A stretch of DNA of 64,000 nt from a candidate division LCP-89 bacterium B3_LCP (lineage in GTDB: Bacteria; Electryoneota; B3-LCP): positions 124,001 to 188,000 of the forward strand of contig NJBN01000004.1 in NCBI GenBank assembly GCA_005223185.1, in the 5' to 3' direction. The first letter of the stretch is position 1, and each line of letters opens with the position of its first letter. The notes below the pieces were generated by a model. It was given only the letters and a program-made list of their open reading frames with translations, ran no database searches and had not been told where the DNA came from. The translations under genes were made by a program, and so were the position numbers. Positions 1-64,000 of this stretch are shown one piece after another.

Positions 1-220
1 CACCCCGTGCGTACTGGGGCTTACGCCCATGCCACCCGTTGTGTCATTCCGGCAAGCCCTTCAGGGCGCAAGCCAGAATCCAGTGATAACGCCCCCTATG
101 GGAAAGCACTGGGCTACGGATAAATGGAACCCCGTCGAAGCGGGCTGAAACCAAGAGGTGTATAAAAATGGTGGATTCCGAGTCAGATTCAGTCTATCTG
201 ACCTACTGAATCCCGATTAC
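1..220. other. Intergenic stretch with repeat fragments
   Basis: No gene is visible. The stretch holds an imperfect palindrome of the GTCATTC...CCAGAATC type at about 43-87, and the phrase ATGCCACCC, which recurs in the gaps near 6675 and 30593. It continues to the left of the window, so a partial gene cannot be excluded for the first few bases. Confidence 0.5.
43..87. repeat. Palindromic repeat, family B (GTCATTC/GAATC type)
   Basis: GTCATTCCGGC at the left and GCCAGAATCCAG at the right form an imperfect inverted repeat. Similar elements lie at 24045-24124, 26960-26990, 35534-35614 and 37716-37756. The layout resembles the dRS3-type repeats of Neisseria, which is an analogy and not a homology claim. 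Confidence 0.5.
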
Positions 221-1114
221 TCACTCCACCCCGCCTGCCGCCTGTCTTAAAGCACTTGCAATCGCCTTCGGCGCTCCGGATATTTTCATAAAAGTGCCCA
301 TACCTAAACTAGGAAAACTCTGCGCTATGCGGAACTTTCCGTGAAGAGTATAGATCGTGCCACCGGATATCAATACTTCATATGGAAGATGCGGCGTTTG
401 CTTTAGCTCTTCGGTGTCCGTTGTACCCATGACATTTAAGTCGGATCCCTTACCCTCTTTGATTGCCACACCAATCAGAGTTTCTTCTTTACCAGGAATA
501 TCCACGCGATAGATCTTCGAAGTACCACCTCTACCCTCTGCTAATCCTTTCTCTATCGCCTGAATCGCCTCATCATATGTTTCATATTCCATAAGAGTTA
601 TCCAATCATCGAAGGATGGCATCGGCATCAGCCTGCCACCATAATGATATCTGCGCAGCCTCTTGACCTTAACGCCCTTCTTGGAACCAAACGGTTCACC
701 GGATCCCAGAACTGTTTCCATCTTCTTAGCAATCTCATCTAAATCTGTCGTCATGCGGTAAACCTGTGCGACGTAGAAGGGATTATTATAAGCCAGTTGG
801 ACTTTATCCTCAACTTGAGTCAGGGAAACCCTTAAGGCAGCTCCAAAACCGCCCATCTCCGACAATGCAGCAGCTTGTTTGAGCTGCTCGTCGGTAACAA
901 TAAGGATTAGAGCGCTGTCATACGGTTGATACTCGCCCACGATTTCAAACTCACCGTCAATGAGTCTGTTTCTAATCTTCTCTTTCATCCCGTCTATAGT
1001 CCCGACCTCGGATGACACCAGAATGTATGGTTTCAACCGTTCCGGCTTTGTGTAACCGATGGATACACTCATCATGCAGATCAGAATGATTGCAAGTTTT
1101 ACCAGCCTGTTCAT
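221..1114 (-). CDS. Exported DUF302-like protein
   Basis: A 297-residue protein of unknown role. The ATG at 1112-1114 is chosen because AGGAGG lies 7 bases upstream; a longer frame to 1144 lacks this. Residues 1-22 form a signal peptide (positive start, hydrophobic core, cleavage near SIGYTKP). Residues 23-130 resemble DUF302 domains, with the phrases FEIVGEYQPY and GGFGAALRVSLTQVE followed by NPFYVAQVYRM. The C-terminal half carries a second conserved block ending HGKFRIAQSFPSLGMGTFMK. I recall proteins of this two-part shape as uncharacterised periplasmic proteins in other Gram-negatives. It stands alone, with repeat-rich DNA on its 3' side. The exported location is fairly sure; the DUF302 relation is likely; no function is claimed. 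Confidence 0.75.
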   Translation of the reverse strand: MNRLVKLAIILICMMSVSIGYTKPERLKPYILVSSEVGTIDGMKEKIRNRLIDGEFEIVGEYQPYDSALILIVTDEQLKQAAALSEMGGFGAALRVSLTQVEDKVQLAYNNPFYVAQVYRMTTDLDEIAKKMETVLGSGEPFGSKKGVKVKRLRRYHYGGRLMPMPSFDDWITLMEYETYDEAIQAIEKGLAEGRGGTSKIYRVDIPGKEETLIGVAIKEGKGSDLNVMGTTDTEELKQTPHLPYEVLISGGTIYTLHGKFRIAQSFPSLGMGTFMKISGAPKAIASALRQAAGGVE

Positions 1115-1372
1115 TATTCCTCCTAAGTATTGTGTAGTATACACCAGAACCTAAAATCTGATTCCCGTAGAGTAGCGCGGAGGCCCGCCCTCCGCTGTTG
1201 GTAGTAAGCTACTGCGCTGCCATATCATGTCAAGATATTTAGTTAAAAGCCATAAGAGACTTATGGTTTATTAAGTCAGGTTTTGACCTTTCAAGTGGGA
1301 TTATTGCCACTGATTTATCAGGTCCCATCGGTTTCGATGAATCAGACCTACCGAACCCCGACCCCTGAATCC

Positions 1373-2920
1373 CTAAAGAGGTATATTCCCGTGTTTCTTC
1401 TTGGGGTTGTGGTCAACTTTGTTGCGGAGCATTTCCAGGCCGGTGATCAAGTCGAAGCGGGTAGTGGAGGGTTCGATGACGGCATCCACGTAGCCGCGGG
1501 CGGCGGCGATGTAGGGGTTGGCGAAGTGCTTTTCGTAATCGGCGATCTTCTGCTGAGCCAGCTTTTCCGGATCGTCAGATTCTTTGATTTCGTGATTGAA
1601 GATGATTTCCACCGCGCCTTTGGCGCCCATCACCGCGATTTCGGCTGTGGGCCAGGCGAAGTTCAGGTCGCCGCGCACGTGCTTAGAATTCATGACGTCG
1701 TAAGCTCCGCCGTAAGCTTTACGGGTGATGACCGTAATTTTGGGTACGGTCGCTTCACAGTAGGCATATAAAAGCTTGGCTCCGTTAGCGATGATCCCCC
1801 CCCATTCCTGATCGGTGCCGGGCAGGAAACCGGGCACGTCTTCGAAGGTGATCAGAGGAATATTAAATGCATCACAGAAGCGTATGAAGCGCGCTCCCTT
1901 TTTGGATGAATTGATATCCAGACAGCCAGCCAGATGCGCCGGTTGATTGGCAATAATACCCACCGCACGTCCACCCAGGCGAGCAAAACCGACCACGATA
2001 TTGGGCGCGAAATCTTCATGTACTTCCAAAAATTCTCCGTGGTCAACCACACGCGTAATCACGTCCTTTATATCGTAAGGCTTATTTGGATCTTCGGGCA
2101 CAATCGTTTCCAGTTCCTGGTCAGCGCGGTGAATGTCATCAGTGCATTCGACAGGCGGGGGGTCTTCTAAGTTATTCTGGGGCATGAAGCCCAAGAGCTT
2201 CTTGATCTTCTCGATACATTCTATTTCGCCGCTGCAGGCGAAATGAGCCACTCCGGATTTGGTGGCGTGAGTTATAGCTCCACCCAGTTCTTCTGAAGTA
2301 ACCTCTTCATGTGTAACCGTTTTGACCACTTTGGGACCGGTAACGAACATGTAGGAAGTCTTCTTCACCATCAGAGTAAAATCGGTGATGGCGGGCGAAT
2401 AGACGGCTCCACCAGCGCAGGGACCCATGACCGCGGAAATCTGAGGGATAACGCCTGAATAGATGGTATTGCGCAGGAAAATATCCGCATAGGCGCCCAG
2501 GGAAACCACACCTTCCTGCACGCGGGCTCCGCCGGAGTCATTCAGTCCGATTACGGGAGCGCCCATCTTGGCAGCCATGTCCATAATCTTGCATATCTTT
2601 TCCCCGTGCGCTTCGGACAGCGATCCTCCGAAAGTGGTGAAATCCTGACTGAAAATGAACACCAGGCGGTCATTCACTTTGCCGTGACCGGTTATAACTC
2701 CATCGCCTAAAATCTTCTGGCGATCCAGACCGAAATCGGTGGAACGGTGGGTGACCAGCATATCCACTTCCTGGAAGGAATCGGGATCACATAACAGATC
2801 TACACGTTCGCGGGCGGTAAGTTTGCCCTTCTTATGCTGGGAATCTATGCGTTTTTGACCGCCGCCTAACATTGCCTGGCTTTTAAGTTCTCTGAGCTTC
2901 TCGATTTTCTTAGTTGCCAT
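1373..2920 (-). CDS. Acyl-CoA carboxyltransferase subunit (methylmalonyl-CoA decarboxylase alpha / propionyl-CoA carboxylase beta family)
   Basis: A 515-residue carboxyltransferase that moves a carboxyl group between carboxybiotin and an acyl-CoA, most likely propionyl-/methylmalonyl-CoA. The length is typical of MmdA and PccB. Two crotonase-like halves are visible: the N-terminal half has [12 protein letters not shown] and the oxyanion-forming glycines of [13 protein letters not shown], and the C-terminal half has [14 protein letters not shown] and [13 protein letters not shown], both hallmarks of the family. The start is supported by AGGAG about 10 bases upstream. No biotin carrier, biotin carboxylase or membrane decarboxylase subunit is adjacent, so the sequence does not decide between an ATP-dependent carboxylase and a sodium-pumping decarboxylase. 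Cytoplasmic. Confidence 0.93.
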
Positions 2921-3047
2921 GGAATCTATTCTCCTGTTTTGCGTTGAAGTAAATTTAGGGATTTAGGGGGTGAAATGCAAGGGGAAAGGGGACGGAGTGT
3001 TGAATTTTGAATGGAGAATGTAGAATTGGGAAATCGGAATTCAATAA

Positions 3048-3084
3048 GCGTCAGGTCTCCGCTTCGCTAAGGACCTGACGCAAC
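3048..3084. repeat. Palindromic repeat, family A (GCGTCAGGTC...GACCTGACGCAAC)
   Basis: GCGTCAGGTC is mirrored by GACCTGACGC with a 16-base centre that itself contains GCTTCGC. The same outer arms with different centres occur at 6226-6274, 35491-35526 and 37769-37833, and a decayed copy lies near 31935-31968. Confidence 0.8.
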
Positions 3085-3122
3085 GGAAATACCCGGACAT
3101 CAAGCCACTAAGGGGGCTTATG

Positions 3123-3250
3123 CCCTGTCCGGGGCACCCACGGTCGTGCTATCCAACCGCGTAGGGGTTGACCTTGCGTCGACCCGCTAACGTCGGGGTC
3201 AGGGGCGACCCCGACTACGGGGTGGAGGGGGAAACACCCCCTCCCTACGG
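3123..3250. repeat. GC-rich repeat mosaic, family C (GTAGGGG.../GACCCC)
   Basis: A chain of short inverted segments: CCGGGGCACC, GTAGGGGTTGACC with GTCGACCC, GGGGTC with GACCCC, and GGAGGGGGAAACACCCCCTCC. Related phrases recur at 6323-6422, 24150-24178, 37667-37697 and inside the subtilase gene at 53470-53527. Confidence 0.6.
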
Positions 3251-3251
3251 T

Positions 3252-6050
3252 TTAAACGCGTATAGAAGCAGCAAGGAGTTGTTCGGCTTGGTTTAAGGCG
3301 GACTTGTAACAGTGAGGTGGGCCGTCGCAGAGGGCGTAATCTTTAGCTTTTTGGGCGTGGTGGTGGGCTTTGGTCTTGTCTCCCTGGTCTAAATGCCACT
3401 GCGCCAGGAAGTTGTGTATGTCCGCCTGCTGGAGGCGGTATTCGCATCTATCTGCTATTTTCAGGGCTTCCTGGGCGTGGTTAAAAGCTTCCTGATTATT
3501 GCCCTTAGCGCGGTGCCACTTAGCCCAGGTTAGCAGGATGTCGGCTTCGTGATCTACCATATTGATCTTGCGGCAGCGGGTGAGAGCTTCGGTCAGATGG
3601 TTTTCGGCTCTTTTTAGGTGTGCGTTCTTTCTAGAAGGCGTTCCCACAGCCAGCTCAACATGTGACCAACCCATAAGCCATTCAGACTGAATTCTATCAC
3701 GCTCATTGTTACGCGAACAGACTATCTCATACGCATTTTTCGCAGAATTCAACGCGCTCTTTGCCTCCCTCATAAACAGAGCAAGCAGAGCGCGGTAAGA
3801 TTCATCGAGACAGAGTCCCTGATTGTCATTTGTTTTCTTACAATATTTAGTGGAGATATTTAATTCTGAGGCTGATTCCTCATACTCCCCCTTAAAGGCA
3901 AGCAGTCTGCCTAACTCCTCGCGTCCGATGGTTTCTTTAAATTCATCCTCAATATGCTGGCATAGTTCAATGCTGCGCTTCAGGTTATATTCTGCATCTG
4001 ATAGTCTCCCGAGCAGAATCTGGTTATTAGTGAGATTTACCAGAACGACAGCCAGATTATTTTTTTCATCGTTCTTCTCATAGATCTCTTTAGCTAATTC
4101 ACAGATACTCACCGCCTTGTGCGGCTGGCCGGAATTGCCGTAGGAGTTTGCCAATCCATTCAGAGTCCAAGCTTGATCACCCTCACTTTTCAGGCGGGGC
4201 GGATTATCTTCGCCATCGGGGAAGAGGGCACGGAGGAGTTCAATTATGGTTTGGTACTCTCCCAATTGAAAATGTAACGGATTTGGAACTAATCGATTCT
4301 GCAAAAGATTAATAGCTTCATCATATCGCGCTGCTCTAACGGTGTGGTGGTAGAGTTCTATGGTGGGGGTCAGGTCGTCTATGGTCTCCACCTTCTCGGG
4401 TTTTGGTACTGCGGAGAAGTAGTCGCGCAGTTGGGCGTGCACGCCTTCCTTATCGCCCAAACGTTCGTAGGCGTACTGACGCACAATGGGGTGCAGGTCG
4501 TAGCTGTCGGGATCGTCTTGGTGCAGGAGCAGTCCGCGCTCTTCTAATTCAGTTAGAGCCTGGTTAAATTTCCCCTCATCCTTATAAGGATCGAAGGTCG
4601 TCAGAGCCTTATAATCCATAGGGCTGCGGAAGGCGGCAAAGCGGCTCAGGAGTTGCTTATGTTTCTTTTCCAGAGATTTGTAAGCCACCATCAGCACGTG
4701 GTGCTCTTTGGCAACCAATTTGGGAAGAGGGAAATATTTCTTCGCTACCTGCACGTCGCGAGGGGTCTTGCGGTTTTTAACAATCAATCCGGCAAGCAGA
4801 CGCAGAGCCAGCGGGTGATTGCCGTAAGGCTGGCAGGCTTCCTGAATTTCGGCTCTGGTGCCCTTGACGCCCTGAAGCTGGAAAAAGGTAACTCCGTCTT
4901 CGGAGTGCATCTCGGTCAGATTCTCGTGCCTACAGCCAGCCAGTGGTTGTCCTGCCTGCCCTTCCAGAGCTTTAGGGAAGAGACGGCTGGTCATGAGGAT
5001 ACGCCCTTGCATTGGCGTTGAAACCACCCGGCTCAGGAATTGTGCCGCGTGAGGATTGGTGCAGTCGCGCTGGGTTTCCTCCTCATTCTCCTTATACTCA
5101 TCTCCCTGGTAGGCGGCGTTCAAGCTGCGGTAGGCTCGCAGTTCCCGTTCGAAGCCGTCCAGAACCAGCAGGATGCGGCGTTCCTGTAACAGAGCGATCA
5201 GGGTCTCTACCAGATCATGAACTGAGGCATTAGGAGGCAGAACGTTCAATCCACCACTGACATATTGCAGGGCTTTTACTAAAAATGCCTGGCAGTGCGC
5301 TTCCCGTTCGTAGAAGGAGAACCAGAAGACGCCTTGGGGGCGGTCGGCTTCGGGCAGTTGATGGGGGGCAGCATGTTCTCCTGTTCCCTTAGCCAGACCG
5401 GCTAGGGGGAGACCCAACAGGTCGGCATTAGCCCACACCCAGGTCAGAGCCGATTTGCCCATCCCGCCGATGGCTTCCATCACCATAACCGGTTGCTCAT
5501 CATTGGCAAACCAATCGGTAAGCATCTGCCGTTCGGCAAAACGCCCGGTGAAGTTTTTTTGCAGGGGGTAAGAGGGAACATATTGGGGAGTCATCCGCAC
5601 AGGTGTTGCTGATTCCTGGGGAAATAATTTCTGGATATTTTCTATTTTTATATTCTCAGGATTGTCAGTGTTACGCGCTGCGATTGCGTATAGTAAAGAT
5701 AATATTTCCTTCAAATAACCGAGTATAATCCAGTTATATAGTTTAGTGTTATCTATAATTCTCGCTTCAAAATGATCAAGGAATCTAGCTCCAAACGGTT
5801 CGGGTTTCTTCATCGCTTTAGCCAATTCTTCGGGAGTGTACAACAGCGTATCGGGCTGGTGATCGGCTACGAATCGTTTCAAATCATTTCTTACAGAAAC
5901 TTCTCTTACTCCTGTGTCTTTCAGTGCCTTGTCAAAAGCAGTGTTAAGCTGATCCTGAAAACCACCTTTTTTTATATTCTGAGATAGTTGGATCAAATCA
6001 TAAACGGTATGAACCAGAAATCCAACTCCAATGCTCTCTATAAGTGCCAT
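3252..6050 (-). CDS. STAND-type NTPase with C-terminal TPR array
   Basis: A 932-residue signalling ATPase of the STAND class (NACHT/NB-ARC/SWACOS-like). The P-loop GGMGKS is at residues 195-200, the Walker B strand ILLVLDGF at 293-300, and a sensor-like MTSRLFP near 355. A winged-helix-like stretch follows around 440-560 (ending DLHPIVRQYAYERLGD), then helical repeats from about 600 to the end with TPR character (for example NGLANSYGNSGQPHKAVSIC). The first 150 residues, including a hydrophobic stretch near 105-125, match no domain I know and would be the effector position. AGAGGT lies upstream of the ATG. It is a single gene surrounded by repeat-rich DNA. STAND proteins with this order serve in bacterial regulation and in antiphage defence (for example Avs); which applies here cannot be read from the sequence. 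Confidence 0.85.
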   Translation of the reverse strand: MALIESIGVGFLVHTVYDLIQLSQNIKKGGFQDQLNTAFDKALKDTGVREVSVRNDLKRFVADHQPDTLLYTPEELAKAMKKPEPFGARFLDHFEARIIDNTKLYNWIILGYLKEILSLLYAIAARNTDNPENIKIENIQKLFPQESATPVRMTPQYVPSYPLQKNFTGRFAERQMLTDWFANDEQPVMVMEAIGGMGKSALTWVWANADLLGLPLAGLAKGTGEHAAPHQLPEADRPQGVFWFSFYEREAHCQAFLVKALQYVSGGLNVLPPNASVHDLVETLIALLQERRILLVLDGFERELRAYRSLNAAYQGDEYKENEEETQRDCTNPHAAQFLSRVVSTPMQGRILMTSRLFPKALEGQAGQPLAGCRHENLTEMHSEDGVTFFQLQGVKGTRAEIQEACQPYGNHPLALRLLAGLIVKNRKTPRDVQVAKKYFPLPKLVAKEHHVLMVAYKSLEKKHKQLLSRFAAFRSPMDYKALTTFDPYKDEGKFNQALTELEERGLLLHQDDPDSYDLHPIVRQYAYERLGDKEGVHAQLRDYFSAVPKPEKVETIDDLTPTIELYHHTVRAARYDEAINLLQNRLVPNPLHFQLGEYQTIIELLRALFPDGEDNPPRLKSEGDQAWTLNGLANSYGNSGQPHKAVSICELAKEIYEKNDEKNNLAVVLVNLTNNQILLGRLSDAEYNLKRSIELCQHIEDEFKETIGREELGRLLAFKGEYEESASELNISTKYCKKTNDNQGLCLDESYRALLALFMREAKSALNSAKNAYEIVCSRNNERDRIQSEWLMGWSHVELAVGTPSRKNAHLKRAENHLTEALTRCRKINMVDHEADILLTWAKWHRAKGNNQEAFNHAQEALKIADRCEYRLQQADIHNFLAQWHLDQGDKTKAHHHAQKAKDYALCDGPPHCYKSALNQAEQLLAASIRV

Positions 6051-6225
6051 ATAGTACCTCTTTTCAGTCTTCCTGGTGATTCCGAAAAGGACTTACTTAG
6101 ACTATATTAAATATTGTTCATCTTTAGGAACAGTTACTATAATTGTGTAAAGATAACAAATATTATGGAAAGAATCAAGTAAAAATTTGGATGAAGAGGA
6201 AATGGAGGGGGAGGTTTGAGTAGAA

Positions 6226-6274
6226 GCGTCAGGTCACACCTCCCGCCCGGGCGGGAGCCAGGACCTGACGCAAC
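6226..6274. repeat. Palindromic repeat, family A
   Basis: Outer arms GCGTCAGGTC and GACCTGACGC as in the copy at 3048, but the centre is a different palindrome, CTCCCGCCCGGGCGGGAG. The shared arms with changing centres suggest that the arms are the conserved unit. Confidence 0.8.
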
Positions 6275-6322
6275 AGAAAAGCGTGTTTGGAAGAATGCCA
6301 GCCTAAGGAATTGGGTTTCCGT

Positions 6323-6422
6323 CGCACGAGGGCGTACGACGGCACTTCGACAGAAACGGGTCGATTCAAGATCGACCCCTACGCGGTACATGTCGGGGTC
6401 GGGGACGACCCCGATTTCGGAG
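6323..6422. repeat. GC-rich repeat mosaic, family C
   Basis: CGTCGCACGAGGGCGTACGACG is followed by GGGTCGATTCAAGATCGACCC and GTCGGGGTCGGGGACGACCCCGAT, each an inverted repeat. The first unit is close to the one at about 35358-35384. Confidence 0.55.
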
Positions 6423-6578
6423 TGTGATGGATTCGATACGATAGGAAGCGGTCGACTGCGGGGAGTCAACCGCACTTAAAATATTAGCTCACTCAGGAAT
6501 GCCCGAAGGACTCCTATGGAGAATTCCCGAGCTATTCAATTTCTGTCCCGCTCAGGCGGAACGTAGAGGTTTTTAAGC

Positions 6579-6630
6579 ATCCCGCTTGAGCGGGATAGCA
6601 TAAAAATAGCCCGGAAATTCATTTCCGGGC
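6579..6630. repeat. Two-hairpin repeat module
   Basis: Two perfect or near-perfect hairpins, ATCCCGCTTGAGCGGGAT (6579-6596) and the 22-base palindrome GCCCGGAAATTC... (6609-6630), are separated by 12 AT-rich bases. The same module, inverted, with the same 12-base spacing, is at 30634-30685. Confidence 0.75.
6602..6630 (-). terminator. Putative terminator after resB
   Basis: Read on the minus strand, the 22-base hairpin at 6609-6630 is followed by a U-rich run (TATTTTTA). It lies 60 bases beyond the resB stop and could end the long minus-strand unit. It is also part of a repeat module, so termination may be incidental. Confidence 0.5.
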
Positions 6631-6689
6631 GGTGTAAGGTTATTTATTCAAAAGCCATAAGCGAGACCAGAAGCATGCCACCCATGGAA

Positions 6690-8276
6690 TTACCCCTCTT
6701 GCAGGCGTTTTACCCAGTTGTCGAACTTTTGGGCGAAGAGGGCTTTGTTCTTGCGGCTTATGCCGCCCATAAGGACTTCGGATTGTCCCTTATCTTGGCG
6801 GATGACCAGCCACAATCTCTGGGGAGTGAAATAGAAGGACAACCCTAAGCCTATGGTACTTAAAATGAAACCCAGCCAGACGAGGAAGTATCCCGGGGTC
6901 TTCTTAACTTCCAGGATGGTGGGATAGGTGACCTGTGAGGTGAAACCGAATATTTCCAGGAGAACGAAGTTGTAGCGGGCTTCCGGATCGGTATGGTGAA
7001 AGGTGCTACGCAGGAAACTCCATTGATGATAAAGGTCTTCATTTCCTTTCTGTACCTGCAGCAGGACAGCAGGATTCAGCAAATGACCGGAAGCACTCAT
7101 GGCTTCACCGTCGATAAGGCGGAAATCTGGTAGGAAACGCGTTAAAGTAAGCAGACTGCCATCCGGCAGTTGATATTTTCCATCCATAGACAAGGCGACT
7201 GTATCCACCAGCGCTTCATCATCAAGTCGTTTAATAACAACGAGGGCGCTGTCGATATTAGCATTCACCAGAGGATTATTGCTATCGAAGGAAGTCTGAT
7301 AGAACCTGAAGCCTTTATATCGCATGGGATGGTTGACTTCCACGCGCCTGGTGGCTATCTCTTCCCCATCTTCGATGATGGTCAAAACTGCTATATAGTC
7401 GCTGATGTTGCCGCTGTCCATGTTAATGTTATACTGATTTCGCAGTCTCTCTCTCTCGACTGACAGGTTGGCAAGTTCACCGCTTTCCGACATGGTTTCC
7501 AGCAGGAAACGTTCATCGTCCAAACGTTTGATAATCCTGCCGATAAAAGCATCATCCACTAACACATACTGTCCCAGACCTAAAGGATAGTATTCGATGT
7601 TAAAACTGTCCACCCGGACAGTGAAGTCTAAAGCGGGGTCAGAGAGAATATCGCCGGGTAAACCGGAAACGCTGGTGGAAAATCCCAGCCAGGAGGTAAA
7701 CAGTCCGCCCAATACCAGACACAACAATCCGGTATGATTAAAAGTCTGTCCCAGGTGGGAGATGACTCCTCGCTGGCCATAGAGGCGTTTCCCATTTTCA
7801 CTTTCTTCACTACGAAAACGGAAGAGCGAAGGCAGACGCTTTATTAACTCTTCAGAGGATTTATCGGTACTGAATGAGCTGTACAGTTTCAACCGTTGAA
7901 GGGCTTCTGTGTCCTTGAATTTATCTCTTCTAATCTCCTTTATAATGGTGGGCAGTTTATCGATAATGCATACGAACAGTGATAGTGATAGGAATCCCAG
8001 CAGCAATCTATACCACCAGGAACGGTAGGGGTCATGTAACTGGAAGAAAGTCAACACTTTGAACAGAGGCTTGCTGATGCCCAGTTCCTGCTGCCAGTAT
8101 TCCTGCCAGCCGGGACCTCCGGCAGTGACCGGGTAGAATTCGCCGATGAACAGGGAAGCCACAGAGACTATCGCCAAAATTACCAAAACGATAATGGCGA
8201 ATTTCATGGAACTTAATTGTTGCCAGAGTCGTGCTGGCAGGGATTTGGTTTTTGACTTTTGTTGATCAGACTGCAC
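6690..8276 (-). CDS. resB: ResB-like cytochrome c biogenesis protein
   Basis: A 528-residue membrane protein of the ResB/Ccs1 family, which with ResC/CcsA delivers heme to apocytochromes c outside the cytoplasmic membrane. Transmembrane segments are seen near residues 25-46, 85-108 and 170-195 in the N-terminal part and near 465-487 close to the end, with a large exported domain between them, as in the family. The stretch HTGLLCLVLGG is typical. The start is GTG (8274-8276) with AGGAAG about 11 bases upstream; no in-frame ATG fits. No ResC partner is adjacent in this window. It lies 74 bases after nadD and is the last gene of the collinear minus-strand run. Its presence implies c-type cytochromes matured by system II. 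Confidence 0.85.
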   Translation of the reverse strand: MQSDQQKSKTKSLPARLWQQLSSMKFAIIVLVILAIVSVASLFIGEFYPVTAGGPGWQEYWQQELGISKPLFKVLTFFQLHDPYRSWWYRLLLGFLSLSLFVCIIDKLPTIIKEIRRDKFKDTEALQRLKLYSSFSTDKSSEELIKRLPSLFRFRSEESENGKRLYGQRGVISHLGQTFNHTGLLCLVLGGLFTSWLGFSTSVSGLPGDILSDPALDFTVRVDSFNIEYYPLGLGQYVLVDDAFIGRIIKRLDDERFLLETMSESGELANLSVERERLRNQYNINMDSGNISDYIAVLTIIEDGEEIATRRVEVNHPMRYKGFRFYQTSFDSNNPLVNANIDSALVVIKRLDDEALVDTVALSMDGKYQLPDGSLLTLTRFLPDFRLIDGEAMSASGHLLNPAVLLQVQKGNEDLYHQWSFLRSTFHHTDPEARYNFVLLEIFGFTSQVTYPTILEVKKTPGYFLVWLGFILSTIGLGLSFYFTPQRLWLVIRQDKGQSEVLMGGISRKNKALFAQKFDNWVKRLQEG

Positions 8277-8350
8277 TTTTTAATATCACTTCCTACTTTA
8301 GGGTTGTACTTAATGTAAATGAGATAAGGTGTCGTTTACGTACTGGATAA

Positions 8351-8968
8351 TTAGTCCGGTGCGAATCCATAAAGACAATTTTTAATGATATATTCAGCCA
8401 CAGGTGCTGGCACAGCCTCTCCCAGGCGTACTTGCTTAGACCTGATCTCTTCTGCTGAAATTTTCACCAACGGTGTTTTTAGAATTCGCACTTCTTTTAA
8501 GAATTGGGTTTGAGCTTTATCGACCGGATATCCGGGTCTGGGCATGATGGCGATTTCTATGCTCTCCAGCAGCCGTTCCGGCGAATGCCAGGTTGGTAAA
8601 TCGTGCAGGGAATCCGATCCCATGAGCCAAATCAGGTGGCAGAATTCTTCATTGTAACCGATTTCGCGCAATCTCTCGACGGTATGCAGAGTAGTCCCCG
8701 GCAGATCATCTTCTGCTTCTATCATACAGAGTCTGAATCTTTGATCCAGCCCTGAGCAGAGTTCGAGCATGTGTTTACGCTTATGAATTGGAGTGAATTT
8801 ACGGTCACGTTTATGGGGAGGGTTATTAGCAGGGAGAAAGGCAAGTTGATCCAGATTCAGTTCATCGGCTGCGCCCATTGCAGCTTTAATATGCCCCCAG
8901 TGCGGCGGATCGAAGGTACCGCCGAAAAGACCTATGCGGCTGTTTTCTATTAGTTGGAGATGGGTCAT
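8351..8968 (-). CDS. nadD: Nicotinate-nucleotide adenylyltransferase
   Basis: A 205-residue enzyme that joins nicotinate mononucleotide and ATP to make deamido-NAD, in NAD synthesis. The nucleotidyltransferase signature GGTFDPPHWGH is at residues 16-26, and the second motif ISAEEIRSK is near the C-terminus. The frame opens further to 9025 with a TTG, but that would overlap the preceding gene by 41 bases and add 19 residues not usual in NadD; the ATG at 8966-8968 leaves a 16-base gap and is preferred, although no strong ribosome site is visible. Cytoplasmic. It follows a bamD-like gene, an uncommon but plausible operon neighbour. Confidence 0.92.
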   Translation of the reverse strand: MTHLQLIENSRIGLFGGTFDPPHWGHIKAAMGAADELNLDQLAFLPANNPPHKRDRKFTPIHKRKHMLELCSGLDQRFRLCMIEAEDDLPGTTLHTVERLREIGYNEEFCHLIWLMGSDSLHDLPTWHSPERLLESIEIAIMPRPGYPVDKAQTQFLKEVRILKTPLVKISAEEIRSKQVRLGEAVPAPVAEYIIKNCLYGFAPD

Positions 8969-8984
8969 GCCATGAATCAGAAGG

Positions 8985-10028
8985 TCAGGGGATGGGAGAT
9001 TCTGCGGAAGAAATGGAATTGCCAATGTGTTTTTGGCACTCTTTCAGCCGAGATTCAACGGTATTTCGATTCCCATCTGGATATTTTTTAAGGTAGCGCT
9101 GATAGTTCTGGGCAGCTTCTTGATAATCTTTCATGGCTAAGTAGGAATCACCCTTTAATTTCAAAGCCAGTTCAGCCCAGGGCGTGCTATCAAACCGCTC
9201 AATGACGGAATCAAAGTAGATTATAGCGGAAGGATATTTCTTCATGCGGAAATACAGTTCACCGGATTTATAATCTTTTTTCGCCAGACGTGATAGGGAC
9301 TCATCATAAGCGCGCCTCACCAACCAGTCACCATCAACTTGGGCCGAAGGAGGCGTTTTCAGTTCAGGCAACTCGGGACTATATATACCGAAAGTGAACA
9401 CACGCAGCAACCATTTACCAAGCCCGAGCCTTCTGCGGGGATACACCACTTTTGTGTGTTCCAAAGGAACGTCTGCAATAGCAGGTTTCTTATAGCCCCA
9501 AATTCCTAAAGTTAGAATTGACCTTATTACCTGACCGGTCGTAGGTGTGGCAGACAAAAGAACCGTAAGATCAGTGCCTGAATACATATCGGTGAAATCA
9601 GCAATGACATTGACCGTTTTTTCGGTATATTCCTGATCCAATTCAAAACGCGGAGATATATAGAAGTTACAGAGGATAATTTTCAATATAGCATCGTCAA
9701 CTAAAGGACTTTCCGGGAAATTCTGCACGAGTCGCTGATATTCAGATTCAGCTAAGATATACTCTTTCAGAACAAAATGGCTTTCTCCCAAAAGGTACTG
9801 CGCGCTATCTATTAACGTCGAGCCGGAGTAATTCAAAGTGAACAGGGTTAAGATTTCAATCGCATCTAAGAACTTCTCTCGTTCAAAGTAGTTTTTCGCT
9901 ACTTCCCATTGTTCAATTGCGGTTGACTCTTCTTCTAAGACCACTCTGCCGCAACCGCTGAAGAGCACAAGGACAATTGCAGCAATGCCGATATAATAAA
10001 TCAAGTTCTTAAGGTTCATGGTATTCAT
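8985..10028 (-). CDS. bamD: BamD-like outer-membrane assembly lipoprotein with an inserted segment
   Basis: A 347-residue lipoprotein with TPRs. The lipobox LFSGC places the lipidated Cys at residue 26. Residues 33-150 follow BamD (YFEREKFLDAIEIL, then FPESPLVDDA). The last part (about 240-340) again follows BamD, with GELYFRMKKYPSAIIYFD and a YPDGN end. BamD supports BamA in folding outer-membrane beta-barrels, from the periplasmic face. Between the halves lies an insert of roughly 80 residues (about 155-237) with two similar hydrophobic pieces, ILTLGIWGYKKP and RVFTFGIYSPELP, that ordinary BamD (about 245 residues) lacks. It is 12 bases after the small membrane-protein gene. The assignment to BamD rather than another TPR lipoprotein (such as a YbgF type) is likely but not certain. 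Confidence 0.72.
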   Translation of the reverse strand: MNTMNLKNLIYYIGIAAIVLVLFSGCGRVVLEEESTAIEQWEVAKNYFEREKFLDAIEILTLFTLNYSGSTLIDSAQYLLGESHFVLKEYILAESEYQRLVQNFPESPLVDDAILKIILCNFYISPRFELDQEYTEKTVNVIADFTDMYSGTDLTVLLSATPTTGQVIRSILTLGIWGYKKPAIADVPLEHTKVVYPRRRLGLGKWLLRVFTFGIYSPELPELKTPPSAQVDGDWLVRRAYDESLSRLAKKDYKSGELYFRMKKYPSAIIYFDSVIERFDSTPWAELALKLKGDSYLAMKDYQEAAQNYQRYLKKYPDGNRNTVESRLKECQKHIGNSISSAESPIP

Positions 10029-10040
10029 TTTTTCTCGTTT

Positions 10041-10346
10041 TTATCGCCCCCGTTGAGTAAACAGTAACAACAACAATCCGCCAGCCAGCGCGGTCAGGAT
10101 CAGGGGCCTGGTAATACTTCCAAAGAAAGTAGGGGGCTCCTCTTGTGTATTGGCTGTGGTATCAGATGCAGTAAAATCCAATGAATCGTTATCTACTTCA
10201 GATAAGGAATCTGCAGTAATCTGACTGCTGGAGATCTCTAATTGAGAAATCCCTGTTGAATTCATTTGGGCCTGTGCGTTCATAGAAGTGATGAGCAAGA
10301 ACGTCAACAGCAGCGCCAAATATCTGTATAAATTATCCACCAACAC
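10041..10346 (-). CDS. Small exported membrane protein of unknown function
   Basis: A 101-residue protein starting with GTG inside the end of lnt (14-base overlap), so it is probably translationally coupled. It has a signal peptide (residues 1-27, ending near MNAQAQ), a Ser/Thr/Asp-rich middle, a short proline piece (EEPPTFFG), and one C-terminal transmembrane helix (about 80-97) followed by QRGR. I do not recognise the family. The position between lnt and the bamD-like gene suggests an envelope role, which is inference only. The Ser/Asp-rich linker would lie outside the cytoplasmic membrane. Confidence 0.6.
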   Translation of the reverse strand: MLVDNLYRYLALLLTFLLITSMNAQAQMNSTGISQLEISSSQITADSLSEVDNDSLDFTASDTTANTQEEPPTFFGSITRPLILTALAGGLLLLLFTQRGR

Positions 10347-11868
10347 CAGTCCCCTTAAAATGCGGACGCTTGAATAATGAAATTAACAAGCTTAACAATG
10401 CAATAAACGCGAAAATATATGGTATCAGCTCGCCATATCTGGAATAAAAGGTGATATACCCACCCCCTGAATCAACAGTAACACGCAGGTAACCCTGATT
10501 CTGCAGGGGCAGGTAATCGACAATTCGTCCGGCTCTATCTACAGCTAATGAAATGCCGGTGTTAGCTGATCGCAACAGTGGACAGCGCGTTTCTATGGAT
10601 CTGAACCTGACCAGCGCGGCATGCTGGTAAGGACCGCTGGTGCGTCCGTACCAGCCATCATTGGTGATATTACAAAAAACGTTAGCACCTCGCTTCACAA
10701 ATTCACGCGCTTGTTGACCGAACACAGATTCAAAACAGATCTGCGTGGCGATTTTCACATTTTCAGAAACGCTGAAAACGACATGGTTCTCACCTGCTGT
10801 AAACTCCGCTTGACCGAAGTTAAGTTCCCCTAATTCAGGGATCCATTTCTGAAAGGGTACTCTTTCTCCGAAAGGCACCAGTTGGATTTTATCATATCTC
10901 TGCGGCTGTGATCCATCAGCAGGAAAGAAGAAAGCCGAATTATAACGGTCGTGTCCTCTACTTAAGTTCGTTCGGAATTCATAGTGCGGTGCTCCGGTGA
11001 GAATCGCAGTATCATATTCAAGAGCTAAATTTTGAATCCACATGGAATACTTCTGCTGACGTCCCAGATAGACCGGAATAGCAGTCTCGGGCCAGATGAC
11101 TAAATCAGCAGTTTGATTTTCCAACGCATCACGAGTTAGCTTTTCATAGAGCGTAAAACTGCTATCAGGATTCTGGCGCCACTTCTCCTCCGGATCTACA
11201 TTTCCCTGAATTATGGCTGCTTCGACCTTAACACCCGGTTCCGGCAGGTGATTCATCCGCCAAAATCCCCACAAGACCGTCCCTGAAAGAATAACAGAGG
11301 TTAGAACAGTAAACGAACGTTTTTTATATAATAAGAAAAAGATGGCTACATTTGCAAGAACTACCCAGGCAGATACCAATCGAATTCCGCCGAATTCCGC
11401 TATCTGGGCTATAGGGATGTTGTTAGCCTGGGACAGGCCGAGTTCAAGCCAGGGAAAGCCGATTTCGGGGGAATTCTTGACAACTTCAAGCCCCACCCAG
11501 ATGAAGGGTAGGAGAAGCGCGCCCAAGTCTCCCCACCGTTTCCATAATAGAGCCCAGAGTACCGTGAAAATAGACCAATAAAGCGGCAAGATCAGAAGCA
11601 ATCCCAACAGAGAAGCAAGTGGGATTAACCCTTCCGCACCACTATTGAAGGCGATCCAATACAGCGATATTAGGTTGAATAAAAATCCCGCAAGCCAACC
11701 CTTGCGAAAAGCTTGTTTGTAGTTTAGCCCCCTGCTGTGCCTGATAATGGGAATCAGCGAAAACCAGGCAAAAATCCATAGATTAAAAGGTGGAAATGCC
11801 AGTGAAGTCAGAACTGCTGACAACAGGAAAGGTTTGCGGCGCGGTTTCGGATCACTTTTATCCGGCAT
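10333..11868 (-). CDS. lnt: Apolipoprotein N-acyltransferase
   Basis: A 511-residue inner-membrane enzyme that adds the third acyl chain to lipoproteins. About six transmembrane segments fill residues 15-200 and one lies near 485-505, with a nitrilase-like domain between them. The catalytic triad is visible: Glu261 in WPETAIP, Lys327 in YDKIQLVPFGER, and Cys378 in QICFES. NDGWYGRTSGPYQH is also a family signature. The ATG start is 2 bases after the preceding oxidoreductase gene. It fits with the several lipoproteins in this window and implies a Gram-negative envelope. Confidence 0.95.
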   Translation of the reverse strand: MPDKSDPKPRRKPFLLSAVLTSLAFPPFNLWIFAWFSLIPIIRHSRGLNYKQAFRKGWLAGFLFNLISLYWIAFNSGAEGLIPLASLLGLLLILPLYWSIFTVLWALLWKRWGDLGALLLPFIWVGLEVVKNSPEIGFPWLELGLSQANNIPIAQIAEFGGIRLVSAWVVLANVAIFFLLYKKRSFTVLTSVILSGTVLWGFWRMNHLPEPGVKVEAAIIQGNVDPEEKWRQNPDSSFTLYEKLTRDALENQTADLVIWPETAIPVYLGRQQKYSMWIQNLALEYDTAILTGAPHYEFRTNLSRGHDRYNSAFFFPADGSQPQRYDKIQLVPFGERVPFQKWIPELGELNFGQAEFTAGENHVVFSVSENVKIATQICFESVFGQQAREFVKRGANVFCNITNDGWYGRTSGPYQHAALVRFRSIETRCPLLRSANTGISLAVDRAGRIVDYLPLQNQGYLRVTVDSGGGYITFYSRYGELIPYIFAFIALLSLLISLFKRPHFKGTGVGG

Positions 11869-11870
11869 CC

Positions 11871-12890
11871 CTATCCTTTTCGAGTCGTAGCTTTATATAT
11901 CTTTTCGACTATTCTTAATACTTTTATAGCTTCTTCACCTGAAGAAACCGGCTGTCTTTTATGGCGAATACATTCGATAAAATGGCGCAGTTCATACTTG
12001 AATGAAGAACGGTAGAGTTCCTTTGTTGATATTGAATCCTGCGGTGTTACGTTCACCAGATTGCCGTGCATCTCCTTATCGATCCGCAGAGGATTTAAAA
12101 CTGCGGCGCCTTTCGTCCCCCAGAAATGTGCATAAGCCTGTGTTTCAGGCGCAACCAGCGCCCAGGATGCATGCAGGGTGAGTATCTTTTTGCCATTGAG
12201 TTTGATCTGGCAGGCGATAGTATCCTCAACTTCCAGTTGCAATGTCTCATGGAACCTGTTAGCATGTATGGATTCTACAGTGTAGGTATCCATCAACCAG
12301 AGGGACAGATCCAACATTTGAAGTCCTAAATCCATTAAAACACCACCACCGGAAATCCGTTCATTGAAGCACCAGTCAGAGCCCGACCAGCGCCCTTTCT
12401 TCTTCAGCCATCCACAGCGTACCATGAAGATCTCACCTAATTCGCCACCTTCAATGAAATTTTTCAGTATCATCGAATCAGGCCGGAAACGGTGATTCAT
12501 GGCGACCATCAGTATCTTGTCAGCTTTCTTCGCTGCATCGACCATCTTCTGGGCTTCGGTCACTTTACGCGCCATGGGTCGTTCAACCAATACATGCTTA
12601 CCTGCTTCAAGTGCCATCAGTGTCAGCGCCAGATGTGAATTGGTTGGCGTGAGGATTAACACTGCATCCAAGTTCTTCTCAGCGAGCAGATGCTGAGGAT
12701 CCGGAAAGAAATGGGGGATATGGAATTTCTGAGCTACCAGACCCGCTTTAGAGGTGTCCAGATCGGCAATTGCTTCTACACGGGCGCCTTCAAATTTTCG
12801 CAGATTGGGCAGATGTACTGTCTGAGCAATGCTCCCGGCGCCGATGACGCCCAGACGAATGGGAGTCTGCTTGATAGTTAGTTTTGGCAT
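11871..12890 (-). CDS. Gfo/Idh/MocA-family oxidoreductase
   Basis: A 339-residue NAD(P)-dependent oxidoreductase or dehydrogenase, probably acting on a sugar or sugar nucleotide. The Rossmann motif GVIGAGSIA is at residues 14-22. The family motif EKP, whose lysine takes part in catalysis, reads ERP at residues 103-105 (LVERPMA). The C-terminal alpha/beta domain follows (DLGLQMLDLSLWLM, then HFIECIRHKRQPVSSGEEA). The gene is 36 bases after ruvX and 2 bases before lnt, so it is probably co-transcribed with them, but these neighbours do not indicate the substrate. The Lys-to-Arg change could alter activity. Confidence 0.88.
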   Translation of the reverse strand: MPKLTIKQTPIRLGVIGAGSIAQTVHLPNLRKFEGARVEAIADLDTSKAGLVAQKFHIPHFFPDPQHLLAEKNLDAVLILTPTNSHLALTLMALEAGKHVLVERPMARKVTEAQKMVDAAKKADKILMVAMNHRFRPDSMILKNFIEGGELGEIFMVRCGWLKKKGRWSGSDWCFNERISGGGVLMDLGLQMLDLSLWLMDTYTVESIHANRFHETLQLEVEDTIACQIKLNGKKILTLHASWALVAPETQAYAHFWGTKGAAVLNPLRIDKEMHGNLVNVTPQDSISTKELYRSSFKYELRHFIECIRHKRQPVSSGEEAIKVLRIVEKIYKATTRKG

Positions 12891-12926
12891 AAAATTCCCT
12901 AACTTTTCCTCTGGAAAATGGTGGTT

Positions 12927-13397
12927 CTACTCACCGATATCAACGTCACCCAAGGGCGGTAAATACCCATCTAAAAATTCTTGCAGTAGAAGCGCTGCTG
13001 AGGCGCGATCTGTATCGCCCTTGGCAGCTCGTTTCCCGCGTTGTTTAAGTTTATCGGTTGCGTGCTGGCTGGTTAACGCTTCATCGACAAGGTGGACTGT
13101 CAAACCGCGACTTCTCAAACGGGAAGCGAGTTCCAGGATATCAGCCTTTATGGTTCCGGGTTTGTCCCCCAGAGTAATTGGAAAACCTAATACAACTTCA
13201 CTGCAGGATCTCTCAACCAGTATGGGGTTTAATTGATCTATAAGATTTGTAATACTTTCAATATATAGTGTAGTGATTCCGAAGGCAATGGATAGTCCTT
13301 TTTGAGTACCAGCAACACCAACACGGCGGCGGCCATAATCTAAGGCTATGATGCCCGGTTGTGCATTACCATTAGCTTTTTTAGTCTGATGAACCAC
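12927..13397 (-). CDS. ruvX: Putative pre-16S rRNA nuclease / RuvX (YqgF family)
   Basis: A 156-residue RNase H-fold nuclease. The first catalytic Asp is Asp20 in IIALDYGRRRVGVA. The family's VVLGFPIT strand and the C-terminal DTDRASAALLLQEF, with another conserved Asp, are present. Members process the 5' end of 16S rRNA and were once called Holliday-junction resolvases. The length is slightly longer than usual owing to about 14 extra N-terminal residues; a later start is possible. It is 22 bases after rsh. Confidence 0.9.
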   Translation of the reverse strand: MVHQTKKANGNAQPGIIALDYGRRRVGVAGTQKGLSIAFGITTLYIESITNLIDQLNPILVERSCSEVVLGFPITLGDKPGTIKADILELASRLRSRGLTVHLVDEALTSQHATDKLKQRGKRAAKGDTDRASAALLLQEFLDGYLPPLGDVDIGE

Positions 13398-13419
13398 CCT
13401 TACTTATTGTGATTTGTTT

Positions 13420-15645
13420 TTAGTCATTTTTGGATTTTTCGATCTCTTCATCGAGACGGACCACCGATACAATACCTTTGACGTCGTGTAAGCGACGAAG
13501 CACTTTGGTCAGGTGACTAAGATCCTTTACCTGCACAACCATAGTTCCCATAACCAGGGCACCTTCTTTCTTCATTTCAAGGTCAATGATGTTAATATTC
13601 AAAGGTGAAAGTGACTCTGTAATATCGCGCAGCAGGTGTCTGCGGTCTTCGGACAAGAGACGAATGCGTGTATGGAATTCCTGATCTCTGTCAACATCCC
13701 ATTCAACGTCGATTTCCCGGTCTGTCTGCGTGACCAGTCTGCGGGCATTTTTGCAGTCTGCTCGGTGCACGCTGATACCCTTTCCCGTCGTTACAAACCC
13801 CACGACCTTATCTCCAGGAAGAGGACGGCAGCATTCAGCGAAACTGATCAGAATGTCATCCATTCCCTGTATTTTTACGCCATGGTCATCTTTTTTTACC
13901 CGGCGGATCAGCCGCTGAATGGTTCCACCATCAGGTAGTGGTTTAACGTCCTTGGCGTTCAGACGGTTGATGACGGATTTAAGAGACATGTCTCCATTTC
14001 CCAGAGCTGCATAGAAGACGTCATGATCATCAAATCCACTCTCTTTGACTAATTCAGCAATCTGCTTCTTGGAACTTTTTATGCGTAATTTAGCCAATTC
14101 CCGTGTGAGGAGTTCTTGACCTAATTTAATGCTCTGTTCAAGCTGTGACTCTTTCAGCCATCTCTTTATTTTAGATTTAGCTCTGGGGGATACGACATAT
14201 CTCAGCCAGTCCTGGGACGGTTTCTGGTTGGCAGAAGTGATTATTTCTACAACGTCACCGGATTGAAGTTGTGAATCCAGCGGCACAATTTTTTTATTGA
14301 CTTTCGCTCCTATACAGTGAAGCCCGATATCGCTATGAACAACAAAGGCAAAATCAACGGGCGTTGCGCCATTAGGGAGAGTAATCAGTCTGCCGCGCGG
14401 CGTGAAAAGAAAGACTTCGTCAGTAAAAAGGTCCTCGCGTAGGTCATCTAAAAACTGCTCGGGAGTGGGGCTATCAGATTGCCAATCGAGAAACTGCCTG
14501 ACCCAGGCAACCTGACGTTCAAGACCATCTTCACTGCCTGATTTCTCTTTGTAGCGCCAATGAGCGGCAATTCCCTCTTCGGCAATTAGATGCATCTCTT
14601 GAGTTCGTATCTGTATTTCAAGCAATCTGTTATCAGGACCACGCACTTTGGTGTGAAGGGATCGATACATGTTCAATTTCGGCGCGGCGATATAATCTGT
14701 GAATTTTTCATGCATAGGTGCCCACAGATTATGCACCACACCCAGAACAAAATAGCAATCTTCAATGCGGTTCACGATGATGCGTATTGCTAAAAGGTCG
14801 AAGATTTCGTCAAATGATTTTCCTCTACCACGAAGCTTTAAGTGAATGCTATAGAGATGTTTAGCCCTTCCGTTTACTTCGGCTTTGACCCCGAATTTCT
14901 TCAATTCTCTTTTAATCGGCTTGATGGCTTGGTTGATGAGCTGATCACGCTTTTCCTTTTCCATTGCCACCAATGAAGCGATCTCACGGTAGTCGTCGTA
15001 ATTGAGTACTCTAAACGAGAGATCTTCAAGTTCTGACTTGATTTTTGCAATACCGAAACGATGCGCCAGAGGCGCATAAACTTCCAGAGTTTCTCTGGCA
15101 ATGCGTTCCTGGGACGTGGGCGGCAAATGTTCTATAGTGCGCATATTGTGCAAGCGGTCGGCGAACTTAATTAAGATCACGCGCAGATCTTTGGACATGG
15201 ATAAGAGCATCTTCCTGATATTTGCCACCTGGCGCGCTTCGAAGCTCTCGAATTTAAGTCCGGATATCTTGGTAACGCCATCGACAAGTAGAGCGATATC
15301 CTTCCCAAACTCGACTTCTATTTCCGAAAGAGGGATGTTGGTATCTTCGACTACATCGTGCAAAAAGCCACCGCAAATCGTGGCGGTATCCAACTGCAGA
15401 TCTGTAAGAATTTTGGCAGCTTCTAAGCAATGAACGAAATACGGCTCTTTTGAATATCGTTGACGTCCTCGATGCGCTTCATAGGCATAATAGAATGCTT
15501 TTTCTATGATATCACGTTCAGCGGAACTGAAGAGGCGTTTGGGTAGCTTTGCTAAAAGCTTCTTAAGATCCTTTAGATAGATCTCTTCCGGTTTAGCTAC
15601 TTTGACGCCCTGAATTATTTCAGGTTGTTGATTTTGCGATATCAT
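13420..15645 (-). CDS. rsh: Bifunctional (p)ppGpp synthetase/hydrolase (RelA/SpoT homologue)
   Basis: A 741-residue stringent-response enzyme that makes and degrades (p)ppGpp. The hydrolase HD domain is at about 45-200 with intact metal residues (His58, His72, and His-Asp 96-97 in FLHDVVED). The synthetase domain is at about 250-370 with KLNMYRSLHTKV. A TGS domain (TPRGRLITLPNGATPVDFAF) begins near 410, and an ACT domain closes the protein (about 660-735). Both catalytic halves look intact, so a true bifunctional Rsh is likely. Cytoplasmic. It lies 11 bases after dnaB in the collinear run. Confidence 0.95.
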   Translation of the reverse strand: MISQNQQPEIIQGVKVAKPEEIYLKDLKKLLAKLPKRLFSSAERDIIEKAFYYAYEAHRGRQRYSKEPYFVHCLEAAKILTDLQLDTATICGGFLHDVVEDTNIPLSEIEVEFGKDIALLVDGVTKISGLKFESFEARQVANIRKMLLSMSKDLRVILIKFADRLHNMRTIEHLPPTSQERIARETLEVYAPLAHRFGIAKIKSELEDLSFRVLNYDDYREIASLVAMEKEKRDQLINQAIKPIKRELKKFGVKAEVNGRAKHLYSIHLKLRGRGKSFDEIFDLLAIRIIVNRIEDCYFVLGVVHNLWAPMHEKFTDYIAAPKLNMYRSLHTKVRGPDNRLLEIQIRTQEMHLIAEEGIAAHWRYKEKSGSEDGLERQVAWVRQFLDWQSDSPTPEQFLDDLREDLFTDEVFLFTPRGRLITLPNGATPVDFAFVVHSDIGLHCIGAKVNKKIVPLDSQLQSGDVVEIITSANQKPSQDWLRYVVSPRAKSKIKRWLKESQLEQSIKLGQELLTRELAKLRIKSSKKQIAELVKESGFDDHDVFYAALGNGDMSLKSVINRLNAKDVKPLPDGGTIQRLIRRVKKDDHGVKIQGMDDILISFAECCRPLPGDKVVGFVTTGKGISVHRADCKNARRLVTQTDREIDVEWDVDRDQEFHTRIRLLSEDRRHLLRDITESLSPLNINIIDLEMKKEGALVMGTMVVQVKDLSHLTKVLRRLHDVKGIVSVVRLDEEIEKSKND

Positions 15646-15656
15646 TTGAAGTCAAG

Positions 15657-17084
15657 TTAGAATGGATGACCATCAACGGCACCGTTCAGTGTAGATTGAT
15701 GGACGTGATCCAGATTCCAGAAGCGACCTGTCTGCAGGTCAAATCTAAGCTCTGCTGTACCCAGGGGACCATTTCTCTGCTTTGCCACGATTATTTCAGT
15801 GTGGGATTCATCTACCTCATCACCGCTCATGCTTGTCTGCTTATAAAGCCCGGGTCTATATATGAATAGAACGACGTCAGCATCCTGTTCGATAGCTCCG
15901 GAATCTCGCAGATCCGAAAGGATGGGACGCTTATCACCGGTGCGCGTTTCTACTGCTCTAGAGAGTTGGGACAAGATGATAACTGGAACACTTAAATCTT
16001 TTGCCAGCGCTTTCAAACTGCGGCTTATTTCGGCAATTTTCTGCTGTTGGCTCTCGATCTTTTTATGCGGTAACTCCATCAGACCGATATAATCGACAAC
16101 TATCAAACCGACGTCATGAGCGGTTTTTAGCTGACGCGCACGCGCCCTGAGCTCCATCGGCGTCAACGCCGGTGTATCATCTATAAAGAAGGCAGCATCG
16201 AACAACTTACCCATCTTGGTGGAAAGACGCGACCATTTGTTCTCTTCTAAAGTTCCAGAGCGGACTTTTGCCGAATTGACCTCTGCCTCAGCGCACATGA
16301 TGCGTAGAGCCAACTGCTGATTAGCCATTTCTAATGAGAAGAAGCCCACAGGAGTCTTGTAGTCAACTGCAGCGTTGCGGGCGATAGCCAAACCGAAAGC
16401 CGTTTTCCCCATAGATGGTCTTCCAGCCAGAACGATCATATCACCGTCCTGCCATCCTGAAGTCAATTTGTCCATATCCCTGAATCCGGAAGCAACGCCG
16501 GTAACCCCTTCCGGTCCACCCCGCACATTTTCCAGTCGTTCATGCGTCTGCATCATCAAAGGACCCAGGGGCTGGAAACCGCCGGTCTTGTGAAATTGCA
16601 TCAAGTGGAAGATTTCGTTTTCCGTCTGGTCGAGCAAGTAATCCACTTCATCGGGTTCGCTATAGCACAGGTCTATGGCGCGGGTACAGGTGTGGATCAT
16701 CTTGCGAAGCAGGGATTTCCGCAACACAATATGGGCATGATGTTCGGCATTAGCTGGACTGGCAACTCTACCGACAAGTTCAGCCAGATATTCGGCTCCG
16801 CCAATTTCATCCAGGCTTTTCTGTGCGTTAAGCGTTTCAGTAACCGTCATCAGGTCGATGGGATCGTTACGCTGGTAAAGCTTCAGCGCTGCCTGGAAAA
16901 TGAGTCTGTGTGAATCTTTGAAGAAACAGGTATCATCCAGAACTTCGAAAACCCGGGCGGCAGCGCTCTGATCCAACATCACAGCGCCTAATACAGCCAT
17001 CTCCACCTCAAGGGCGTTGGGCGGTACCCGATCTATCCGGGACTGTTTTGCAGGTTTGGTTTCTCTATTTTGGTTATCGTTCAC
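15657..17084 (-). CDS. dnaB: Replicative DNA helicase DnaB
   Basis: A 475-residue hexameric helicase that unwinds DNA at the replication fork. The N-terminal primase-interacting domain (residues 20-125) starts with PPNALEVEMAVLGAVM. The RecA-like domain has Walker A GRPSMGKT at 221-228, and later blocks DVGLIVVDYIGLM and VIILSQLSRAVE, all standard. No intein interrupts it. The start is 3 bases after the uracil-DNA glycosylase gene. Confidence 0.97.
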   Translation of the reverse strand: MNDNQNRETKPAKQSRIDRVPPNALEVEMAVLGAVMLDQSAAARVFEVLDDTCFFKDSHRLIFQAALKLYQRNDPIDLMTVTETLNAQKSLDEIGGAEYLAELVGRVASPANAEHHAHIVLRKSLLRKMIHTCTRAIDLCYSEPDEVDYLLDQTENEIFHLMQFHKTGGFQPLGPLMMQTHERLENVRGGPEGVTGVASGFRDMDKLTSGWQDGDMIVLAGRPSMGKTAFGLAIARNAAVDYKTPVGFFSLEMANQQLALRIMCAEAEVNSAKVRSGTLEENKWSRLSTKMGKLFDAAFFIDDTPALTPMELRARARQLKTAHDVGLIVVDYIGLMELPHKKIESQQQKIAEISRSLKALAKDLSVPVIILSQLSRAVETRTGDKRPILSDLRDSGAIEQDADVVLFIYRPGLYKQTSMSGDEVDESHTEIIVAKQRNGPLGTAELRFDLQTGRFWNLDHVHQSTLNGAVDGHPF

Positions 17085-17087
17085 TTC

Positions 17088-17825
17088 TCATACTCCGGAA
17101 AGACCTTCTCCACTTTCAACCATGCGTTTAAGAGTTAATAAATCCTGATGAGCTTCACTCATTAAATTCTGATTCCGCAACAGCGCTGCCGGATGATATA
17201 TAATCCAGAATGGTTTATCCCTATAATTGTGCACTCTACCGCGCAATGCTCGCAGGGGAGCCTTTGTCCTGAGCAACACCTGCGCTGACACTCTGCCTAA
17301 AGCCACCAGCCATAACGGATCCAACAGACGAAGCTGTTCATGCAGGAAAGGTTCACACTGGCTGATTTCATCCGGTTGGGGATCTCTGTTGTTCGGCGGT
17401 CTGCATTTGAGAATATTACAGATATAAAAGTCACTTCGCTGCCACCCAATCTGCTGCAGCATCTGGTTTAATAATTCACCGGCTCTGCCTACAAAAGGTT
17501 CACCCTTAAGATCTTCCCGAGCACCCGGCGCTTCACCAATAAAGACCACACGCGCACGGGACGAACCGGTGCCGAAGACGAACTTGTTGCGCTGCGAACC
17601 CAGGGGACATCTCAAGCATCCTTTCACCTGACTTTCCATGACCTCAAGCGAATCGTAGGGAGCGTGCGATGGATAGGGATTCAATCCTCCGGAACCTGGT
17701 GAAACAGACGTATCCAATTCAGGTTGTGGTATCTTATCCAAACTGCCTTCTGGGAGCTTGTCCAGGTACAGTTCGGATTCAAACAGCGAGAGATATTCAA
17801 AATAGTCTCTAATCTTATCGCGCAC
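17088..17825 (-). CDS. Uracil-DNA glycosylase, family 4 type
   Basis: A 245-residue base-excision repair enzyme that removes uracil from DNA. The catalytic motif GEAPGAREDLKGEPFVGRAG is at about 97-115, and the iron-sulfur Cys pattern is visible as CLRC (70 and 73) and two later cysteines in ILKCRPPNN and ISQCEPFL. A long N-terminal tail of about 60 residues, rich in Pro and Ser, precedes the domain, a form often seen in family 4 enzymes and sometimes labelled as a phage polymerase-related domain. The start is GTG (17823-17825). Whether it acts on single- or double-stranded DNA cannot be read here. Confidence 0.92.
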   Translation of the reverse strand: MRDKIRDYFEYLSLFESELYLDKLPEGSLDKIPQPELDTSVSPGSGGLNPYPSHAPYDSLEVMESQVKGCLRCPLGSQRNKFVFGTGSSRARVVFIGEAPGAREDLKGEPFVGRAGELLNQMLQQIGWQRSDFYICNILKCRPPNNRDPQPDEISQCEPFLHEQLRLLDPLWLVALGRVSAQVLLRTKAPLRALRGRVHNYRDKPFWIIYHPAALLRNQNLMSEAHQDLLTLKRMVESGEGLSGV

Positions 17826-17897
17826 TGGATTTTACCCGGTAAATGAGGTGGAAAAGTGGAAAATATCAGAGGAATCTATCGTTAATCGGTTATCCTA

Positions 17898-19109
17898 TCA
17901 GTCTCGACCTAAAAGCTGCCCTATCCTGTCCAGCAGTGCATCGGCGAAATCGATCTTGGACATGGATGGAAGAGAATCGGATTTTTCATTCGGATAAAGG
18001 ATCGTTCCCTGGATGGAATTTTCACCCAGACCGACTCCGGAACCTGCGTCAGGCGAGTTGAGCACGATGATATCCAGGTTCTTATCTGCTAATTTACGTC
18101 TGGCGTTATCAAGTTCGTTTTCCGTTTCCAGGGCAAATCCAACGAAGATTCTCTCACCCTTCTGGTCAGATGCCTCTTTTAAAATATCAGAAGTCTCGAC
18201 GAGTTCCAGGTTGAGATTGCCACCCAAGTTTTTCTTCTTTATCTTTTGAGATTTTGGATCTTTTGGAGCGTAATCACAGGGTGCTGCAGCCATGATTAAA
18301 ACCTGACTCTCTTCCAAATTCTTCAGGACTGCATCTCTCATATCAGCAGTGCTTTTGACCCTCTCAACATCTAATCCGATTGGTGTATGAAGATGAGCCG
18401 GACCTGCAACCAGTCTGACGTCTGCTCCACGCTGGCGGGCTCGTTCCGCAATAGCAAATCCCATGCGACCGCTGGAAAGATTGCTCACCACTCTAACAGG
18501 GTCTATAGCTTCTTCAGTTGGACCGGCAGTAACAGTGATGGTGTAACCACTCAACGAGCCATCAGGTGGTAAGATACGACAGATGCGATCCAGGATTCGC
18601 GCTGGATCAGGCAGCCGACCGATTCCGGGTTCTTCATCAGGACTCGCCATGGAACCTTCTTCCGGTTCCATGATTAAGACACCGCGGTTGTTCAGTATAT
18701 TCAGGTTATCAACCACCGCCTTATTTTGGTACATTTTGGGGTTCATAGCCGGGCATAAGAGCAGGGGCGCTGAGAGTGCCAGTACGGAAGTGCTCAGGAG
18801 ATCATCGGCGATTCCGTGGGCAATCTTACCAATGCAGTTTGCCGTGGCAGGAGCTATTACCATCAGGTCGATATCGCGAACACAATCCAGATGCGGGCTG
18901 CCACCTTCCTCGCTGGCGAACATATCTGAAAGGACTTTCTTTCCCGTTAGAGCTTCGAAAGTCAGGGGCGTTAGGAATTTAGCCGCTGACTGAGTCATCG
19001 ATACCCGAACGTCTGCCCCATTTCTGATGAGGTGTCGAACGAGTTCACAGGTTTTATAAGCCGCGATTCCGCCGGTAACTGCGACTAAGATTTTTCGATT
19101 TGATAGCAT
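17898..19109 (-). CDS. coaBC: Bifunctional phosphopantothenoylcysteine decarboxylase / phosphopantothenate-cysteine ligase
   Basis: A 403-residue enzyme performing two successive steps of coenzyme A synthesis. The CoaC flavoprotein half (1-185) has VTGGIAAYKTCELVRHL, the catalytic His73 in SPHLDCVRD and the PAMNPKMYQN motif. The CoaB half begins near 190 with TVTAGPTEEAIDPVR and SNLSSGRMG, and ends with the usual TTILYP-like block GTILYPNEK. Both halves look intact. It is 19 bases after rpoZ, a common arrangement (gmk-rpoZ-coaBC). Confidence 0.95.
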   Translation of the reverse strand: MLSNRKILVAVTGGIAAYKTCELVRHLIRNGADVRVSMTQSAAKFLTPLTFEALTGKKVLSDMFASEEGGSPHLDCVRDIDLMVIAPATANCIGKIAHGIADDLLSTSVLALSAPLLLCPAMNPKMYQNKAVVDNLNILNNRGVLIMEPEEGSMASPDEEPGIGRLPDPARILDRICRILPPDGSLSGYTITVTAGPTEEAIDPVRVVSNLSSGRMGFAIAERARQRGADVRLVAGPAHLHTPIGLDVERVKSTADMRDAVLKNLEESQVLIMAAAPCDYAPKDPKSQKIKKKNLGGNLNLELVETSDILKEASDQKGERIFVGFALETENELDNARRKLADKNLDIIVLNSPDAGSGVGLGENSIQGTILYPNEKSDSLPSMSKIDFADALLDRIGQLLGRD

Positions 19110-19128
19110 AGATCAGGCAGCAGCGAAT

Positions 19129-19518
19129 CTACTCTTTGACGTCGTATTTGATATCGCCTTTATGCATCTCGTTCATCGCCAGTATTGTAGGCTTCTCGAA
19201 TTTTGGCAGCCTGGGTTCATCATCGTCATCATCGAGAGTGCGAACGTGCTCCTCTTCCTCTTCATCATCGTCAGGTCGAACTTTGCTCGCCATGAACTGT
19301 TCGATAATCCGGCCTTGGCGTTGTCCTAACTGCCGAGCACGTTTCGACATTATTATTATTGCTTCGTAAATGTTAGATGCTCGTTTGTGGAAATCCTCTG
19401 CCAGAAAATCTCTGCGAAGGGACTCTTCTCCACTGGATTGAGGCAATTTGCCTCTACTCGCCTTCTCCAATTCTCTACTGGTCTCTTCCGAAAGCGTGGT
19501 AAACAGATTGTCGTTCAT
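19129..19518 (-). CDS. rpoZ: RNA polymerase omega subunit, with acidic C-terminal tail
   Basis: A 129-residue omega (Rpb6-like) subunit that aids assembly of the beta' subunit. The conserved core RASNIYEAIIIMSKRARQLG is at residues 46-65. It sits between gmk and coaBC, the classical position, with only 6 bases to gmk. Unusual are the 40-residue N-terminal lead and the acidic tail at about 82-102, where DDDEEEEEHV and LDDDDDEP give long Asp/Glu runs. The tail ends in KFEKPTILAMNEMHKGDIKY, close to the end of FCB-type omega proteins. Confidence 0.85.
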   Translation of the reverse strand: MNDNLFTTLSEETSRELEKASRGKLPQSSGEESLRRDFLAEDFHKRASNIYEAIIIMSKRARQLGQRQGRIIEQFMASKVRPDDDEEEEEHVRTLDDDDDEPRLPKFEKPTILAMNEMHKGDIKYDVKE

Positions 19519-19524
19519 TTATTT

Positions 19525-20091
19525 TCACCTTCCTGCTATAGTATTTCTAATTATTCGTTCGATAGCTATTACGGCTTCTTCCAGATCATCGTTGATAATT
19601 TTATAATCGAATTTATCTGCCTGTTCACATTCCCTTTTTGCTTCTGTCAATCTAATCTGTAATTGTCTTTCACTTTCTGATCTACGTTCTCTTAGTCTTC
19701 TCCCAAGAACTTCCATTGAAGGCGGTAATATGAAAATCAGAAGCGCCTCAGGGTACTTTTTCTTCAGCTTGAGAGCACCAACTGTATCGAGATCAAAAAT
19801 TACCTGAAATCCTCCTGAGACTGCCTCTTCAGCAGGTTCTTTCGGTGTGCCGTAGAAACATTGGTAAACTTCTTCCCATTCTAATAGATCGCCGTTGTCT
19901 CGTTTCTGGAGGAACTCATCTTCAGTTAAGAACCAGTAATCAATACCGTTTTTTTCATCTTCTCGCGGGGGTCTGGTGGTAGCCGATAGGGAATAAACAA
20001 AATCGTTATTTCTCCTCAGAAGACGTTCGATTATGGTTGTTTTGCCGCATCCAGAAGGGCTGGATAGGACGATAAACCGGCCTCTATTCAA
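19525..20091 (-). CDS. gmk: Guanylate kinase
   Basis: A 188-residue kinase converting GMP to GDP. The P-loop SSPSGCGKTT is at residues 10-19, and the GMP-binding motif TTRPPREDEKNGIDYWF follows near 38-54. Length and order are standard. It follows the yicC-like gene by 23 bases. Cytoplasmic. Confidence 0.96.
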   Translation of the reverse strand: MNRGRFIVLSSPSGCGKTTIIERLLRRNNDFVYSLSATTRPPREDEKNGIDYWFLTEDEFLQKRDNGDLLEWEEVYQCFYGTPKEPAEEAVSGGFQVIFDLDTVGALKLKKKYPEALLIFILPPSMEVLGRRLRERRSESERQLQIRLTEAKRECEQADKFDYKIINDDLEEAVIAIERIIRNTIAGR

Positions 20092-20114
20092 CTGGATTCC
20101 AGGTTAATTTTCCT

Positions 20115-21029
20115 CTATTCAAGATTTTGGATCTGTTCGCGCGCTCGTTCGATTTCTTCCTTCAGGCTGACCGCCAGGTGTGATATTTCCGGCAGCGCTG
20201 CTTTGGAACTGATAGTGTTCGCTTCTCTGTTCATTTCCTGCAGAAGAAATCCTAGTCTTTTTCCGGCGGATTCTTCACCCGCGATAGTTTCAAGAAACTG
20301 CTGGTTATGACTTTCCAACCGCACGCATTCTTCCGTAATATCCAAGCGGTCTGCCATAAATCCCATTTCCTGTTCAAGACGCCCAGGATCCAGTGGACCT
20401 GAAGATACTAACAGTTCCATCCGTTCCAGCAGTTTTTCCATCTGTTTCTGCGGCTGTTCTTTTGCCTGACCCTCGATCTGGCTGCGGATTTTTACCATCT
20501 CCCGGACGCGTTTAATCAAATCCTCAGCCAGACTTGATCCTTCAGACCGCCGCATGGCAATGAGATCAGATAACGCTGCATCGATGGTATCAAGTACTCG
20601 AGCTTTTAAATCTTCATCCAGGGCTCGTTCAGGCTGTTTGGTGAATACATCGGCAAAATGCAACAGTTCAGTCATGGTGATTTGGCCGGGCACTGCTAAT
20701 TTTTGCTGTAGTTCTTTTAGTGTTCTATGACAGGTATCTGCGGCATTGAAATCAATGGTCACCAGTGCTTCATTATCGGTGCTGTATTCCAGCACGATTA
20801 GAAGATTGATCTTTCCACGGTATATGCGCTTGCGGACGAGATCCCTGACGGCAGATTCCATGGGGTTCAATTCCCGAGGAATCCTCATGCCGATATCGCA
20901 GTGCCGGTTATTGACAGAACGTATTTCGACGGTTATCCGTAAACCGTCGAAAGTCTTCTCACAGCGACCGAATCCGGTCATACTGGCAATACCGGAACCG
21001 ATGTGGTATTTGCCCTGTTCTTTATCCAT
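20115..21029 (-). CDS. yicC: YicC/YloC-family endoribonuclease
   Basis: A 304-residue protein of the YicC/YloC family, described in the literature as an endoribonuclease acting on RNA. The start of the family pattern SMTGFGRCE is at residues 17-25, and the typical C-terminal block GKRLGFLLQEMNREANTISSK (split here as GKRLGFLLQEMNREAN, then TISSKA) is intact. About 15 extra residues precede the family start. It is the first gene of the long minus-strand run, with a promoter candidate just upstream (21049-21077). Confidence 0.9.
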   Translation of the reverse strand: MDKEQGKYHIGSGIASMTGFGRCEKTFDGLRITVEIRSVNNRHCDIGMRIPRELNPMESAVRDLVRKRIYRGKINLLIVLEYSTDNEALVTIDFNAADTCHRTLKELQQKLAVPGQITMTELLHFADVFTKQPERALDEDLKARVLDTIDAALSDLIAMRRSEGSSLAEDLIKRVREMVKIRSQIEGQAKEQPQKQMEKLLERMELLVSSGPLDPGRLEQEMGFMADRLDITEECVRLESHNQQFLETIAGEESAGKRLGFLLQEMNREANTISSKAALPEISHLAVSLKEEIERAREQIQNLE

Positions 21030-21048
21030 ATAGCGTCAAAATTGGATG

Positions 21049-21077
21049 AAACTACTCCTCAGCGTTCAAAATGTCAA
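21049..21077 (-). promoter_or_regulatory. Promoter candidate for the yicC-to-resB run
   Basis: On the minus strand TTGACA is followed after 17 bases by TAGTTT. The -35 is perfect, but the -10 agrees only at TA..TT with the stronger promoters in this window. It would start transcription about 13 bases upstream of the yicC ATG. Confidence 0.4.
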
Positions 21078-21107
21078 TTGGTAAATTATAGCTGTTTTTA
21101 TGTATTA

Positions 21108-22169
21108 TTACCCGTTTTTCTTGGACCGTTTTCCCCAGAGAAGATTCAAGGAAACGCGATGGGTATCCCCTAATTCCGGATGCGCCAGGAAAGCGTAGTC
21201 AATTTGCAGGGCGCTGAAGAGTATTCCCGCTCCGAAGGTATAATTACCGAAGAAACCGTGTTCCTGCTGCTCCCTGGAAGGTTCGGATCCACCACGCAAC
21301 GCCAGCTTCGTTCCGGATATATCTATAAGGTATTCCAAGCCAACGTGTGTATCTGCTGTGATCGCTCCGAATTGAAATTGGTCCGCCTCTCCCCTATCGG
21401 TGAAGCGGAAATCGACGTCTGCAGCCAGCGTCAGACGCGCTATCAACGAGGGGATGTCAACCTGGTAAGCGCTGCCCAGTTTGAAGGTGGGAGCTATGGC
21501 TTCCTTGTGTCCCGTATCCCAGATCAGAGCCGTGGTGGTAACGTCCTGCAGTACCGCTCCGAAAGCGAAATGCTTCCAGGGCTTGTACTTAACCCCTAGA
21601 TCGAATCCCAAACCATAAGCGCTGTTATCTGCTACCCATTTGCCAATTACTTTGACAGAAGCACCATAAGCGAACTTGGAGGAGTATTGACGTCCGTATC
21701 CGGCTAAGAGAGCCATCTCGGTGTCAGTCGTCATGTAATCGACTATCACGCGGTTATCCGCGCCCAAAGGCTGGCTGGGATCTTCCAATGCAGTAACGGG
21801 GATGTTATCCACTCCCAACCTTATAAGCCCGAATCCCCAGCCTGATTGGTCCTTACCGGGTCTGCCGTAGCCAAGGTAATCGTAACCCACAATCCCTTCG
21901 AACTGTTCGGCATGCATCAAGGTCAGATGATGGCTGTTAAGGTGCGCCAGTCCCGCTGGGTTCCAGTAAAGTGATGAAGCGCCATCGGATAGAGCAGCAT
22001 AGGCGCCACCCATACCTTGAGCACGGGCATCCACACCGATGCTTAAGAACTCAGCGGCATATTTACCATCTGAAAGCCAGCTTGCCTGTGTTGATGATGC
22101 AGTTACGACTGACAGAAGTATCAATCCTGCGAGAAATCTTTTCATGGTTCGTTTCATAGGAAATTTCAC
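21108..22169 (-). CDS. PorV/PorQ-like outer-membrane protein (type IX secretion associated)
   Basis: A 353-residue outer-membrane beta-barrel of the PorV/PorQ/UPF0164 kind. A signal peptide (to about residue 29, ending SSTQAS) is followed by the family opening FLSIGVDARAQGMGGAYAAL and SSLYWNPAGLA. The rest alternates short polar and aromatic strands and ends in VSLNLLWGKRSKKNG. In T9SS bacteria PorV takes C-terminal-domain cargo to the surface, and such cargo is encoded next door on the opposite strand. The start is uncertain: GTG at 22169, or ATG at 22157 or 22145; the promoter at 22178-22206 would put the RNA start within a few bases of the GTG. Confidence 0.82.
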   Translation of the reverse strand: MKFPMKRTMKRFLAGLILLSVVTASSTQASWLSDGKYAAEFLSIGVDARAQGMGGAYAALSDGASSLYWNPAGLAHLNSHHLTLMHAEQFEGIVGYDYLGYGRPGKDQSGWGFGLIRLGVDNIPVTALEDPSQPLGADNRVIVDYMTTDTEMALLAGYGRQYSSKFAYGASVKVIGKWVADNSAYGLGFDLGVKYKPWKHFAFGAVLQDVTTTALIWDTGHKEAIAPTFKLGSAYQVDIPSLIARLTLAADVDFRFTDRGEADQFQFGAITADTHVGLEYLIDISGTKLALRGGSEPSREQQEHGFFGNYTFGAGILFSALQIDYAFLAHPELGDTHRVSLNLLWGKRSKKNG

Positions 22170-22177
22170 AGTTTTAT

Positions 22178-22206
22178 AATATACGATGAACTTTGTCTAA
22201 AGTCAA
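22178..22206 (-). promoter_or_regulatory. Promoter of the PorV-like gene
   Basis: On the minus strand TTGACT, 17 bases, TATATT. The expected start is at about 22171, one or two bases before a GTG codon at 22169, so the 5' leader would be very short. It faces away from the promoter at 22390. Confidence 0.7.
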
Positions 22207-22389
22207 GTTATTTTCCGGAACTTAATTCGGGAGGCAGTTCATCACCAGTATCTTATTATACCCTTCAGTACCCTGAAAAAGTTTCAGGCTTTTTGCGCAT
22301 ATATGCAAAATTTAAGTGTTTTGGGATAATCTAAGGGAATCAGATGAATTAACAATAGAAAAATAGTGAAAGTGGTGCTTGGATTTTAC

Positions 22390-22418
22390 TTGACTTATTG
22401 CTTTTAATTTATTATATT
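22390..22418 (+). promoter_or_regulatory. Promoter of the first FG-GAP gene
   Basis: TTGACT (22390-22395), 17 bases, TATATT (22413-22418). The expected RNA start is about 22425, giving a leader of about 36 bases with AAGGAG before the ATG. Confidence 0.75.
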
Positions 22419-22460
22419 GTGATATGTAAACGCTATTATTAACATGCAAGGAGCCCAACC

Positions 22461-24014
22461 ATGAAAACCCTAACCTTAATCTTACTTGCTTTTGCCCTGG
22501 TGGCGAATTCACAGTTAAATGAACTCCGCTTAGTAGGACAATACTATGGCGAAGCGGCTGAAGACCACTTCGGTCTTGCTACCACCTTCGGGGACTTTGA
22601 CAACGACGGATGCGAAGAAATGCTCATCGGTGCATCAGGATGGGATGATTACGGGAAGAACTACTTCTATGACTGGGATGGCAGTTGGCCGACAGATCCG
22701 GCATTTACATTCCAGGGCATGATAGAGGGTTATTCTTATGATGACGTGGACATGAACTTAGGTGATATTAATGGAGATGGTATTGACGATTTCGGGCTGG
22801 TGGACTATGTTTTTAACTTTGTAGATCCATCGAGGTTAGATATTTTTTATGGTGCAACAGATTTAGATACACTACCAGATTGGAGCATGTGGTCAGATGG
22901 TCCTATACATAACTTTGGCACTTCACTGGATAGCTGTGGAGATGTGAACGGTGATGGAGGAAACGACTTTATCATGCACATCTTGGATCCCTCTGACGAA
23001 TTCAGGGGATTTCAAATCTACTTCGGAGGGAACGTGCTCGATACCATTCCCGATTGGGAATATCCCTCAGATTATTTTGATTGCTCCGGTTTAGGTGATG
23101 TGAACGGAGACAGTTTTGGAGACGTCATGCTTTTGAGTTTCGCAGGTGGTCCACCACTGCTGTTCTTCGGAGGCAGTCCTATGGACACTATACCGGATTT
23201 AGTCTTCTACAATTTCGCTGCAGGAGGTGTTGGTGGTGGCGTAGGAGACGTGAACGGTGATGGATATAACGATTTCTGTATGCCTATGAGATTCCCTGAC
23301 AGTACCCTCAGTCGTGATGCTCTATATTTTGGGGGTCCTGATGTCGATAATACACCAGATGTACTTCTTCTGAATATTTTTGGTGTGATATACCCTTCAC
23401 TTAGAAGCATCGCAAGTGGTGATTTCAATGGAGATGGATTCAGTGATATTGTTACCACACCCGGGCTGCCTGGAACAAATTCTGTCCATGTCTACCTGGG
23501 AAGCGCCTGGTTTAACCCATCACCAGATGTATATATCAACGAATCGGTGATGCATGATTTTGGCTCTACCATATCATCAGGAGATCTAAATGGGGATGGC
23601 TGCGATGAACTTCTAATCACACATGGAGATTATCCCTGGTTCAATCAGGGGATGTGTGACCTGTACACCGGTCCTGAAGAGTGGATAGATTTCGGCGCGG
23701 GTGTGGAGCCGGGAAAATTACCACACACACCAGGTTGGTACAAACTGGATCAAAATTACCCCAATCCCTTTAATGCTACAACCACTATCCACTTTGAATT
23801 GGGAAAAGCATCCATTATATCACTTGTGATCTATGATTTGCAAGGAGAAAAAGTTAAGGAATTGATTAAGCCAAAAGAGATGATTCCCGGAGGCTACAAT
23901 GTCAGTTGGACGGGGAAGAATAAGGTGGAACAACCTGTCTCTTCTGGTATTTACCTGCTGGAATTGCGGGTGGATGATTATAGGGAAGTCAGGAAGATGG
24001 TGTTGGTTCGTTAG
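22461..24014 (+). CDS. Secreted FG-GAP repeat protein with T9SS sorting domain (copy 1)
   Basis: A 517-residue exported protein. Signal peptide 1-17 (MKTLTLILLAFALVANS). Seven FG-GAP/VCBS-type repeats follow, each with a calcium-binding loop such as GDFDNDGCEEM, GDINGDGIDDF, GDVNGDGYNDF and GDLNGDGCDELL; seven repeats fit a seven-bladed beta-propeller. The last 85 residues form the type IX sorting domain, starting NYPNPFNATTTIHF and ending GIYLLELRVDDYREVRKMVL. It would be exported to the cell surface or released. It is transcribed divergently from the PorV-like gene and heads the first unit of the tandem duplication. Binding partner unknown. AAGGAG precedes the ATG. Confidence 0.9.
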   Translation: MKTLTLILLAFALVANSQLNELRLVGQYYGEAAEDHFGLATTFGDFDNDGCEEMLIGASGWDDYGKNYFYDWDGSWPTDPAFTFQGMIEGYSYDDVDMNLGDINGDGIDDFGLVDYVFNFVDPSRLDIFYGATDLDTLPDWSMWSDGPIHNFGTSLDSCGDVNGDGGNDFIMHILDPSDEFRGFQIYFGGNVLDTIPDWEYPSDYFDCSGLGDVNGDSFGDVMLLSFAGGPPLLFFGGSPMDTIPDLVFYNFAAGGVGGGVGDVNGDGYNDFCMPMRFPDSTLSRDALYFGGPDVDNTPDVLLLNIFGVIYPSLRSIASGDFNGDGFSDIVTTPGLPGTNSVHVYLGSAWFNPSPDVYINESVMHDFGSTISSGDLNGDGCDELLITHGDYPWFNQGMCDLYTGPEEWIDFGAGVEPGKLPHTPGWYKLDQNYPNPFNATTTIHFELGKASIISLVIYDLQGEKVKELIKPKEMIPGGYNVSWTGKNKVEQPVSSGIYLLELRVDDYREVRKMVLVR

Positions 24015-24044
24015 CAGTTAGCAGTTGGCTGTTAGCCGTTAGAG

Positions 24045-24124
24045 CAATGTCATTCTGGCTTGTCCAGAATCAGACATTGCACTACTGTCAGATTCCCGAC
24101 GCGCTTCGCTTGCGGGAATGACAG
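24045..24124. repeat. Doublet of family B palindromes
   Basis: Two adjacent palindromes. The first (24045-24079) is nested: CAATGTC...GACATTG outside, TTCTGG...CCAGAA inside. The second (24085-24124) is CTGTCA..TTCCCG ... CGGGAATGACAG. It lies between the two genes of cassette copy 1; a family C phrase, GTAGGGGTCGGCC with GCCGACCC, follows at 24150-24178. Confidence 0.75.
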
Positions 24125-24207
24125 CTAAAGAGAACTCGAAACCAGGGCGCGTAGGGGTCGGCCTTGCGCCGACCCGCAAACAAGAAACCAAAAACAAGGA
24201 GTTTATC

Positions 24208-25326
24208 ATGGAAAAGAAGAACACACACAAATTGGCTGCTGTTGGGTTGACGGCTGCTTTTGGAATTTTTCTACTTTTCGGTACGTTGGTTAGTACTGAA
24301 TTACCACGTGGGCTTTACGGTCCACCTACTCTGAAGATAGGTTATAGCCCTTCTTACTACGATAGCTTAGCACTGTTGAATCCTACTCTAATCTGGCATT
24401 ATCAGACTCAGTGTCAAGATAGTTTCACTTTAGAGGACTATTATGATCAGATTGAAAGGGTTGGGCTTACTTCAATGGGGCGAGAAGTTCTGACTCATTG
24501 GCAATATCCGCCGTTCTGGGTAGAGTACTATTCCTGCGCGCAACGTAAGAAATGGGAGGTGGAGGAAGATTATGACGATGTAATTGATGATTTTAATTTC
24601 GATGGTTCCCATTACGGTTTCTTCGTGAGTGGTGAGGGAGAAGAAAGGTACATACTAAATCAAGGCTATATGTGGTATGTGCAAACCAGTACCTGCTCGG
24701 CAGATACCATTCTCAAGGGACCCTATCAAACTGACGAACCTGCAAAATATCCAATGAACGATCACCCTAATTATGATTGGCCGGAAAAATTCCATCTGCA
24801 TGAAACGAGCCGTGATTTTGTTAATCGCTTTCGCGTTAAAGCGAACGTAACTGGTCACAATCCAGAAACCGTTGTCTTCTATGTTTATCTCGATTATCTT
24901 CGATGTAGCAGTGGATGGCCGCGTGACCGGGTGGATACATTAACAGTTACTGTTGCAGATTTCAATGGATCTACGGATTTCGAGATATTCGAATGGACAA
25001 AGACGGCTACGCCTGATGATTCGCTTCAAGGTTTTGGTTACAAGATCTTCTGGCCCGATAGTGTCGATCTCTGGGTGGATTGGATAGAGTTCATGGACAA
25101 AGATTTAGGCTATCCGCTATTCGTAAATGACGCCTCCCAAGATACCATTCTGGGTATGATTGTGGAACAATGTAACGACCTGGAAAATGATTATGACGAA
25201 ATAGTCGGTTGGGCGCAGTCGGATGAGCCGATTCGGTCGGCGTTTGATGCTCGTCAGTTGATTTACAACCATCTTTACGATCACTATAAAAATAACATAT
25301 CCGAACACCTTATAACTTGCAAATAA
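24208..25326 (+). CDS. Truncated exported paralogue of the glycosidase-like protein (copy 1)
   Basis: A 372-residue protein starting at MEKKNTHKLAA; the ATG at 24208 is chosen because AAGGAG lies 7 bases upstream, and the longer frame from 24118 runs through repeats. An N-terminal hydrophobic segment (residues 10-28) is a signal or anchor. It matches the first 345 residues of the protein at 27026, sharing FWVEYYSCAQ, the WPDSVDLWVDWIEFMD block and QSDEPIRSAF, then diverges and stops about 20 residues later. The C-terminal 250 residues of the longer paralogue are missing. If the long form is a TIM-barrel hydrolase, this copy would be an incomplete domain, so it may be a decayed gene. Confidence 0.7.
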   Translation: MEKKNTHKLAAVGLTAAFGIFLLFGTLVSTELPRGLYGPPTLKIGYSPSYYDSLALLNPTLIWHYQTQCQDSFTLEDYYDQIERVGLTSMGREVLTHWQYPPFWVEYYSCAQRKKWEVEEDYDDVIDDFNFDGSHYGFFVSGEGEERYILNQGYMWYVQTSTCSADTILKGPYQTDEPAKYPMNDHPNYDWPEKFHLHETSRDFVNRFRVKANVTGHNPETVVFYVYLDYLRCSSGWPRDRVDTLTVTVADFNGSTDFEIFEWTKTATPDDSLQGFGYKIFWPDSVDLWVDWIEFMDKDLGYPLFVNDASQDTILGMIVEQCNDLENDYDEIVGWAQSDEPIRSAFDARQLIYNHLYDHYKNNISEHLITCK

Positions 25327-25345
25327 CAATTTTTATAATTATATT
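25317..25345 (+). promoter_or_regulatory. Promoter candidate for the second cassette
   Basis: TTGCAA, 17 bases, TATATT. The -35 overlaps the stop codon of the truncated paralogue, so it may have arisen at the deletion or duplication junction. The expected start leaves a leader of about 37 bases before the ATG at 25389, like the first cassette. Confidence 0.5.
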
Positions 25346-25388
25346 CTAATAAGAATACTTCTCCTGAAAATAAATAAGGAGCCAAACC

Positions 25389-26945
25389 ATGAAGACGCTG
25401 ACTTTAATACTACTTGCGTTTGCGGTAACAGCCAACGCCTTAAACCCCATGTACCTGGTGGGTGATTACGCGGGTGAAAGTGCTTATAACTACTTTGGCC
25501 ACGCACTGACAGCAGGCGACTTTGATGATGACGGTATGGAAGAGTTTGTGATTGGCGCCTACGGTTGGAACAACAACACCGGTAAAAACTACTTCTACCA
25601 GTACGACAACGGCTGGCCGGCAGAACCATATATGACTGTACAGGGCTCGCAAGAATATGAATCCTATGATTACTCCGATGCGAATCTGGGAGATATAAAT
25701 GATGACGGTATACCGGATTTAGGGATACCTATATATGGTTTTAATCCGCAATATATAGGGGGTCTGGATTTGTATTTTGGTACGGTGAATTTTGATACAA
25801 TTGCAGATTGGTCAATATCTCCAAGCGTGCCTATTTTATATTTCGCAAATTATCTTGATAGTTGCGGGGATGTCAACAATGACGGTGGTAATGATTTCAT
25901 TCTTACTTCATCATATGTGACAGATTATTCACCATGGACGGAACTATATTTCGCAGGTGAGATATTAGATACGATACCTGATTGGCTTATTCCAGATGAT
26001 TCAGCTGTTTCAGGTATTGGCGACATAAACAACGATGGTTACTGCGACCTAATGCTACAGTTTCAGAATTATGAACCACTTAGTGTTTACTTCGGTGGAA
26101 ATCCTATGGATACCATACCCGATGTTATCCTGTACGCTTACCCCACCAATTGGTTAGGAGAGGGCGTTGGCGACATTAACGGTGATGATTACCCAGATAT
26201 ATGCGCTTCTATGCATCTACCTGATACAACGGGTATTCATGGTGTAATTTATTTCGGAGGACCTGATTTTGATGCTGAACCTGACTTCTGGCTTCTGGAT
26301 GAATGGGGTGAGCCTCAGCCGCCGCTGTACAGTATCGGCAGCGGTGACTTCAATGGTGATGGGATAAATGATATATTAAGCGGAACTGCTCATCCCTGGT
26401 ATGGCAGAGTTGTCTATATTTACTTAGGTAGCCCCTGGTTTAATGGTATCCCGGATGCTCTGGTAACAGGAGGTTCAATCATATTCAACTTTGGCGATAA
26501 TGTCGCTTCGGGAGATATTGATGGTGATGGTAGTGATGAACTACTGGTGACTTCATCCAATGGTTACAGTTTCAACACCGGCCGGGTGCGTCTCTTCAGA
26601 GGTCCTGAGGAATGGATTGATTACGGAGCCGGTGTGAAACCAGGAGAGCTGCCTCACCAGCCTGGCTGGTTTACTTTAGATCAGAACTTTCCTAACCCCT
26701 TCAATGCCGCGACAACCATACACTTTGAATTAGGAAAAGCATCCCTTATTTCACTCATTGTTTACGATCTACAGGGAAACAGAATTAAAGAACTCATCAA
26801 GTCGAAAGAGATGATTCTTGGGGGTTACAATGTAAGTTGGACTGGAAGGAACGAAACGGGACAGCCTGTCTCTTCGGGTATTTACCTGCTGGAATTGCTG
26901 GTGGATGAGTACCGGGAGGTTAGGAAGATGGTGTTGGTTAGGTAG
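25389..26945 (+). CDS. Secreted FG-GAP repeat protein with T9SS sorting domain (copy 2)
   Basis: A 518-residue paralogue of the protein at 22461. Signal peptide 1-18 (MKTLTLILLAFAVTANA). Again seven FG-GAP/VCBS-type loops (GDFDDDGMEEF, GDINDDGIPDL, GDVNNDGGNDF, GDINNDGYCDL, GDINGDDYPDI, GDFNGDGINDI, GDIDGDGSDELL), fitting a seven-bladed propeller with calcium loops. The C-terminal sorting domain starts NFPNPFNAATTIHF and ends REVRKMVLVR. The sorting domains of the two copies are more alike than the propellers. AAGGAG precedes the ATG. Probably a surface protein co-expressed with the gene at 27026. Confidence 0.9.
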   Translation: MKTLTLILLAFAVTANALNPMYLVGDYAGESAYNYFGHALTAGDFDDDGMEEFVIGAYGWNNNTGKNYFYQYDNGWPAEPYMTVQGSQEYESYDYSDANLGDINDDGIPDLGIPIYGFNPQYIGGLDLYFGTVNFDTIADWSISPSVPILYFANYLDSCGDVNNDGGNDFILTSSYVTDYSPWTELYFAGEILDTIPDWLIPDDSAVSGIGDINNDGYCDLMLQFQNYEPLSVYFGGNPMDTIPDVILYAYPTNWLGEGVGDINGDDYPDICASMHLPDTTGIHGVIYFGGPDFDAEPDFWLLDEWGEPQPPLYSIGSGDFNGDGINDILSGTAHPWYGRVVYIYLGSPWFNGIPDALVTGGSIIFNFGDNVASGDIDGDGSDELLVTSSNGYSFNTGRVRLFRGPEEWIDYGAGVKPGELPHQPGWFTLDQNFPNPFNAATTIHFELGKASLISLIVYDLQGNRIKELIKSKEMILGGYNVSWTGRNETGQPVSSGIYLLELLVDEYREVRKMVLVR

Positions 26946-26959
26946 GGGTTAGCAGTTAG

Positions 26960-26990
26960 CTGTCAGATTCTGGACAAGCCAGAATGACAG
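26960..26990. repeat. Palindromic repeat, family B
   Basis: CTGTCAGATTCTGG, five bases, CCAGAATGACAG: a nearly perfect inverted repeat in the gap between the two genes of cassette copy 2, in the same position as the doublet in copy 1. Confidence 0.75.
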
Positions 26991-27025
26991 TTTAAGTAAA
27001 CTCAAAACTAAGAGAGGAGTTTATC

Positions 27026-28924
27026 ATGGAAAAGAAGAAAGCAAGTAAATTGGCCGCCTTCGGGCTGGCGGGTGTTTTCGGTATTCTGCTACTCTTCGGG
27101 ACGCTTTCAAGCAGTGATTTTACCAGGGGATTATACTGTCCCCCTGATAAGAACAACTTCACTACATCCAACTGGCAGACTTTCGATTCTCTAAACCAGA
27201 ACTTAGCCTGGAACTATCGTGGTGCTTTCAATACCAGCACATATCCTAATTTGGATGATTATCTGGAAAAATTTGACCAATATGGTATTGAATCCATACT
27301 ACACAAAGGGCAGTGGAACGGCACTACAACCTATCCCTACTGGGTGGAGTATTACTCCTGTGCTCAATACCACCAGTTTGAAGTAACCTGGGATTCTGTA
27401 GAAGCCAAAGAACAGCTTGAAGTGGATGGATCCTCATTCTATTTCTTCGAAAAAGGGGAAGGTGAAGAGAATCCAATCAATTCAGGATTCTGGTATGTAA
27501 CACCCTCTTCTGACGATGCTGACATAATCCTTTCCGGTCCCCGTGATCCCTGCGACGTACACCGTTACTGCTTCGGTGATCCTTCATATTCATGGCCCGT
27601 GTATTTTGGCTATGAAGATACAACTCGTTACTACATGCACCGGATAAATGCGCGCGCGGACTGGGATGCAGGTCTGGATACCAACACTACCGTGTTCAAA
27701 GTGTACCTGTATTACCACGATACCGATGCCATCTTCTTCTTAAAGGATTCCCTGATAGTGCAGGTGCGAGATTTCGATCAACCGCTTACTTTTCAACTGT
27801 TTGACTTCACTGCGGGCATAAACGCGGATGATGATTGCCATGGAATACGCTACGACATTTACTGGCCTGATTCTGTGGATCTGTGGATAGATTGGGTGGA
27901 ATATATGGATATGGACAGAGGGTACTACCTGTTTGTTAACGAAACTTCACAAGACACCATCCTGGATAAAATTATAAACGAATGCGATAGCCTGAAAAAT
28001 GAATATGACGTGATTGCAGGTTGGAAACAGTCGGATGAGCCGGTGAGGTCGACGTTTTGGGCGCACGGTGTTGTTAATGATGCTCTTGTTGCTGAAGGTT
28101 TGGGAGACGCCCGTACACCTTTCAGGCATTTAGGCAACCACCGTCGTTACGATAGCTTCGTCTACTATGGCAAACCTCCCATATTGGATTTTGACGTATA
28201 TCCTTTCGAATATGGAAATGACGTTGGTGACCAGGATGAACTCGATTATCTTGCTGAAGAACTGGAGGCTGGCTACCAAGCTGCTCAATTTGATTCAATT
28301 GATTTTCAACTAACTGGGCAAGCACATAGTCAGAGAAATAAATACTTCATCTGGACTCATCGGGATCCTGAACCTTCTGAAATCTACGCAGAAGGCTACA
28401 TGGCATTAGCACGTGGTGCTAAGGGAATTACATACTACAAATATCCTTCAGGTTGGAATAGCGATACCCTTTTGTACACAAGTAAAGGTTTGGTAGATAG
28501 GTTTTATAATCATGATCAGGAACCTTATGCCTCAAAATGGCAAGCCGTCCATGACATATTCGCTCAGTTGGATGAAATAGGTGATGAGCTTATGGATATG
28601 GAGAGGGATACGGCGTTTTGTGCTGAATACGTGAGCGAAAACGCTTATCAATCGCCTGTAACTGGTGTCTTCTTCGAGGATGACGATGACGATTACATCG
28701 AAGTGGGGCAGTTCCACAATGCCAGCAGCGATACGTTTCTGATCCTGGTCAACCGCCGCACGGACTATGACCGGCATATAACCGTAGAGACCAACCTGGT
28801 TGGCAACTACGCCTTGCGGGACATCTACACACAGGAGAAGTTCATCTCTTCCAGCGGCGACTTCGAATGGATACCGTTTGATTCGGGGGAAGGTAGGGTG
28901 TTTTGTGTGGAATACCTAAATTAG
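27026..28924 (+). CDS. Exported protein with putative glycoside-hydrolase-like barrel
   Basis: A 632-residue protein with an N-terminal signal or anchor (LAAFGLAGVFGILLLFG). The first 250 residues are rich in aromatic and acidic residues and look like beta-sandwich material. From about 290 it has features of glycosidase barrels: WPDSVDLWIDWVEYMD, then the acid-type motif KQSDEPVRS, and AEGYMALARGAKGITYYKYP, which is close to the late barrel strands of GH42-like or related enzymes. The last 90 residues look like a small beta domain (FLILVNRRTDYDRHI). No sorting domain is present. AGAGGAG lies upstream of the ATG. The glycosidase idea is inference from short motifs; catalytic residues are not proven. 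Confidence 0.65.
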   Translation: MEKKKASKLAAFGLAGVFGILLLFGTLSSSDFTRGLYCPPDKNNFTTSNWQTFDSLNQNLAWNYRGAFNTSTYPNLDDYLEKFDQYGIESILHKGQWNGTTTYPYWVEYYSCAQYHQFEVTWDSVEAKEQLEVDGSSFYFFEKGEGEENPINSGFWYVTPSSDDADIILSGPRDPCDVHRYCFGDPSYSWPVYFGYEDTTRYYMHRINARADWDAGLDTNTTVFKVYLYYHDTDAIFFLKDSLIVQVRDFDQPLTFQLFDFTAGINADDDCHGIRYDIYWPDSVDLWIDWVEYMDMDRGYYLFVNETSQDTILDKIINECDSLKNEYDVIAGWKQSDEPVRSTFWAHGVVNDALVAEGLGDARTPFRHLGNHRRYDSFVYYGKPPILDFDVYPFEYGNDVGDQDELDYLAEELEAGYQAAQFDSIDFQLTGQAHSQRNKYFIWTHRDPEPSEIYAEGYMALARGAKGITYYKYPSGWNSDTLLYTSKGLVDRFYNHDQEPYASKWQAVHDIFAQLDEIGDELMDMERDTAFCAEYVSENAYQSPVTGVFFEDDDDDYIEVGQFHNASSDTFLILVNRRTDYDRHITVETNLVGNYALRDIYTQEKFISSSGDFEWIPFDSGEGRVFCVEYLN

Positions 28925-29125
28925 TCCCTCCGCTAGTCTCCTCCCTTCTATCCCAAATATCCCCAATACATAATCACACTTCATTTACTTCATCAATAGG
29001 AATACTTGTACAGTTTTTTGACATACCTCTGTATGCCGTCAAATTCTCTGATAAAACGCTTGAACTGAGCCGCACCTGTTCATAATTTGATGTTGCTACG
29101 ATATGTTATTAATCAGGTTGCTGAT

Positions 29126-30538
29126 ATGACGATACCAAATCCTTCACCGCATTTACTAATAGCTGACGATGACCCCGAAGTATTAACGCTCCTAAGCGAT
29201 ATATTCGACGGTAATGGCTATCAGGCAACTTCCGTTCGCTGGGGAAATGCCGCTTACAAAACCTTAAGAGCAGAACAGGTGGATCTCCTTTTGACCGATC
29301 TGAAAATGCCCGACCTGGACGGTTTCAAGCTACTGGAATTGATGCAAAAGGAGCAGCCCGAACTGCCGGTATTGGTTATCACAGGGTCTAAATCCACGCA
29401 AGATGCGGTGCGTGCCATCAAGCAAGGCGCCATAGACTACGTAGAAAAGCCCTTTAATGTGGATAATCTGCTGGTAACCGTTCAGAATGCTCTGGAAGTG
29501 GGCAGGCTGAGGAAAGAAAGCCGCCTGCTGGCAGAGGAATTGGCAAAACCCTACCGCTTCGAAAATATCGTCGGCGAAGATGAGCGCATGCTGGGGATCT
29601 ATGACTTGGTGCAGGACGTTGCCGGAACCAATACGTCTGCACTGATTATAGGCGAAAGTGGCACTGGAAAGGAGCTTATTGCTCAGGCGATTCATTACAA
29701 CAGTTCCCGCAACCGCCGTCCTCTGGTTAAGGTAAACTGCGTGACGCTGTCTGAGTCGCTGTTGGAAAGCGAACTTTTCGGTCATGAAAAGGGAGCTTTC
29801 ACCGGCGCTATCGGGACGAAGAAGGGGCTTTTTGAAATTGCCGATGGCGGGACGCTGTTTTTAGATGAAATCGGCGAGATGTCGCTATCGACTCAGGTGA
29901 AATTGCTGCAATTTCTTCAGGACAACACTTTCCGCAGGGTGGGTGGAACTCAAGACTTGAACGTCGACGTGCGTGTGATCGCGGCCACCAACCGCGATCT
30001 GAAGAAGATGGTCGATGAGGGTACTTACCGGGAGGATCTGTATTACCGGTTACACGTCTTCCCTATACAGATGCCGCCGCTACGTGAACGAGGAGGCGAC
30101 ATTTCCAAATTAGCCCGCTTTTTTGTGCAAAAGTTCAGTCAGGAGATGGGAAAGAGGATACAGGGGTTCAAGCCGGATGCCATGAGACTACTGGAAGCTC
30201 ACGCCTGGCCCGGTAACGTGAGGGAATTGGAAAACGCCATAGAACGAGCGGTAGTCCTCTGTAAGGCTGAATGGGTTGACGAAAAGATACTGGCATTTCT
30301 GGATCCGGAGGATTCTACCCTTACATTTGGCAGCAACTTTCACATTCCCAGAACGGACGGACCTCTTCAGGAACAGGTAGATGCTTTTGAGAAGTCAGTA
30401 TTGGAAGATGTCTTAAGCGAATGCAACGGCAACCGCAGTCAAGCGGCGCGCAAACTCGCCATTAACAGGACTACGCTGTTAGCGAAGATAAAGAAGTACA
30501 ATTTGGGTGATGAGGTTCCGGAATTGTGTGAGGTGTAG
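29126..30538 (+). CDS. Sigma-54-dependent response regulator (NtrC type)
   Basis: A 470-residue regulator with three domains: a receiver (residues 8-120) with the phospho-acceptor Asp in DLLLTDLKMPDLDG, an AAA+ sigma-54 activation domain with Walker A GESGTGKE and the sigma-54 contact loop GAFTGA, and a Fis-type helix-turn-helix at the end (NGNRSQAARKLAINRTTL). It activates genes read by sigma-54 polymerase when phosphorylated. The ATG at 29126 fits the usual start just before the receiver; an upstream TTG/ATG at 29087-29090 is possible. No sensor kinase is adjacent, so its partner is unknown. A repeat-rich gap and a terminator follow. Confidence 0.94.
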   Translation: MTIPNPSPHLLIADDDPEVLTLLSDIFDGNGYQATSVRWGNAAYKTLRAEQVDLLLTDLKMPDLDGFKLLELMQKEQPELPVLVITGSKSTQDAVRAIKQGAIDYVEKPFNVDNLLVTVQNALEVGRLRKESRLLAEELAKPYRFENIVGEDERMLGIYDLVQDVAGTNTSALIIGESGTGKELIAQAIHYNSSRNRRPLVKVNCVTLSESLLESELFGHEKGAFTGAIGTKKGLFEIADGGTLFLDEIGEMSLSTQVKLLQFLQDNTFRRVGGTQDLNVDVRVIAATNRDLKKMVDEGTYREDLYYRLHVFPIQMPPLRERGGDISKLARFFVQKFSQEMGKRIQGFKPDAMRLLEAHAWPGNVRELENAIERAVVLCKAEWVDEKILAFLDPEDSTLTFGSNFHIPRTDGPLQEQVDAFEKSVLEDVLSECNGNRSQAARKLAINRTTLLAKIKKYNLGDEVPELCEV

Positions 30539-30633
30539 TAGGGGGAGAAAATAAAGAACATGCTTCATCTCGCCTGCGGCGATCCAGAAGCATGCCACCC
30601 ATCGAGTAATGAGGAGTGTGTCGCCCAAACATC

Positions 30634-30685
30634 GCCCGGGAATGAATTCCCGGGCTAATTTAATGCTGTCCCGCTGAAGCGGGAC
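30634..30685. repeat. Two-hairpin repeat module (inverted relative to 6579-6630)
   Basis: The palindrome GCCCGGGAATGAATTCCCGG.. (30634-30655), a 12-base AT-rich spacer and GTCCCGCTGAAGCGGGAC (30668-30685). The spacer TAATTTAATGCT matches TATTTTTATGCT of the other copy. Confidence 0.75.
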
Positions 30686-30734
30686 GCTCTTTTCGTCCGT
30701 CGGTTGATGGATGAGATCATACAGAACAATTATT

Positions 30735-30765
30735 AACCCAACCGCGAGAGGTCGGGTTTTTTGTT
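30735..30765 (+). terminator. Rho-independent terminator
   Basis: AACCC-A-ACC pairs with GGT-C-GGGTT around the loop GCGAGA, followed by a run of T. It is followed at once by the promoter of the SGNH hydrolase gene. Confidence 0.75.
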
Positions 30766-30782
30766 TGTCTTCCAAACCCCAC

Positions 30783-30811
30783 TTGACAATCACCGGTTTA
30801 TTTTGTATATT
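30783..30811 (+). promoter_or_regulatory. Promoter of the SGNH hydrolase gene
   Basis: TTGACA (30783-30788), 17 bases, TATATT (30806-30811). Expected start near 30818 with AAGGAAAG before the ATG at 30840. Confidence 0.75.
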
Positions 30812-30839
30812 GTATATTCATTGTTTATAAGGAAAGACC

Positions 30840-31886
30840 ATGAGAAAATCAATTCTGCTTTTAGTTGCTCTTTTTCTACTTGTTGGTGCTAATGCTGTAA
30901 ACGCCCAGGATGACACCCTGAGGGTTCTTTTTCTTGGTAACAGCTATACCGGTTCGAATAATCTTCCTCGTTTGTTAATCGATCTTTCGCAATCCGGTGG
31001 GAGAACCGTCCATACAGAAGCCGTCACTCCGGGAGGTTATTGGCTGGAAGACCATTCCTCCTTTACCCCTTCACTTACCCAAATATCCCTGGGCACCTGG
31101 GATTACGTAGTCCTGCAGGAACAGAGTCAGGTACCGACCATCGATTATTACCGCTACAACAGCATGTATCCTTCTGCTGAATATCTGGATACTTTGATCA
31201 AATCTTGTGGTAATGATCGCACCACTTTCTTCATGACCTGGGGCAGGAAATACGGCGGCCAACAGTCTATAGGTGCTTATTCAAGCCCCGTTTTCAGCGA
31301 TTTTTTCCACATGCAGGATTCACTGAGTTCCGCTTATACCCAGATCGCTGATGAACTTTCAGCAGAATTATCCCCTGTCGGAAATGCCTGGGCTACGGCA
31401 TTAACATTGGATCCGGAAGTGGACTTATGGCAGCCGGACAACAGCCATCCCACGTTGAAAGGATCGTATCTAGCTGCATGCGTATTTTATATCACCTTTT
31501 TCGATATAAGCCCGGTGGGATTGTCTTACACAGCTGGTCTAAGTATAGAAGACGCACTTTTCCTGCAAAATGCCGCCGCCAGGACAATGAACGTAAATCA
31601 CTATAAACCAACACCGCAAATTGATTCATTCCTACAATGTCAAACTTATCCTAATCCATTCAATTCTTCCACTGTAATAAAATTCACTACACCGACCGCA
31701 GGAATCTTGAACATCACCGTGTATAACACTCAAGGGCGATTGATCTGCACTCCATTCGATGGATGGCGGGATTCAGGCGCACATGAAATAGCTTTTGATG
31801 CTGAGAAACTTACTTCGGGAATCTATTTCTATCGACTGCGATTTGGAGAATCTCACTTTACGAGCAAGATAACACTGATTAAGTAA
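30840..31886 (+). CDS. Secreted SGNH-fold hydrolase with T9SS sorting domain
   Basis: A 348-residue exported esterase-like protein. Signal peptide 1-22 (ending NAVNAQ). The SGNH fold is shown by the nucleophile Ser35 in LFLGNSYTGSNN, the YVVLQEQSQ strand and Asp200/His203 in PDNSHPTLKGSY. The arrangement is close to DUF4886-type hydrolases. The last 75 residues are a type IX sorting domain (TYPNPFNSSTVIKF to SGIYFYRLRFG). Substrate unknown; family members cleave acyl or carbohydrate esters. It has its own promoter and terminator and so is probably a single-gene unit. Confidence 0.85.
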   Translation: MRKSILLLVALFLLVGANAVNAQDDTLRVLFLGNSYTGSNNLPRLLIDLSQSGGRTVHTEAVTPGGYWLEDHSSFTPSLTQISLGTWDYVVLQEQSQVPTIDYYRYNSMYPSAEYLDTLIKSCGNDRTTFFMTWGRKYGGQQSIGAYSSPVFSDFFHMQDSLSSAYTQIADELSAELSPVGNAWATALTLDPEVDLWQPDNSHPTLKGSYLAACVFYITFFDISPVGLSYTAGLSIEDALFLQNAAARTMNVNHYKPTPQIDSFLQCQTYPNPFNSSTVIKFTTPTAGILNITVYNTQGRLICTPFDGWRDSGAHEIAFDAEKLTSGIYFYRLRFGESHFTSKITLIK

Positions 31887-31934
31887 GCTGAAAATCTCAT
31901 AAAAAGTCATCTTTTGCTTAATACTGCCTGATGG

Positions 31935-31968
31935 GGTCTGGTTCGTTGAAGCGAGCCAAGACCTGACA
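31935..31968. repeat. Decayed family A palindrome
   Basis: GGTCTGG...CCAAGACCTGAC keeps the right arm of family A but the left arm has changed. It lies between the SGNH gene and its terminator. Confidence 0.45.
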
Positions 31969-31981
31969 TAAGGACAAGGAC

Positions 31982-32006
31982 CCAACCGCGAGAGGTTGGA
32001 TTTTTT
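31982..32006 (+). terminator. Rho-independent terminator
   Basis: CCAACC, loop GCGAGA, GGTTGG, then A and six T. The loop is the same as in the terminator at 30735. Confidence 0.75.
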
Positions 32007-32063
32007 ATTGTGAGTTATTTACCATGCCACATAAATTATTTTAAATAAAACATAAAAAATTCC

Positions 32064-32092
32064 TTGACTCTCGTAAATTTAAGTTGTATATT
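32064..32092 (+). promoter_or_regulatory. Promoter of the XRE regulator gene (predicted leaderless)
   Basis: TTGACT (32064-32069), 17 bases, TATATT (32087-32092). A start 7 bases after the -10 falls on the A of the ATG at 32099, and no ribosome site exists between. Confidence 0.75.
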
Positions 32093-32098
32093 ATCACC

Positions 32099-32311
32099 AT
32101 GGCGATAGAAGTGAGATTAGACCTGATGCTGGTGAAGAGGAAGATGAGGCTGAATGACCTCGCGGAAAAGGTCGGTATTTCAGTCACTAATCTCTCTTTA
32201 CTTAAAACCGGGAAAGTGAAAGGGATCCGCTTCAGCACTCTGGAGGCGATTTGCAGAGTACTGGAGTGTCAACCGGGTGATATACTTGAGTACGTTCCAG
32301 ATTATATATAA
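32099..32311 (+). CDS. Small XRE-family (Cro/C1-type) transcriptional regulator
   Basis: A 70-residue helix-turn-helix protein: LDLMLVKRKMRLNDLAEKVG, then ITNLS-like SVTNLSLLKTGKVKGIRFS and LECQPGDILEYVP. This is the compact YozG-like form of the XRE family, consisting of little more than the DNA-binding domain. The ATG at 32099 is chosen over 32084 because the promoter -10 box covers the earlier codons. In many bacteria such regulators sit beside a small membrane protein (often DUF2975), and here a membrane-protein gene follows after 14 bases. Probably regulates its own unit; this is inference. Confidence 0.9.
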   Translation: MAIEVRLDLMLVKRKMRLNDLAEKVGISVTNLSLLKTGKVKGIRFSTLEAICRVLECQPGDILEYVPDYI

Positions 32312-32325
32312 TAAGGAGTAGAATC

Positions 32326-32967
32326 ATGAACGTGAAGGAGCTTCATTCAATGGAGGCAATAGATATGAGCGAGAACAGATTCCAATTGGCAGGATATCTG
32401 GCTATAGCCAATGCATTCCTGTTTCCCCTGTCATTCGTCATTGCAATCGTTCAGGGGATCTTAACTGGGGTGAGATTCGGCTATCAAGGTCCGATATATG
32501 GACCGTCCGACCTGGTAATGCTGGTCTTTACCGCGTTCGGGATATACATTCTGCTCCGCTTCAAATTGTACCTGCATGAGCATTATAACTATTCCGGAAT
32601 TGACAGCCTCATACACGCCAGTATCTGGTGGGGTGTTCTGCTTCAAATAGGGTCACTAATCCTGCGGGGAATGATTTTGTTAGGGTGGCCGGATTCGGAG
32701 CTCTTCGGAAGAATTGGAATGGTTGTATTCATGTCCATCTCTATGCTGACAATCGGTGTAATTGACATCATGATAGCGGTCAAATTAATGAAGATCAAGG
32801 ATACGCTCAGTGATATGATGAAAGTATTCCTCTACATTACACTGGTTGCTGGTATCTGTGAAGTGAGCATACTGTTGGTTCCTATTTCCCTGATCTTAAT
32901 ACCAGTAACCAATGTGGTGTTAGCGATGATCTTTCTGCGGGAGAAGCACGAGGTGGAGTTCGTGTAG
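32326..32967 (+). CDS. Five-helix membrane protein of unknown function, paired with XRE regulator
   Basis: A 213-residue integral membrane protein. Hydrophobic segments lie at about 22-46, 60-80, 93-115, 125-150 and 163-200. AGGAG lies 7 bases before the ATG, 14 bases after the regulator stop. The gene order resembles YozG-like regulator plus DUF2975 pairs, but the sequence is longer and I cannot place it in that family with certainty. Transport or stress function cannot be read. Together with the XRE gene it probably forms a two-gene unit. Confidence 0.7.
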   Translation: MNVKELHSMEAIDMSENRFQLAGYLAIANAFLFPLSFVIAIVQGILTGVRFGYQGPIYGPSDLVMLVFTAFGIYILLRFKLYLHEHYNYSGIDSLIHASIWWGVLLQIGSLILRGMILLGWPDSELFGRIGMVVFMSISMLTIGVIDIMIAVKLMKIKDTLSDMMKVFLYITLVAGICEVSILLVPISLILIPVTNVVLAMIFLREKHEVEFV

Positions 32968-33009
32968 GATTAAATTTTCTACTCAATCAATCAAACACAG
33001 AGGTTTCTT

Positions 33010-33192
33010 ATGATCACCACTGAGAAAAAAGAAGATATAACACCAATCTGCCCGCATTGTAAAAAGGAGCTCAACAAAATCTTTTTCCAGGAGCTTAAAT
33101 ATGATTGGGGAAAACGGTACCTGCACTTCTGTCCTGAATGCAGAGCGTGCTTAGGTGTGTCTCATAGAAAAGGCCCTATGTTTGGTATGTAG
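33010..33192 (+). CDS. Small zinc-ribbon-like protein
   Basis: A 60-residue protein with two cysteine knuckles: CPHC (14 and 17) and CPEC plus another Cys (41, 44 and 47), spaced as in a zinc ribbon. The stretch between is basic and aromatic (KYDWGKRYLHF). AGAGG lies upstream of the ATG. It probably binds one zinc ion; no partner is evident. It is located between the membrane protein and the isomerase gene, all on the plus strand. Confidence 0.65.
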   Translation: MITTEKKEDITPICPHCKKELNKIFFQELKYDWGKRYLHFCPECRACLGVSHRKGPMFGM

Positions 33193-33243
33193 CCGAACGG
33201 ACTGAACCATACGCGATACTGGGCATGATATAAGGAGTAATAT

Positions 33244-34041
33244 ATGGACAGCACCAAACCTGATCTTGTTCTTTCCAGGATAGAAAATCAGGTCGGCTAT
33301 ATCTCTCTAAACCGACCGGAAGCTTATAATGCCTTCAATTTAGACCTTGCCAACCAGTTTCTTCGGGTTCTGGAAGAGTTCGATGGAGATGATAATGTGC
33401 GGGTGATCGTTCTGAAAGGCGAAGGAAAGGTCTTTTCCGCCGGTGGTGATATCAGGGAGATGTTGGGATACGTGCAGGATGGCACTGACAGAGCGGCATA
33501 TTTCAGGGCGCCATTAGCAGCTTTCGGCAAGATGGTGATGGCGCTGCGCCGGAGTCCCAAACCGACCATAGCCGCCGTTCATGGAGCAGTGGCGGGCTTC
33601 GCCTTCAACTTAGTGTTGGGTTGTGATATGATATTGGCGGAAGAGAAAACCCGTTTTTCACAGGCATTCATCAGAGTCGGTCTTTCGCCGGACGGAGGAG
33701 GAACCTGGTTTCTGCCGCGCCTGGTCGGTTATGCACGAGCGTGCGAATTAGCCATGTTGCCGACAGAGATAGATGCGGCGAAAGCACTGGATTGGGGCTT
33801 GATAAACTGGACTGTCCCAGAAGATTCCTTTGAAGAGAAACTTGGGGAGATAACCGCTGCATTAGTGAACAGTCCTAAAGAGGCAATTCGCAGAACGAAA
33901 TCGTTGCTCAACAGCAGTTACGATCATAGCTTAGAAGAACACATTGAAATTGAGCGGTTAGCTCAGGTGGAAAATGCTGCGCATGATGATTTCGAGGAGG
34001 GTTTGACGGCGTTTGTGGAGAAGAGAAAGCCGGATTTTTAG
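33244..34041 (+). CDS. PaaG-like enoyl-CoA isomerase (crotonase superfamily)
   Basis: A 265-residue crotonase-fold enzyme. The CoA/oxyanion motif SAGGDI is at 65-70. The two glutamates needed by enoyl-CoA hydratase are absent: their positions read Asn122 (AFNLVLG) and Phe142 (SQAFIRVG). Instead FSQAFIRVGLSPDGGGTW carries an Asp (150) at the place of the catalytic Asp of PaaG, and FLPRLVG follows as in that family. PaaG-type enzymes isomerise double bonds or the epoxide ring of acyl-CoAs. A delta3-delta2 enoyl-CoA isomerase role is therefore more likely than hydratase. No phenylacetate genes are nearby. AAGGAG precedes the ATG. Confidence 0.85.
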   Translation: MDSTKPDLVLSRIENQVGYISLNRPEAYNAFNLDLANQFLRVLEEFDGDDNVRVIVLKGEGKVFSAGGDIREMLGYVQDGTDRAAYFRAPLAAFGKMVMALRRSPKPTIAAVHGAVAGFAFNLVLGCDMILAEEKTRFSQAFIRVGLSPDGGGTWFLPRLVGYARACELAMLPTEIDAAKALDWGLINWTVPEDSFEEKLGEITAALVNSPKEAIRRTKSLLNSSYDHSLEEHIEIERLAQVENAAHDDFEEGLTAFVEKRKPDF

Positions 34042-34069
34042 AATTTAGAATGTAGAATTATTTCAGTAT

Positions 34070-35305
34070 TTATTCACTTCTTTCCTGTAAAATCTCCGTT
34101 TCACCTTCCGAACGGCCGATAATTGCGGTGCCGCAGGAATCCGACCAGACGTTGACTGTGGTGCGGCACATATCCAGCAGACGATCCACCGCCAGTATCA
34201 GACCGATACCCTCAAGGGGCAATCCCACCGCTTTCAGGACTATACTCATCATCACCAGACCTGCCATGGGGATACCGGCAGCTCCGATGGATGCCAAAAG
34301 AGCCGTAATCGCTACCATAGCTTGCTGAGGCATGGTCAAATCTATACCGTACGCCTGAGCGATAAATATCACGGCGACGCATTCGTAGAGAGCGGTGCCG
34401 TCCATGTTGATGGTGGCACCTAAGGGCATCACGAAACTGGTGGTGCGGTTGGATATTCCGGCGCGGTTTTCGGCGCATTCCAGGGTCAAAGGTAGCGTTG
34501 CTGAAGAAGAGCTGGTGGAAAAGGCGGTCATTAAAGCCGGGGACATGGCTTTAACGTATTTAGTGGCGCTCAGTTTACCCAATAATTTGAGCAGCAGCGG
34601 CAAGGTGATAACCGCGTGGATAATCAGTGCGGCGACAACTGTGATAAAGTAAATCCCCAACGATTTGAACGGTTCGAATCCGGTTGTGGCGACTATTCTG
34701 GCGATCAAACCGAAGACACCCAGGGGTGCTAAGGCTATCACGAAACCGGTCAGTTTCATCATCACTTCGAAGCCAGCTTCAAACAGGTTCTGGAGACCTT
34801 CCCGCTTTTTCCCTTCCAACTGAATCATGAAGATGCCGAAGAGGATGCAGAAGAAGATAATAGGCAGTATCTGTCCTTCTGCCATGGCTTCGATGGGATT
34901 GACCGGTATCATACGCAGGAGAATACCGAAGAGACTCTGATCGGAAGCATCCACAGCCTGGGGTTGGCTTTGCAGACCAAGTTCAGCGCCTACGCCAGGA
35001 CTGATGATATTGACCAGCAGTTGTCCGGTCAGGATAGCCAGCATGCTGGTGGTGACGTAGTATGCCAAGGTTTTTATGCCCATTCGTCCCAAGCTGCCCG
35101 CTCCACCCACTCCGGTAACACCGGAGATTATGGAAGTGATGATCAAGGGCACGATGATCATCTTCAGCAGACGCAGGAAGAGATCGGCTAAAGGATTTGC
35201 CAATGGCAGTATTCCTTCACCGAACAGCGCACCAGCAGCTATACCAAGCGCCATACCGATGAAGATCTGGGTGGTGAGGTTGATTTTGGTTAGTGATTTA
35301 AGCAT
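34070..35305 (-). CDS. Dicarboxylate/amino acid:cation symporter (DAACS family)
   Basis: A 411-residue membrane transporter that imports glutamate, aspartate or C4-dicarboxylates with sodium ions or protons. The order of hydrophobic segments, the serine-rich hairpin STSSSSATLPLTLECAE and the signature MPLGATINMDGTALYE are typical of the GltP/GltT/DctA family, as is DRLLDMCRTTVNV near the end. AGGA lies upstream of the ATG. The promoter candidate at 35403 gives a leader of about 90 bases that contains a perfect 9-bp hairpin. The substrate cannot be read safely. Confidence 0.93.
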   Translation of the reverse strand: MLKSLTKINLTTQIFIGMALGIAAGALFGEGILPLANPLADLFLRLLKMIIVPLIITSIISGVTGVGGAGSLGRMGIKTLAYYVTTSMLAILTGQLLVNIISPGVGAELGLQSQPQAVDASDQSLFGILLRMIPVNPIEAMAEGQILPIIFFCILFGIFMIQLEGKKREGLQNLFEAGFEVMMKLTGFVIALAPLGVFGLIARIVATTGFEPFKSLGIYFITVVAALIIHAVITLPLLLKLLGKLSATKYVKAMSPALMTAFSTSSSSATLPLTLECAENRAGISNRTTSFVMPLGATINMDGTALYECVAVIFIAQAYGIDLTMPQQAMVAITALLASIGAAGIPMAGLVMMSIVLKAVGLPLEGIGLILAVDRLLDMCRTTVNVWSDSCGTAIIGRSEGETEILQERSE

Positions 35306-35326
35306 GGAGAATCCTGCTTAAAGTGG

Positions 35327-35348
35327 TGTCAGACGCCCTCGTCTGACA
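35327..35348 (-). promoter_or_regulatory. Perfect hairpin in the symporter leader
   Basis: TGTCAGACG, loop CCCT, CGTCTGACA. It lies 22 bases upstream of the symporter start, inside the predicted leader. It may be a regulatory structure or simply another intergenic repeat. Confidence 0.4.
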
Positions 35349-35402
35349 CAGAATCTGCCGTCACACGAGGGCGTGCGACGACACGATTAATGGCATGATA
35401 TT

Positions 35403-35431
35403 AAGATATGGATTTCTAATGAGATAGTCAA
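35403..35431 (-). promoter_or_regulatory. Promoter of the dicarboxylate symporter gene
   Basis: On the minus strand TTGACT, 17 bases, TATCTT. Confidence 0.6.
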
Positions 35432-35490
35432 GGAATAAAACACAAAGTATAAATTCTAAAGGATGAAGGATAAATTCGGGGTTCCAACCG

Positions 35491-35526
35491 GCGTCAGGTT
35501 TCTGTTACACTAAGAACCTGACGCAA
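35491..35526. repeat. Palindromic repeat, family A
   Basis: GCGTCAGGTT...AACCTGACGCAAC: the arms have a matching pair change (GGTT/AACC instead of GGTC/GACC), so pairing is kept. A family B doublet starts 8 bases to the right. Confidence 0.8.
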
Positions 35527-35533
35527 CAATTAA

Positions 35534-35614
35534 CACCGTCATTCCAGCTTGTCTGGAATCTGACGGTGTGTTCATGTCAGATTCTGGACGCACTACGTTT
35601 GCCAGAATGACATG
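35534..35614. repeat. Doublet of family B palindromes
   Basis: The first (35534-35568) is nested: CACCGTCA...TGACGGTG outside, TTCCAG...CTGGAA inside. The second (35573-35614) has CATGTCA...TGACATG outside and TTCTGG...CCAGAA inside. The same doublet arrangement is at 24045-24124. Confidence 0.75.
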
Positions 35615-35734
35615 AATGACTATTGGTGAGATCCTATGTGCCGCATGAATGTCCAAAGGACTCCTACGGAAAATTCATACGCCCTAATTCAGGGTAAAGT
35701 CGCTGAAGCGACTGGTGAGGGGAGTTGGATTGGT

Positions 35735-37438
35735 TTAGGGTTGTGCACCGATTTCTTTTAAAAGTTCTATTACCTTTTGTATTTGAGGTTCAGCACCAAT
35801 TTCACTAAATAGTAATAGCGCCTTGCGATAGTACTCTTCCGTTCTTATTAGATCACCACGAGTTCTATTGATACTAGCTAAATTACTATACTGGTTAGCT
35901 ATTCCTTCCTTTCTTCCTAGCGTCACATTTATTTCCAGTGACTTCAGAATCATCTCTTCGGCATTGTCTAGGTCACCTCGAGTTATATAAACATTGCCCA
36001 AGTTACCATAAGCTGATGCCATTCCCTCCATGCGTCCAATACCTTTGTTAATCTTCAATGCTTTTAGGTACATTTCTTCGGCATGATCAAGTTCACCACG
36101 GATTTGATAGACGACCCCTAAGTTACTGTACTGATTAGCTATTCCTTCTTTACGACCAAGCTCCATGTTGATCTTTAGAGCCTTTAGATACATCTCTTCG
36201 GCAAATTCCGTGTCACCGCGCATTTCATGGACATTAGCTAGATTACCGTATTGAATAGCCATACCAACCTTGCGGTCAAGCGACTTATTAATTTCCAGCG
36301 CCTTATTATACATTTCTTCTGCATGATCCAAGTCGCCACGAGTAAAATAGACATTACCTAAGTTGCCATACTGATTAGCAGCTCCCAGTTTACTGCCAAG
36401 TTCTTTGCTGATCTCCAAAGCTTTTTTGAACATCTCTTCAGCTTCTCTTAAATCGCCGCGTATTCTAAAGACTGTACCTAAATTGCCATAAAAAGATGAC
36501 ATAATTTCCATGTCATTCAACTCTTCGCTGATCACCAACGCTTTCCGGTACATCTCCTCGGCGTAATCGAGATCGCCTCGGGTTTGATATACAGTTCCTA
36601 TGTCACTATAAAGCGAGGCCATAGCTTTTTTCTTGTTCAGATTTTCATTAATTTCAATTGCTTTCAGATATAATACCTCAGCTTTATCTAACTCGCCACG
36701 AGTGTAATGTACATTTCCTAAGTTACCATACTGTATAGCAATACCCTCCTTTAAGTCCATGGCTTCAGCAATCTCTAGAGATTTTAAATGCATCACCTCT
36801 GCACTGTCAAGATTACCTTTTGTTTGCAAAGCCAAACCTAAGTTGCCATAAGCAATAGCTAAAGCAACCTTTCCTTCTTCGGAATACTCCTCGACTGAAA
36901 TCAGTTCTCCTGCTAATCGTGAGGATTCTTGCCAGGCACCCATAGCTTCATCTAATTGTGAAATACTATAACGGGCAATGCCTATTAAATTATTCAGCGC
37001 ACAACGCTCACTGGTTTTGGGATTAGCTGATAAACCCTCTCGATAGTATTTAATCGCCCGCAAAGTCGCTTCAGCATATTGTTTGGCTGCTTCTTTTTCG
37101 CCTCGCCGAATGGCAGTGGAAATAGCTTCAGCCCGCTTTTCTTCTTCTTGCCCTTTTTCGAAGTACTTCCGTAGTTTTTCATTATCTGTTAGTGGAAGAC
37201 CATCAACAAAGGATTGCGTCTCAAGTGTTTTGGCTTCGAGAGTTTCATGGCTTTTTTGAATAGCTTCCACTGAAACCTTTGGCATAAATATGTCGATTAC
37301 CCGAGGTAAAGCCTGCAGAATAAGCAAGATTACTACCACAAATAGTAACCTATGCCGGATACCACTTTTTTTGAAAGCAATGATACCAAGCGGTATAATT
37401 GCTAAAACTCCGAGTAATCTAAGAATGATTATACACAT
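35735..37438 (-). CDS. Membrane-anchored TPR protein with nine uniform repeats
   Basis: A 567-residue protein. Two hydrophobic segments at the N-terminus (residues 3-22 and 30-50) anchor it. A charged coiled-coil-like part follows (about 70-130), then a region of TPR-like helices, and from about 187 nine TPRs of exactly 40 residues, each close to YGNLGNVYxTRGDLDxAEEM followed by YxKALEIN. The uniformity of the repeats at the protein level implies a 120-bp DNA periodicity and recent repeat expansion or exchange. TPR arrays bind other proteins; the partner is unknown. It ends TPR-rich with no other domain. It has its own promoter (37464-37492). Confidence 0.85.
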   Translation of the reverse strand: MCIIILRLLGVLAIIPLGIIAFKKSGIRHRLLFVVVILLILQALPRVIDIFMPKVSVEAIQKSHETLEAKTLETQSFVDGLPLTDNEKLRKYFEKGQEEEKRAEAISTAIRRGEKEAAKQYAEATLRAIKYYREGLSANPKTSERCALNNLIGIARYSISQLDEAMGAWQESSRLAGELISVEEYSEEGKVALAIAYGNLGLALQTKGNLDSAEVMHLKSLEIAEAMDLKEGIAIQYGNLGNVHYTRGELDKAEVLYLKAIEINENLNKKKAMASLYSDIGTVYQTRGDLDYAEEMYRKALVISEELNDMEIMSSFYGNLGTVFRIRGDLREAEEMFKKALEISKELGSKLGAANQYGNLGNVYFTRGDLDHAEEMYNKALEINKSLDRKVGMAIQYGNLANVHEMRGDTEFAEEMYLKALKINMELGRKEGIANQYSNLGVVYQIRGELDHAEEMYLKALKINKGIGRMEGMASAYGNLGNVYITRGDLDNAEEMILKSLEINVTLGRKEGIANQYSNLASINRTRGDLIRTEEYYRKALLLFSEIGAEPQIQKVIELLKEIGAQP

Positions 37439-37463
37439 ATATCGTTCTCTTTCTTGTGTTAGT

Positions 37464-37492
37464 AAGATAAGGTTTCAGATGATAAATGTCAA
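37464..37492 (-). promoter_or_regulatory. Promoter of the TPR gene
   Basis: On the minus strand TTGACA, 17 bases, TATCTT. Expected start near 37457, giving a leader of about 19 bases. Confidence 0.6.
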
Positions 37493-37715
37493 TGGATTAG
37501 ACCGGCATTGTCGCACCGGACTGCTCCATGGGAGTCCCTTCGGGAAAGTTCCAGTGCTCAGATAGGGGATTCAATTGACTGAAGTCAATGAGTCAGAGCT
37601 GACCTCAGTCACTTTAGTGACTTGAATGTCAATATTGAGCACCAGAAATTCATTCTGGTGCAACAGTATATCGGGATCAGGAGCGATCCCGACTAAGGAA
37701 TTGATCTATCAGTAA

Positions 37716-37756
37716 TGTCATTCCAGAAGGACTTTAGTCCTATCTGGAATCCAGTG
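37716..37756. repeat. Palindromic repeat, family B
   Basis: GTCATTCCAGAAGGACT and AGTCCTATCTGGAATCCAG form an inverted repeat with a short centre. A family A copy begins 13 bases further on. Confidence 0.65.
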
Positions 37757-37768
37757 AATACACTAATA

Positions 37769-37833
37769 GCGTCAGGTCATCCCGCCCGCGCGGGACAAGC
37801 TACCCGCCTTCGGCGTCCAAGACCTGACGCAAC
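37769..37833. repeat. Palindromic repeat, family A (longest copy)
   Basis: Arms GCGTCAGGTC and GACCTGACGC enclose two further hairpins, CCCGCCCGCGCGGG and CGCCTTCGGCG. It is the longest of the family (65 bases). Confidence 0.8.
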
Positions 37834-37899
37834 CACAACCCCCAATTCAGCATTCATATTTCATAATTATCCCCCTTCACCCTCTCCCCCAAATTCCGC

Positions 37900-37928
37900 T
37901 TGACTTTCTCACCCGATTTGCTTATGTT
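37900..37928 (+). promoter_or_regulatory. Promoter of leuS
   Basis: TTGACT (37900-37905), 17 bases, TATGTT (37923-37928). The start near 37935 lies after the first in-frame ATG (37931), which argues for translation from the ATG at 37958. Confidence 0.6.
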
Positions 37929-37957
37929 TAGTGCTAATCGTTTTAACTGAAGTCTTC

Positions 37958-40420
37958 ATGAGCACCGAATATCCACACACAGAAATAGAATCCAAATGGA
38001 AGCGTATCTGGAAGGAATCTGGAGCGCATCATACTGACCTTTCCAGTACAGACAGGAAGTTCTACGGGCTGGTGATGTTCAGCTATCCGTCTGCGCATAA
38101 GCTGCACATCGGGCACTGGTATAACTTCGCTCCGGCGGACAGCTATTTCCGCTGGAAGAGGATGCAGGGATACAACGTCTTCGAACCGATGGGGTACGAT
38201 GCTTTCGGTCTGCCAGCGGAAAATTACGCCGTAGCGCAGGGCGTCAATCCGACTATTACCACCGCTCAGAGTGTTGCCGGTATCCGCGAACAGTTGGAAC
38301 AGATCGGTGCCATGTACGATTGGGACAGGGAGGTGAACACCTCTTCGCCCCAATATTACAAATGGACTCAATGGCTGTTCCTGACTCTGCACAAAATGGG
38401 ATTAGCCTACCAGAAACAGGCGCCGGTGAACTGGTGCCCATCCTGCCAGACGGTTTTAGCTAACGAGCAGGTAACCGCTGAAGGACAGTGCGAGAGATGC
38501 GGCACTATGCTCACCAAACGCGATCTCAAGCAGTGGTTCTTCCGCATTACCAAATATGCCGACAAGCTGCTGGAAGGTTTAAAACGCCTCGATTGGCCCC
38601 GCAAGACCAAGATCATGCAGGAGAACTGGATCGGGCGCAGTGAAGGAACGACTATATCATTCAGCATCGAAGGTCAAGACGATCCCATTGACGTTTTCAC
38701 CACCAGGGCTGATACTCTTTACGGCGTCACCTACCTGGTATTCGCTCCGGAACATCCGTTGATACAGGAAATCACCACCGAAGAACAGCGCGCAGAAGTT
38801 GACGCATATATCGAGACCGTTAATAAAGCAACTGAAATCGAGAGAACAGCGACAGACAGGGTGAAAACAGGTGTTTTCACCGGTGCGTATGTCATTCACC
38901 CATTCACCAATGAACGATTGCAGATCTGGGTCGCCGATTACGTCCTTTTGGGGTACGGTACCGGAGTGGTTATGGCAGTACCGGCTCACGATCAGCGCGA
39001 TTTTGAATTCGCCCGTAAATATGAGCTGCCCTTACAGATTGTAATTCAGCCGGAAGGGGAAATCTTAGATCCGAATATGATGGCGGAGGCTTATGAGACG
39101 GCAGGGACGATGGTCAATTCCGGCGAATTCGGAGGGATGCCTTCGGAAGAGGGGAAGAATGCTGTAACCCAACGGTTAGAAGAATCGGGGAAAGGCTGCT
39201 CATCCGTCAATTACCGCTTGCGTGACTGGCTGATCTCCCGCCAGCGTTATTGGGGAACGCCCATACCCATCATCCACTGTCCTAAGTGCGGGAAAGTACC
39301 GGTTCCGGAAGATCAACTGCCGGTACTGCTACCAGAAAACGTCAAGGAGTTCGCACCCAAGGGTAAATCACCATTAGCCGCTCTACCCCAATTCATGGAA
39401 GTCAAATGCCCGCACTGCGAAGGTGCAGCGAAGCGCGATCCTGATACCATGGACACATTCGTATGCTCTTCCTGGTATTTTCTGCGCTACCTTTCGCCTG
39501 AAAGGGATGACATTGCCTTCGATTCTGATAGAGTGAAGGCATGGCTGCCTGTAGATCAATACATAGGCGGCGCTGAACATTCCGTGATGCATCTCCTCTA
39601 CGCGCGCTTCATAGCTAAGGCATTACACGACGCCAATCTGATTCATTTTGATGAACCTTTCACGCGATTACGGCATCAGGGTATAATCACTCACAAGGGT
39701 GAGAAGATGTCCAAATCGAGTGGTAACGTGGTGAATCCAGACAATTTCGTAAATGAATACGGTTCCGATGTTTTCCGCATGTACATGATGTTCATGGGTG
39801 ATTACGAACAGGGTGGTGATTGGTCTGACGAGGGTATCGTTGGCATCCATCGTTTTGTGAACCGCTTGTGGAGGTTATATCAAGATCATGCTATCGATAG
39901 CGTTTCTGATGAATCACCGGAACTTTCAGAGAAACTGAATTACACATTAAACTACACCATCCAACAGGTAACCAAGAACCTCGAGGATCTCCAGTTTAAC
40001 ACAGCCATCAGCAGGATGATGGAGCTGCTTAATACCCTTTACGAAGAGACAACTGACGGACCGTTTCCCGGTTTGACTTCTGTTCTGGACGTCTTTGCCA
40101 GAGTTGTAGCGCCTTTTGCGCCGCATTTGGGGGAAGAACTCTGGCATATGATTCAGGGTGAAGCGTGCCCGGAAACGACTTCAGTTTTCGACCAGCCCTG
40201 GCCGGACTTCAATCCGGAAGCTTTGGTGAAGGAGACGATTACCCTGGTAGTACAGATCAATGGGAAATTGCGTGACCGCATCGAGGTTCCTGCTGACGTA
40301 GATCAGGATGCCGCCTTAGCAAAAGCGAAAGCGAGTGAAAAGGTGGCACCTTACATCGAAGGCAGAGAGATCCGCAAGATGGTTTTCGTACCGAAGAGGT
40401 TGTTGAATATAGTGATATAA
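37958..40420 (+). CDS. leuS: Leucyl-tRNA synthetase
   Basis: An 820-residue class I synthetase that charges tRNA-Leu. The HIGH motif appears as HKLHIGHWYN near residue 45, the KMSKS motif as KGEKMSKSSGN near 580, and the CP1 editing domain with TTRADTLYGVTY and DQRDFEFARKYELP is present. Zinc-knuckle cysteines are seen in WCPSCQTV and CERCG. The start at 37958 is chosen from the promoter position and from the family's usual MSxxYxxxEIExKW opening. The C-terminal anticodon-binding domain and the end (VFVPKRLLNIVI) are intact. Confidence 0.97.
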   Translation: MSTEYPHTEIESKWKRIWKESGAHHTDLSSTDRKFYGLVMFSYPSAHKLHIGHWYNFAPADSYFRWKRMQGYNVFEPMGYDAFGLPAENYAVAQGVNPTITTAQSVAGIREQLEQIGAMYDWDREVNTSSPQYYKWTQWLFLTLHKMGLAYQKQAPVNWCPSCQTVLANEQVTAEGQCERCGTMLTKRDLKQWFFRITKYADKLLEGLKRLDWPRKTKIMQENWIGRSEGTTISFSIEGQDDPIDVFTTRADTLYGVTYLVFAPEHPLIQEITTEEQRAEVDAYIETVNKATEIERTATDRVKTGVFTGAYVIHPFTNERLQIWVADYVLLGYGTGVVMAVPAHDQRDFEFARKYELPLQIVIQPEGEILDPNMMAEAYETAGTMVNSGEFGGMPSEEGKNAVTQRLEESGKGCSSVNYRLRDWLISRQRYWGTPIPIIHCPKCGKVPVPEDQLPVLLPENVKEFAPKGKSPLAALPQFMEVKCPHCEGAAKRDPDTMDTFVCSSWYFLRYLSPERDDIAFDSDRVKAWLPVDQYIGGAEHSVMHLLYARFIAKALHDANLIHFDEPFTRLRHQGIITHKGEKMSKSSGNVVNPDNFVNEYGSDVFRMYMMFMGDYEQGGDWSDEGIVGIHRFVNRLWRLYQDHAIDSVSDESPELSEKLNYTLNYTIQQVTKNLEDLQFNTAISRMMELLNTLYEETTDGPFPGLTSVLDVFARVVAPFAPHLGEELWHMIQGEACPETTSVFDQPWPDFNPEALVKETITLVVQINGKLRDRIEVPADVDQDAALAKAKASEKVAPYIEGREIRKMVFVPKRLLNIVI

Positions 40421-40452
40421 TTGGGGGATATCCACGTACAAATTACAAAAGA

Positions 40453-42120
40453 ATGCCCGAACAGGTCAGCGACAAGATCGCAAAATGGCGAAAACGCTGG
40501 GAAACTGATTCAAGATGGATCGATGACGTTGTAGCATGCTTGCGCGGACAGCCCTACGATAGGTCAGCCCGACGAATCGCCCGTTTACCCTGGTACACTC
40601 AGAAAAATGGGTTCCGCCCAATGACTTTTTCACCCGGGCATCCTACCCTCATTCTGGATCTGCGCGGCATCTACCTGCGTGAAAGAGATCTAAATAATAT
40701 ACACCTCCATTTCGCTCTATTAGAAGGTGCTGACTTTTTTAAAGCCAGCTTAAAGAACTCTGATTTATCCTTCATCAGGGGTGAAGGGATATCCTTTCAT
40801 CAAGCGCAGATGGATGGCATTAAACTAAAGAGCGCGCATATCCCCAGAGCTGATTTAACGATAGCACATGCGCACAATGCTGACCTTTCGAATGTCAATT
40901 TAGACGGCGCAGATTTAGGATGGGTGGAATTAGATGATACTCTGCTCATATCGGCTTCTTTAAGTGGCGCCAATCTGGAAAAAGCTTCTACTAAACGCGC
41001 CGATTTTTCAGGTGCGCGACTGATCCGAGCGAATTTCACCATGGCGAATTGCCTTGAGGCAAAATTCGCCCGAGCCAGTTGCCAGAATTCGAGATTCATC
41101 ACAGCCCATGCTGAAAAAGCCTGTTTTCAAGGTGCAAACTTAGGTAGCGCTGATTTCTCAATTGCTCACATGGAGGGGGCAGATTTCAGTGCGGCAGAGA
41201 TCAGAAACGCTGATTTTACCAGAAGCTGGCTTTCCGATTCAAATTTTTCGGGAGTTAACGCAGATTCGGCGATATTTAGTGACGCTCACTTAAATAACGC
41301 CAATTTCACTGATGCTAATTTAGCTGGCGCTGAATTAGTATCTGCTTCGTTGGTGGATACCAACCTTAAAAAAACTAACCTCAGTTCCAGCGATCTAAGT
41401 TATGCATCTTTAGTGGAAGCAAATCTGGAGGGCGCTGATTTGCGAGGTTCAGATTTAACGGATTGCACTTTTCAGTCAGCGAAGAAAACCGCTCTGGTTG
41501 ACGAAAACACAAGATTCGGATTCGAGGTTACCGAAAGTGATAGGGACCCTATCTCCCATTGGCTGGTTCCCCCCTTAGGGAAATTAGAGCGAACAGTACG
41601 GCATGAAATAGATCCGGCACAGATCGGGAGACGGTGCAATCAGGTAAAACTTCTGTTCTATAACAATGGATTACCAGGTAGGGCAGCGTCTTTTTCCGAA
41701 CAGGAGAGCTATTGGATCACCAGGGACTACCGCAGTCAGGGGAACTGGTGGGCATTTTTCTCCAGATTGATTTCTTTAGAATATCTGACGGGATACGGAG
41801 GAAAGCCCCAGCGCATAATCTGGACGGGAATTGGTATAATCCTGTTGTGCGCGTTTTCATATCTTTTCGGCAGCCTGGAAACGGGTGGGAGGATAATCAA
41901 CTACGATCTCTTTTCTGGATACGTACCCATGAGTAACTTCATTGCTGATTTCTGGTACTGCCTGTTATTTTCCATGCAATGTTTCTGCACTTTGGGATTG
42001 GGGATCGTGAAGCCACATTCGGGCTTTAGCCATGCAGTGGCTTCGTTTGAGGGACTCTTGGGATTCTTAACCATAGCTTTGGGAATTGTTACCTACGCGC
42101 GCAGAGCGGGGCGGGTGTGA
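40453..42120 (+). CDS. Pentapeptide-repeat protein fused to a two-helix channel-like domain
   Basis: A 555-residue protein. Residues about 70-350 are pentapeptide repeats of the A(D/N)LxxA type (for example ANFTDANLAGAELVSASLVD), which fold as a right-handed beta-helix. After a linker, two transmembrane helices (about 447-468 and 534-552) frame a pore-loop-like stretch, FSMQCFCTLGLGIVKP, where TLGLG (513-517) stands at the place of a potassium filter (T-V/L-G-Y-G). The Tyr of the filter is replaced by Leu. Pentapeptide-repeat/ion-channel fusions are known from other bacteria. The gene begins 33 bases after leuS and may be co-transcribed. Channel function and ion are uncertain. Confidence 0.78.
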   Translation: MPEQVSDKIAKWRKRWETDSRWIDDVVACLRGQPYDRSARRIARLPWYTQKNGFRPMTFSPGHPTLILDLRGIYLRERDLNNIHLHFALLEGADFFKASLKNSDLSFIRGEGISFHQAQMDGIKLKSAHIPRADLTIAHAHNADLSNVNLDGADLGWVELDDTLLISASLSGANLEKASTKRADFSGARLIRANFTMANCLEAKFARASCQNSRFITAHAEKACFQGANLGSADFSIAHMEGADFSAAEIRNADFTRSWLSDSNFSGVNADSAIFSDAHLNNANFTDANLAGAELVSASLVDTNLKKTNLSSSDLSYASLVEANLEGADLRGSDLTDCTFQSAKKTALVDENTRFGFEVTESDRDPISHWLVPPLGKLERTVRHEIDPAQIGRRCNQVKLLFYNNGLPGRAASFSEQESYWITRDYRSQGNWWAFFSRLISLEYLTGYGGKPQRIIWTGIGIILLCAFSYLFGSLETGGRIINYDLFSGYVPMSNFIADFWYCLLFSMQCFCTLGLGIVKPHSGFSHAVASFEGLLGFLTIALGIVTYARRAGRV

Positions 42121-42190
42121 ATACATCCTCATAACACATTGAATAATTATATGGTCTGTCAAGTATAATCTGAACAAACAGGAGGATCCT

Positions 42191-43678
42191 GTGGCTAGTA
42201 AACTATCACCTTGGAAACAGGTACGGGAATTAAAGCCCAATTTCTGGTTTTGTAACTGGATGGAAGCCAATGAGAGATTAGCTTTTTTCGGAATTAGAGC
42301 CATTCTCCCCCTCTATATGGTCTATGCTGTGGCAGAAGGAGGGCTGGGTCTATCTTACGCTCAGAAAGGGGCAATCTACTCAATCTGGGCGCTTGTACAG
42401 TGTCTGGTGCCTATGATTTCAGGTGGCTTCACTGACCAATATGGCTATAAGAAGAGCCTGTATATTGCTTACACCATCAATTTTTTCGGTTACATATTGT
42501 TTGCGTTCGCTACGGGATTCTGGTCAGCCCTGGGCGCTGCCTGCTTGGTCGGTTTGGGAACAGCTATTTTCAAGCCACCGGTGCAGGGGACGATAGCTAA
42601 AGCATCCACTGAGGAGAATAGCTCGATAGCCTGGGGTATTTTCTACTGGATGGTCAATGTGGGCGGTTTTTTAGCTCCGTTCCTCGCCGCAATAATACGT
42701 GGTGAGACCGACTTTAAACTGGTATTCTTCTTTGCTGCGGGCGTAACCCTCTTTAATTTCATCCCTACAATCTTTTTCTATAAAGAACCCGAGCAGGAGG
42801 GTGAACTCAAGATCAGAACGGTTGGTGAAACATTAATGAATACTATGGCGACCCTGAAAGATAAAAACTTCCTGGTATTCCTTGGTATCTTCAGTGGCTT
42901 CTGGTTCATGTTCATGCAGTTGTGGGATCTATTGCCCAATTTCATCGACGAATGGGTTTTCTCGCGTGATATCGCACCCATCTTCAGTGCAATTAACGAA
43001 AATACTGTGCTTGAAAGCGGTAATGTAAAGCCTGAGATGCTGATCAACATTGATTCGTTTGCAATCATCGCCCTGATGCTTCCTATCGGGTGGTTGACTG
43101 GTAAATTTCATCCCATGATCGCCTTAATTGCCGGCATGGTGCTATCGGTGTTAGCCTTCGTAACTGCAGGAGCAACTAATGTCGGATTAATTTGTGCACT
43201 GGCGATTTTTGCTTTTGCCATCGGTGAAATGTGGTGTAGTCCTAAGTTTTCAGAATACATAGGCTTGACTGCTCCACCGGAAAAGAAAGCAACATATATG
43301 GGATATTCCAACATTCCCTTCGCGATAGGTTGGGGTGTGGGCAATTTCATTTCCGGATTTCTCTATGAGAACATGGGAAGTAAAATCAACTTCGCAAGGC
43401 AATATTTAGTAGAACATTTGGGGATGTCAACCTCGCAAGCTCAAGCTATTCCCCGTGAAGACGTCATGTCCACCATGGCTTCAATGATGAATAACGGGAA
43501 CGGAGCGTCCGTCGATGAAGCAACTCGCGTTCTTTGGGAATTGAACGATCCCTGGATGGTTTGGGTTATCCTCGGAGCTATCGGTGCTGTAGCCACCATA
43601 GCAATGGTGGGTTACTTTTTCAAAACACGGCATACCGGATTATCATCCAATGAGAGTTCTGTTCAACAATCTGCATAG
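42191..43678 (+). CDS. MFS-type transporter (POT-like)
   Basis: A 495-residue membrane protein with about twelve hydrophobic segments. The opening NFWFCNWMEANERLAFFGIR is close to the FWxxFYExxERFxYYG start of proton-dependent oligopeptide transporters, and GGFTDQYGYKKSLYIAY is the MFS loop 2-3 motif. PVQGTIAKAS and the later FSEYIGLTAPPEKKATYMGY also fit POT-like MFS members. Peptide uptake is possible but not shown. The start is GTG with a strong AGGAGG 5 bases upstream. A long hairpin terminator follows 20 bases after the stop. Confidence 0.85.
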   Translation: MASKLSPWKQVRELKPNFWFCNWMEANERLAFFGIRAILPLYMVYAVAEGGLGLSYAQKGAIYSIWALVQCLVPMISGGFTDQYGYKKSLYIAYTINFFGYILFAFATGFWSALGAACLVGLGTAIFKPPVQGTIAKASTEENSSIAWGIFYWMVNVGGFLAPFLAAIIRGETDFKLVFFFAAGVTLFNFIPTIFFYKEPEQEGELKIRTVGETLMNTMATLKDKNFLVFLGIFSGFWFMFMQLWDLLPNFIDEWVFSRDIAPIFSAINENTVLESGNVKPEMLINIDSFAIIALMLPIGWLTGKFHPMIALIAGMVLSVLAFVTAGATNVGLICALAIFAFAIGEMWCSPKFSEYIGLTAPPEKKATYMGYSNIPFAIGWGVGNFISGFLYENMGSKINFARQYLVEHLGMSTSQAQAIPREDVMSTMASMMNNGNGASVDEATRVLWELNDPWMVWVILGAIGAVATIAMVGYFFKTRHTGLSSNESSVQQSA

Positions 43679-43697
43679 GATTCTCCCCGAATTTCTT

Positions 43698-43745
43698 AAA
43701 ATCATAAGAGGCGGTAGATTTACCGTCTTTTATGATTTTCTTTTA
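43698..43745 (+). terminator. Terminator after the MFS gene
   Basis: A 19-base arm starting AAAATCATAAGAGGCGG pairs, with a few G-U or mismatched positions, with CCGTCTTTTATGATTTT. T-rich bases follow. It could work in both directions. Confidence 0.75.
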
Positions 43746-43769
43746 TCGCATTATTGATAGCAGCTTTAC

Positions 43770-43798
43770 TTGACTTTCCGATAATAATCATGTATATT
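43770..43798 (+). promoter_or_regulatory. Promoter of hflX
   Basis: TTGACT (43770-43775), 17 bases, TATATT (43793-43798). The start would be near 43805. Confidence 0.75.
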
Positions 43799-43854
43799 TC
43801 TATTATCATTGGAACTTAAATATCAAACAGGGAGAACTTTTACACAGGCAAAAG

Positions 43855-44988
43855 GTGATCAACGAAACGAATCAAACGGAACGAGCAGCGCTGGTAGGAA
43901 TTGTCCTCAAAGGCGCTAAACCGTGGGTAACTGACGATTTTCTGGATGAACTGTCGCTACTGGCGGACACTGCAGGGGTCAGAGTTGTCGACCGTTTTGT
44001 TCAGAACAGACAGAAGCCAGATCCAGGCACGTTTATCGGCAGAGGCAAGGTAAAAGAGATCGCCGCACGGAATGGTCACTTTGACCTGGTCATATTCGAT
44101 GATGATCTATCCCCTGTACAAGCAAGGCTACTGGAAGATAAAATCGGCAAACGTGTCATAGATCGTTCGGGGTTGATTCTGGATATCTTCGCCAGACGCG
44201 CGCGCAGCAAAGAGGCAAGAACGCAGGTCGAATTAGCACAATTGCAATATCTCCTGCCCAGGCTGACCGGACAGTGGCGTCACTTAGAAAGACAGGCAGG
44301 TGGCATCGGTTTACGTGGACCGGGTGAGACACAGTTGGAAACTGACCGCCGCCTGGTGAGAAAGAGGATTTCCAAGCTATCTTCAGACCTGAAGAGAATA
44401 GAGAAACAGCGATCCACGCAGCGTAAAAGGAGACAGAATACCTTCAAGGTTGCCATTGTGGGTTATACAAACGCAGGTAAGTCCACTTTGCTCAACAATC
44501 TGACCGATTCGAAAGCTTTTGTTGAAGACCGTTTGTTTGCTACGTTGGATGCTACTGTTCGCACTCTCAAAGGTCCACAGGCTGAAACGATTCTGCTGAT
44601 AGACACAGTGGGATTCATACGCAAGCTGCCGCATCACCTCGTAGCTTCTTTCAGGTCAACACTGGAAGAAACGGTGGTAGCAGATCTATTACTGCATGTG
44701 GTTGACGCTTCCCATCCACACCATTCCGATCAACTGGCTCAAGTCAGAGAGACACTTGAAGAGATGGGCTTGCGAGAACACCCGCGAATACTGGTGTTCA
44801 ATAAGATTGATCAGGTAGAGAGTGCCGCGGAGATCCGGCAGTTAAAGGTTGAGTATGGAGATGCGGTATTCATCAGTGCATTAAGAGGTATAAAAATAAC
44901 TGAGCTCACGAATAGGATAAAAAACACCTGTGAAGACTGGAAAAAGCAGATAAAGGCACGTCCCAATACATCACAGTTTTCCTGGTAA
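43855..44988 (+). CDS. hflX: Ribosome-associated GTPase HflX
   Basis: A 377-residue GTPase that splits or rescues stalled ribosomes in stress. The N-terminal HflX domain has DPGTFIGRGKVKEIA and the glycine-rich QAGGIGLRGPGETQLETDRR. The G domain has G1 GYTNAGKS (203-210), G3 DTVGFIRKLPHHLVASF and G4 FNKIDQ. The start is GTG; the ribosome site is weak (AGGCAAAAG), and the promoter above sets the upper limit. Standard length. Confidence 0.95.
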   Translation: MINETNQTERAALVGIVLKGAKPWVTDDFLDELSLLADTAGVRVVDRFVQNRQKPDPGTFIGRGKVKEIAARNGHFDLVIFDDDLSPVQARLLEDKIGKRVIDRSGLILDIFARRARSKEARTQVELAQLQYLLPRLTGQWRHLERQAGGIGLRGPGETQLETDRRLVRKRISKLSSDLKRIEKQRSTQRKRRQNTFKVAIVGYTNAGKSTLLNNLTDSKAFVEDRLFATLDATVRTLKGPQAETILLIDTVGFIRKLPHHLVASFRSTLEETVVADLLLHVVDASHPHHSDQLAQVRETLEEMGLREHPRILVFNKIDQVESAAEIRQLKVEYGDAVFISALRGIKITELTNRIKNTCEDWKKQIKARPNTSQFSW

Positions 44989-45072
44989 AAATAAGTAAAT
45001 GAAATCCGAACTACATTCTCATTCTATCGTATAACATACAGACACGGTATAAAATCAAACAACAATAGCGAC

Positions 45073-46554
45073 ATGGAAAAACAGAGCCATAAGATTCCAC
45101 ACATCGAAGATATCCCCAAACCGGATGCCGATTTTGTGGGCAGCGAAGAGGGCGCGGCTACTCACAAAGATAAAGATGCAATTAAGATAGACTTCCGTGT
45201 TAAGCCGGAAGAACTGGAGACATACCTCAGTAAGTACATCGTTGACCAGGAAGAGGCTGTTGAAGTGCTGGCTACGAAGATTTGCACTCATTTCAACCGC
45301 ATGCGCCTGGAAATTGAGGAAGAAGTAACCAGCGACGTTGCTTTAGGTAATATCAAATCCAACATACTGATGATTGGTCCTACAGGTGTTGGTAAAACAT
45401 ATATTATCAAGCTTATAGCAGACCGGATAGGAGTTCCATTTGTCAAAGGTGATGCTACGAAATTCAGTGAAACAGGGTATATTGGCGGGGACGTTGAAAA
45501 TCTGGTCAGGGATTTGGTTCACGAGGCGGAAGGCAATATACCACTTGCCGAATATGGAATCATTTATATCGATGAAATCGATAAAATAGCGTCAGCGCCG
45601 AACGCCTGGGGTCCAGACGTCAGCCGCAGCGGAGTCCAGAGAAACCTTCTGAAACTCATGGAAGAGACGGAAGTTGACATGAAGGTTCCGCATGATCTAG
45701 CGAGTCAGATGGAAGCTGTAGTGGAAGCCCAGCGGACAGGCAAGGCAACCAGGAAGAAGGTGAACACCCGAAATATTCTGTTTGTAGTTTCTGGAGCTTT
45801 CGATGGTTTGATTGAACGGATAGGCAAGAGAATATCTCAACAGGGGATGGGGTTTAAAAGTGATGTGGGGCTAACATCAGGGGAGAAGACCGAACTGTTG
45901 AAACAAGTTGCGACGCGCGATCTGATCGATTACGGATTCGAGTCAGAATTCATCGGGCGGCTGCCTGTAACAGTGACTCTGAACGAGTTGAATGAGGAAA
46001 GTCTTTACACCATATTGAAGAACGAAAACTGCGCCGTCATCCAGACCAAAAAACGCGAATTTCGCGCTTATGGCATCAAGCTTGATTTCAAAGATGAAGC
46101 GCTGCGTTTGCTGGCACAGCAAGCCGCTCTGGAGAAGACCGGTGCGCGAGGATTACTGTCCGCCATTGAGCGGGTTCTAATCAAGTTTGAAAAAAAGCTA
46201 CCTACTGTCGAAGTTAAGGATCTACTGGTAACAAAAGAATTAATCGAGAAACCGGAAAAAACTTTAAAAGAGATCGTTTTCGAACATATATTATCAAAAC
46301 ACTCAAATACATTTAAGGAGCAGACGGGGATAGAATTGACTTATCACCGTGATGCCCGGAAGAAATTATCTACGATTTATGATCGAGAGGGGAGTGGGCT
46401 CGATAGCCACCTGCAAGAAGCCTTAAAGGACTATTTTTACGGTGTGAAACTGATGGGAATTTCCAGGTTGGTGGTTACCAGGGATGTTTTAAATGATCCC
46501 AAAGGGACATTGGATCGACTCATCAAGGAAGCTTATGACAAGAAAGCCGATTAA
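45073..46554 (+). CDS. ClpX-like AAA+ unfoldase without zinc domain, with C-terminal extension
   Basis: A 493-residue AAA+ ATPase of the ClpX branch. Walker A GPTGVGKT is at 102-109, pore loop GYIG at 135-138, Walker B IDEID at 166-170, the arginine-finger region FIGRLPV near 296 and sensor-2 GARG at 357-360. A tripeptide MGF (259-261) lies where ClpX has its IGF loop for docking on ClpP. The N-terminal zinc-binding domain of ClpX is absent: the first 45 residues are acidic with no cysteines. After the ClpX core about 125 extra residues follow (from LVTKELIEKPEK to YDKKAD). It might be a second unfoldase next to a standard ClpX. No clpP is near. Confidence 0.85.
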   Translation: MEKQSHKIPHIEDIPKPDADFVGSEEGAATHKDKDAIKIDFRVKPEELETYLSKYIVDQEEAVEVLATKICTHFNRMRLEIEEEVTSDVALGNIKSNILMIGPTGVGKTYIIKLIADRIGVPFVKGDATKFSETGYIGGDVENLVRDLVHEAEGNIPLAEYGIIYIDEIDKIASAPNAWGPDVSRSGVQRNLLKLMEETEVDMKVPHDLASQMEAVVEAQRTGKATRKKVNTRNILFVVSGAFDGLIERIGKRISQQGMGFKSDVGLTSGEKTELLKQVATRDLIDYGFESEFIGRLPVTVTLNELNEESLYTILKNENCAVIQTKKREFRAYGIKLDFKDEALRLLAQQAALEKTGARGLLSAIERVLIKFEKKLPTVEVKDLLVTKELIEKPEKTLKEIVFEHILSKHSNTFKEQTGIELTYHRDARKKLSTIYDREGSGLDSHLQEALKDYFYGVKLMGISRLVVTRDVLNDPKGTLDRLIKEAYDKKAD

Positions 46555-46636
46555 CAAGTGCACAGGTATATAAGTTTACATGTTTACAAGTTTACAAGTA
46601 TTATAGCTTCAATTGATTTCGTTCAATCAATCTGGT

Positions 46637-46668
46637 AATCATCAATGAAATATTGATGATTTTCTCCT
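46637..46668 (+). terminator. Possible terminator after the ClpX-like gene
   Basis: AATCATCAAT, loop GAAAT, ATTGATGATT, then TTCTCC. The 10-bp stem is perfect but AT-rich and the T run is short. Confidence 0.35.
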
Positions 46669-46710
46669 TATGTAAAGCCCACAACACTTGTATACTTGGT
46701 TACAATCTCG

Positions 46711-46796
46711 CGGAGAGTGAGGGATTTGAACCCCCGGTAGCACGAAGCTACAACGGTTTTCGAGACCGCCCCGATAAACCACTCCGGCAACTCTCC
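46711..46796 (-). tRNA. tRNA-Ser (anticodon CGA)
   Basis: On the minus strand an 86-base tRNA with acceptor stem GGAGAGT/ACTCTCC, anticodon loop CTCGAAA (anticodon CGA, codon UCG), a long variable arm TGTAGCTTCGTGCTACC as in serine tRNAs, and T loop GGTTCAAATCC. The discriminator is G and CCA is not encoded. Confidence 0.93.
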
Positions 46797-46889
46797 AACA
46801 TCATATATAACCTCTGTGGAAATGGCGGGATTCCTCCGTAGGAATGGCTACGCCAGAACCCGCGATAGAATTAAATCTTTCGCTTTTTG

Positions 46890-46975
46890 CGGAGAGGGCG
46901 GGATTCGAACCCGCGGTAGGATAAACCTACACACGCTTTCCAAGCGTGCTCCTTCGGCCACTCGGACACCTCTCC
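46890..46975 (-). tRNA. tRNA-Ser (anticodon GGA)
   Basis: On the minus strand an 86-base tRNA with acceptor stem GGAGAGG/CCTCTCC, anticodon loop TTGGAAA (anticodon GGA, codons UCC/UCU), long variable arm GTAGGTTTATCCTACC and T loop GGTTCGAATCC. The discriminator is G and CCA is not encoded. It begins 7 bases after the tadA stop codon. Confidence 0.94.
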
Positions 46976-46982
46976 GTTGTCT

Positions 46983-47444
46983 CTAATTCGAACCACTTCG
47001 CAAAGACCGGAAGAAATCAGAAAGAATCAAACTGCAAGCATCCTCTAAAATACCACCAGTAACTTCCATACAGTGGTTCAATCTCTGATCTTGCGGGATG
47101 TTGTACAGTGTTCCGCATGCACCCGCTTTGGGATCCCAGGCGCCAAAAACCAGTCGTTCGATCCTAGCCAATACCAGCGCACCTGCACACATGCAGCACG
47201 GTTCCAGAGTTACATAGAGAGTAACACCCTCCAATCGCCTTGAACCAATGGCATTTGCGGCAGAGGTGATCGCCAGGATTTCAGCGTGAGCGGTCGGATC
47301 CTGCAGGGCTTCCGTACGGTTATACCCCCGCCCGATGACGAGACCCTCTCTTACTGCGATAGCGCCGACTGGTATCTCCTCTTCCACAGCAGCTTGTTCA
47401 GCCAGAGCCAGCGCCCGATTCATCCAACGTTCGTCTTCATTCAT
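46983..47444 (-). CDS. tadA: tRNA-specific adenosine deaminase
   Basis: A 153-residue deaminase that turns A34 of tRNA-Arg(ACG) to inosine. The zinc and catalytic residues are His53 and Glu55 in TAHAEILAI, and Cys83 and Cys86 in LEPCCMCAGAL. The family's GAWDPKAGACGTLYN block is present. Length is standard. A weak promoter candidate (TTGTCA, 18 bases, TATATT on the minus strand, 47536-47565) lies about 92 bases upstream. Two tRNA-Ser genes follow on the same strand, the first after only 7 bases, so all three may share a transcript. Confidence 0.95.
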   Translation of the reverse strand: MNEDERWMNRALALAEQAAVEEEIPVGAIAVREGLVIGRGYNRTEALQDPTAHAEILAITSAANAIGSRRLEGVTLYVTLEPCCMCAGALVLARIERLVFGAWDPKAGACGTLYNIPQDQRLNHCMEVTGGILEDACSLILSDFFRSLRSGSN

Positions 47445-47581
47445 AAAAATTAAGATTTAAATGTACAAAATATCATTCCGCAATGCAAGCAGATTCTGCC
47501 GTGCTTTAGTTAGTGTTTCGATCAAATAAGCTTTGAATATAACCAATTACCGCAACAAATGACAAATGCCGCACAATTCAG

Positions 47582-47610
47582 TTGTATAAACTGAATGGAA
47601 GAATTATCTT
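47582..47610 (+). promoter_or_regulatory. Promoter candidate for trxB
   Basis: TTGTAT, 17 bases, TATCTT. The -35 lies in a small inverted repeat, TTCAG...CTGAA (about 47577-47595), which could be an operator. Confidence 0.4.
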
Positions 47611-47640
47611 TAGTCAAAGAAAATCAGCAAGGAGTTACGA

Positions 47641-48570
47641 ATGCCAAAACATCATCAAATGATAATACTTGGATCGGGACCAGCCGGTTCTACCGCTGCG
47701 ATTTATGCAGCCCGTGCTGACCTGAAACCCGTTGTATTCGAGGGAATTCAGCCGGGAGGACAACTGACAATAACAACAGAAGTGGAGAACTTTCCCGGCT
47801 ACGTTGACGGTATCATGGGGCCGGAATTAGTGGACATCTTCAAGCGGCAGGCAGAGAGATTCGGCGCTGAATACCTAACGGAAGAGATCATTGAAGCAGA
47901 CCTGTCACAACGTCCTTTTAAATTGAAATCGTACACCGATGACTATACCTGTGATGCGTTGATAATTGCAACGGGAGCATCAGCACGCTGGCTGGGTATT
48001 CCGTCCGAACAGAAATATATGGGGCACGGCGTTTCCGCTTGCGCCACCTGTGATGGCTTCTTCTTCAAGGATAAACCAATCGCAGTTGTGGGTGGCGGAG
48101 ACAGTGCCATGGAAGAGGCTGTTTTCCTGACTAAATTTGCCAGCAAAGTAACTATCATCCACCGCAGGGATGAACTGCGGGCGTCCAAGATCATGCAGGA
48201 AAAAGCTAAGGAAAATCCCAAAATCGAATTCGCACTTAGCTGCGTTATTGATGAAGTAATCGGTGCGGATGATCCACCCCACGTAACTGCCGCAAAGTTG
48301 AAGAATGTGAAAGATGGTTCGGAGTTTGATCTTCCGGTTGACGGCATTTTCATGGGAATAGGGCATATTCCGAATTCGAAGGTGTTCGGAGGGCAATTAG
48401 ATATGGATAATAACGGATATATCATTACAAGAGGTAAAAGCACCAGCACCAGTGTTCCCGGCGTGTTTGCCTGCGGAGACGTGCAGGATAGTGTGTACCG
48501 CCAAGCGATAAGCGCTGCCGGTTCCGGCTGCATGGCGGCGATAGATGCGGAACGGTTTTTGGAAGGTTGA
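47641..48570 (+). CDS. trxB: Thioredoxin reductase
   Basis: A 309-residue FAD enzyme passing electrons from NADPH to thioredoxin. The FAD motif GSGPAGSTAAIYAARA is at 11-26, the redox-active pair is Cys134 and Cys137 in SACATCDGFF, the NADPH motif is VVGGGDSAMEEA, and the C-terminal FACGDVQD is standard. AAGGAG precedes the ATG by 6 bases. A strong terminator follows at 48590. Confidence 0.96.
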   Translation: MPKHHQMIILGSGPAGSTAAIYAARADLKPVVFEGIQPGGQLTITTEVENFPGYVDGIMGPELVDIFKRQAERFGAEYLTEEIIEADLSQRPFKLKSYTDDYTCDALIIATGASARWLGIPSEQKYMGHGVSACATCDGFFFKDKPIAVVGGGDSAMEEAVFLTKFASKVTIIHRRDELRASKIMQEKAKENPKIEFALSCVIDEVIGADDPPHVTAAKLKNVKDGSEFDLPVDGIFMGIGHIPNSKVFGGQLDMDNNGYIITRGKSTSTSVPGVFACGDVQDSVYRQAISAAGSGCMAAIDAERFLEG

Positions 48571-48589
48571 TCTTTTAAACCAACAATGT

Positions 48590-48621
48590 AAAGCCCGATC
48601 TTGAGATCGGGCTTTCTTTTT
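48590..48621 (+). terminator. Rho-independent terminator after trxB
   Basis: AAAGCCCGATC, loop TTGA, GATCGGGCTTT, then CTTTTT. A perfect 11-bp stem. Confidence 0.9.
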
Positions 48622-48657
48622 GTCATAAAGCATAATTCTATATGCAATAGTTTTCAC

Positions 48658-48686
48658 TTGACATAGCCTGAGTTTGTCATTACATT
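48658..48686 (+). promoter_or_regulatory. Promoter of the lipoprotein gene
   Basis: TTGACA (48658-48663), 17 bases, TACATT (48681-48686). The start would be near 48693; AGGAGG precedes the ATG at 48731. Confidence 0.65.
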
Positions 48687-48730
48687 TAAGTGGGCATGTT
48701 GAATTGTTTCAAAGGTAGGAGGATGTACCG

Positions 48731-49990
48731 ATGAAAACTCACATTATGTCATGTGCGATTATGCTTTCTTGCTGCTTTTTGATTTTTGGCTGCAATCTTA
48801 GCGGTGATGAAGAGAGCAATCTCTACGGATTCGTGAGTGAAGAGCCGGGTGGGTCGAACAGTGCTATGATTAATATGACAGGTGGAACGGTAACTTACGG
48901 TTCAGCAGGATTGTTCTTTCCTGAAGGTGCCTTATACAATCCTACGAACATCACGTTAGGTATTCCTCAGGTGGAACCCACCTATACCTTACCGGAAGAG
49001 ATAGAACAAATCGGATACATCTATGAAGCAATGCCCACAGGGACCACAATAGGAACGTCTTTTTCGGTGACGATTGGCTATGATAATGCCTATCTGGAAA
49101 ACTACAATGAAAGCACGCTGACTCTGTGGATAATCAATGAAATGGATCAGGTACTTGAAGAATTGGAAGATGTTTCAGTTGACGCAGAAAGCAATTACGT
49201 GGTAGGACTGGCTGACCGCTTAGGCTTCTTTGTGATGACAGTTTCGACGGAAGGGGTAGTTACGCTCTCAGCACCGGAACTGATCGCACCGCATGCGGGA
49301 GCGGTGGATACACCACTGGACGTTACATTCAGGTGGGAATCGATGGTAGGGGCGTTGTCTTATCACATGCAAGTTGCTGCTGACGAAGAATTCGCATCAC
49401 TGATTTGCAATGAGCAAGGCGTATCAGGTAACCTGCATGGAATAGCTGGTTTTGAACCTTCAACGGATCACTATTGGCGAGTAAAAGTCAGCAATATTTA
49501 TGGAACGAGTTCCTGGTCAGAAGCGGGATTGTTCACAACTGGAGATGGAAGTCCCAGCAACTCGATTGAAGGGACGTGGGAATACGTAAGCGGTGAATTC
49601 AGCTATATGGTGACGGAATCACATACCTGCTTCATTGATAGTTGGGGAACTCTGGTATTGAGTATCGGTGGGGGAATGTTCGATATAGAAGGGGTATTGT
49701 CGTTCCATGAAGAACTATATAACGTGGTTCTATGGGAAATAGAAGATGAGGAAACATATCTCATTTCTATCAATGAAGAAGGCACATATACAGTTGAAGA
49801 TAACACCATTCCGGTCTATCCCTACGATCAAATGCTGAGGATGGAAATTACGGATTCAGTTGATCCTGATCGCATCGGGTTGGTTGAGGAGAAAATATTC
49901 GACATCTCAAGCGATAGCTTGATGCTCATCCTTCCTGTAACGCTACTTGATAACTGGGGGAATGGGACGTCATATTATTATCGTTTATAG
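48731..49990 (+). CDS. Lipoprotein with fibronectin-like domain
   Basis: A 419-residue lipoprotein. The lipobox LIFGC gives a lipidated Cys21. Residues about 45-170 (GGTVTYGSAGLFFPEGAL and following) resemble ZU5-like beta domains of surface proteins. Residues about 190-275 form a fibronectin-type-III-like unit (LIAPHAGAVDTPLDVTFRWE, then YHMQVAADEEF and YWRVKVSNIYGTSSWSE). The C-terminal 140 residues, starting with GTWEYVSGEF, are of a beta-rich, lipocalin-like type that I cannot place. It probably faces the periplasm or the surface. Strong AGGAGG upstream; own promoter and terminator. Function unknown. Confidence 0.8.
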   Translation: MKTHIMSCAIMLSCCFLIFGCNLSGDEESNLYGFVSEEPGGSNSAMINMTGGTVTYGSAGLFFPEGALYNPTNITLGIPQVEPTYTLPEEIEQIGYIYEAMPTGTTIGTSFSVTIGYDNAYLENYNESTLTLWIINEMDQVLEELEDVSVDAESNYVVGLADRLGFFVMTVSTEGVVTLSAPELIAPHAGAVDTPLDVTFRWESMVGALSYHMQVAADEEFASLICNEQGVSGNLHGIAGFEPSTDHYWRVKVSNIYGTSSWSEAGLFTTGDGSPSNSIEGTWEYVSGEFSYMVTESHTCFIDSWGTLVLSIGGGMFDIEGVLSFHEELYNVVLWEIEDEETYLISINEEGTYTVEDNTIPVYPYDQMLRMEITDSVDPDRIGLVEEKIFDISSDSLMLILPVTLLDNWGNGTSYYYRL

Positions 49991-50007
49991 GGGTAATCTG
50001 TAAATAT

Positions 50008-50036
50008 AAAAGCCCGATCTTGAGGTCGGGTTTTTG
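50008..50036 (+). terminator. Rho-independent terminator after the lipoprotein gene
   Basis: AGCCCGATC, loop TTGA, GGTCGGGTT, then T run. Nearly the same as the trxB terminator. It lies between convergent genes. Confidence 0.8.
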
Positions 50037-50102
50037 TTATTTATATCTGATTAAATGGTGGACTGCGCTTTGACTTCGTCCTCGCTTAGTCCACCCTACT
50101 CA

Positions 50103-50630
50103 CTAATCTTCCAAACCGATCATAGCGATATACTGAGCCCGTAATGGGCTGATTTCAAGGTTAACCATCCAGGAAGTTGTATCGTCCTCCTCATAGTCAG
50201 ACCAACCTGGTGCGAATTGGTGATACTTACCGATCATTTCGTAATAATTATCATCTTTTTCATCCGGAGTCAACATATGAGTGAATCCGTCAGGGGGAAG
50301 ATACCATTTTTTCTCCTCACCACCTGATATGCTCCAGGGTAGTGCCTCCCATTCTTCTATTGTGCCCTCATAATTATCGAACGTTTCTAACGGATCTCCA
50401 TCGCTCCCAAACACCGTTGCCGCCCAGTATTCATAGGTCAGATAATCGCAAAAAGGCTGGTTCTGGAAGTTGGGGAGATTAACCCTGGTAGTATCACTAT
50501 ATTTCCAGTAAGAATCTGCAAATGCTTTCGCTTCATCTGTAATGACAATTCCTCCCGAATCAGTTACACTATCCTCACAGCCCAATAAAACAGCGAAACA
50601 TAGTAAATACAATAAAGTAAAATATCTCAT
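50103..50630 (-). CDS. Lipoprotein of unknown function
   Basis: A 175-residue lipoprotein with lipobox VLLGC (Cys18) and the sequence EDSVTDSGG after it. The mature part is acidic and rich in Trp and Tyr (for example DEAKAFADSYWKYSDT and WSDYEEDDTTSWMV) and has no domain I recognise. GAGAGGA lies just before the ATG. A weak promoter candidate (CTGACT, 17 bases, TATCTA at 50643-50671) would overlap this ribosome site, so it is doubtful. It ends 67 bases from the convergent lipoprotein terminator. Confidence 0.72.
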   Translation of the reverse strand: MRYFTLLYLLCFAVLLGCEDSVTDSGGIVITDEAKAFADSYWKYSDTTRVNLPNFQNQPFCDYLTYEYWAATVFGSDGDPLETFDNYEGTIEEWEALPWSISGGEEKKWYLPPDGFTHMLTPDEKDDNYYEMIGKYHQFAPGWSDYEEDDTTSWMVNLEISPLRAQYIAMIGLED

Positions 50631-50751
50631 GATTCCTCTCTTTAGATATTTCTTACCTTCTACGTAGTCAGTTCCTTTCTTATTTAAGAGATTCCTCGCC
50701 TCGCCAACGTCGGGCTCTGAATGACATTATTGCTTCAGACGCTATTCCAAT

Positions 50752-51942
50752 CTACCCCACTTCCCCCGCCAGTTCCACAGCTCTCTTAGAAATCTCTTCA
50801 ATCGGCGTTTCGATGCCGTGGATTTCGATTCTCTCGAACAATTCGGGGCTGGCTTTCTTCTCCTCTTCGAAGATGCGCACGCCTTCTTTCCATTCATTGC
50901 CAGTGAAGCGCATCACCATCGGCTTCGAAAGACCGTGATCCTTCAGGAACATGATGACGCCTTTGGCGAAGTCATCACAACGGGATATACCCCCGAAGCG
51001 GGCTCCGAAGATGACCTTGACATTGGGATTTTCATCCAGCAGCACCAGCATCTTTGCCAACCGTTCAGGTGAAGGTCCTCCGCCGGAATCCATGAAATTA
51101 GCGGGTTTGCCGCCGTAATGATAGATGAAATCGTTGCCCATGATACCAAATCCGGCGCCTCCGGGAAACATTCCGATATTACCGTCCAAATCCAAATAGG
51201 GTATCCCCCACTCTTTCGCCTGTCGCTCCCGCGGGGTCATTTCGCCCTCTTCGTGGCGCTTTTCAATGCCGCGTTCTTCCAGTTGGGGATGGCGGAAGAG
51301 AGCGTCGTCATCCACTGAAATCCTGCTGTCAGCGGCGATGAAACTGCCGTCGTCAAGTTGCACCAATGGATTAATTTCCACCATTTTGCAATCCCAACTG
51401 CGGAAGACCTTAAACAGCTTGCGGGCAATGCTGCTGACCGACTTCATGGCGTCGCCGGATAGCCCCATCTTGTTGCCCAACTGGTTGCCCTCAAAGCTGT
51501 AAATGGGCGAATCAGGGTCAATGTTGATACGCACGATCTTGTCAGGCGATTTGGCAGCGACTTCTTCTATGTCAACTCCGCCTGAAGCGGACCCGATAAC
51601 CGTCCACTGGTAGTTCACCCGGTCAATGGTCACGCCAAGGTAATACTCACCCGCAATATTCAGTTTCTTCTCGATCAGCAAACGTTCTACCGGATAACCC
51701 TTGATCTTCAGTTTGAACAGTTCGTCCGCTTTTGCGCGCAACTGCTCTTCATTATCGGCGAACTGGATACCGCCGGATTTTCCCCGTCCGCCGGTCAAAA
51801 CCTGCACTTTTAAAACAACGGGATAGCCCAGTTGGGAAGCAACTTTTGAAGCTTCTTCAACGGATGTGACCACCTCGCCCTGCGGTATGGCAATGCCGGC
51901 TTCAGCGAATAACTGTTTACCTTCGAATTCGTACAGACGCAT
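50752..51942 (-). CDS. sucC: Succinate-CoA ligase, beta subunit
   Basis: A 396-residue ATP-grasp subunit of succinyl-CoA synthetase, which makes ATP or GTP in the citric acid cycle. The opening MRLYEFEGKQLFAEAGI and VLKVQVLTGGRGKSGGIQ are typical, as are the metal-binding KMVEINPLVQLDDG and the late GARFGGISRCDDFAKG. The alpha subunit (sucD) does not follow, which is less common; it must lie elsewhere. AGGA lies upstream of the ATG; a weak promoter candidate (TTGATT, 17 bases, TAACAT) lies at 51996-52024. Confidence 0.92.
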   Translation of the reverse strand: MRLYEFEGKQLFAEAGIAIPQGEVVTSVEEASKVASQLGYPVVLKVQVLTGGRGKSGGIQFADNEEQLRAKADELFKLKIKGYPVERLLIEKKLNIAGEYYLGVTIDRVNYQWTVIGSASGGVDIEEVAAKSPDKIVRINIDPDSPIYSFEGNQLGNKMGLSGDAMKSVSSIARKLFKVFRSWDCKMVEINPLVQLDDGSFIAADSRISVDDDALFRHPQLEERGIEKRHEEGEMTPRERQAKEWGIPYLDLDGNIGMFPGGAGFGIMGNDFIYHYGGKPANFMDSGGGPSPERLAKMLVLLDENPNVKVIFGARFGGISRCDDFAKGVIMFLKDHGLSKPMVMRFTGNEWKEGVRIFEEEKKASPELFERIEIHGIETPIEEISKRAVELAGEVG

Positions 51943-52088
51943 GAGAATTTATCCTGTGAAATTGATGCTTTTTATTCTGGAATTACACTGCTGAAATGTT
52001 ACGAAATAAACACTGGAAAATCAAGGAAAATTGGGGGGAAATTTTTCTGACAACCGTGAACTGAGAACAGGGAATTCCTGGTTTGATC

Positions 52089-53318
52089 TTATTTCAGCAG
52101 CACCGCCTTCAAGACTTCATACACATTCCCAGAGGTAGCAACTTGAATAAAATATATACCACCTGGTAAACCACTGGCATTGAAGTTGATCCGGTGGGAG
52201 CCTCGGGAGAAGCGTCCATCTGCCAACATTGTAATTTGCCTGCCGGTTATATTATAAACAGTAACGTTAACGTTATCGGCTGCAGGCAGGTTGAGCAACA
52301 AGGTCGCTTGCGAATTGAATACAGCTGGAAACAGGGATAGAGAGAAGCCATCCGTAAGATTTACTGGTGAAGTCAGTTCGATGCCGGAGGCGGTGTAGTC
52401 TATATCGATGAATACCGGCAGGTGATCGGAGGCTTCGTGAAGGGCGTTGGCGACCTCCTCAGAAACGGCGTAATTGGGCATCGTGTTAATTGCCCCGTTG
52501 AAATGCTGCCCATCATTGCCGAAAGAAGTGTAACTGCCTTCCTGGTATTCCCATTCATCACCATCGATCCATAAGGGCGTGGCTAAAGCAAAATCGAAGC
52601 GGTCGTCCATGCCGCCCGGTGCGCCTCCGCCAAACTGAGTGATTCGAGGAGACTGCGTATGTACGTCAGCATACTGACTGCTGTTATGCCAGTACCCCGG
52701 TGTATCTATGGGATCGATGAAGAGAGAATCCGCAAGCAGCGCCTGATAACCCGGTTCGGCGCTGTAATAGAAATTGAGATCACCGCAGAGCAATAGATTG
52801 CTGTCTCGCAAATCGTTGGCATCGATCCAGGCGATGAAATCCAGCACTTCGGATAACCTCCTCTGCTCCTCGACAGTCCCCTGCGACGCCTTCAGATGGG
52901 TAGTGGCGATATAGACCAAAGGTCGCAAATCGCCAGCAATATAGTTCAGCTCGTAAACCTCAAAATTCCTGAGATCGGTTTCTATGGTATGAATATCCAG
53001 CAGTTCAAACTGATCAGGTTTGAAATAGAGCATAGCATCGCTGTCACCGATGGTTACGTAATCGGCTCTCACCCAGATTGCCGCATCCAGCACACCCTGC
53101 AGGAACTGATCAGCGCCTGCTGAGGACATCATCTCCTGGCAGACCAGTATATCGGGTGAGATGCTATCTAAGACAGTTACAAAGTATTCGATCCTCTCAG
53201 TTCCCTGACTGTTGGGGAAGTTCAGCAGGTTATAGCTACAGATTCGTAGTACAGCCTGCGCGGAAATATTGAAGGAAATTATCAGAACGCTTATATAACA
53301 AACTATTCTCATCATCAC
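52089..53318 (-). CDS. Secreted endonuclease/exonuclease/phosphatase-fold protein with T9SS-type C-terminus
   Basis: A 409-residue exported protein. Signal peptide to about residue 22 (ending ISAQA). The EEP fold shows CSYNLLNFPN, the metal Glu in LVCQEMMSS, the catalytic block LLCGDLNFYY and the C-terminal His in ASDHLPVFIDI. Substrate may be nucleic acid or a phosphoester; cannot be decided. The last 80 residues form a sorting-type domain with a weak motif LFPAVFNSQATLLL in place of YPNPFN, and the ITGRQITML and SGLPGGIYFIQV strands. It follows the subtilase gene by 23 bases and is probably in the same transcript. Confidence 0.85.
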   Translation of the reverse strand: MMMRIVCYISVLIISFNISAQAVLRICSYNLLNFPNSQGTERIEYFVTVLDSISPDILVCQEMMSSAGADQFLQGVLDAAIWVRADYVTIGDSDAMLYFKPDQFELLDIHTIETDLRNFEVYELNYIAGDLRPLVYIATTHLKASQGTVEEQRRLSEVLDFIAWIDANDLRDSNLLLCGDLNFYYSAEPGYQALLADSLFIDPIDTPGYWHNSSQYADVHTQSPRITQFGGGAPGGMDDRFDFALATPLWIDGDEWEYQEGSYTSFGNDGQHFNGAINTMPNYAVSEEVANALHEASDHLPVFIDIDYTASGIELTSPVNLTDGFSLSLFPAVFNSQATLLLNLPAADNVNVTVYNITGRQITMLADGRFSRGSHRINFNASGLPGGIYFIQVATSGNVYEVLKAVLLK

Positions 53319-53341
53319 ATTACCTTTAGTAATTGCCTGGA

Positions 53342-56300
53342 TTATTTCATCAGAACCATTTTCCCTGAAGCCGAAAATTTACCTGCCGTCAGGCGGTATA
53401 TGTATATGCCGGATGCAAGACCAGAACCATCGAAGCTGATTCGGTGAGTGCCGGGGGGATACCAATCTTGTAGGGGTAGCCCTCTGTGGCTACCCGAAAC
53501 AGGGCGACCACAGAGGGTAGCCCCTACATTACGCCCAGTAATATCAAACACTTCCAGTTTAACCAAACTCGTAACCGGTAACTGAAAACTGATAACTGCG
53601 GTCGGATTGAAGGGATTTGGATATGCAGGCATCACAGCGAAATCATTCGGTACAGCAGGTAGAGCAGGCGGTAACTCCACCGCGGTTGGTTCCACGGTCA
53701 GAGAAACAGGTATTAAGATATCGTCCTGGGGGGCGTTGTGCTGGATAAGCATGTTGACTTCATAATCTCCGGGAGGAACTTGTGCTGCATCCAGAGTCAC
53801 CATGGCTATCAATGCATCACCAGGAAGTATAGTGCCGCCGGGGGGATCAATGTCAAACCAGGGGGCATAGGCATTTAGGGAAATGTACTGTACTCGGTCG
53901 GAAACCCCTTGAATCATACCAACAAAGCACCAGCGATCAGGATCGATGCTGCCGGAGATGGTGGCGCCTCCAGCTATCTCACCAGAGGCGCCGATCAAAT
54001 CGGTTACAAATAGAGGTTCTCCGTTGTCGGGATTGACCTTGCTGACACGCAGCCCAGCCGGAGTTCCATCCTGTGAGAAGATATACAGTTTCATACCGTC
54101 CTCATCTTCAGGATGCCAGGCTAAACCGGATACATGCAGATCGTGTCCTATCGTTTGTTGTATGGCTCCATCTCTATCAATTTCCAGAATGTTCGAGGTG
54201 TCATCACAAGCGAAGAAATGGTCAGTTTGAGGATCGTACGCTAAAGCTGTATGCAGGTACAGAGGACCGGTGATAGTATCCTGCACAACACCTGTCAGGT
54301 CAATCCCGAAAATCTGGGAATTATCCGATCCATACAGAAACTGCCCATCCCAGGCGAGATCCCTCCAACCCAGACCAGAAGTTGAGAGGGGTTGATCCAA
54401 CGTTCCAAGCAGTTCACCATCGAAGGAGAAGCGGTATAGCTTGTTGGGTTCACTACCTGAATTGCCTCCGCTGACCCAGACTGATTCTTCCACGACTTCC
54501 ACTCCGAAGAGTTCATCATCACCGGTGACTATCTCAGCTTGTATTCCAGAATAAATCTCAAAGGGATTCCAATCGCCCTTTTTGCTGAATGCCACCTCCA
54601 GGTTTCCCGTGCCACCATTATGAATGGCGACCGGTGTTTGGAGTGAATTTCCCAATGGCAAAGCGGCTTGAATTGAGGAGACGTCGAGCCAGATCTGCGG
54701 TCCTGTCAACGCTACTGACAGCGTTTCTACTACACCAACGGTGAAAGAGGTACCTTCGACCCAGAGTGTGTCATACCCATTAGCGGTGAAAACCACGTTA
54801 TGTGAACCTTCAGGAATACCGGGAAGGAGATAGTATCCAGAAGAATCTGTGGAGGTCTGTATTCCTGAACTGGGAAAAGCAACGATCGCTTCTATAATGG
54901 AGAGTCCGGTGCTGGAATCGGATACTGTTCCAGTTAGAGCGGCAGTGGTTTGAAGCAACAACTGCGATACTGCTGCGAAAGCATCCAATCTACCGCAGCC
55001 CCAGTTGTTGTCCTTGCCCGGTTCGCCCATGTCGATAGCCGTAGTCATGATGATTTCCGCCAGGATTTCAGGGGAAGCGGTGGGATTGACGGAAAGCATC
55101 AGGCAGAAGGTTCCTCCCAGGTGGGGCGTAGCCGCTGAGGTTCCTCCGAAAGTGGTGTAACCAATCCCTAAAGTCGTCGTCAAAACGTTTGAAGGAGCAG
55201 CCAGATCGGGTTTTAATAATCCCTGGAAGCTACCGCTCTGATATGGATAATCGTCATAACGAGATAACCAGGGATGTCCATAAGTTGGATCTAACTGGAG
55301 AATATCCTGCAGGTACCAGGATGAGGGACCTAGGCCTGAATAACTCATCAGGGAGTAACTAAAATTGTACGCTCCAACCCCCAAAACGGAAGATACTCCC
55401 CCCACAAGAGTCTGATCCGGGTGCAGCCAGGGTGGTGGGCAGTTACCCGGTGTGGAGATGTTGAAAGGAATGGGTGCATTCACCAGATTGTCGCCATCAT
55501 TACCGATGGAATTGGAGTGAATCAATCCGGCAGCTAATTCCATTTCCGTATTATGACGCATGGTGGCATAATCGGGTCTGCCGGACCAGTACCATTTAAA
55601 AGACATGGAACTCGTCAACGCGTCAGCGAGCATCATTATGGCGTACTGTTGCGCTTCCCAGTAGTAGCTTTCGCCACCAAGGTTTTTTAGGACCATGAGT
55701 TTAGCTTCAGGCGCTATACCGGTAGTATTTCCGTTGGTGCCATCACCAACCACAATTCCAGCGGTGGCAGTACCGTGTCCATTAACGTCCATGACCTCGG
55801 GATTCTGAAAATAGAACTCCCAGCCGCGCAAATCATCTATGTAACCATTGCCGTCATCATCTATCCCGTTGAAATCGGATGTATCCACGATCCCGTTGCC
55901 ATTTAGATCTTCACCGGGATTAACCCAGATATGATCAGCAAGATCAGGGTGATTATAGTCCACACCGGTATCGATAGTGGCAATCAAAATCCCGTCACCA
56001 CGATAACCTACATCCCAGACCATATCCGCCTTAATATCTTCAATTCCCCAGGAGAGTACATCCGTTGGTCCTTTTTGAGCACCTGACTTTAACGCATCCA
56101 GCATCTCTTCCAGCGGGCACTGGGGATCCCAGTGAACACGGGCAACTTCAGGGTGCCCCTTCAATAACTCCCGCAATTCTCGCGCTCGCACCTCAGCGGC
56201 GATTACATTACTGATCCAAAGCGGGCGTATATTTCGTGCATCTGTAGATAATCTCAGGTCTTCAAGATCGGTCCTCAAATAACTCTGGGTTTCATCTGCC

Positions 56301-56545
56301 AGCCTTTTTAATTGGGAAATTACCAGCTCTCGTCTAGATGGTTTCGACAGGAAACTCACTTGAGGATAGATATTATCTAAATAAAGTTGAGATTTCAATA
56401 CAAAGGCAACCGGCACGAACTCATCCGGATGAGTAAACTTAAGCACATGAGACAACTCAGATTCGATAAACTGAGCGGGAGAATCATTTGCCTGGGCAAC
56501 GAGCACAGCTAAGGTAAAAACTGCATAATATAGAATTCGTTTCAT
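53342..56545 (-). CDS. Secreted subtilisin-like serine protease with T9SS sorting domain and in-frame repeat insert
   Basis: A large exported S8 peptidase of about 1067 residues. The ATG at 56545 is preferred to 56554 because AGAGGA lies 8 bases before it. After a signal peptide (to about 25) comes a propeptide-like region, then the catalytic domain with Asp195 in ATIDTGVDY, His260 in NGHGTATAG, the oxyanion Asn352 and Ser473 in GGTSAATPH (numbered from the longer start). A carboxypeptidase-regulatory-like beta domain follows (about 540-620), then propeller-like repeats (about 650-890, DLAWDGQFLYGSDN and AYDPQTDHFFACDD). The C-terminus is a sorting domain (AYPNPFNPTAVISF) interrupted by a palindromic repeat at 53467-53530. 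Surface or released protease. Confidence 0.9.
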   Translation of the reverse strand: MKRILYYAVFTLAVLVAQANDSPAQFIESELSHVLKFTHPDEFVPVAFVLKSQLYLDNIYPQVSFLSKPSRRELVISQLKRLADETQSYLRTDLEDLRLSTDARNIRPLWISNVIAAEVRARELRELLKGHPEVARVHWDPQCPLEEMLDALKSGAQKGPTDVLSWGIEDIKADMVWDVGYRGDGILIATIDTGVDYNHPDLADHIWVNPGEDLNGNGIVDTSDFNGIDDDGNGYIDDLRGWEFYFQNPEVMDVNGHGTATAGIVVGDGTNGNTTGIAPEAKLMVLKNLGGESYYWEAQQYAIMMLADALTSSMSFKWYWSGRPDYATMRHNTEMELAAGLIHSNSIGNDGDNLVNAPIPFNISTPGNCPPPWLHPDQTLVGGVSSVLGVGAYNFSYSLMSYSGLGPSSWYLQDILQLDPTYGHPWLSRYDDYPYQSGSFQGLLKPDLAAPSNVLTTTLGIGYTTFGGTSAATPHLGGTFCLMLSVNPTASPEILAEIIMTTAIDMGEPGKDNNWGCGRLDAFAAVSQLLLQTTAALTGTVSDSSTGLSIIEAIVAFPSSGIQTSTDSSGYYLLPGIPEGSHNVVFTANGYDTLWVEGTSFTVGVVETLSVALTGPQIWLDVSSIQAALPLGNSLQTPVAIHNGGTGNLEVAFSKKGDWNPFEIYSGIQAEIVTGDDELFGVEVVEESVWVSGGNSGSEPNKLYRFSFDGELLGTLDQPLSTSGLGWRDLAWDGQFLYGSDNSQIFGIDLTGVVQDTITGPLYLHTALAYDPQTDHFFACDDTSNILEIDRDGAIQQTIGHDLHVSGLAWHPEDEDGMKLYIFSQDGTPAGLRVSKVNPDNGEPLFVTDLIGASGEIAGGATISGSIDPDRWCFVGMIQGVSDRVQYISLNAYAPWFDIDPPGGTILPGDALIAMVTLDAAQVPPGDYEVNMLIQHNAPQDDILIPVSLTVEPTAVELPPALPAVPNDFAVMPAYPNPFNPTAVISFQLPVTSLVKLEVFDITGRNVGATLCGRPVSGSHRGLPLQDWYPPGTHRISFDGSGLASGIYIYRLTAGKFSASGKMVLMK
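53467..53530. repeat. Palindromic family C repeat inside the subtilase coding sequence
   Basis: GTAGGGGTAGCCCTCTGTGG and its near-mirror CCACAGAGGGTAGCCCCTAC lie within the sorting domain, in frame. They encode about 18 residues (GATLCGRPVSGSHRGLP region) between ITGRNV and DWYPPGTHRISF, where related proteins have only a few residues. Confidence 0.8.
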
Positions 56546-56620
56546 CGTCAACATCCTCTGCTGAATAGCAGAACTGATTATACAAATCCAGCATTATGAA
56601 TCCGTAAAAATGCCAAATAA

Positions 56621-56649
56621 AATATAGCTAAAATATGGGAGAATGTCAA
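56621..56649 (-). promoter_or_regulatory. Promoter of the subtilase gene
   Basis: On the minus strand TTGACA, 17 bases, TATATT. The start near 56614 gives a leader of about 69 bases. Confidence 0.75.
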
Positions 56650-56793
56650 GCCATTTATGCAAACGGTGAAAAAACGCAAAATACAGTGAATTTTACTCAG
56701 ATCGTACTTAAGATTCAGGTAAATAGAGCCGATGTAAGAAATGGAATCGTATGGTAGCGAACTTGCGGATTCTATTCTTACCAGTGTGAGCTT

Positions 56794-57582
56794 ATGGATA
56801 TAGGAACGATTGCAGGCCTGGTTCTCGGCCTCTCCATGATTTTAGGATCCTTCCTCCTGGAAGGTGGTGCTTTAGGCGCTCTGGTCCTACTGCCAGCAAT
56901 AATGATTGTAGTGGGAGGCACTTTCGCCACTGCTTTGATCGGGAACAGTATCAAGGCGGTTACTTCTATACCTGCAGTGATGAAAGTAGCGATATTCCCT
57001 CCGAGTCTGGCGTATGGTAAAATTATCGATACTTTAGTTGAGTTCGCCACAGTTGCCAGGCGCGATGGTGTGTTAGCTCTGGAGAGAGAGCTTGAAAAAG
57101 CCAAGGAATATCCTTTCCTTTATAATGGAATGCTGCATCTTATTGACGGATTGGATGCGGATTCCACACAAGAGTTAATGGAGGGGGAGAAGGACTATCT
57201 TTTAGAACGCCATCACGTTGCCACAGGTATGTTCAAGAAGATGGGTGCATATTCACCGACAATGGGAATTATCGGAACCGTGATGGGTCTTATCAACACC
57301 TTAGCCAGCGCTGGAGGCGATCCGGTTGAATTGGTGCACCATATTGCTTCCGCTTTTATCGCCACCTTGTGGGGCGTATTCATGGCAAACGTCATCTGGC
57401 TGCCAATCGCAGATAAACTTGAATTCAGAAGCACAGAAGAATCTCTATTACTGGACGTGATATCAAACGGGATAATTTCCATACAGAGCGGAACGAGTCC
57501 CACCTTAATCCGGCGCAATCTGGAATTGATGTTACCTCCAAACCAACGAGGTACAGAAGCAGAGGAAGAGGAAGAAGAGTAG
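56794..57582 (+). CDS. motA: Flagellar motor stator protein MotA
   Basis: A 262-residue inner-membrane protein of the MotA/PomA family that forms the ion channel of the motor stator with MotB. Four hydrophobic segments are seen (about 3-22, 30-50, 145-170, 180-200), with the cytoplasmic loop between the second and third. The family pattern GAYSPTMGIIGTVMGLIN, with a conserved proline, is near 145-162, followed by AFIATLWGVFMANVIWLP. The C-terminus is acidic. It is 15 bases before motB. No other flagellar genes are nearby. Confidence 0.93.
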   Translation: MDIGTIAGLVLGLSMILGSFLLEGGALGALVLLPAIMIVVGGTFATALIGNSIKAVTSIPAVMKVAIFPPSLAYGKIIDTLVEFATVARRDGVLALERELEKAKEYPFLYNGMLHLIDGLDADSTQELMEGEKDYLLERHHVATGMFKKMGAYSPTMGIIGTVMGLINTLASAGGDPVELVHHIASAFIATLWGVFMANVIWLPIADKLEFRSTEESLLLDVISNGIISIQSGTSPTLIRRNLELMLPPNQRGTEAEEEEEE

Positions 57583-57597
57583 TCACGGACTAATAAG

Positions 57598-58365
57598 ATG
57601 CCCAAAAAAAAGAAAAAAGGCGGCGAAGAGGGTGGAGATGAGCGATGGTTGATCACTTATGCGGATCTGATCACTCTGCTGCTTGGTCTTTTCGTGGTAC
57701 TCTGGTCGATGGGGCGAGCCGATCTGGAAAAATATAAAGAGATGCGAGCGGCTTTTAAGGACGTTTTTGGAGGCGGAGCTGCCGTACAGTTACAGAAGCT
57801 GCCCGGGCTGCCAGAAGTAGGCAGAGGCGGGGATGGGCCTTACGATAATCTCGACGGGGGGGCGTATCCTGATACTTCAGAGGCTTACCTTACTGCCAAA
57901 CTTAGTGAAGCTCTGGAAGATATGAGCGAAGTCGCCGGCGAGATCAGTGTAGAGATTGAAGAACGTGGTGTTATAATACATCTGACGGAAAGCGTATTAT
58001 TTGACTTAGGTAAGGCAGGATTAAAACCTGCAGCAAAGAAACTTTTATCGGGAGTAGCACCAGTATTCATCAAAAGCGGACGTCCTATCATCATTGAGGG
58101 ACATACCGATAACTTACCCATCAGCACAAGAGATTTCCCTTCAAACTGGCAATTATCCGCGGCGAGGTCTGCAAATGTAGTTCACTATTTGACACATCAG
58201 ACTGCCATTCCCGGCGACCAAATTTCCATTGCAGCCTTTGCCGATAAACATCCGGTAGAGTCAAATGAGACCAAGGAAGGCCGTCAGAAAAACAGGAGAG
58301 TGGACGTTGTGTTTGGTAAGGGGAATTGGAAAACAGCCTCCGGGGGTAGTATGCCTGAAGGATAG
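57598..58365 (+). CDS. motB: Flagellar motor stator protein MotB
   Basis: A 255-residue partner of MotA. A lysine-rich start (MPKKKKKGGE) is followed by one transmembrane helix with the ion-carrying Asp23 in TYADLITLLLG. The OmpA-like peptidoglycan-binding domain lies at about 130-245, with IIIEGHTDNLPIST and SAARSANVVHYL and ending KNRRVDVVF. Both key elements of a working stator are intact. A terminator follows 28 bases after the stop. Confidence 0.94.
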   Translation: MPKKKKKGGEEGGDERWLITYADLITLLLGLFVVLWSMGRADLEKYKEMRAAFKDVFGGGAAVQLQKLPGLPEVGRGGDGPYDNLDGGAYPDTSEAYLTAKLSEALEDMSEVAGEISVEIEERGVIIHLTESVLFDLGKAGLKPAAKKLLSGVAPVFIKSGRPIIIEGHTDNLPISTRDFPSNWQLSAARSANVVHYLTHQTAIPGDQISIAAFADKHPVESNETKEGRQKNRRVDVVFGKGNWKTASGGSMPEG

Positions 58366-58392
58366 AAATAGAGATTGGTTAAGGAAGAAGAG

Positions 58393-58414
58393 ACCGGTAA
58401 GTGCCGGTTTTTTT
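58393..58414 (+). terminator. Rho-independent terminator after motAB
   Basis: ACCGG, loop TAAGTG, CCGGT, then a run of T. It also lies next to the end of the convergent response-regulator gene. Confidence 0.75.
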
Positions 58415-58424
58415 GTTCAATAAT

Positions 58425-58865
58425 TCAGAGTGCAGCTACTTTGTCTGGCCTGTTTAGCCATAAATCGGTCGCTCTTTTCACAGTTTCAAAAAAGCGTAGC
58501 GGATCGTTCGACTTCACATAATATGAATTCGCTCCATGTTTTGCCACCTTAAGCATAGTCTCTTCATCATCAAGAGCGGTCAGCATAACCACAGGGATAT
58601 CTTTAGTTTTTTTGTCTTCCTTCAGCGATTGCAGCACTTCAACGCCATCGATTCCGGGCATATCGATATCAAGATAGATGAGCCCCGGACGCGGAGCGTC
58701 TTCATAGGGCGCTTCATTGCTTATGAATGCTAAGGCTTCTTCGCCGGAAGTTACTTCGAATATATCCCCTTCCACTTGCGACTCTTCGATGCAGTCACGA
58801 ATTATCAAGCGACAGTCTTCATCATCATCGACAAGCAGAATAGGAGTATTTCTTACTGGTTTCAT
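58425..58865 (-). CDS. Single-domain response regulator
   Basis: A 146-residue receiver protein without an output domain. The acidic pocket DDDEDC is at 13-18, the phospho-acceptor Asp66 is in IYLDIDMPG, the Thr/Ser is in VVMLTA and the Lys118 in YYVKSN. It is the last gene of a three-gene minus-strand cluster (5 bases after the REC-DHp gene). As a stand-alone receiver it could be the end point or a shuttle of a phosphorelay, in the manner of CheY or Spo0F. Its convergence with motAB does not by itself show a motor link. Confidence 0.93.
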   Translation of the reverse strand: MKPVRNTPILLVDDDEDCRLIIRDCIEESQVEGDIFEVTSGEEALAFISNEAPYEDAPRPGLIYLDIDMPGIDGVEVLQSLKEDKKTKDIPVVMLTALDDEETMLKVAKHGANSYYVKSNDPLRFFETVKRATDLWLNRPDKVAAL

Positions 58866-58870
58866 CTTAC

Positions 58871-59578
58871 TTAAGATTCCTCCAACTTAACTTCAAGTTT
58901 GTGTTGAATATCGAACATGGCGTCCTTCAAATCGGTGTAATCAGCATAATTGAATTCCTCATGCTCGATGATATACTCAAATTTTTCTATCACGTCGTTA
59001 ATCCGGCTGGATTCTTCAAGGCTGATATCCACAAGTCCCCGGGAAAGTTCCTGAGTGTATTCACCTCGCTGACAGAGTTCAGCCGAGATAATGATCGGCA
59101 TTACAGCATTATTTATGTGGTGTGCCAGAGTCATCATCACACGTTTCAGGGTGTCTATCTGAATTTTTTTCTCGCGCTCGGCGGTTTCCATCTCCTGCAA
59201 TTTCTTCTTCTGCTGGGAAGATGATATCGTCTTCTGAACGACGTGCGGCAGGAGTTGGAAGATATCGACCGTTTTGGTCAGAAATTCTTCTGCGCCTATT
59301 TTCAATGCTTCAACAGCAATTTCCAGAACATCTTCTCCGGTGACCATAATAACTGGACCGTGCTCTCGCCCTACTATTTCACGTAGCGCATCCAAGCCTG
59401 TCATATCCGGCAGATTATAATCTAAGAGGATAGCGTCAAATTCTGCCAGGTTCTTCTTCAGAGCTTCATGCCCAGTTATTGCGATTACTGTACTGACATC
59501 AGCCATTGCCTCACATAGCGCCTCGCTGGTCATAAGAGCTTGATCGCTGTCATCCTCAATAATTAGTATCTGCTTCAT
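58871..59578 (-). CDS. Receiver protein with histidine-kinase-type dimerisation helix but no ATPase domain
   Basis: A 235-residue protein. Residues 1-118 are a receiver domain with Asp53 in LLDYNLPDMTG and Lys102 in FLTKTVD. After a coiled linker (about 120-145, KKKLQEMETAEREKKIQ) comes a helical pair beginning LKRVMMTLAHHINNAVMP with His153/His154 at the place of the phospho-accepting His of kinases. The protein ends 80 residues later with acidic helices; no ATP-binding N, G1 or G2 box is present. It could pass phosphate from its own Asp to the His and on. It overlaps the upstream kinase gene by 23 bases, indicating translational coupling. Confidence 0.85.
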   Translation of the reverse strand: MKQILIIEDDSDQALMTSEALCEAMADVSTVIAITGHEALKKNLAEFDAILLDYNLPDMTGLDALREIVGREHGPVIMVTGEDVLEIAVEALKIGAEEFLTKTVDIFQLLPHVVQKTISSSQQKKKLQEMETAEREKKIQIDTLKRVMMTLAHHINNAVMPIIISAELCQRGEYTQELSRGLVDISLEESSRINDVIEKFEYIIEHEEFNYADYTDLKDAMFDIQHKLEVKLEES

Positions 59579-61487
59579 AAACTTTAGTCAATTCAGCTTC
59601 TATGTTATCATTTCCATCGTCATTCTGTTTGCCGGGATCTACCAGGGATCTCGACAGAGTGAAATAGAACGTGCTTCCTTCGCCAGGTTTAGATTCAACC
59701 CAGACGTCTCCTCCGTGCATCTCAACAATGGTTTTTACAGAAGCGAGCCCTATACCTTTACCGCTAATACCGCTGACCTCCTTATTCTTTATCCGCTGAA
59801 AGATACCGAAGACCTGATCCTGCTGATCTTCGGGGATTCCCATACCATTATCCTGAACCCAAAACATATAGGTAGATGGTGTTTCTGAGTACCCGATTTT
59901 TATCTCAGGTTCTGCAGGGTTTCCTATGAATTTAATGGCGTTCTCAATGAGATTCTGGAATAGCTGCTGAATTCTCTCCTTTTCGGCTGTAAGGTTAGGA
60001 AATATATCCAGCACTACAAGTCTAATATCCTTCTCTTCCAGCAAATATGAGAAAGATTCTCGGATATTTCCTAACAGCTCCATTAGATCAATTAGCACTT
60101 TGGGACGGTGCCTCGTTTTTATTCGGGATAATTCCAGTAGTTGTTCGATCATTTCCAATTCGTTAGAAACGTTCTTACGAATTCTATCAAGTCGATCGAT
60201 ACCTTCATCACCAAGATTGTGCGAATACTTTCTCTGTATCATGTGCGCCAGTCCACCGATATTCCTTAAGGGAGCTCCGAGGTCATGTGAGACAGTGCGT
60301 AGAAAATCATCTTTTTCTTTTACCTCGCGTTTCAAGCGAAGATTACTGTGTTGCAGTTCTTCGGTGCGGGCGGCAACCTGCGCCTCCAACTTCTCGTTCA
60401 AGTCAGATAATTCTGCGGCATATTTATCTTTCTGGATTATACTTGACTTAAGTTTACTGGTGAGTTCATTAAAAGCCACAGCCAGTTTACTGATTTCGTC
60501 CCCACCCCTGATGGGGATTTGTTCACTGAAATCCATTTTAGTTAATTTGCGGGAGAACTCCTCCAGTTCCTGCAGCGGTTCCGTCACACGCCTGGAGATC
60601 CACCAGAGGTGATTTACCACTAATATTAAAACCAATAAAAACAGCGTAACTAGATGAACTAAAGTTAACATGCCAGCTTCTTTAAGAAAATTCATAGATC
60701 GGTAATTGGCAAGATAGAACCTTTTTTGCACTCCCATAGCCATTACTGTAAAGAAGGCGGATTGCACAGGATTTCCATTGAATGTCAAGTTGCGGATGAT
60801 CGTCTCTCCGGCTGCGATTCTATCGATTTCTTCCGCTGATAACAGTTCAGAAAGAGGTGGCACCAAGTCCTTACCAGGTGATACAAGAGCATTTCTTTCA
60901 AAATCCTTCCAGATTGCCAGATCAACACCAGGGAATTTACCAAGTTGATGGATAATATCGCTATTGAAAGAGTTTCCTATTGTCAGGGTACCGAGACAGA
61001 TTCCCTGATGAAGGATCGGTGCGGTAGCAACAACATAGAGGCGTTCATTCTCAACAAAAATACCATGGCCATAAGTGCTGCCACTCAATGCAATTTGCAC
61101 TAAAGGATTTCTGCTGCTTTTTCCCGCCATAAGTGAATCTGTCAGATTAAGTACCACGGTGCCTGCAGAATCGGTAAATTCTGCATATTCCATATGGTTA
61201 ACTGATAGAAAATTAACCAGGAAACAATTGAGAGATTGATAGTCATCTTGAACGATCGGTTCGTACACATCTTTTGTTATGGAAATTGTCCTGGTAAGCG
61301 ACGCAAGTCCGCTGCCGACAGTTTCGATGGCATTCGGAGTAAGTCTGGAAATACCAGCGAGTTCAGTTGAGCTCTGCTGGCGAACCTTACTTTCATAATG
61401 GATGATGGTCAGCGACACACCCAACATGAGGGCTAACAGGCTGGATACACCCATGAAGACCGCTATTTTTTGCCTGAGTGAACGCAT
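59556..61487 (-). CDS. Membrane sensor histidine kinase with Cache-like sensor and HAMP
   Basis: A 643-residue kinase. Transmembrane helices at about 9-30 and 273-297 bracket a periplasmic domain of double-Cache type (blocks FVENERLYVVATAPILHQG and LGTLTIGNS). HAMP follows (298-350, RRVTEPLQELEEFSRKL), then a coiled linker, HisKA with His401 in RTVSHDLGAPLRN, and the ATPase domain with N box QNLIENAIKF, G1 VQDNGMGIP and G2 GKGIGLASV. All catalytic boxes are intact. The signal is unknown. CGAGGCG lies upstream of the ATG. It heads a three-gene signalling cluster. Confidence 0.93.
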   Translation of the reverse strand: MRSLRQKIAVFMGVSSLLALMLGVSLTIIHYESKVRQQSSTELAGISRLTPNAIETVGSGLASLTRTISITKDVYEPIVQDDYQSLNCFLVNFLSVNHMEYAEFTDSAGTVVLNLTDSLMAGKSSRNPLVQIALSGSTYGHGIFVENERLYVVATAPILHQGICLGTLTIGNSFNSDIIHQLGKFPGVDLAIWKDFERNALVSPGKDLVPPLSELLSAEEIDRIAAGETIIRNLTFNGNPVQSAFFTVMAMGVQKRFYLANYRSMNFLKEAGMLTLVHLVTLFLLVLILVVNHLWWISRRVTEPLQELEEFSRKLTKMDFSEQIPIRGGDEISKLAVAFNELTSKLKSSIIQKDKYAAELSDLNEKLEAQVAARTEELQHSNLRLKREVKEKDDFLRTVSHDLGAPLRNIGGLAHMIQRKYSHNLGDEGIDRLDRIRKNVSNELEMIEQLLELSRIKTRHRPKVLIDLMELLGNIRESFSYLLEEKDIRLVVLDIFPNLTAEKERIQQLFQNLIENAIKFIGNPAEPEIKIGYSETPSTYMFWVQDNGMGIPEDQQDQVFGIFQRIKNKEVSGISGKGIGLASVKTIVEMHGGDVWVESKPGEGSTFYFTLSRSLVDPGKQNDDGNDNIEAELTKVYEADTNY

Positions 61488-61727
61488 AACGCCTCGGATT
61501 TTAATGCAGGGTTTGGGTTAAGATATCTACAATCAGAATTAAGGCTGTCTGCTGAATTTATGGTGTCATCAAGAAGAGAACAAGCCAAAAGCATGTTTGT
61601 TTAAGGGGAATGGATGAGAATTGACAAAAGTAGGAACAATTATGTCAATATGTGGGGAAGAATTGATTTGTTGAATTAGGGAAGTATAACTGTTGTGAAA
61701 GGATCTGAACGATTATTGCAAGATTTG

Positions 61728-63572
61728 CTATTCAGGTTTTTTTTGCAGATGGTTATGGATTGATTGGGCTAACTTGGGGTTGATTCCGGACACTTCGGTG
61801 ATTGCCTGTGTGTCCGCACTCTTCAATTTCTTCAACGAACCGAAATGACGAAGCAAGGCTTTCTTGCGCTTTTCACCCACGCCGGGGATTGCGTCCAATT
61901 CGCCTGTCAAGGTGCGTTTATTGCGAAGTGTGCGATGATAATCTACTGCGAAGCGGTGGGCTTCATCGCGGATTTGGCAGATGAGCTTCAGCCCTGAAGA
62001 ATTCTTGGGGATATTCTGGGGATCAGAGTAACCGTGGAGGAAGACCTCTTCTAACTTTTTAGCCAAACCGATGACGGGAATATTAGAAACGCCAAGATCA
62101 CACAAGACCTGCACCGCCCGGTTCAGTTGACCTTTGCCGCCATCAATCAACACCAGATCAGGAAGCGGGAGATCTTCGTTCTTCAGCCGCCGGTAACGTC
62201 TCCGGACTACTTCACCCATCATAGCAAAATCGTCGGCACCTTTTACGGTACGGATTTTAAAGCGACGATATTCTTTCTTGTACGGTTTGGCATCCTTGAA
62301 ACAGACCATCGAACCCACAGCATCACGCCCCTGTATATTGGAGATGTCGAAAGCTTCTATCAGGCGCGGTGGTTTATTCAGGTGCAGATCCCTCTGCAGA
62401 GCTTTCAGGGCATGGTGTATGAAATCCTTCTTGCTTTTCTGAATTTTGAGTTCCCCTAAAAGCAACTGTGCATTCTGTGAAACCAATCTCACGAGCCTGG
62501 CTTTTTCACCAACTTTGGGCACTTCCAGATGCACCTTCCTGCCCTTTCTTTCAGATAGCCATTGGGAGATCAAATTCCTATCCACTATTTCAAATGGCAG
62601 AAAGGCGGCGTCAGGGAGGGATTCTGTGCGGTTATAGTATTCTCGCAGAAAAGCCTGAAGAACGTCTGAAGGAGTTTTTTCAAATACTGAAGTAAGGTAG
62701 AAATGGGACCTGCCCACGATTCGCCCGGATCTGATCTGAAACAAGGCTGCGCAGCCGTCCTCGTCTTCCAGAGCGAGAGCTATGACGTCTTTATCCCGAA
62801 GGTCAGCGGCAATTATTCCACCCATTGTGGTCAGGCGACCGAAGTTTTCCACTTGCAATATTCGATCCCGAATTTGAGCTGCTTCTTCGTAGTGTTTCCC
62901 TTCGGCGGCTTCTGCCATCTGCGCTTTCAGCTCGCGAATCAGATCCTTATCGCGCCCATATATCAGGTTTACCAGATGTTGTACATTCAATTGATATTTA
63001 TCAGAAGCTATTCCATCGGAGCAGGCGCTCGCACAGCGGTTGATATGGAAATTCAGGCAGGGTTGGTATTTCTGCGAAGCGATCAATTCCGGAGTGATTT
63101 TCCTGTTGCAGTTCCTTATCTTCAGAACTCCCTTGAAAGTTCTTAAGAATTGGCGTAGCGCTTTGACGTCGGTATAGGGACCATAATATTTCGAGCCATC
63201 TCGTGGGGTTTTGCGGGTCAAGAAAACTCTGGGGAAAAGTTCATCAGTTACTTTCAAATAAGGGTAGCTCTTATCATCACGAAGTTGGACGTTGTAGCGC
63301 GGAATATTCTTTTTTATCAGGTTGGCTTCTAAAATGAGCGCTTCGATCTCAGTATCTGTGACGATTACTTCGAGATCAGCGATGGCTTTGACCAGGCGGT
63401 TATACTGGTAACGACCGTCATCTCCCTTGTTGAAATAGGAGCGGACGCGATTGCGCAGCACCTTCGCCTTACCGACGTAGATTACCTTGCCACTGCGATC
63501 TCTGAATAGGTAAACTCCCGGAAGCTTGGGGAGATTTTTCAGTTTAGTGGATATTTTTACTTTTGGAGACAC
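61728..63572 (-). CDS. uvrC: Excinuclease ABC subunit C
   Basis: A 614-residue nuclease of nucleotide-excision repair making both cuts around lesions marked by UvrAB. The GIY-YIG domain is at 17-95 (LPGVYLFRDRSGKVIYVGKA). The UVR motif for UvrB contact is near 205-240 (LKAQMAEAAEGKHYEEAAQI), the RNase H-like nuclease domain holds EAFDISNIQGRDAVGSMV and LVLIDGGKGQLN, and two helix-hairpin-helix motifs end the protein (IPGVGEKRKKALLRHFGS). A GTG start is used (63570-63572). It begins 11 bases after the preceding gene and may be co-transcribed with it. Confidence 0.96.
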   Translation of the reverse strand: MSPKVKISTKLKNLPKLPGVYLFRDRSGKVIYVGKAKVLRNRVRSYFNKGDDGRYQYNRLVKAIADLEVIVTDTEIEALILEANLIKKNIPRYNVQLRDDKSYPYLKVTDELFPRVFLTRKTPRDGSKYYGPYTDVKALRQFLRTFKGVLKIRNCNRKITPELIASQKYQPCLNFHINRCASACSDGIASDKYQLNVQHLVNLIYGRDKDLIRELKAQMAEAAEGKHYEEAAQIRDRILQVENFGRLTTMGGIIAADLRDKDVIALALEDEDGCAALFQIRSGRIVGRSHFYLTSVFEKTPSDVLQAFLREYYNRTESLPDAAFLPFEIVDRNLISQWLSERKGRKVHLEVPKVGEKARLVRLVSQNAQLLLGELKIQKSKKDFIHHALKALQRDLHLNKPPRLIEAFDISNIQGRDAVGSMVCFKDAKPYKKEYRRFKIRTVKGADDFAMMGEVVRRRYRRLKNEDLPLPDLVLIDGGKGQLNRAVQVLCDLGVSNIPVIGLAKKLEEVFLHGYSDPQNIPKNSSGLKLICQIRDEAHRFAVDYHRTLRNKRTLTGELDAIPGVGEKRKKALLRHFGSLKKLKSADTQAITEVSGINPKLAQSIHNHLQKKPE

Positions 63573-63583
63573 CGTGCAACTGA

Positions 63584-64000
63584 TCAGATCTTCTTTAAAG
63601 CCTGGGAAAGGTCATCGATGATATCTTCGATATCTTCAACACCGACCGATAAGCGTATCATGCCGGGAGAGATACCTGTAGCTTCAAGATCTTCAGGGGA
63701 ATAGGAACTGTGCGTGGTGGATGCAGGATGGACGATCAGCGTATCGCAATCACCCAGTGAAACTGCTAATGTGCAGAGCTCCACAGCATCCATCATCCTC
63801 TTTCCTTCCTCTAAACCACCTCTTATCTCAAAAGCAATCATTCCCCCAAAATTGTCCATCTGGGCTTTGGCTAAATCGTGCTGCGGATGAGTGCGAAGGC
63901 CGGGAAACCAGACGCGTTCGACCTTGGGGTGGAAAGCCAGGAATTGCGCCACCTTGGTGGCATTCTCGCAGTGCCTGTCCATGCGGACCGGCAGCGTCTT
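63584..64000 (-). CDS. Trans-sulfuration PLP enzyme (methionine gamma-lyase / cystathionine or O-acylhomoserine lyase family), partial
   Basis: The C-terminal 138 residues of a Cys/Met-metabolism PLP enzyme; the 5' part lies beyond the right edge of the window. The frame is open to the edge ([20 protein letters not shown] reads on). Signatures are [28 protein letters not shown] and the late [21 protein letters not shown]. The [10 protein letters not shown] stretch resembles methionine gamma-lyases and O-succinylhomoserine sulfhydrylases, but the active-site residues outside the window are needed to decide. The PLP lysine is not in this fragment. Confidence 0.9.

Follow-up and report, generated by a model that had tools for sequence, protein, structure and literature searches.

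The window, a 64,000-nt stretch of DNA from a bacterium whose lineage is a family related to candidate division LCP-89, carries on its minus strand a gene for a secreted subtilase (53342..56554, 1070 aa), in which profile matches identify a Peptidase_S8 domain, a CarboxypepD_reg domain and a sorting domain. The last of these, a 93-aa T9SS type A C-terminal sorting domain (CTD; 53345..53623, minus strand), is assigned by the curated NCBIfam cut-off for TIGR04183 (29.7 bits, cut-off 23) and scores slightly below that of Pfam PF18962 (24.7 against 27). About 125 nt ahead of the stop codon the CTD contains a 58-bp palindromic unit (53470..53527, minus strand), which is translated in frame as NVGATLCGRPVSGSHRGLPLQDWYPPGTH. 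An earlier note on this DNA had described the repeat as lying in frame inside a secreted protease, and the inverted repeat, its fold, the open reading frame and both the subtilase and the T9SS domains were confirmed. The unit, referred to here as type A, is located directly after the motif D(I/V)xGRx, at the position of the canonical loop VxxLVNGxRDAG, which is conserved in outgroups. The adjoining gene (52089..53318, minus strand), with which the earlier note had compared it, has a CTD of the empty kind, with the short loop. The note's estimate of about 18 extra residues has to be reduced, since the repeat mostly replaces the canonical loop and the net gain is about 12–13 residues.

In an AlphaFold2 model of the subtilase CTD (mean pLDDT 79), the repeat-encoded residues are disordered (pLDDT below 50 at residues 37–47) and lie between the strands formed by residues 19–26 and 51–55, which, together with the kept frame, agrees with the proposed insertion in a loop between two strands. 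A fold search with this model returned generic Ig-like matches only, all of them with E above 0.001. DNA resembling GTTATCAGTTTTCAGTTACC frequently encodes the CTD strand VISFQLPVTSLVKL and has a similar counterpart between genes (53560-53600 and 52057-52075 in the window; 1740-1770 in locus L019), possibly representing another repeat family entering the CTD.

Read in the sense of the gene, the type-A unit is built of GTAG, a first hairpin, a 6-nt spacer, a second hairpin and CTAC. Hairpin 1 (53502..53523, minus strand) has an 8-bp stem, GGGCTACC/GGTCGCCC, and the loop CTCTGT; hairpin 2 (53474..53495, minus strand) has an 8-bp stem, GGGTAGCC/GGCTACCC, and the loop ACAGAG, complementary to that of hairpin 1. 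The arms of the inverted repeat occupy 53469-53489 and 53508-53528, and the fold is far more stable than that of shuffled sequences on both strands (z ~ -8). Among 11 type-A relatives, covariation favours the two-hairpin form, with seven pairs showing compensatory change (19 cells versus 6 in shuffles, 0/500), over a single long hairpin, which did no better than shuffles and was rejected. The unit is therefore composed of two inverted REPs separated by a spacer, the plan of a REPIN, and its GTAG/CTAC outer ends and 8-bp stems carry the tag of the GTAG REP superfamily; a second type, B, carries the same tag in the architecture CGC-GTAG-stem. On its sequence features, the window palindrome thus belongs to the GTAG REP superfamily as a REPIN-like pair.

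The earlier note had likened the repeat to the Rickettsia palindromic elements (RPE), in-frame palindromes present in many unrelated protein genes, where loops or linkers are believed to accommodate them. The likeness extends to the presence of a mobile-type palindrome within a coding region, but the class is different: the tag is GTAG and the insertions are in one domain family, whereas RPE-4 and RPE-6 bear a CGTC tag and have no known dedicated transposase (PMC3733652). GTAG-tagged stem-loop REPs, single or in inverted pairs, are known in frame inside ORFs, and different REPs are found at about the same site of recB in X. campestris and X. oryzae (Di Nocera et al. 2013, PMC3733652). Those elements resemble the present ones in all these respects, but they are scattered over unrelated, often repair, genes. 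REPINs, in which two inverted REPs and a spacer form a unit with hairpins kept by compensatory change, have been described in extragenic space (Bertels and Rainey 2011, PMC3116915); the type-A unit shares their paired organization, spacer and compensatory change but has few copies, all of which lie in coding DNA or, in one case, a CTD fragment.

A search of the 3.79-Mb genome yielded eight clear copies of the type-A unit, all eight at the same codon of the CTD loop. No exact 58-bp copy of the eight is intergenic outside a CTD or CTD fragment; one lies in an orphan CTD fragment with no upstream secreted domain (L017, C2:34570-34797). Type A thus lacks the dispersed, mostly intergenic distribution that is usual, though not strictly required, among GTAG REPs, and the earlier description of it as an intergenic-type repeat applies to related single REPs, such as two of the window, and not to the 58-bp unit itself. 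Two weak leftover matches are single hairpins directly past the stop codons of CTD genes (L019, 1510-1533; L020, 1504-1530, the latter followed by a T run) and are terminator-like.

The insert of the subtilase is real but not isolated, as at least 56 CTDs of this genome carry such inserts. The CTD sample comprised at least 186 sequences, its sorting-domain part being the best 150 of 338 first-look candidates. A GTAG REP occupies the same point in 56 of the 186 collected CTDs (130 are empty), a proportion that is no unbiased rate because the sample was drawn partly via searches for REP-bearing CTDs. About ten sequence types are represented: A (n = 8), B (n = 20, plus 5 reversed), which is the single REP GTAGGGGTCGGTCTTGCGCCGACCC and its variants, and C, D, E, F, G, H, I and J, which are further single REPs and pairs. 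They vary in length, unit number and orientation, and the peptides that they encode are unrelated (VGVGLAPTR, GSAQDRPLR, VGAGFAEGTLKGKPAPT and others), while the reading frame is kept in every intact REP-bearing CTD.

Type B has 37 copies in the genome, 21 in CTDs and 16 between genes, and none of the 16 non-CTD copies is inside another real gene. Two intergenic examples are found on the plus strand of the window: a type-B REP preceded by CGC (24151..24175) and a type-B-like REP (3161..3185) followed by the unit TCGGGGTCAGGGGCGACCCCGACTAC, as in CTD loops 1 and 2. CGC precedes GTAG in nearly all the type-B copies listed, both intergenic and in CTDs. Loop 2 of the CTD, just before GKMVLMK, also contains REP-derived residues (SGSGATPT; TCGGGGTCAGGGGCGACCCCGACTAC) in several CTDs, for example L308, L195, L205, L051 and L291, and in the related genomes G001 and G004. 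A possible third loop insertion is present in L307 (C16:31930-32400; FDPIGAGASHLASG versus FDGSDLASG), with no clear palindrome. With respect to the T9SS type A sorting domain as defined by TIGR04183 and PF18962, loop 1 and sometimes loop 2 are thus replaced or extended by REP residues.

The same arrangement is found in five other genera of the family, with at least 49 REP-bearing CTDs, many of which contain REPs absent from the window's genome; ten further examples were found among contig matches from named genomes. Homologues, compared as the earlier note had proposed, either keep the loop short or carry a palindrome of another sequence; the same residues coded without a palindrome were not seen. 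In a pattern search of 39 genomes of the phylum, three genomes of the family were clearly above control (G001, G004 and that of the window); the other three showed little or no excess, although REP-bearing CTDs were read there. Outside the family the pattern was not above control, a result that applies to one form of REP because the search detects only REPs starting with GTAGGGG, in one orientation. Outgroup CTDs from Ignavibacteria, Balneolales and Calditrichota have the short canonical loop.

In a tree built from CTD flanking DNA, with the loop omitted, 55 of the 56 filled CTDs fall in one clade together with two empty ones (SH-aLRT 97), and the tree implies 26 changes of REP type. A careful tree restricted to this clade requires at least 23 type changes, compared with 32 when labels are shuffled. 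Constraining a type to a single clade is rejected for A (p-AU 0.002), C (0.018) and F (0.046) and not for D (0.079), and many branches are weak because the flanks are only 207 nt long. Over 306 CTDs from the six genera and outgroups, the DNA tree has only 8 changes between REP presence and absence, and the protein tree 14. Few changes in presence and many in type indicate that the REP-bearing CTD is old and that its resident REP is still changing. The eight near-consensus type-B REPs of CTDs have a median identity of 100%, while identity between their flanks is 69% (51% at third codon positions), and most of these REPs exactly match intergenic copies. At 155-162 kb of contig C7, five neighbouring CTD genes have right flanks up to 95% alike and contain four REP types.

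An insertion junction can be read directly in L308, a CTD outside the REP clade, in which a 24-nt REP is flanked by AAGG and AACTGG in an otherwise short loop, the nearest relatives having no insert; a second REP is present in its loop 2. Nothing was duplicated or lost at this junction, so that the target site duplication of a MITE or classical transposon is absent from it. A GTAG or CT target, considered as a candidate, is also missing from the clean L308 junction, and a target rule of the IS200/IS605 kind is not recognisable at CTD junctions. Two REP-bearing CTDs from other genera (L402 and L397) retain, downstream of the REP, the residues that make up an empty loop. Comparison of the CTDs in this way bears out the earlier proposal that the repeat can enter genes. 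Most REP-loop CTDs lack the original turn residues, and therefore simple insertion alone does not fully account for their present state.

The genome contains ten Y1 transposase genes. One of them, on the minus strand, is a REP-associated tyrosine transposase (RAYT) gene (L155, C18:283068, locus 1390-1932; NF047646, 96.5 bits, cut-off 80) and is flanked on both sides by type-B REPs. Type B therefore has the associated RAYT gene expected of a GTAG REP, and from its sequence context this locus is likely the REPtron for the commonest REP of the CTD loops. A second Y1 gene scores slightly below the RAYT cut-off and is adjoined by a longer B variant. No RAYT gene was found beside type-A copies in the window's genome. 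A third Y1 transposase gene (L159/L058, C14:126195-126413) holds a type-C pair in frame within its ORF, so that the pair sits in a gene of the very type believed to mobilise it. TnpA-REP proteins act on single-stranded GTAG hairpins, the tag and the hairpin being the recognition features (PMC8266576). The candidate system described here resembles those REPtrons in that one REP, with GTAG tag and hairpin, lies on both sides of a RAYT gene, and a RAYT may have moved the REPs of the CTDs.

We consider it probable that one permissive loop of a duplicated CTD is a fixed harbour, repeatedly entered by mobile REPs that replace one another. The comparisons establish the element boundaries and the kept frame, and show that REPs recur at one codon across many paralogues and genera, that at least one insertion was clean, and that the distribution of REP types does not follow the CTD tree; from these sequence comparisons we infer the movement of the REPs itself. 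GTAG REPs and REP pairs would be small non-autonomous mobile elements, usually intergenic, which in this LCP-89-related family repeatedly entered one surface loop of the T9SS CTD. A REP-bearing CTD would have arisen before the genera split and then been duplicated onto many secreted proteins; its resident REP would later have given way, many times, to REPs of the family that happened to be active in the genome concerned. RAYT transposases acting on single-stranded hairpins are the likely agents, and gene conversion between CTDs probably contributes. The loop would tolerate any open-frame peptide. T9SS systems that have been studied remove the CTD once the protein has been exported. With such tolerance, and with the CTD discarded as in those systems, the loop would be kept and an insert would do little harm.

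A larger role for gene conversion is a possible though unlikely alternative, by which REPs spread among CTDs mainly through homologous recombination, with few true insertions. The CTDs are numerous, clustered and similar, and those that share a REP type resemble each other more than expected over the 24 nt on the left side of the REP (A, p 0.01; B, 0/300 resamples). Short conversion tracts would account for this likeness, and so would insertion of elements that bring their own edges; part of the shared edge (CGC) does belong to the element. The correlation between left and right flanks is also not lower in REP-bearing CTDs (Mantel r 0.20) than in the nearest short-loop CTDs (0.14), a result that does not support REP-driven recombination between CTD halves. 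Conversion would, moreover, leave unexplained the identity of CTD and intergenic copies, the presence of type-B REPs in both orientations, and L308.

Two further proposals seem doubtful. In the first, the REP hairpin acts at the mRNA level, close to the gene's 3' end, in stability or attenuation, and selection for this keeps REPs in CTDs. The distance of the element from the stop codon, the compensatory changes in the stems and the location of known REPs mostly just 3' of genes (PMC3733652) are in its favour, but 130 of the 186 collected CTDs have no REP and the compensatory changes could predate insertion. In the second, to which we give similarly little credence, the CTD loop would be not a passive tolerant spot but a dedicated exchange site, whose cassette the RAYT/REP system keeps replacing, so that one domain family would be a reservoir of mobile palindromes and a platform for their diversity, and perhaps for that of the sorting signal. 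It is very unlikely that selection has acted on the REP-encoded peptide itself as a working component of the sorting signal: although no intact case has lost the frame, the model shows a disordered loop, and peptides as unrelated as those of the different REP types make a shared function improbable.

A single ancestral insertion followed only by CTD duplication and ordinary divergence, with the REP types as diverged descendants, is largely refuted, and we hold it to be extremely improbable. The single clade of 55 of 56 filled CTDs and the rarity of presence changes would suit it, but it is contradicted by the 23 type changes, by the rejection of type A as a clade, by the disparity of the types in length, unit number and orientation, and by type-B REPs that are identical to each other where flanks differ by 31%, and to intergenic copies. 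An assembly or read error, or a chance palindrome, in favour of which nothing was found, is practically negligible given the strength of the fold, the occurrence of the eight copies on several contigs and the same pattern in other genera, the recurrence alone excluding the read error that the earlier note had allowed for.

The preferred reading, a permissive CTD loop repeatedly entered by REPs, involves elements that are themselves familiar, since GTAG REPs, REPINs and intragenic REPs were already known. In the open-access literature we found no description of REPs in T9SS sorting domains, nor of recurrent colonisation of one codon, in one domain family and at least 56 genes of a genome, with many REP types exchanged. 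Little is known about the spread and landing sites of REPs, since an insertion between genes rarely has a homologous empty site to be compared with. The present genome alone offers at least 186 paralogous targets, of which 56 hold a REP and 130 do not; their junctions can be read, many REP families occur at a single site, and the pattern recurs in six genera, so that target choice, replacement and the role of RAYT become testable by comparison. For the bacteria of this family, mobile DNA would be repeatedly creating new in-frame peptide in the secretion signal of dozens of exported proteins, within a domain which these proteins would lose after export if their T9SS resembles those studied.
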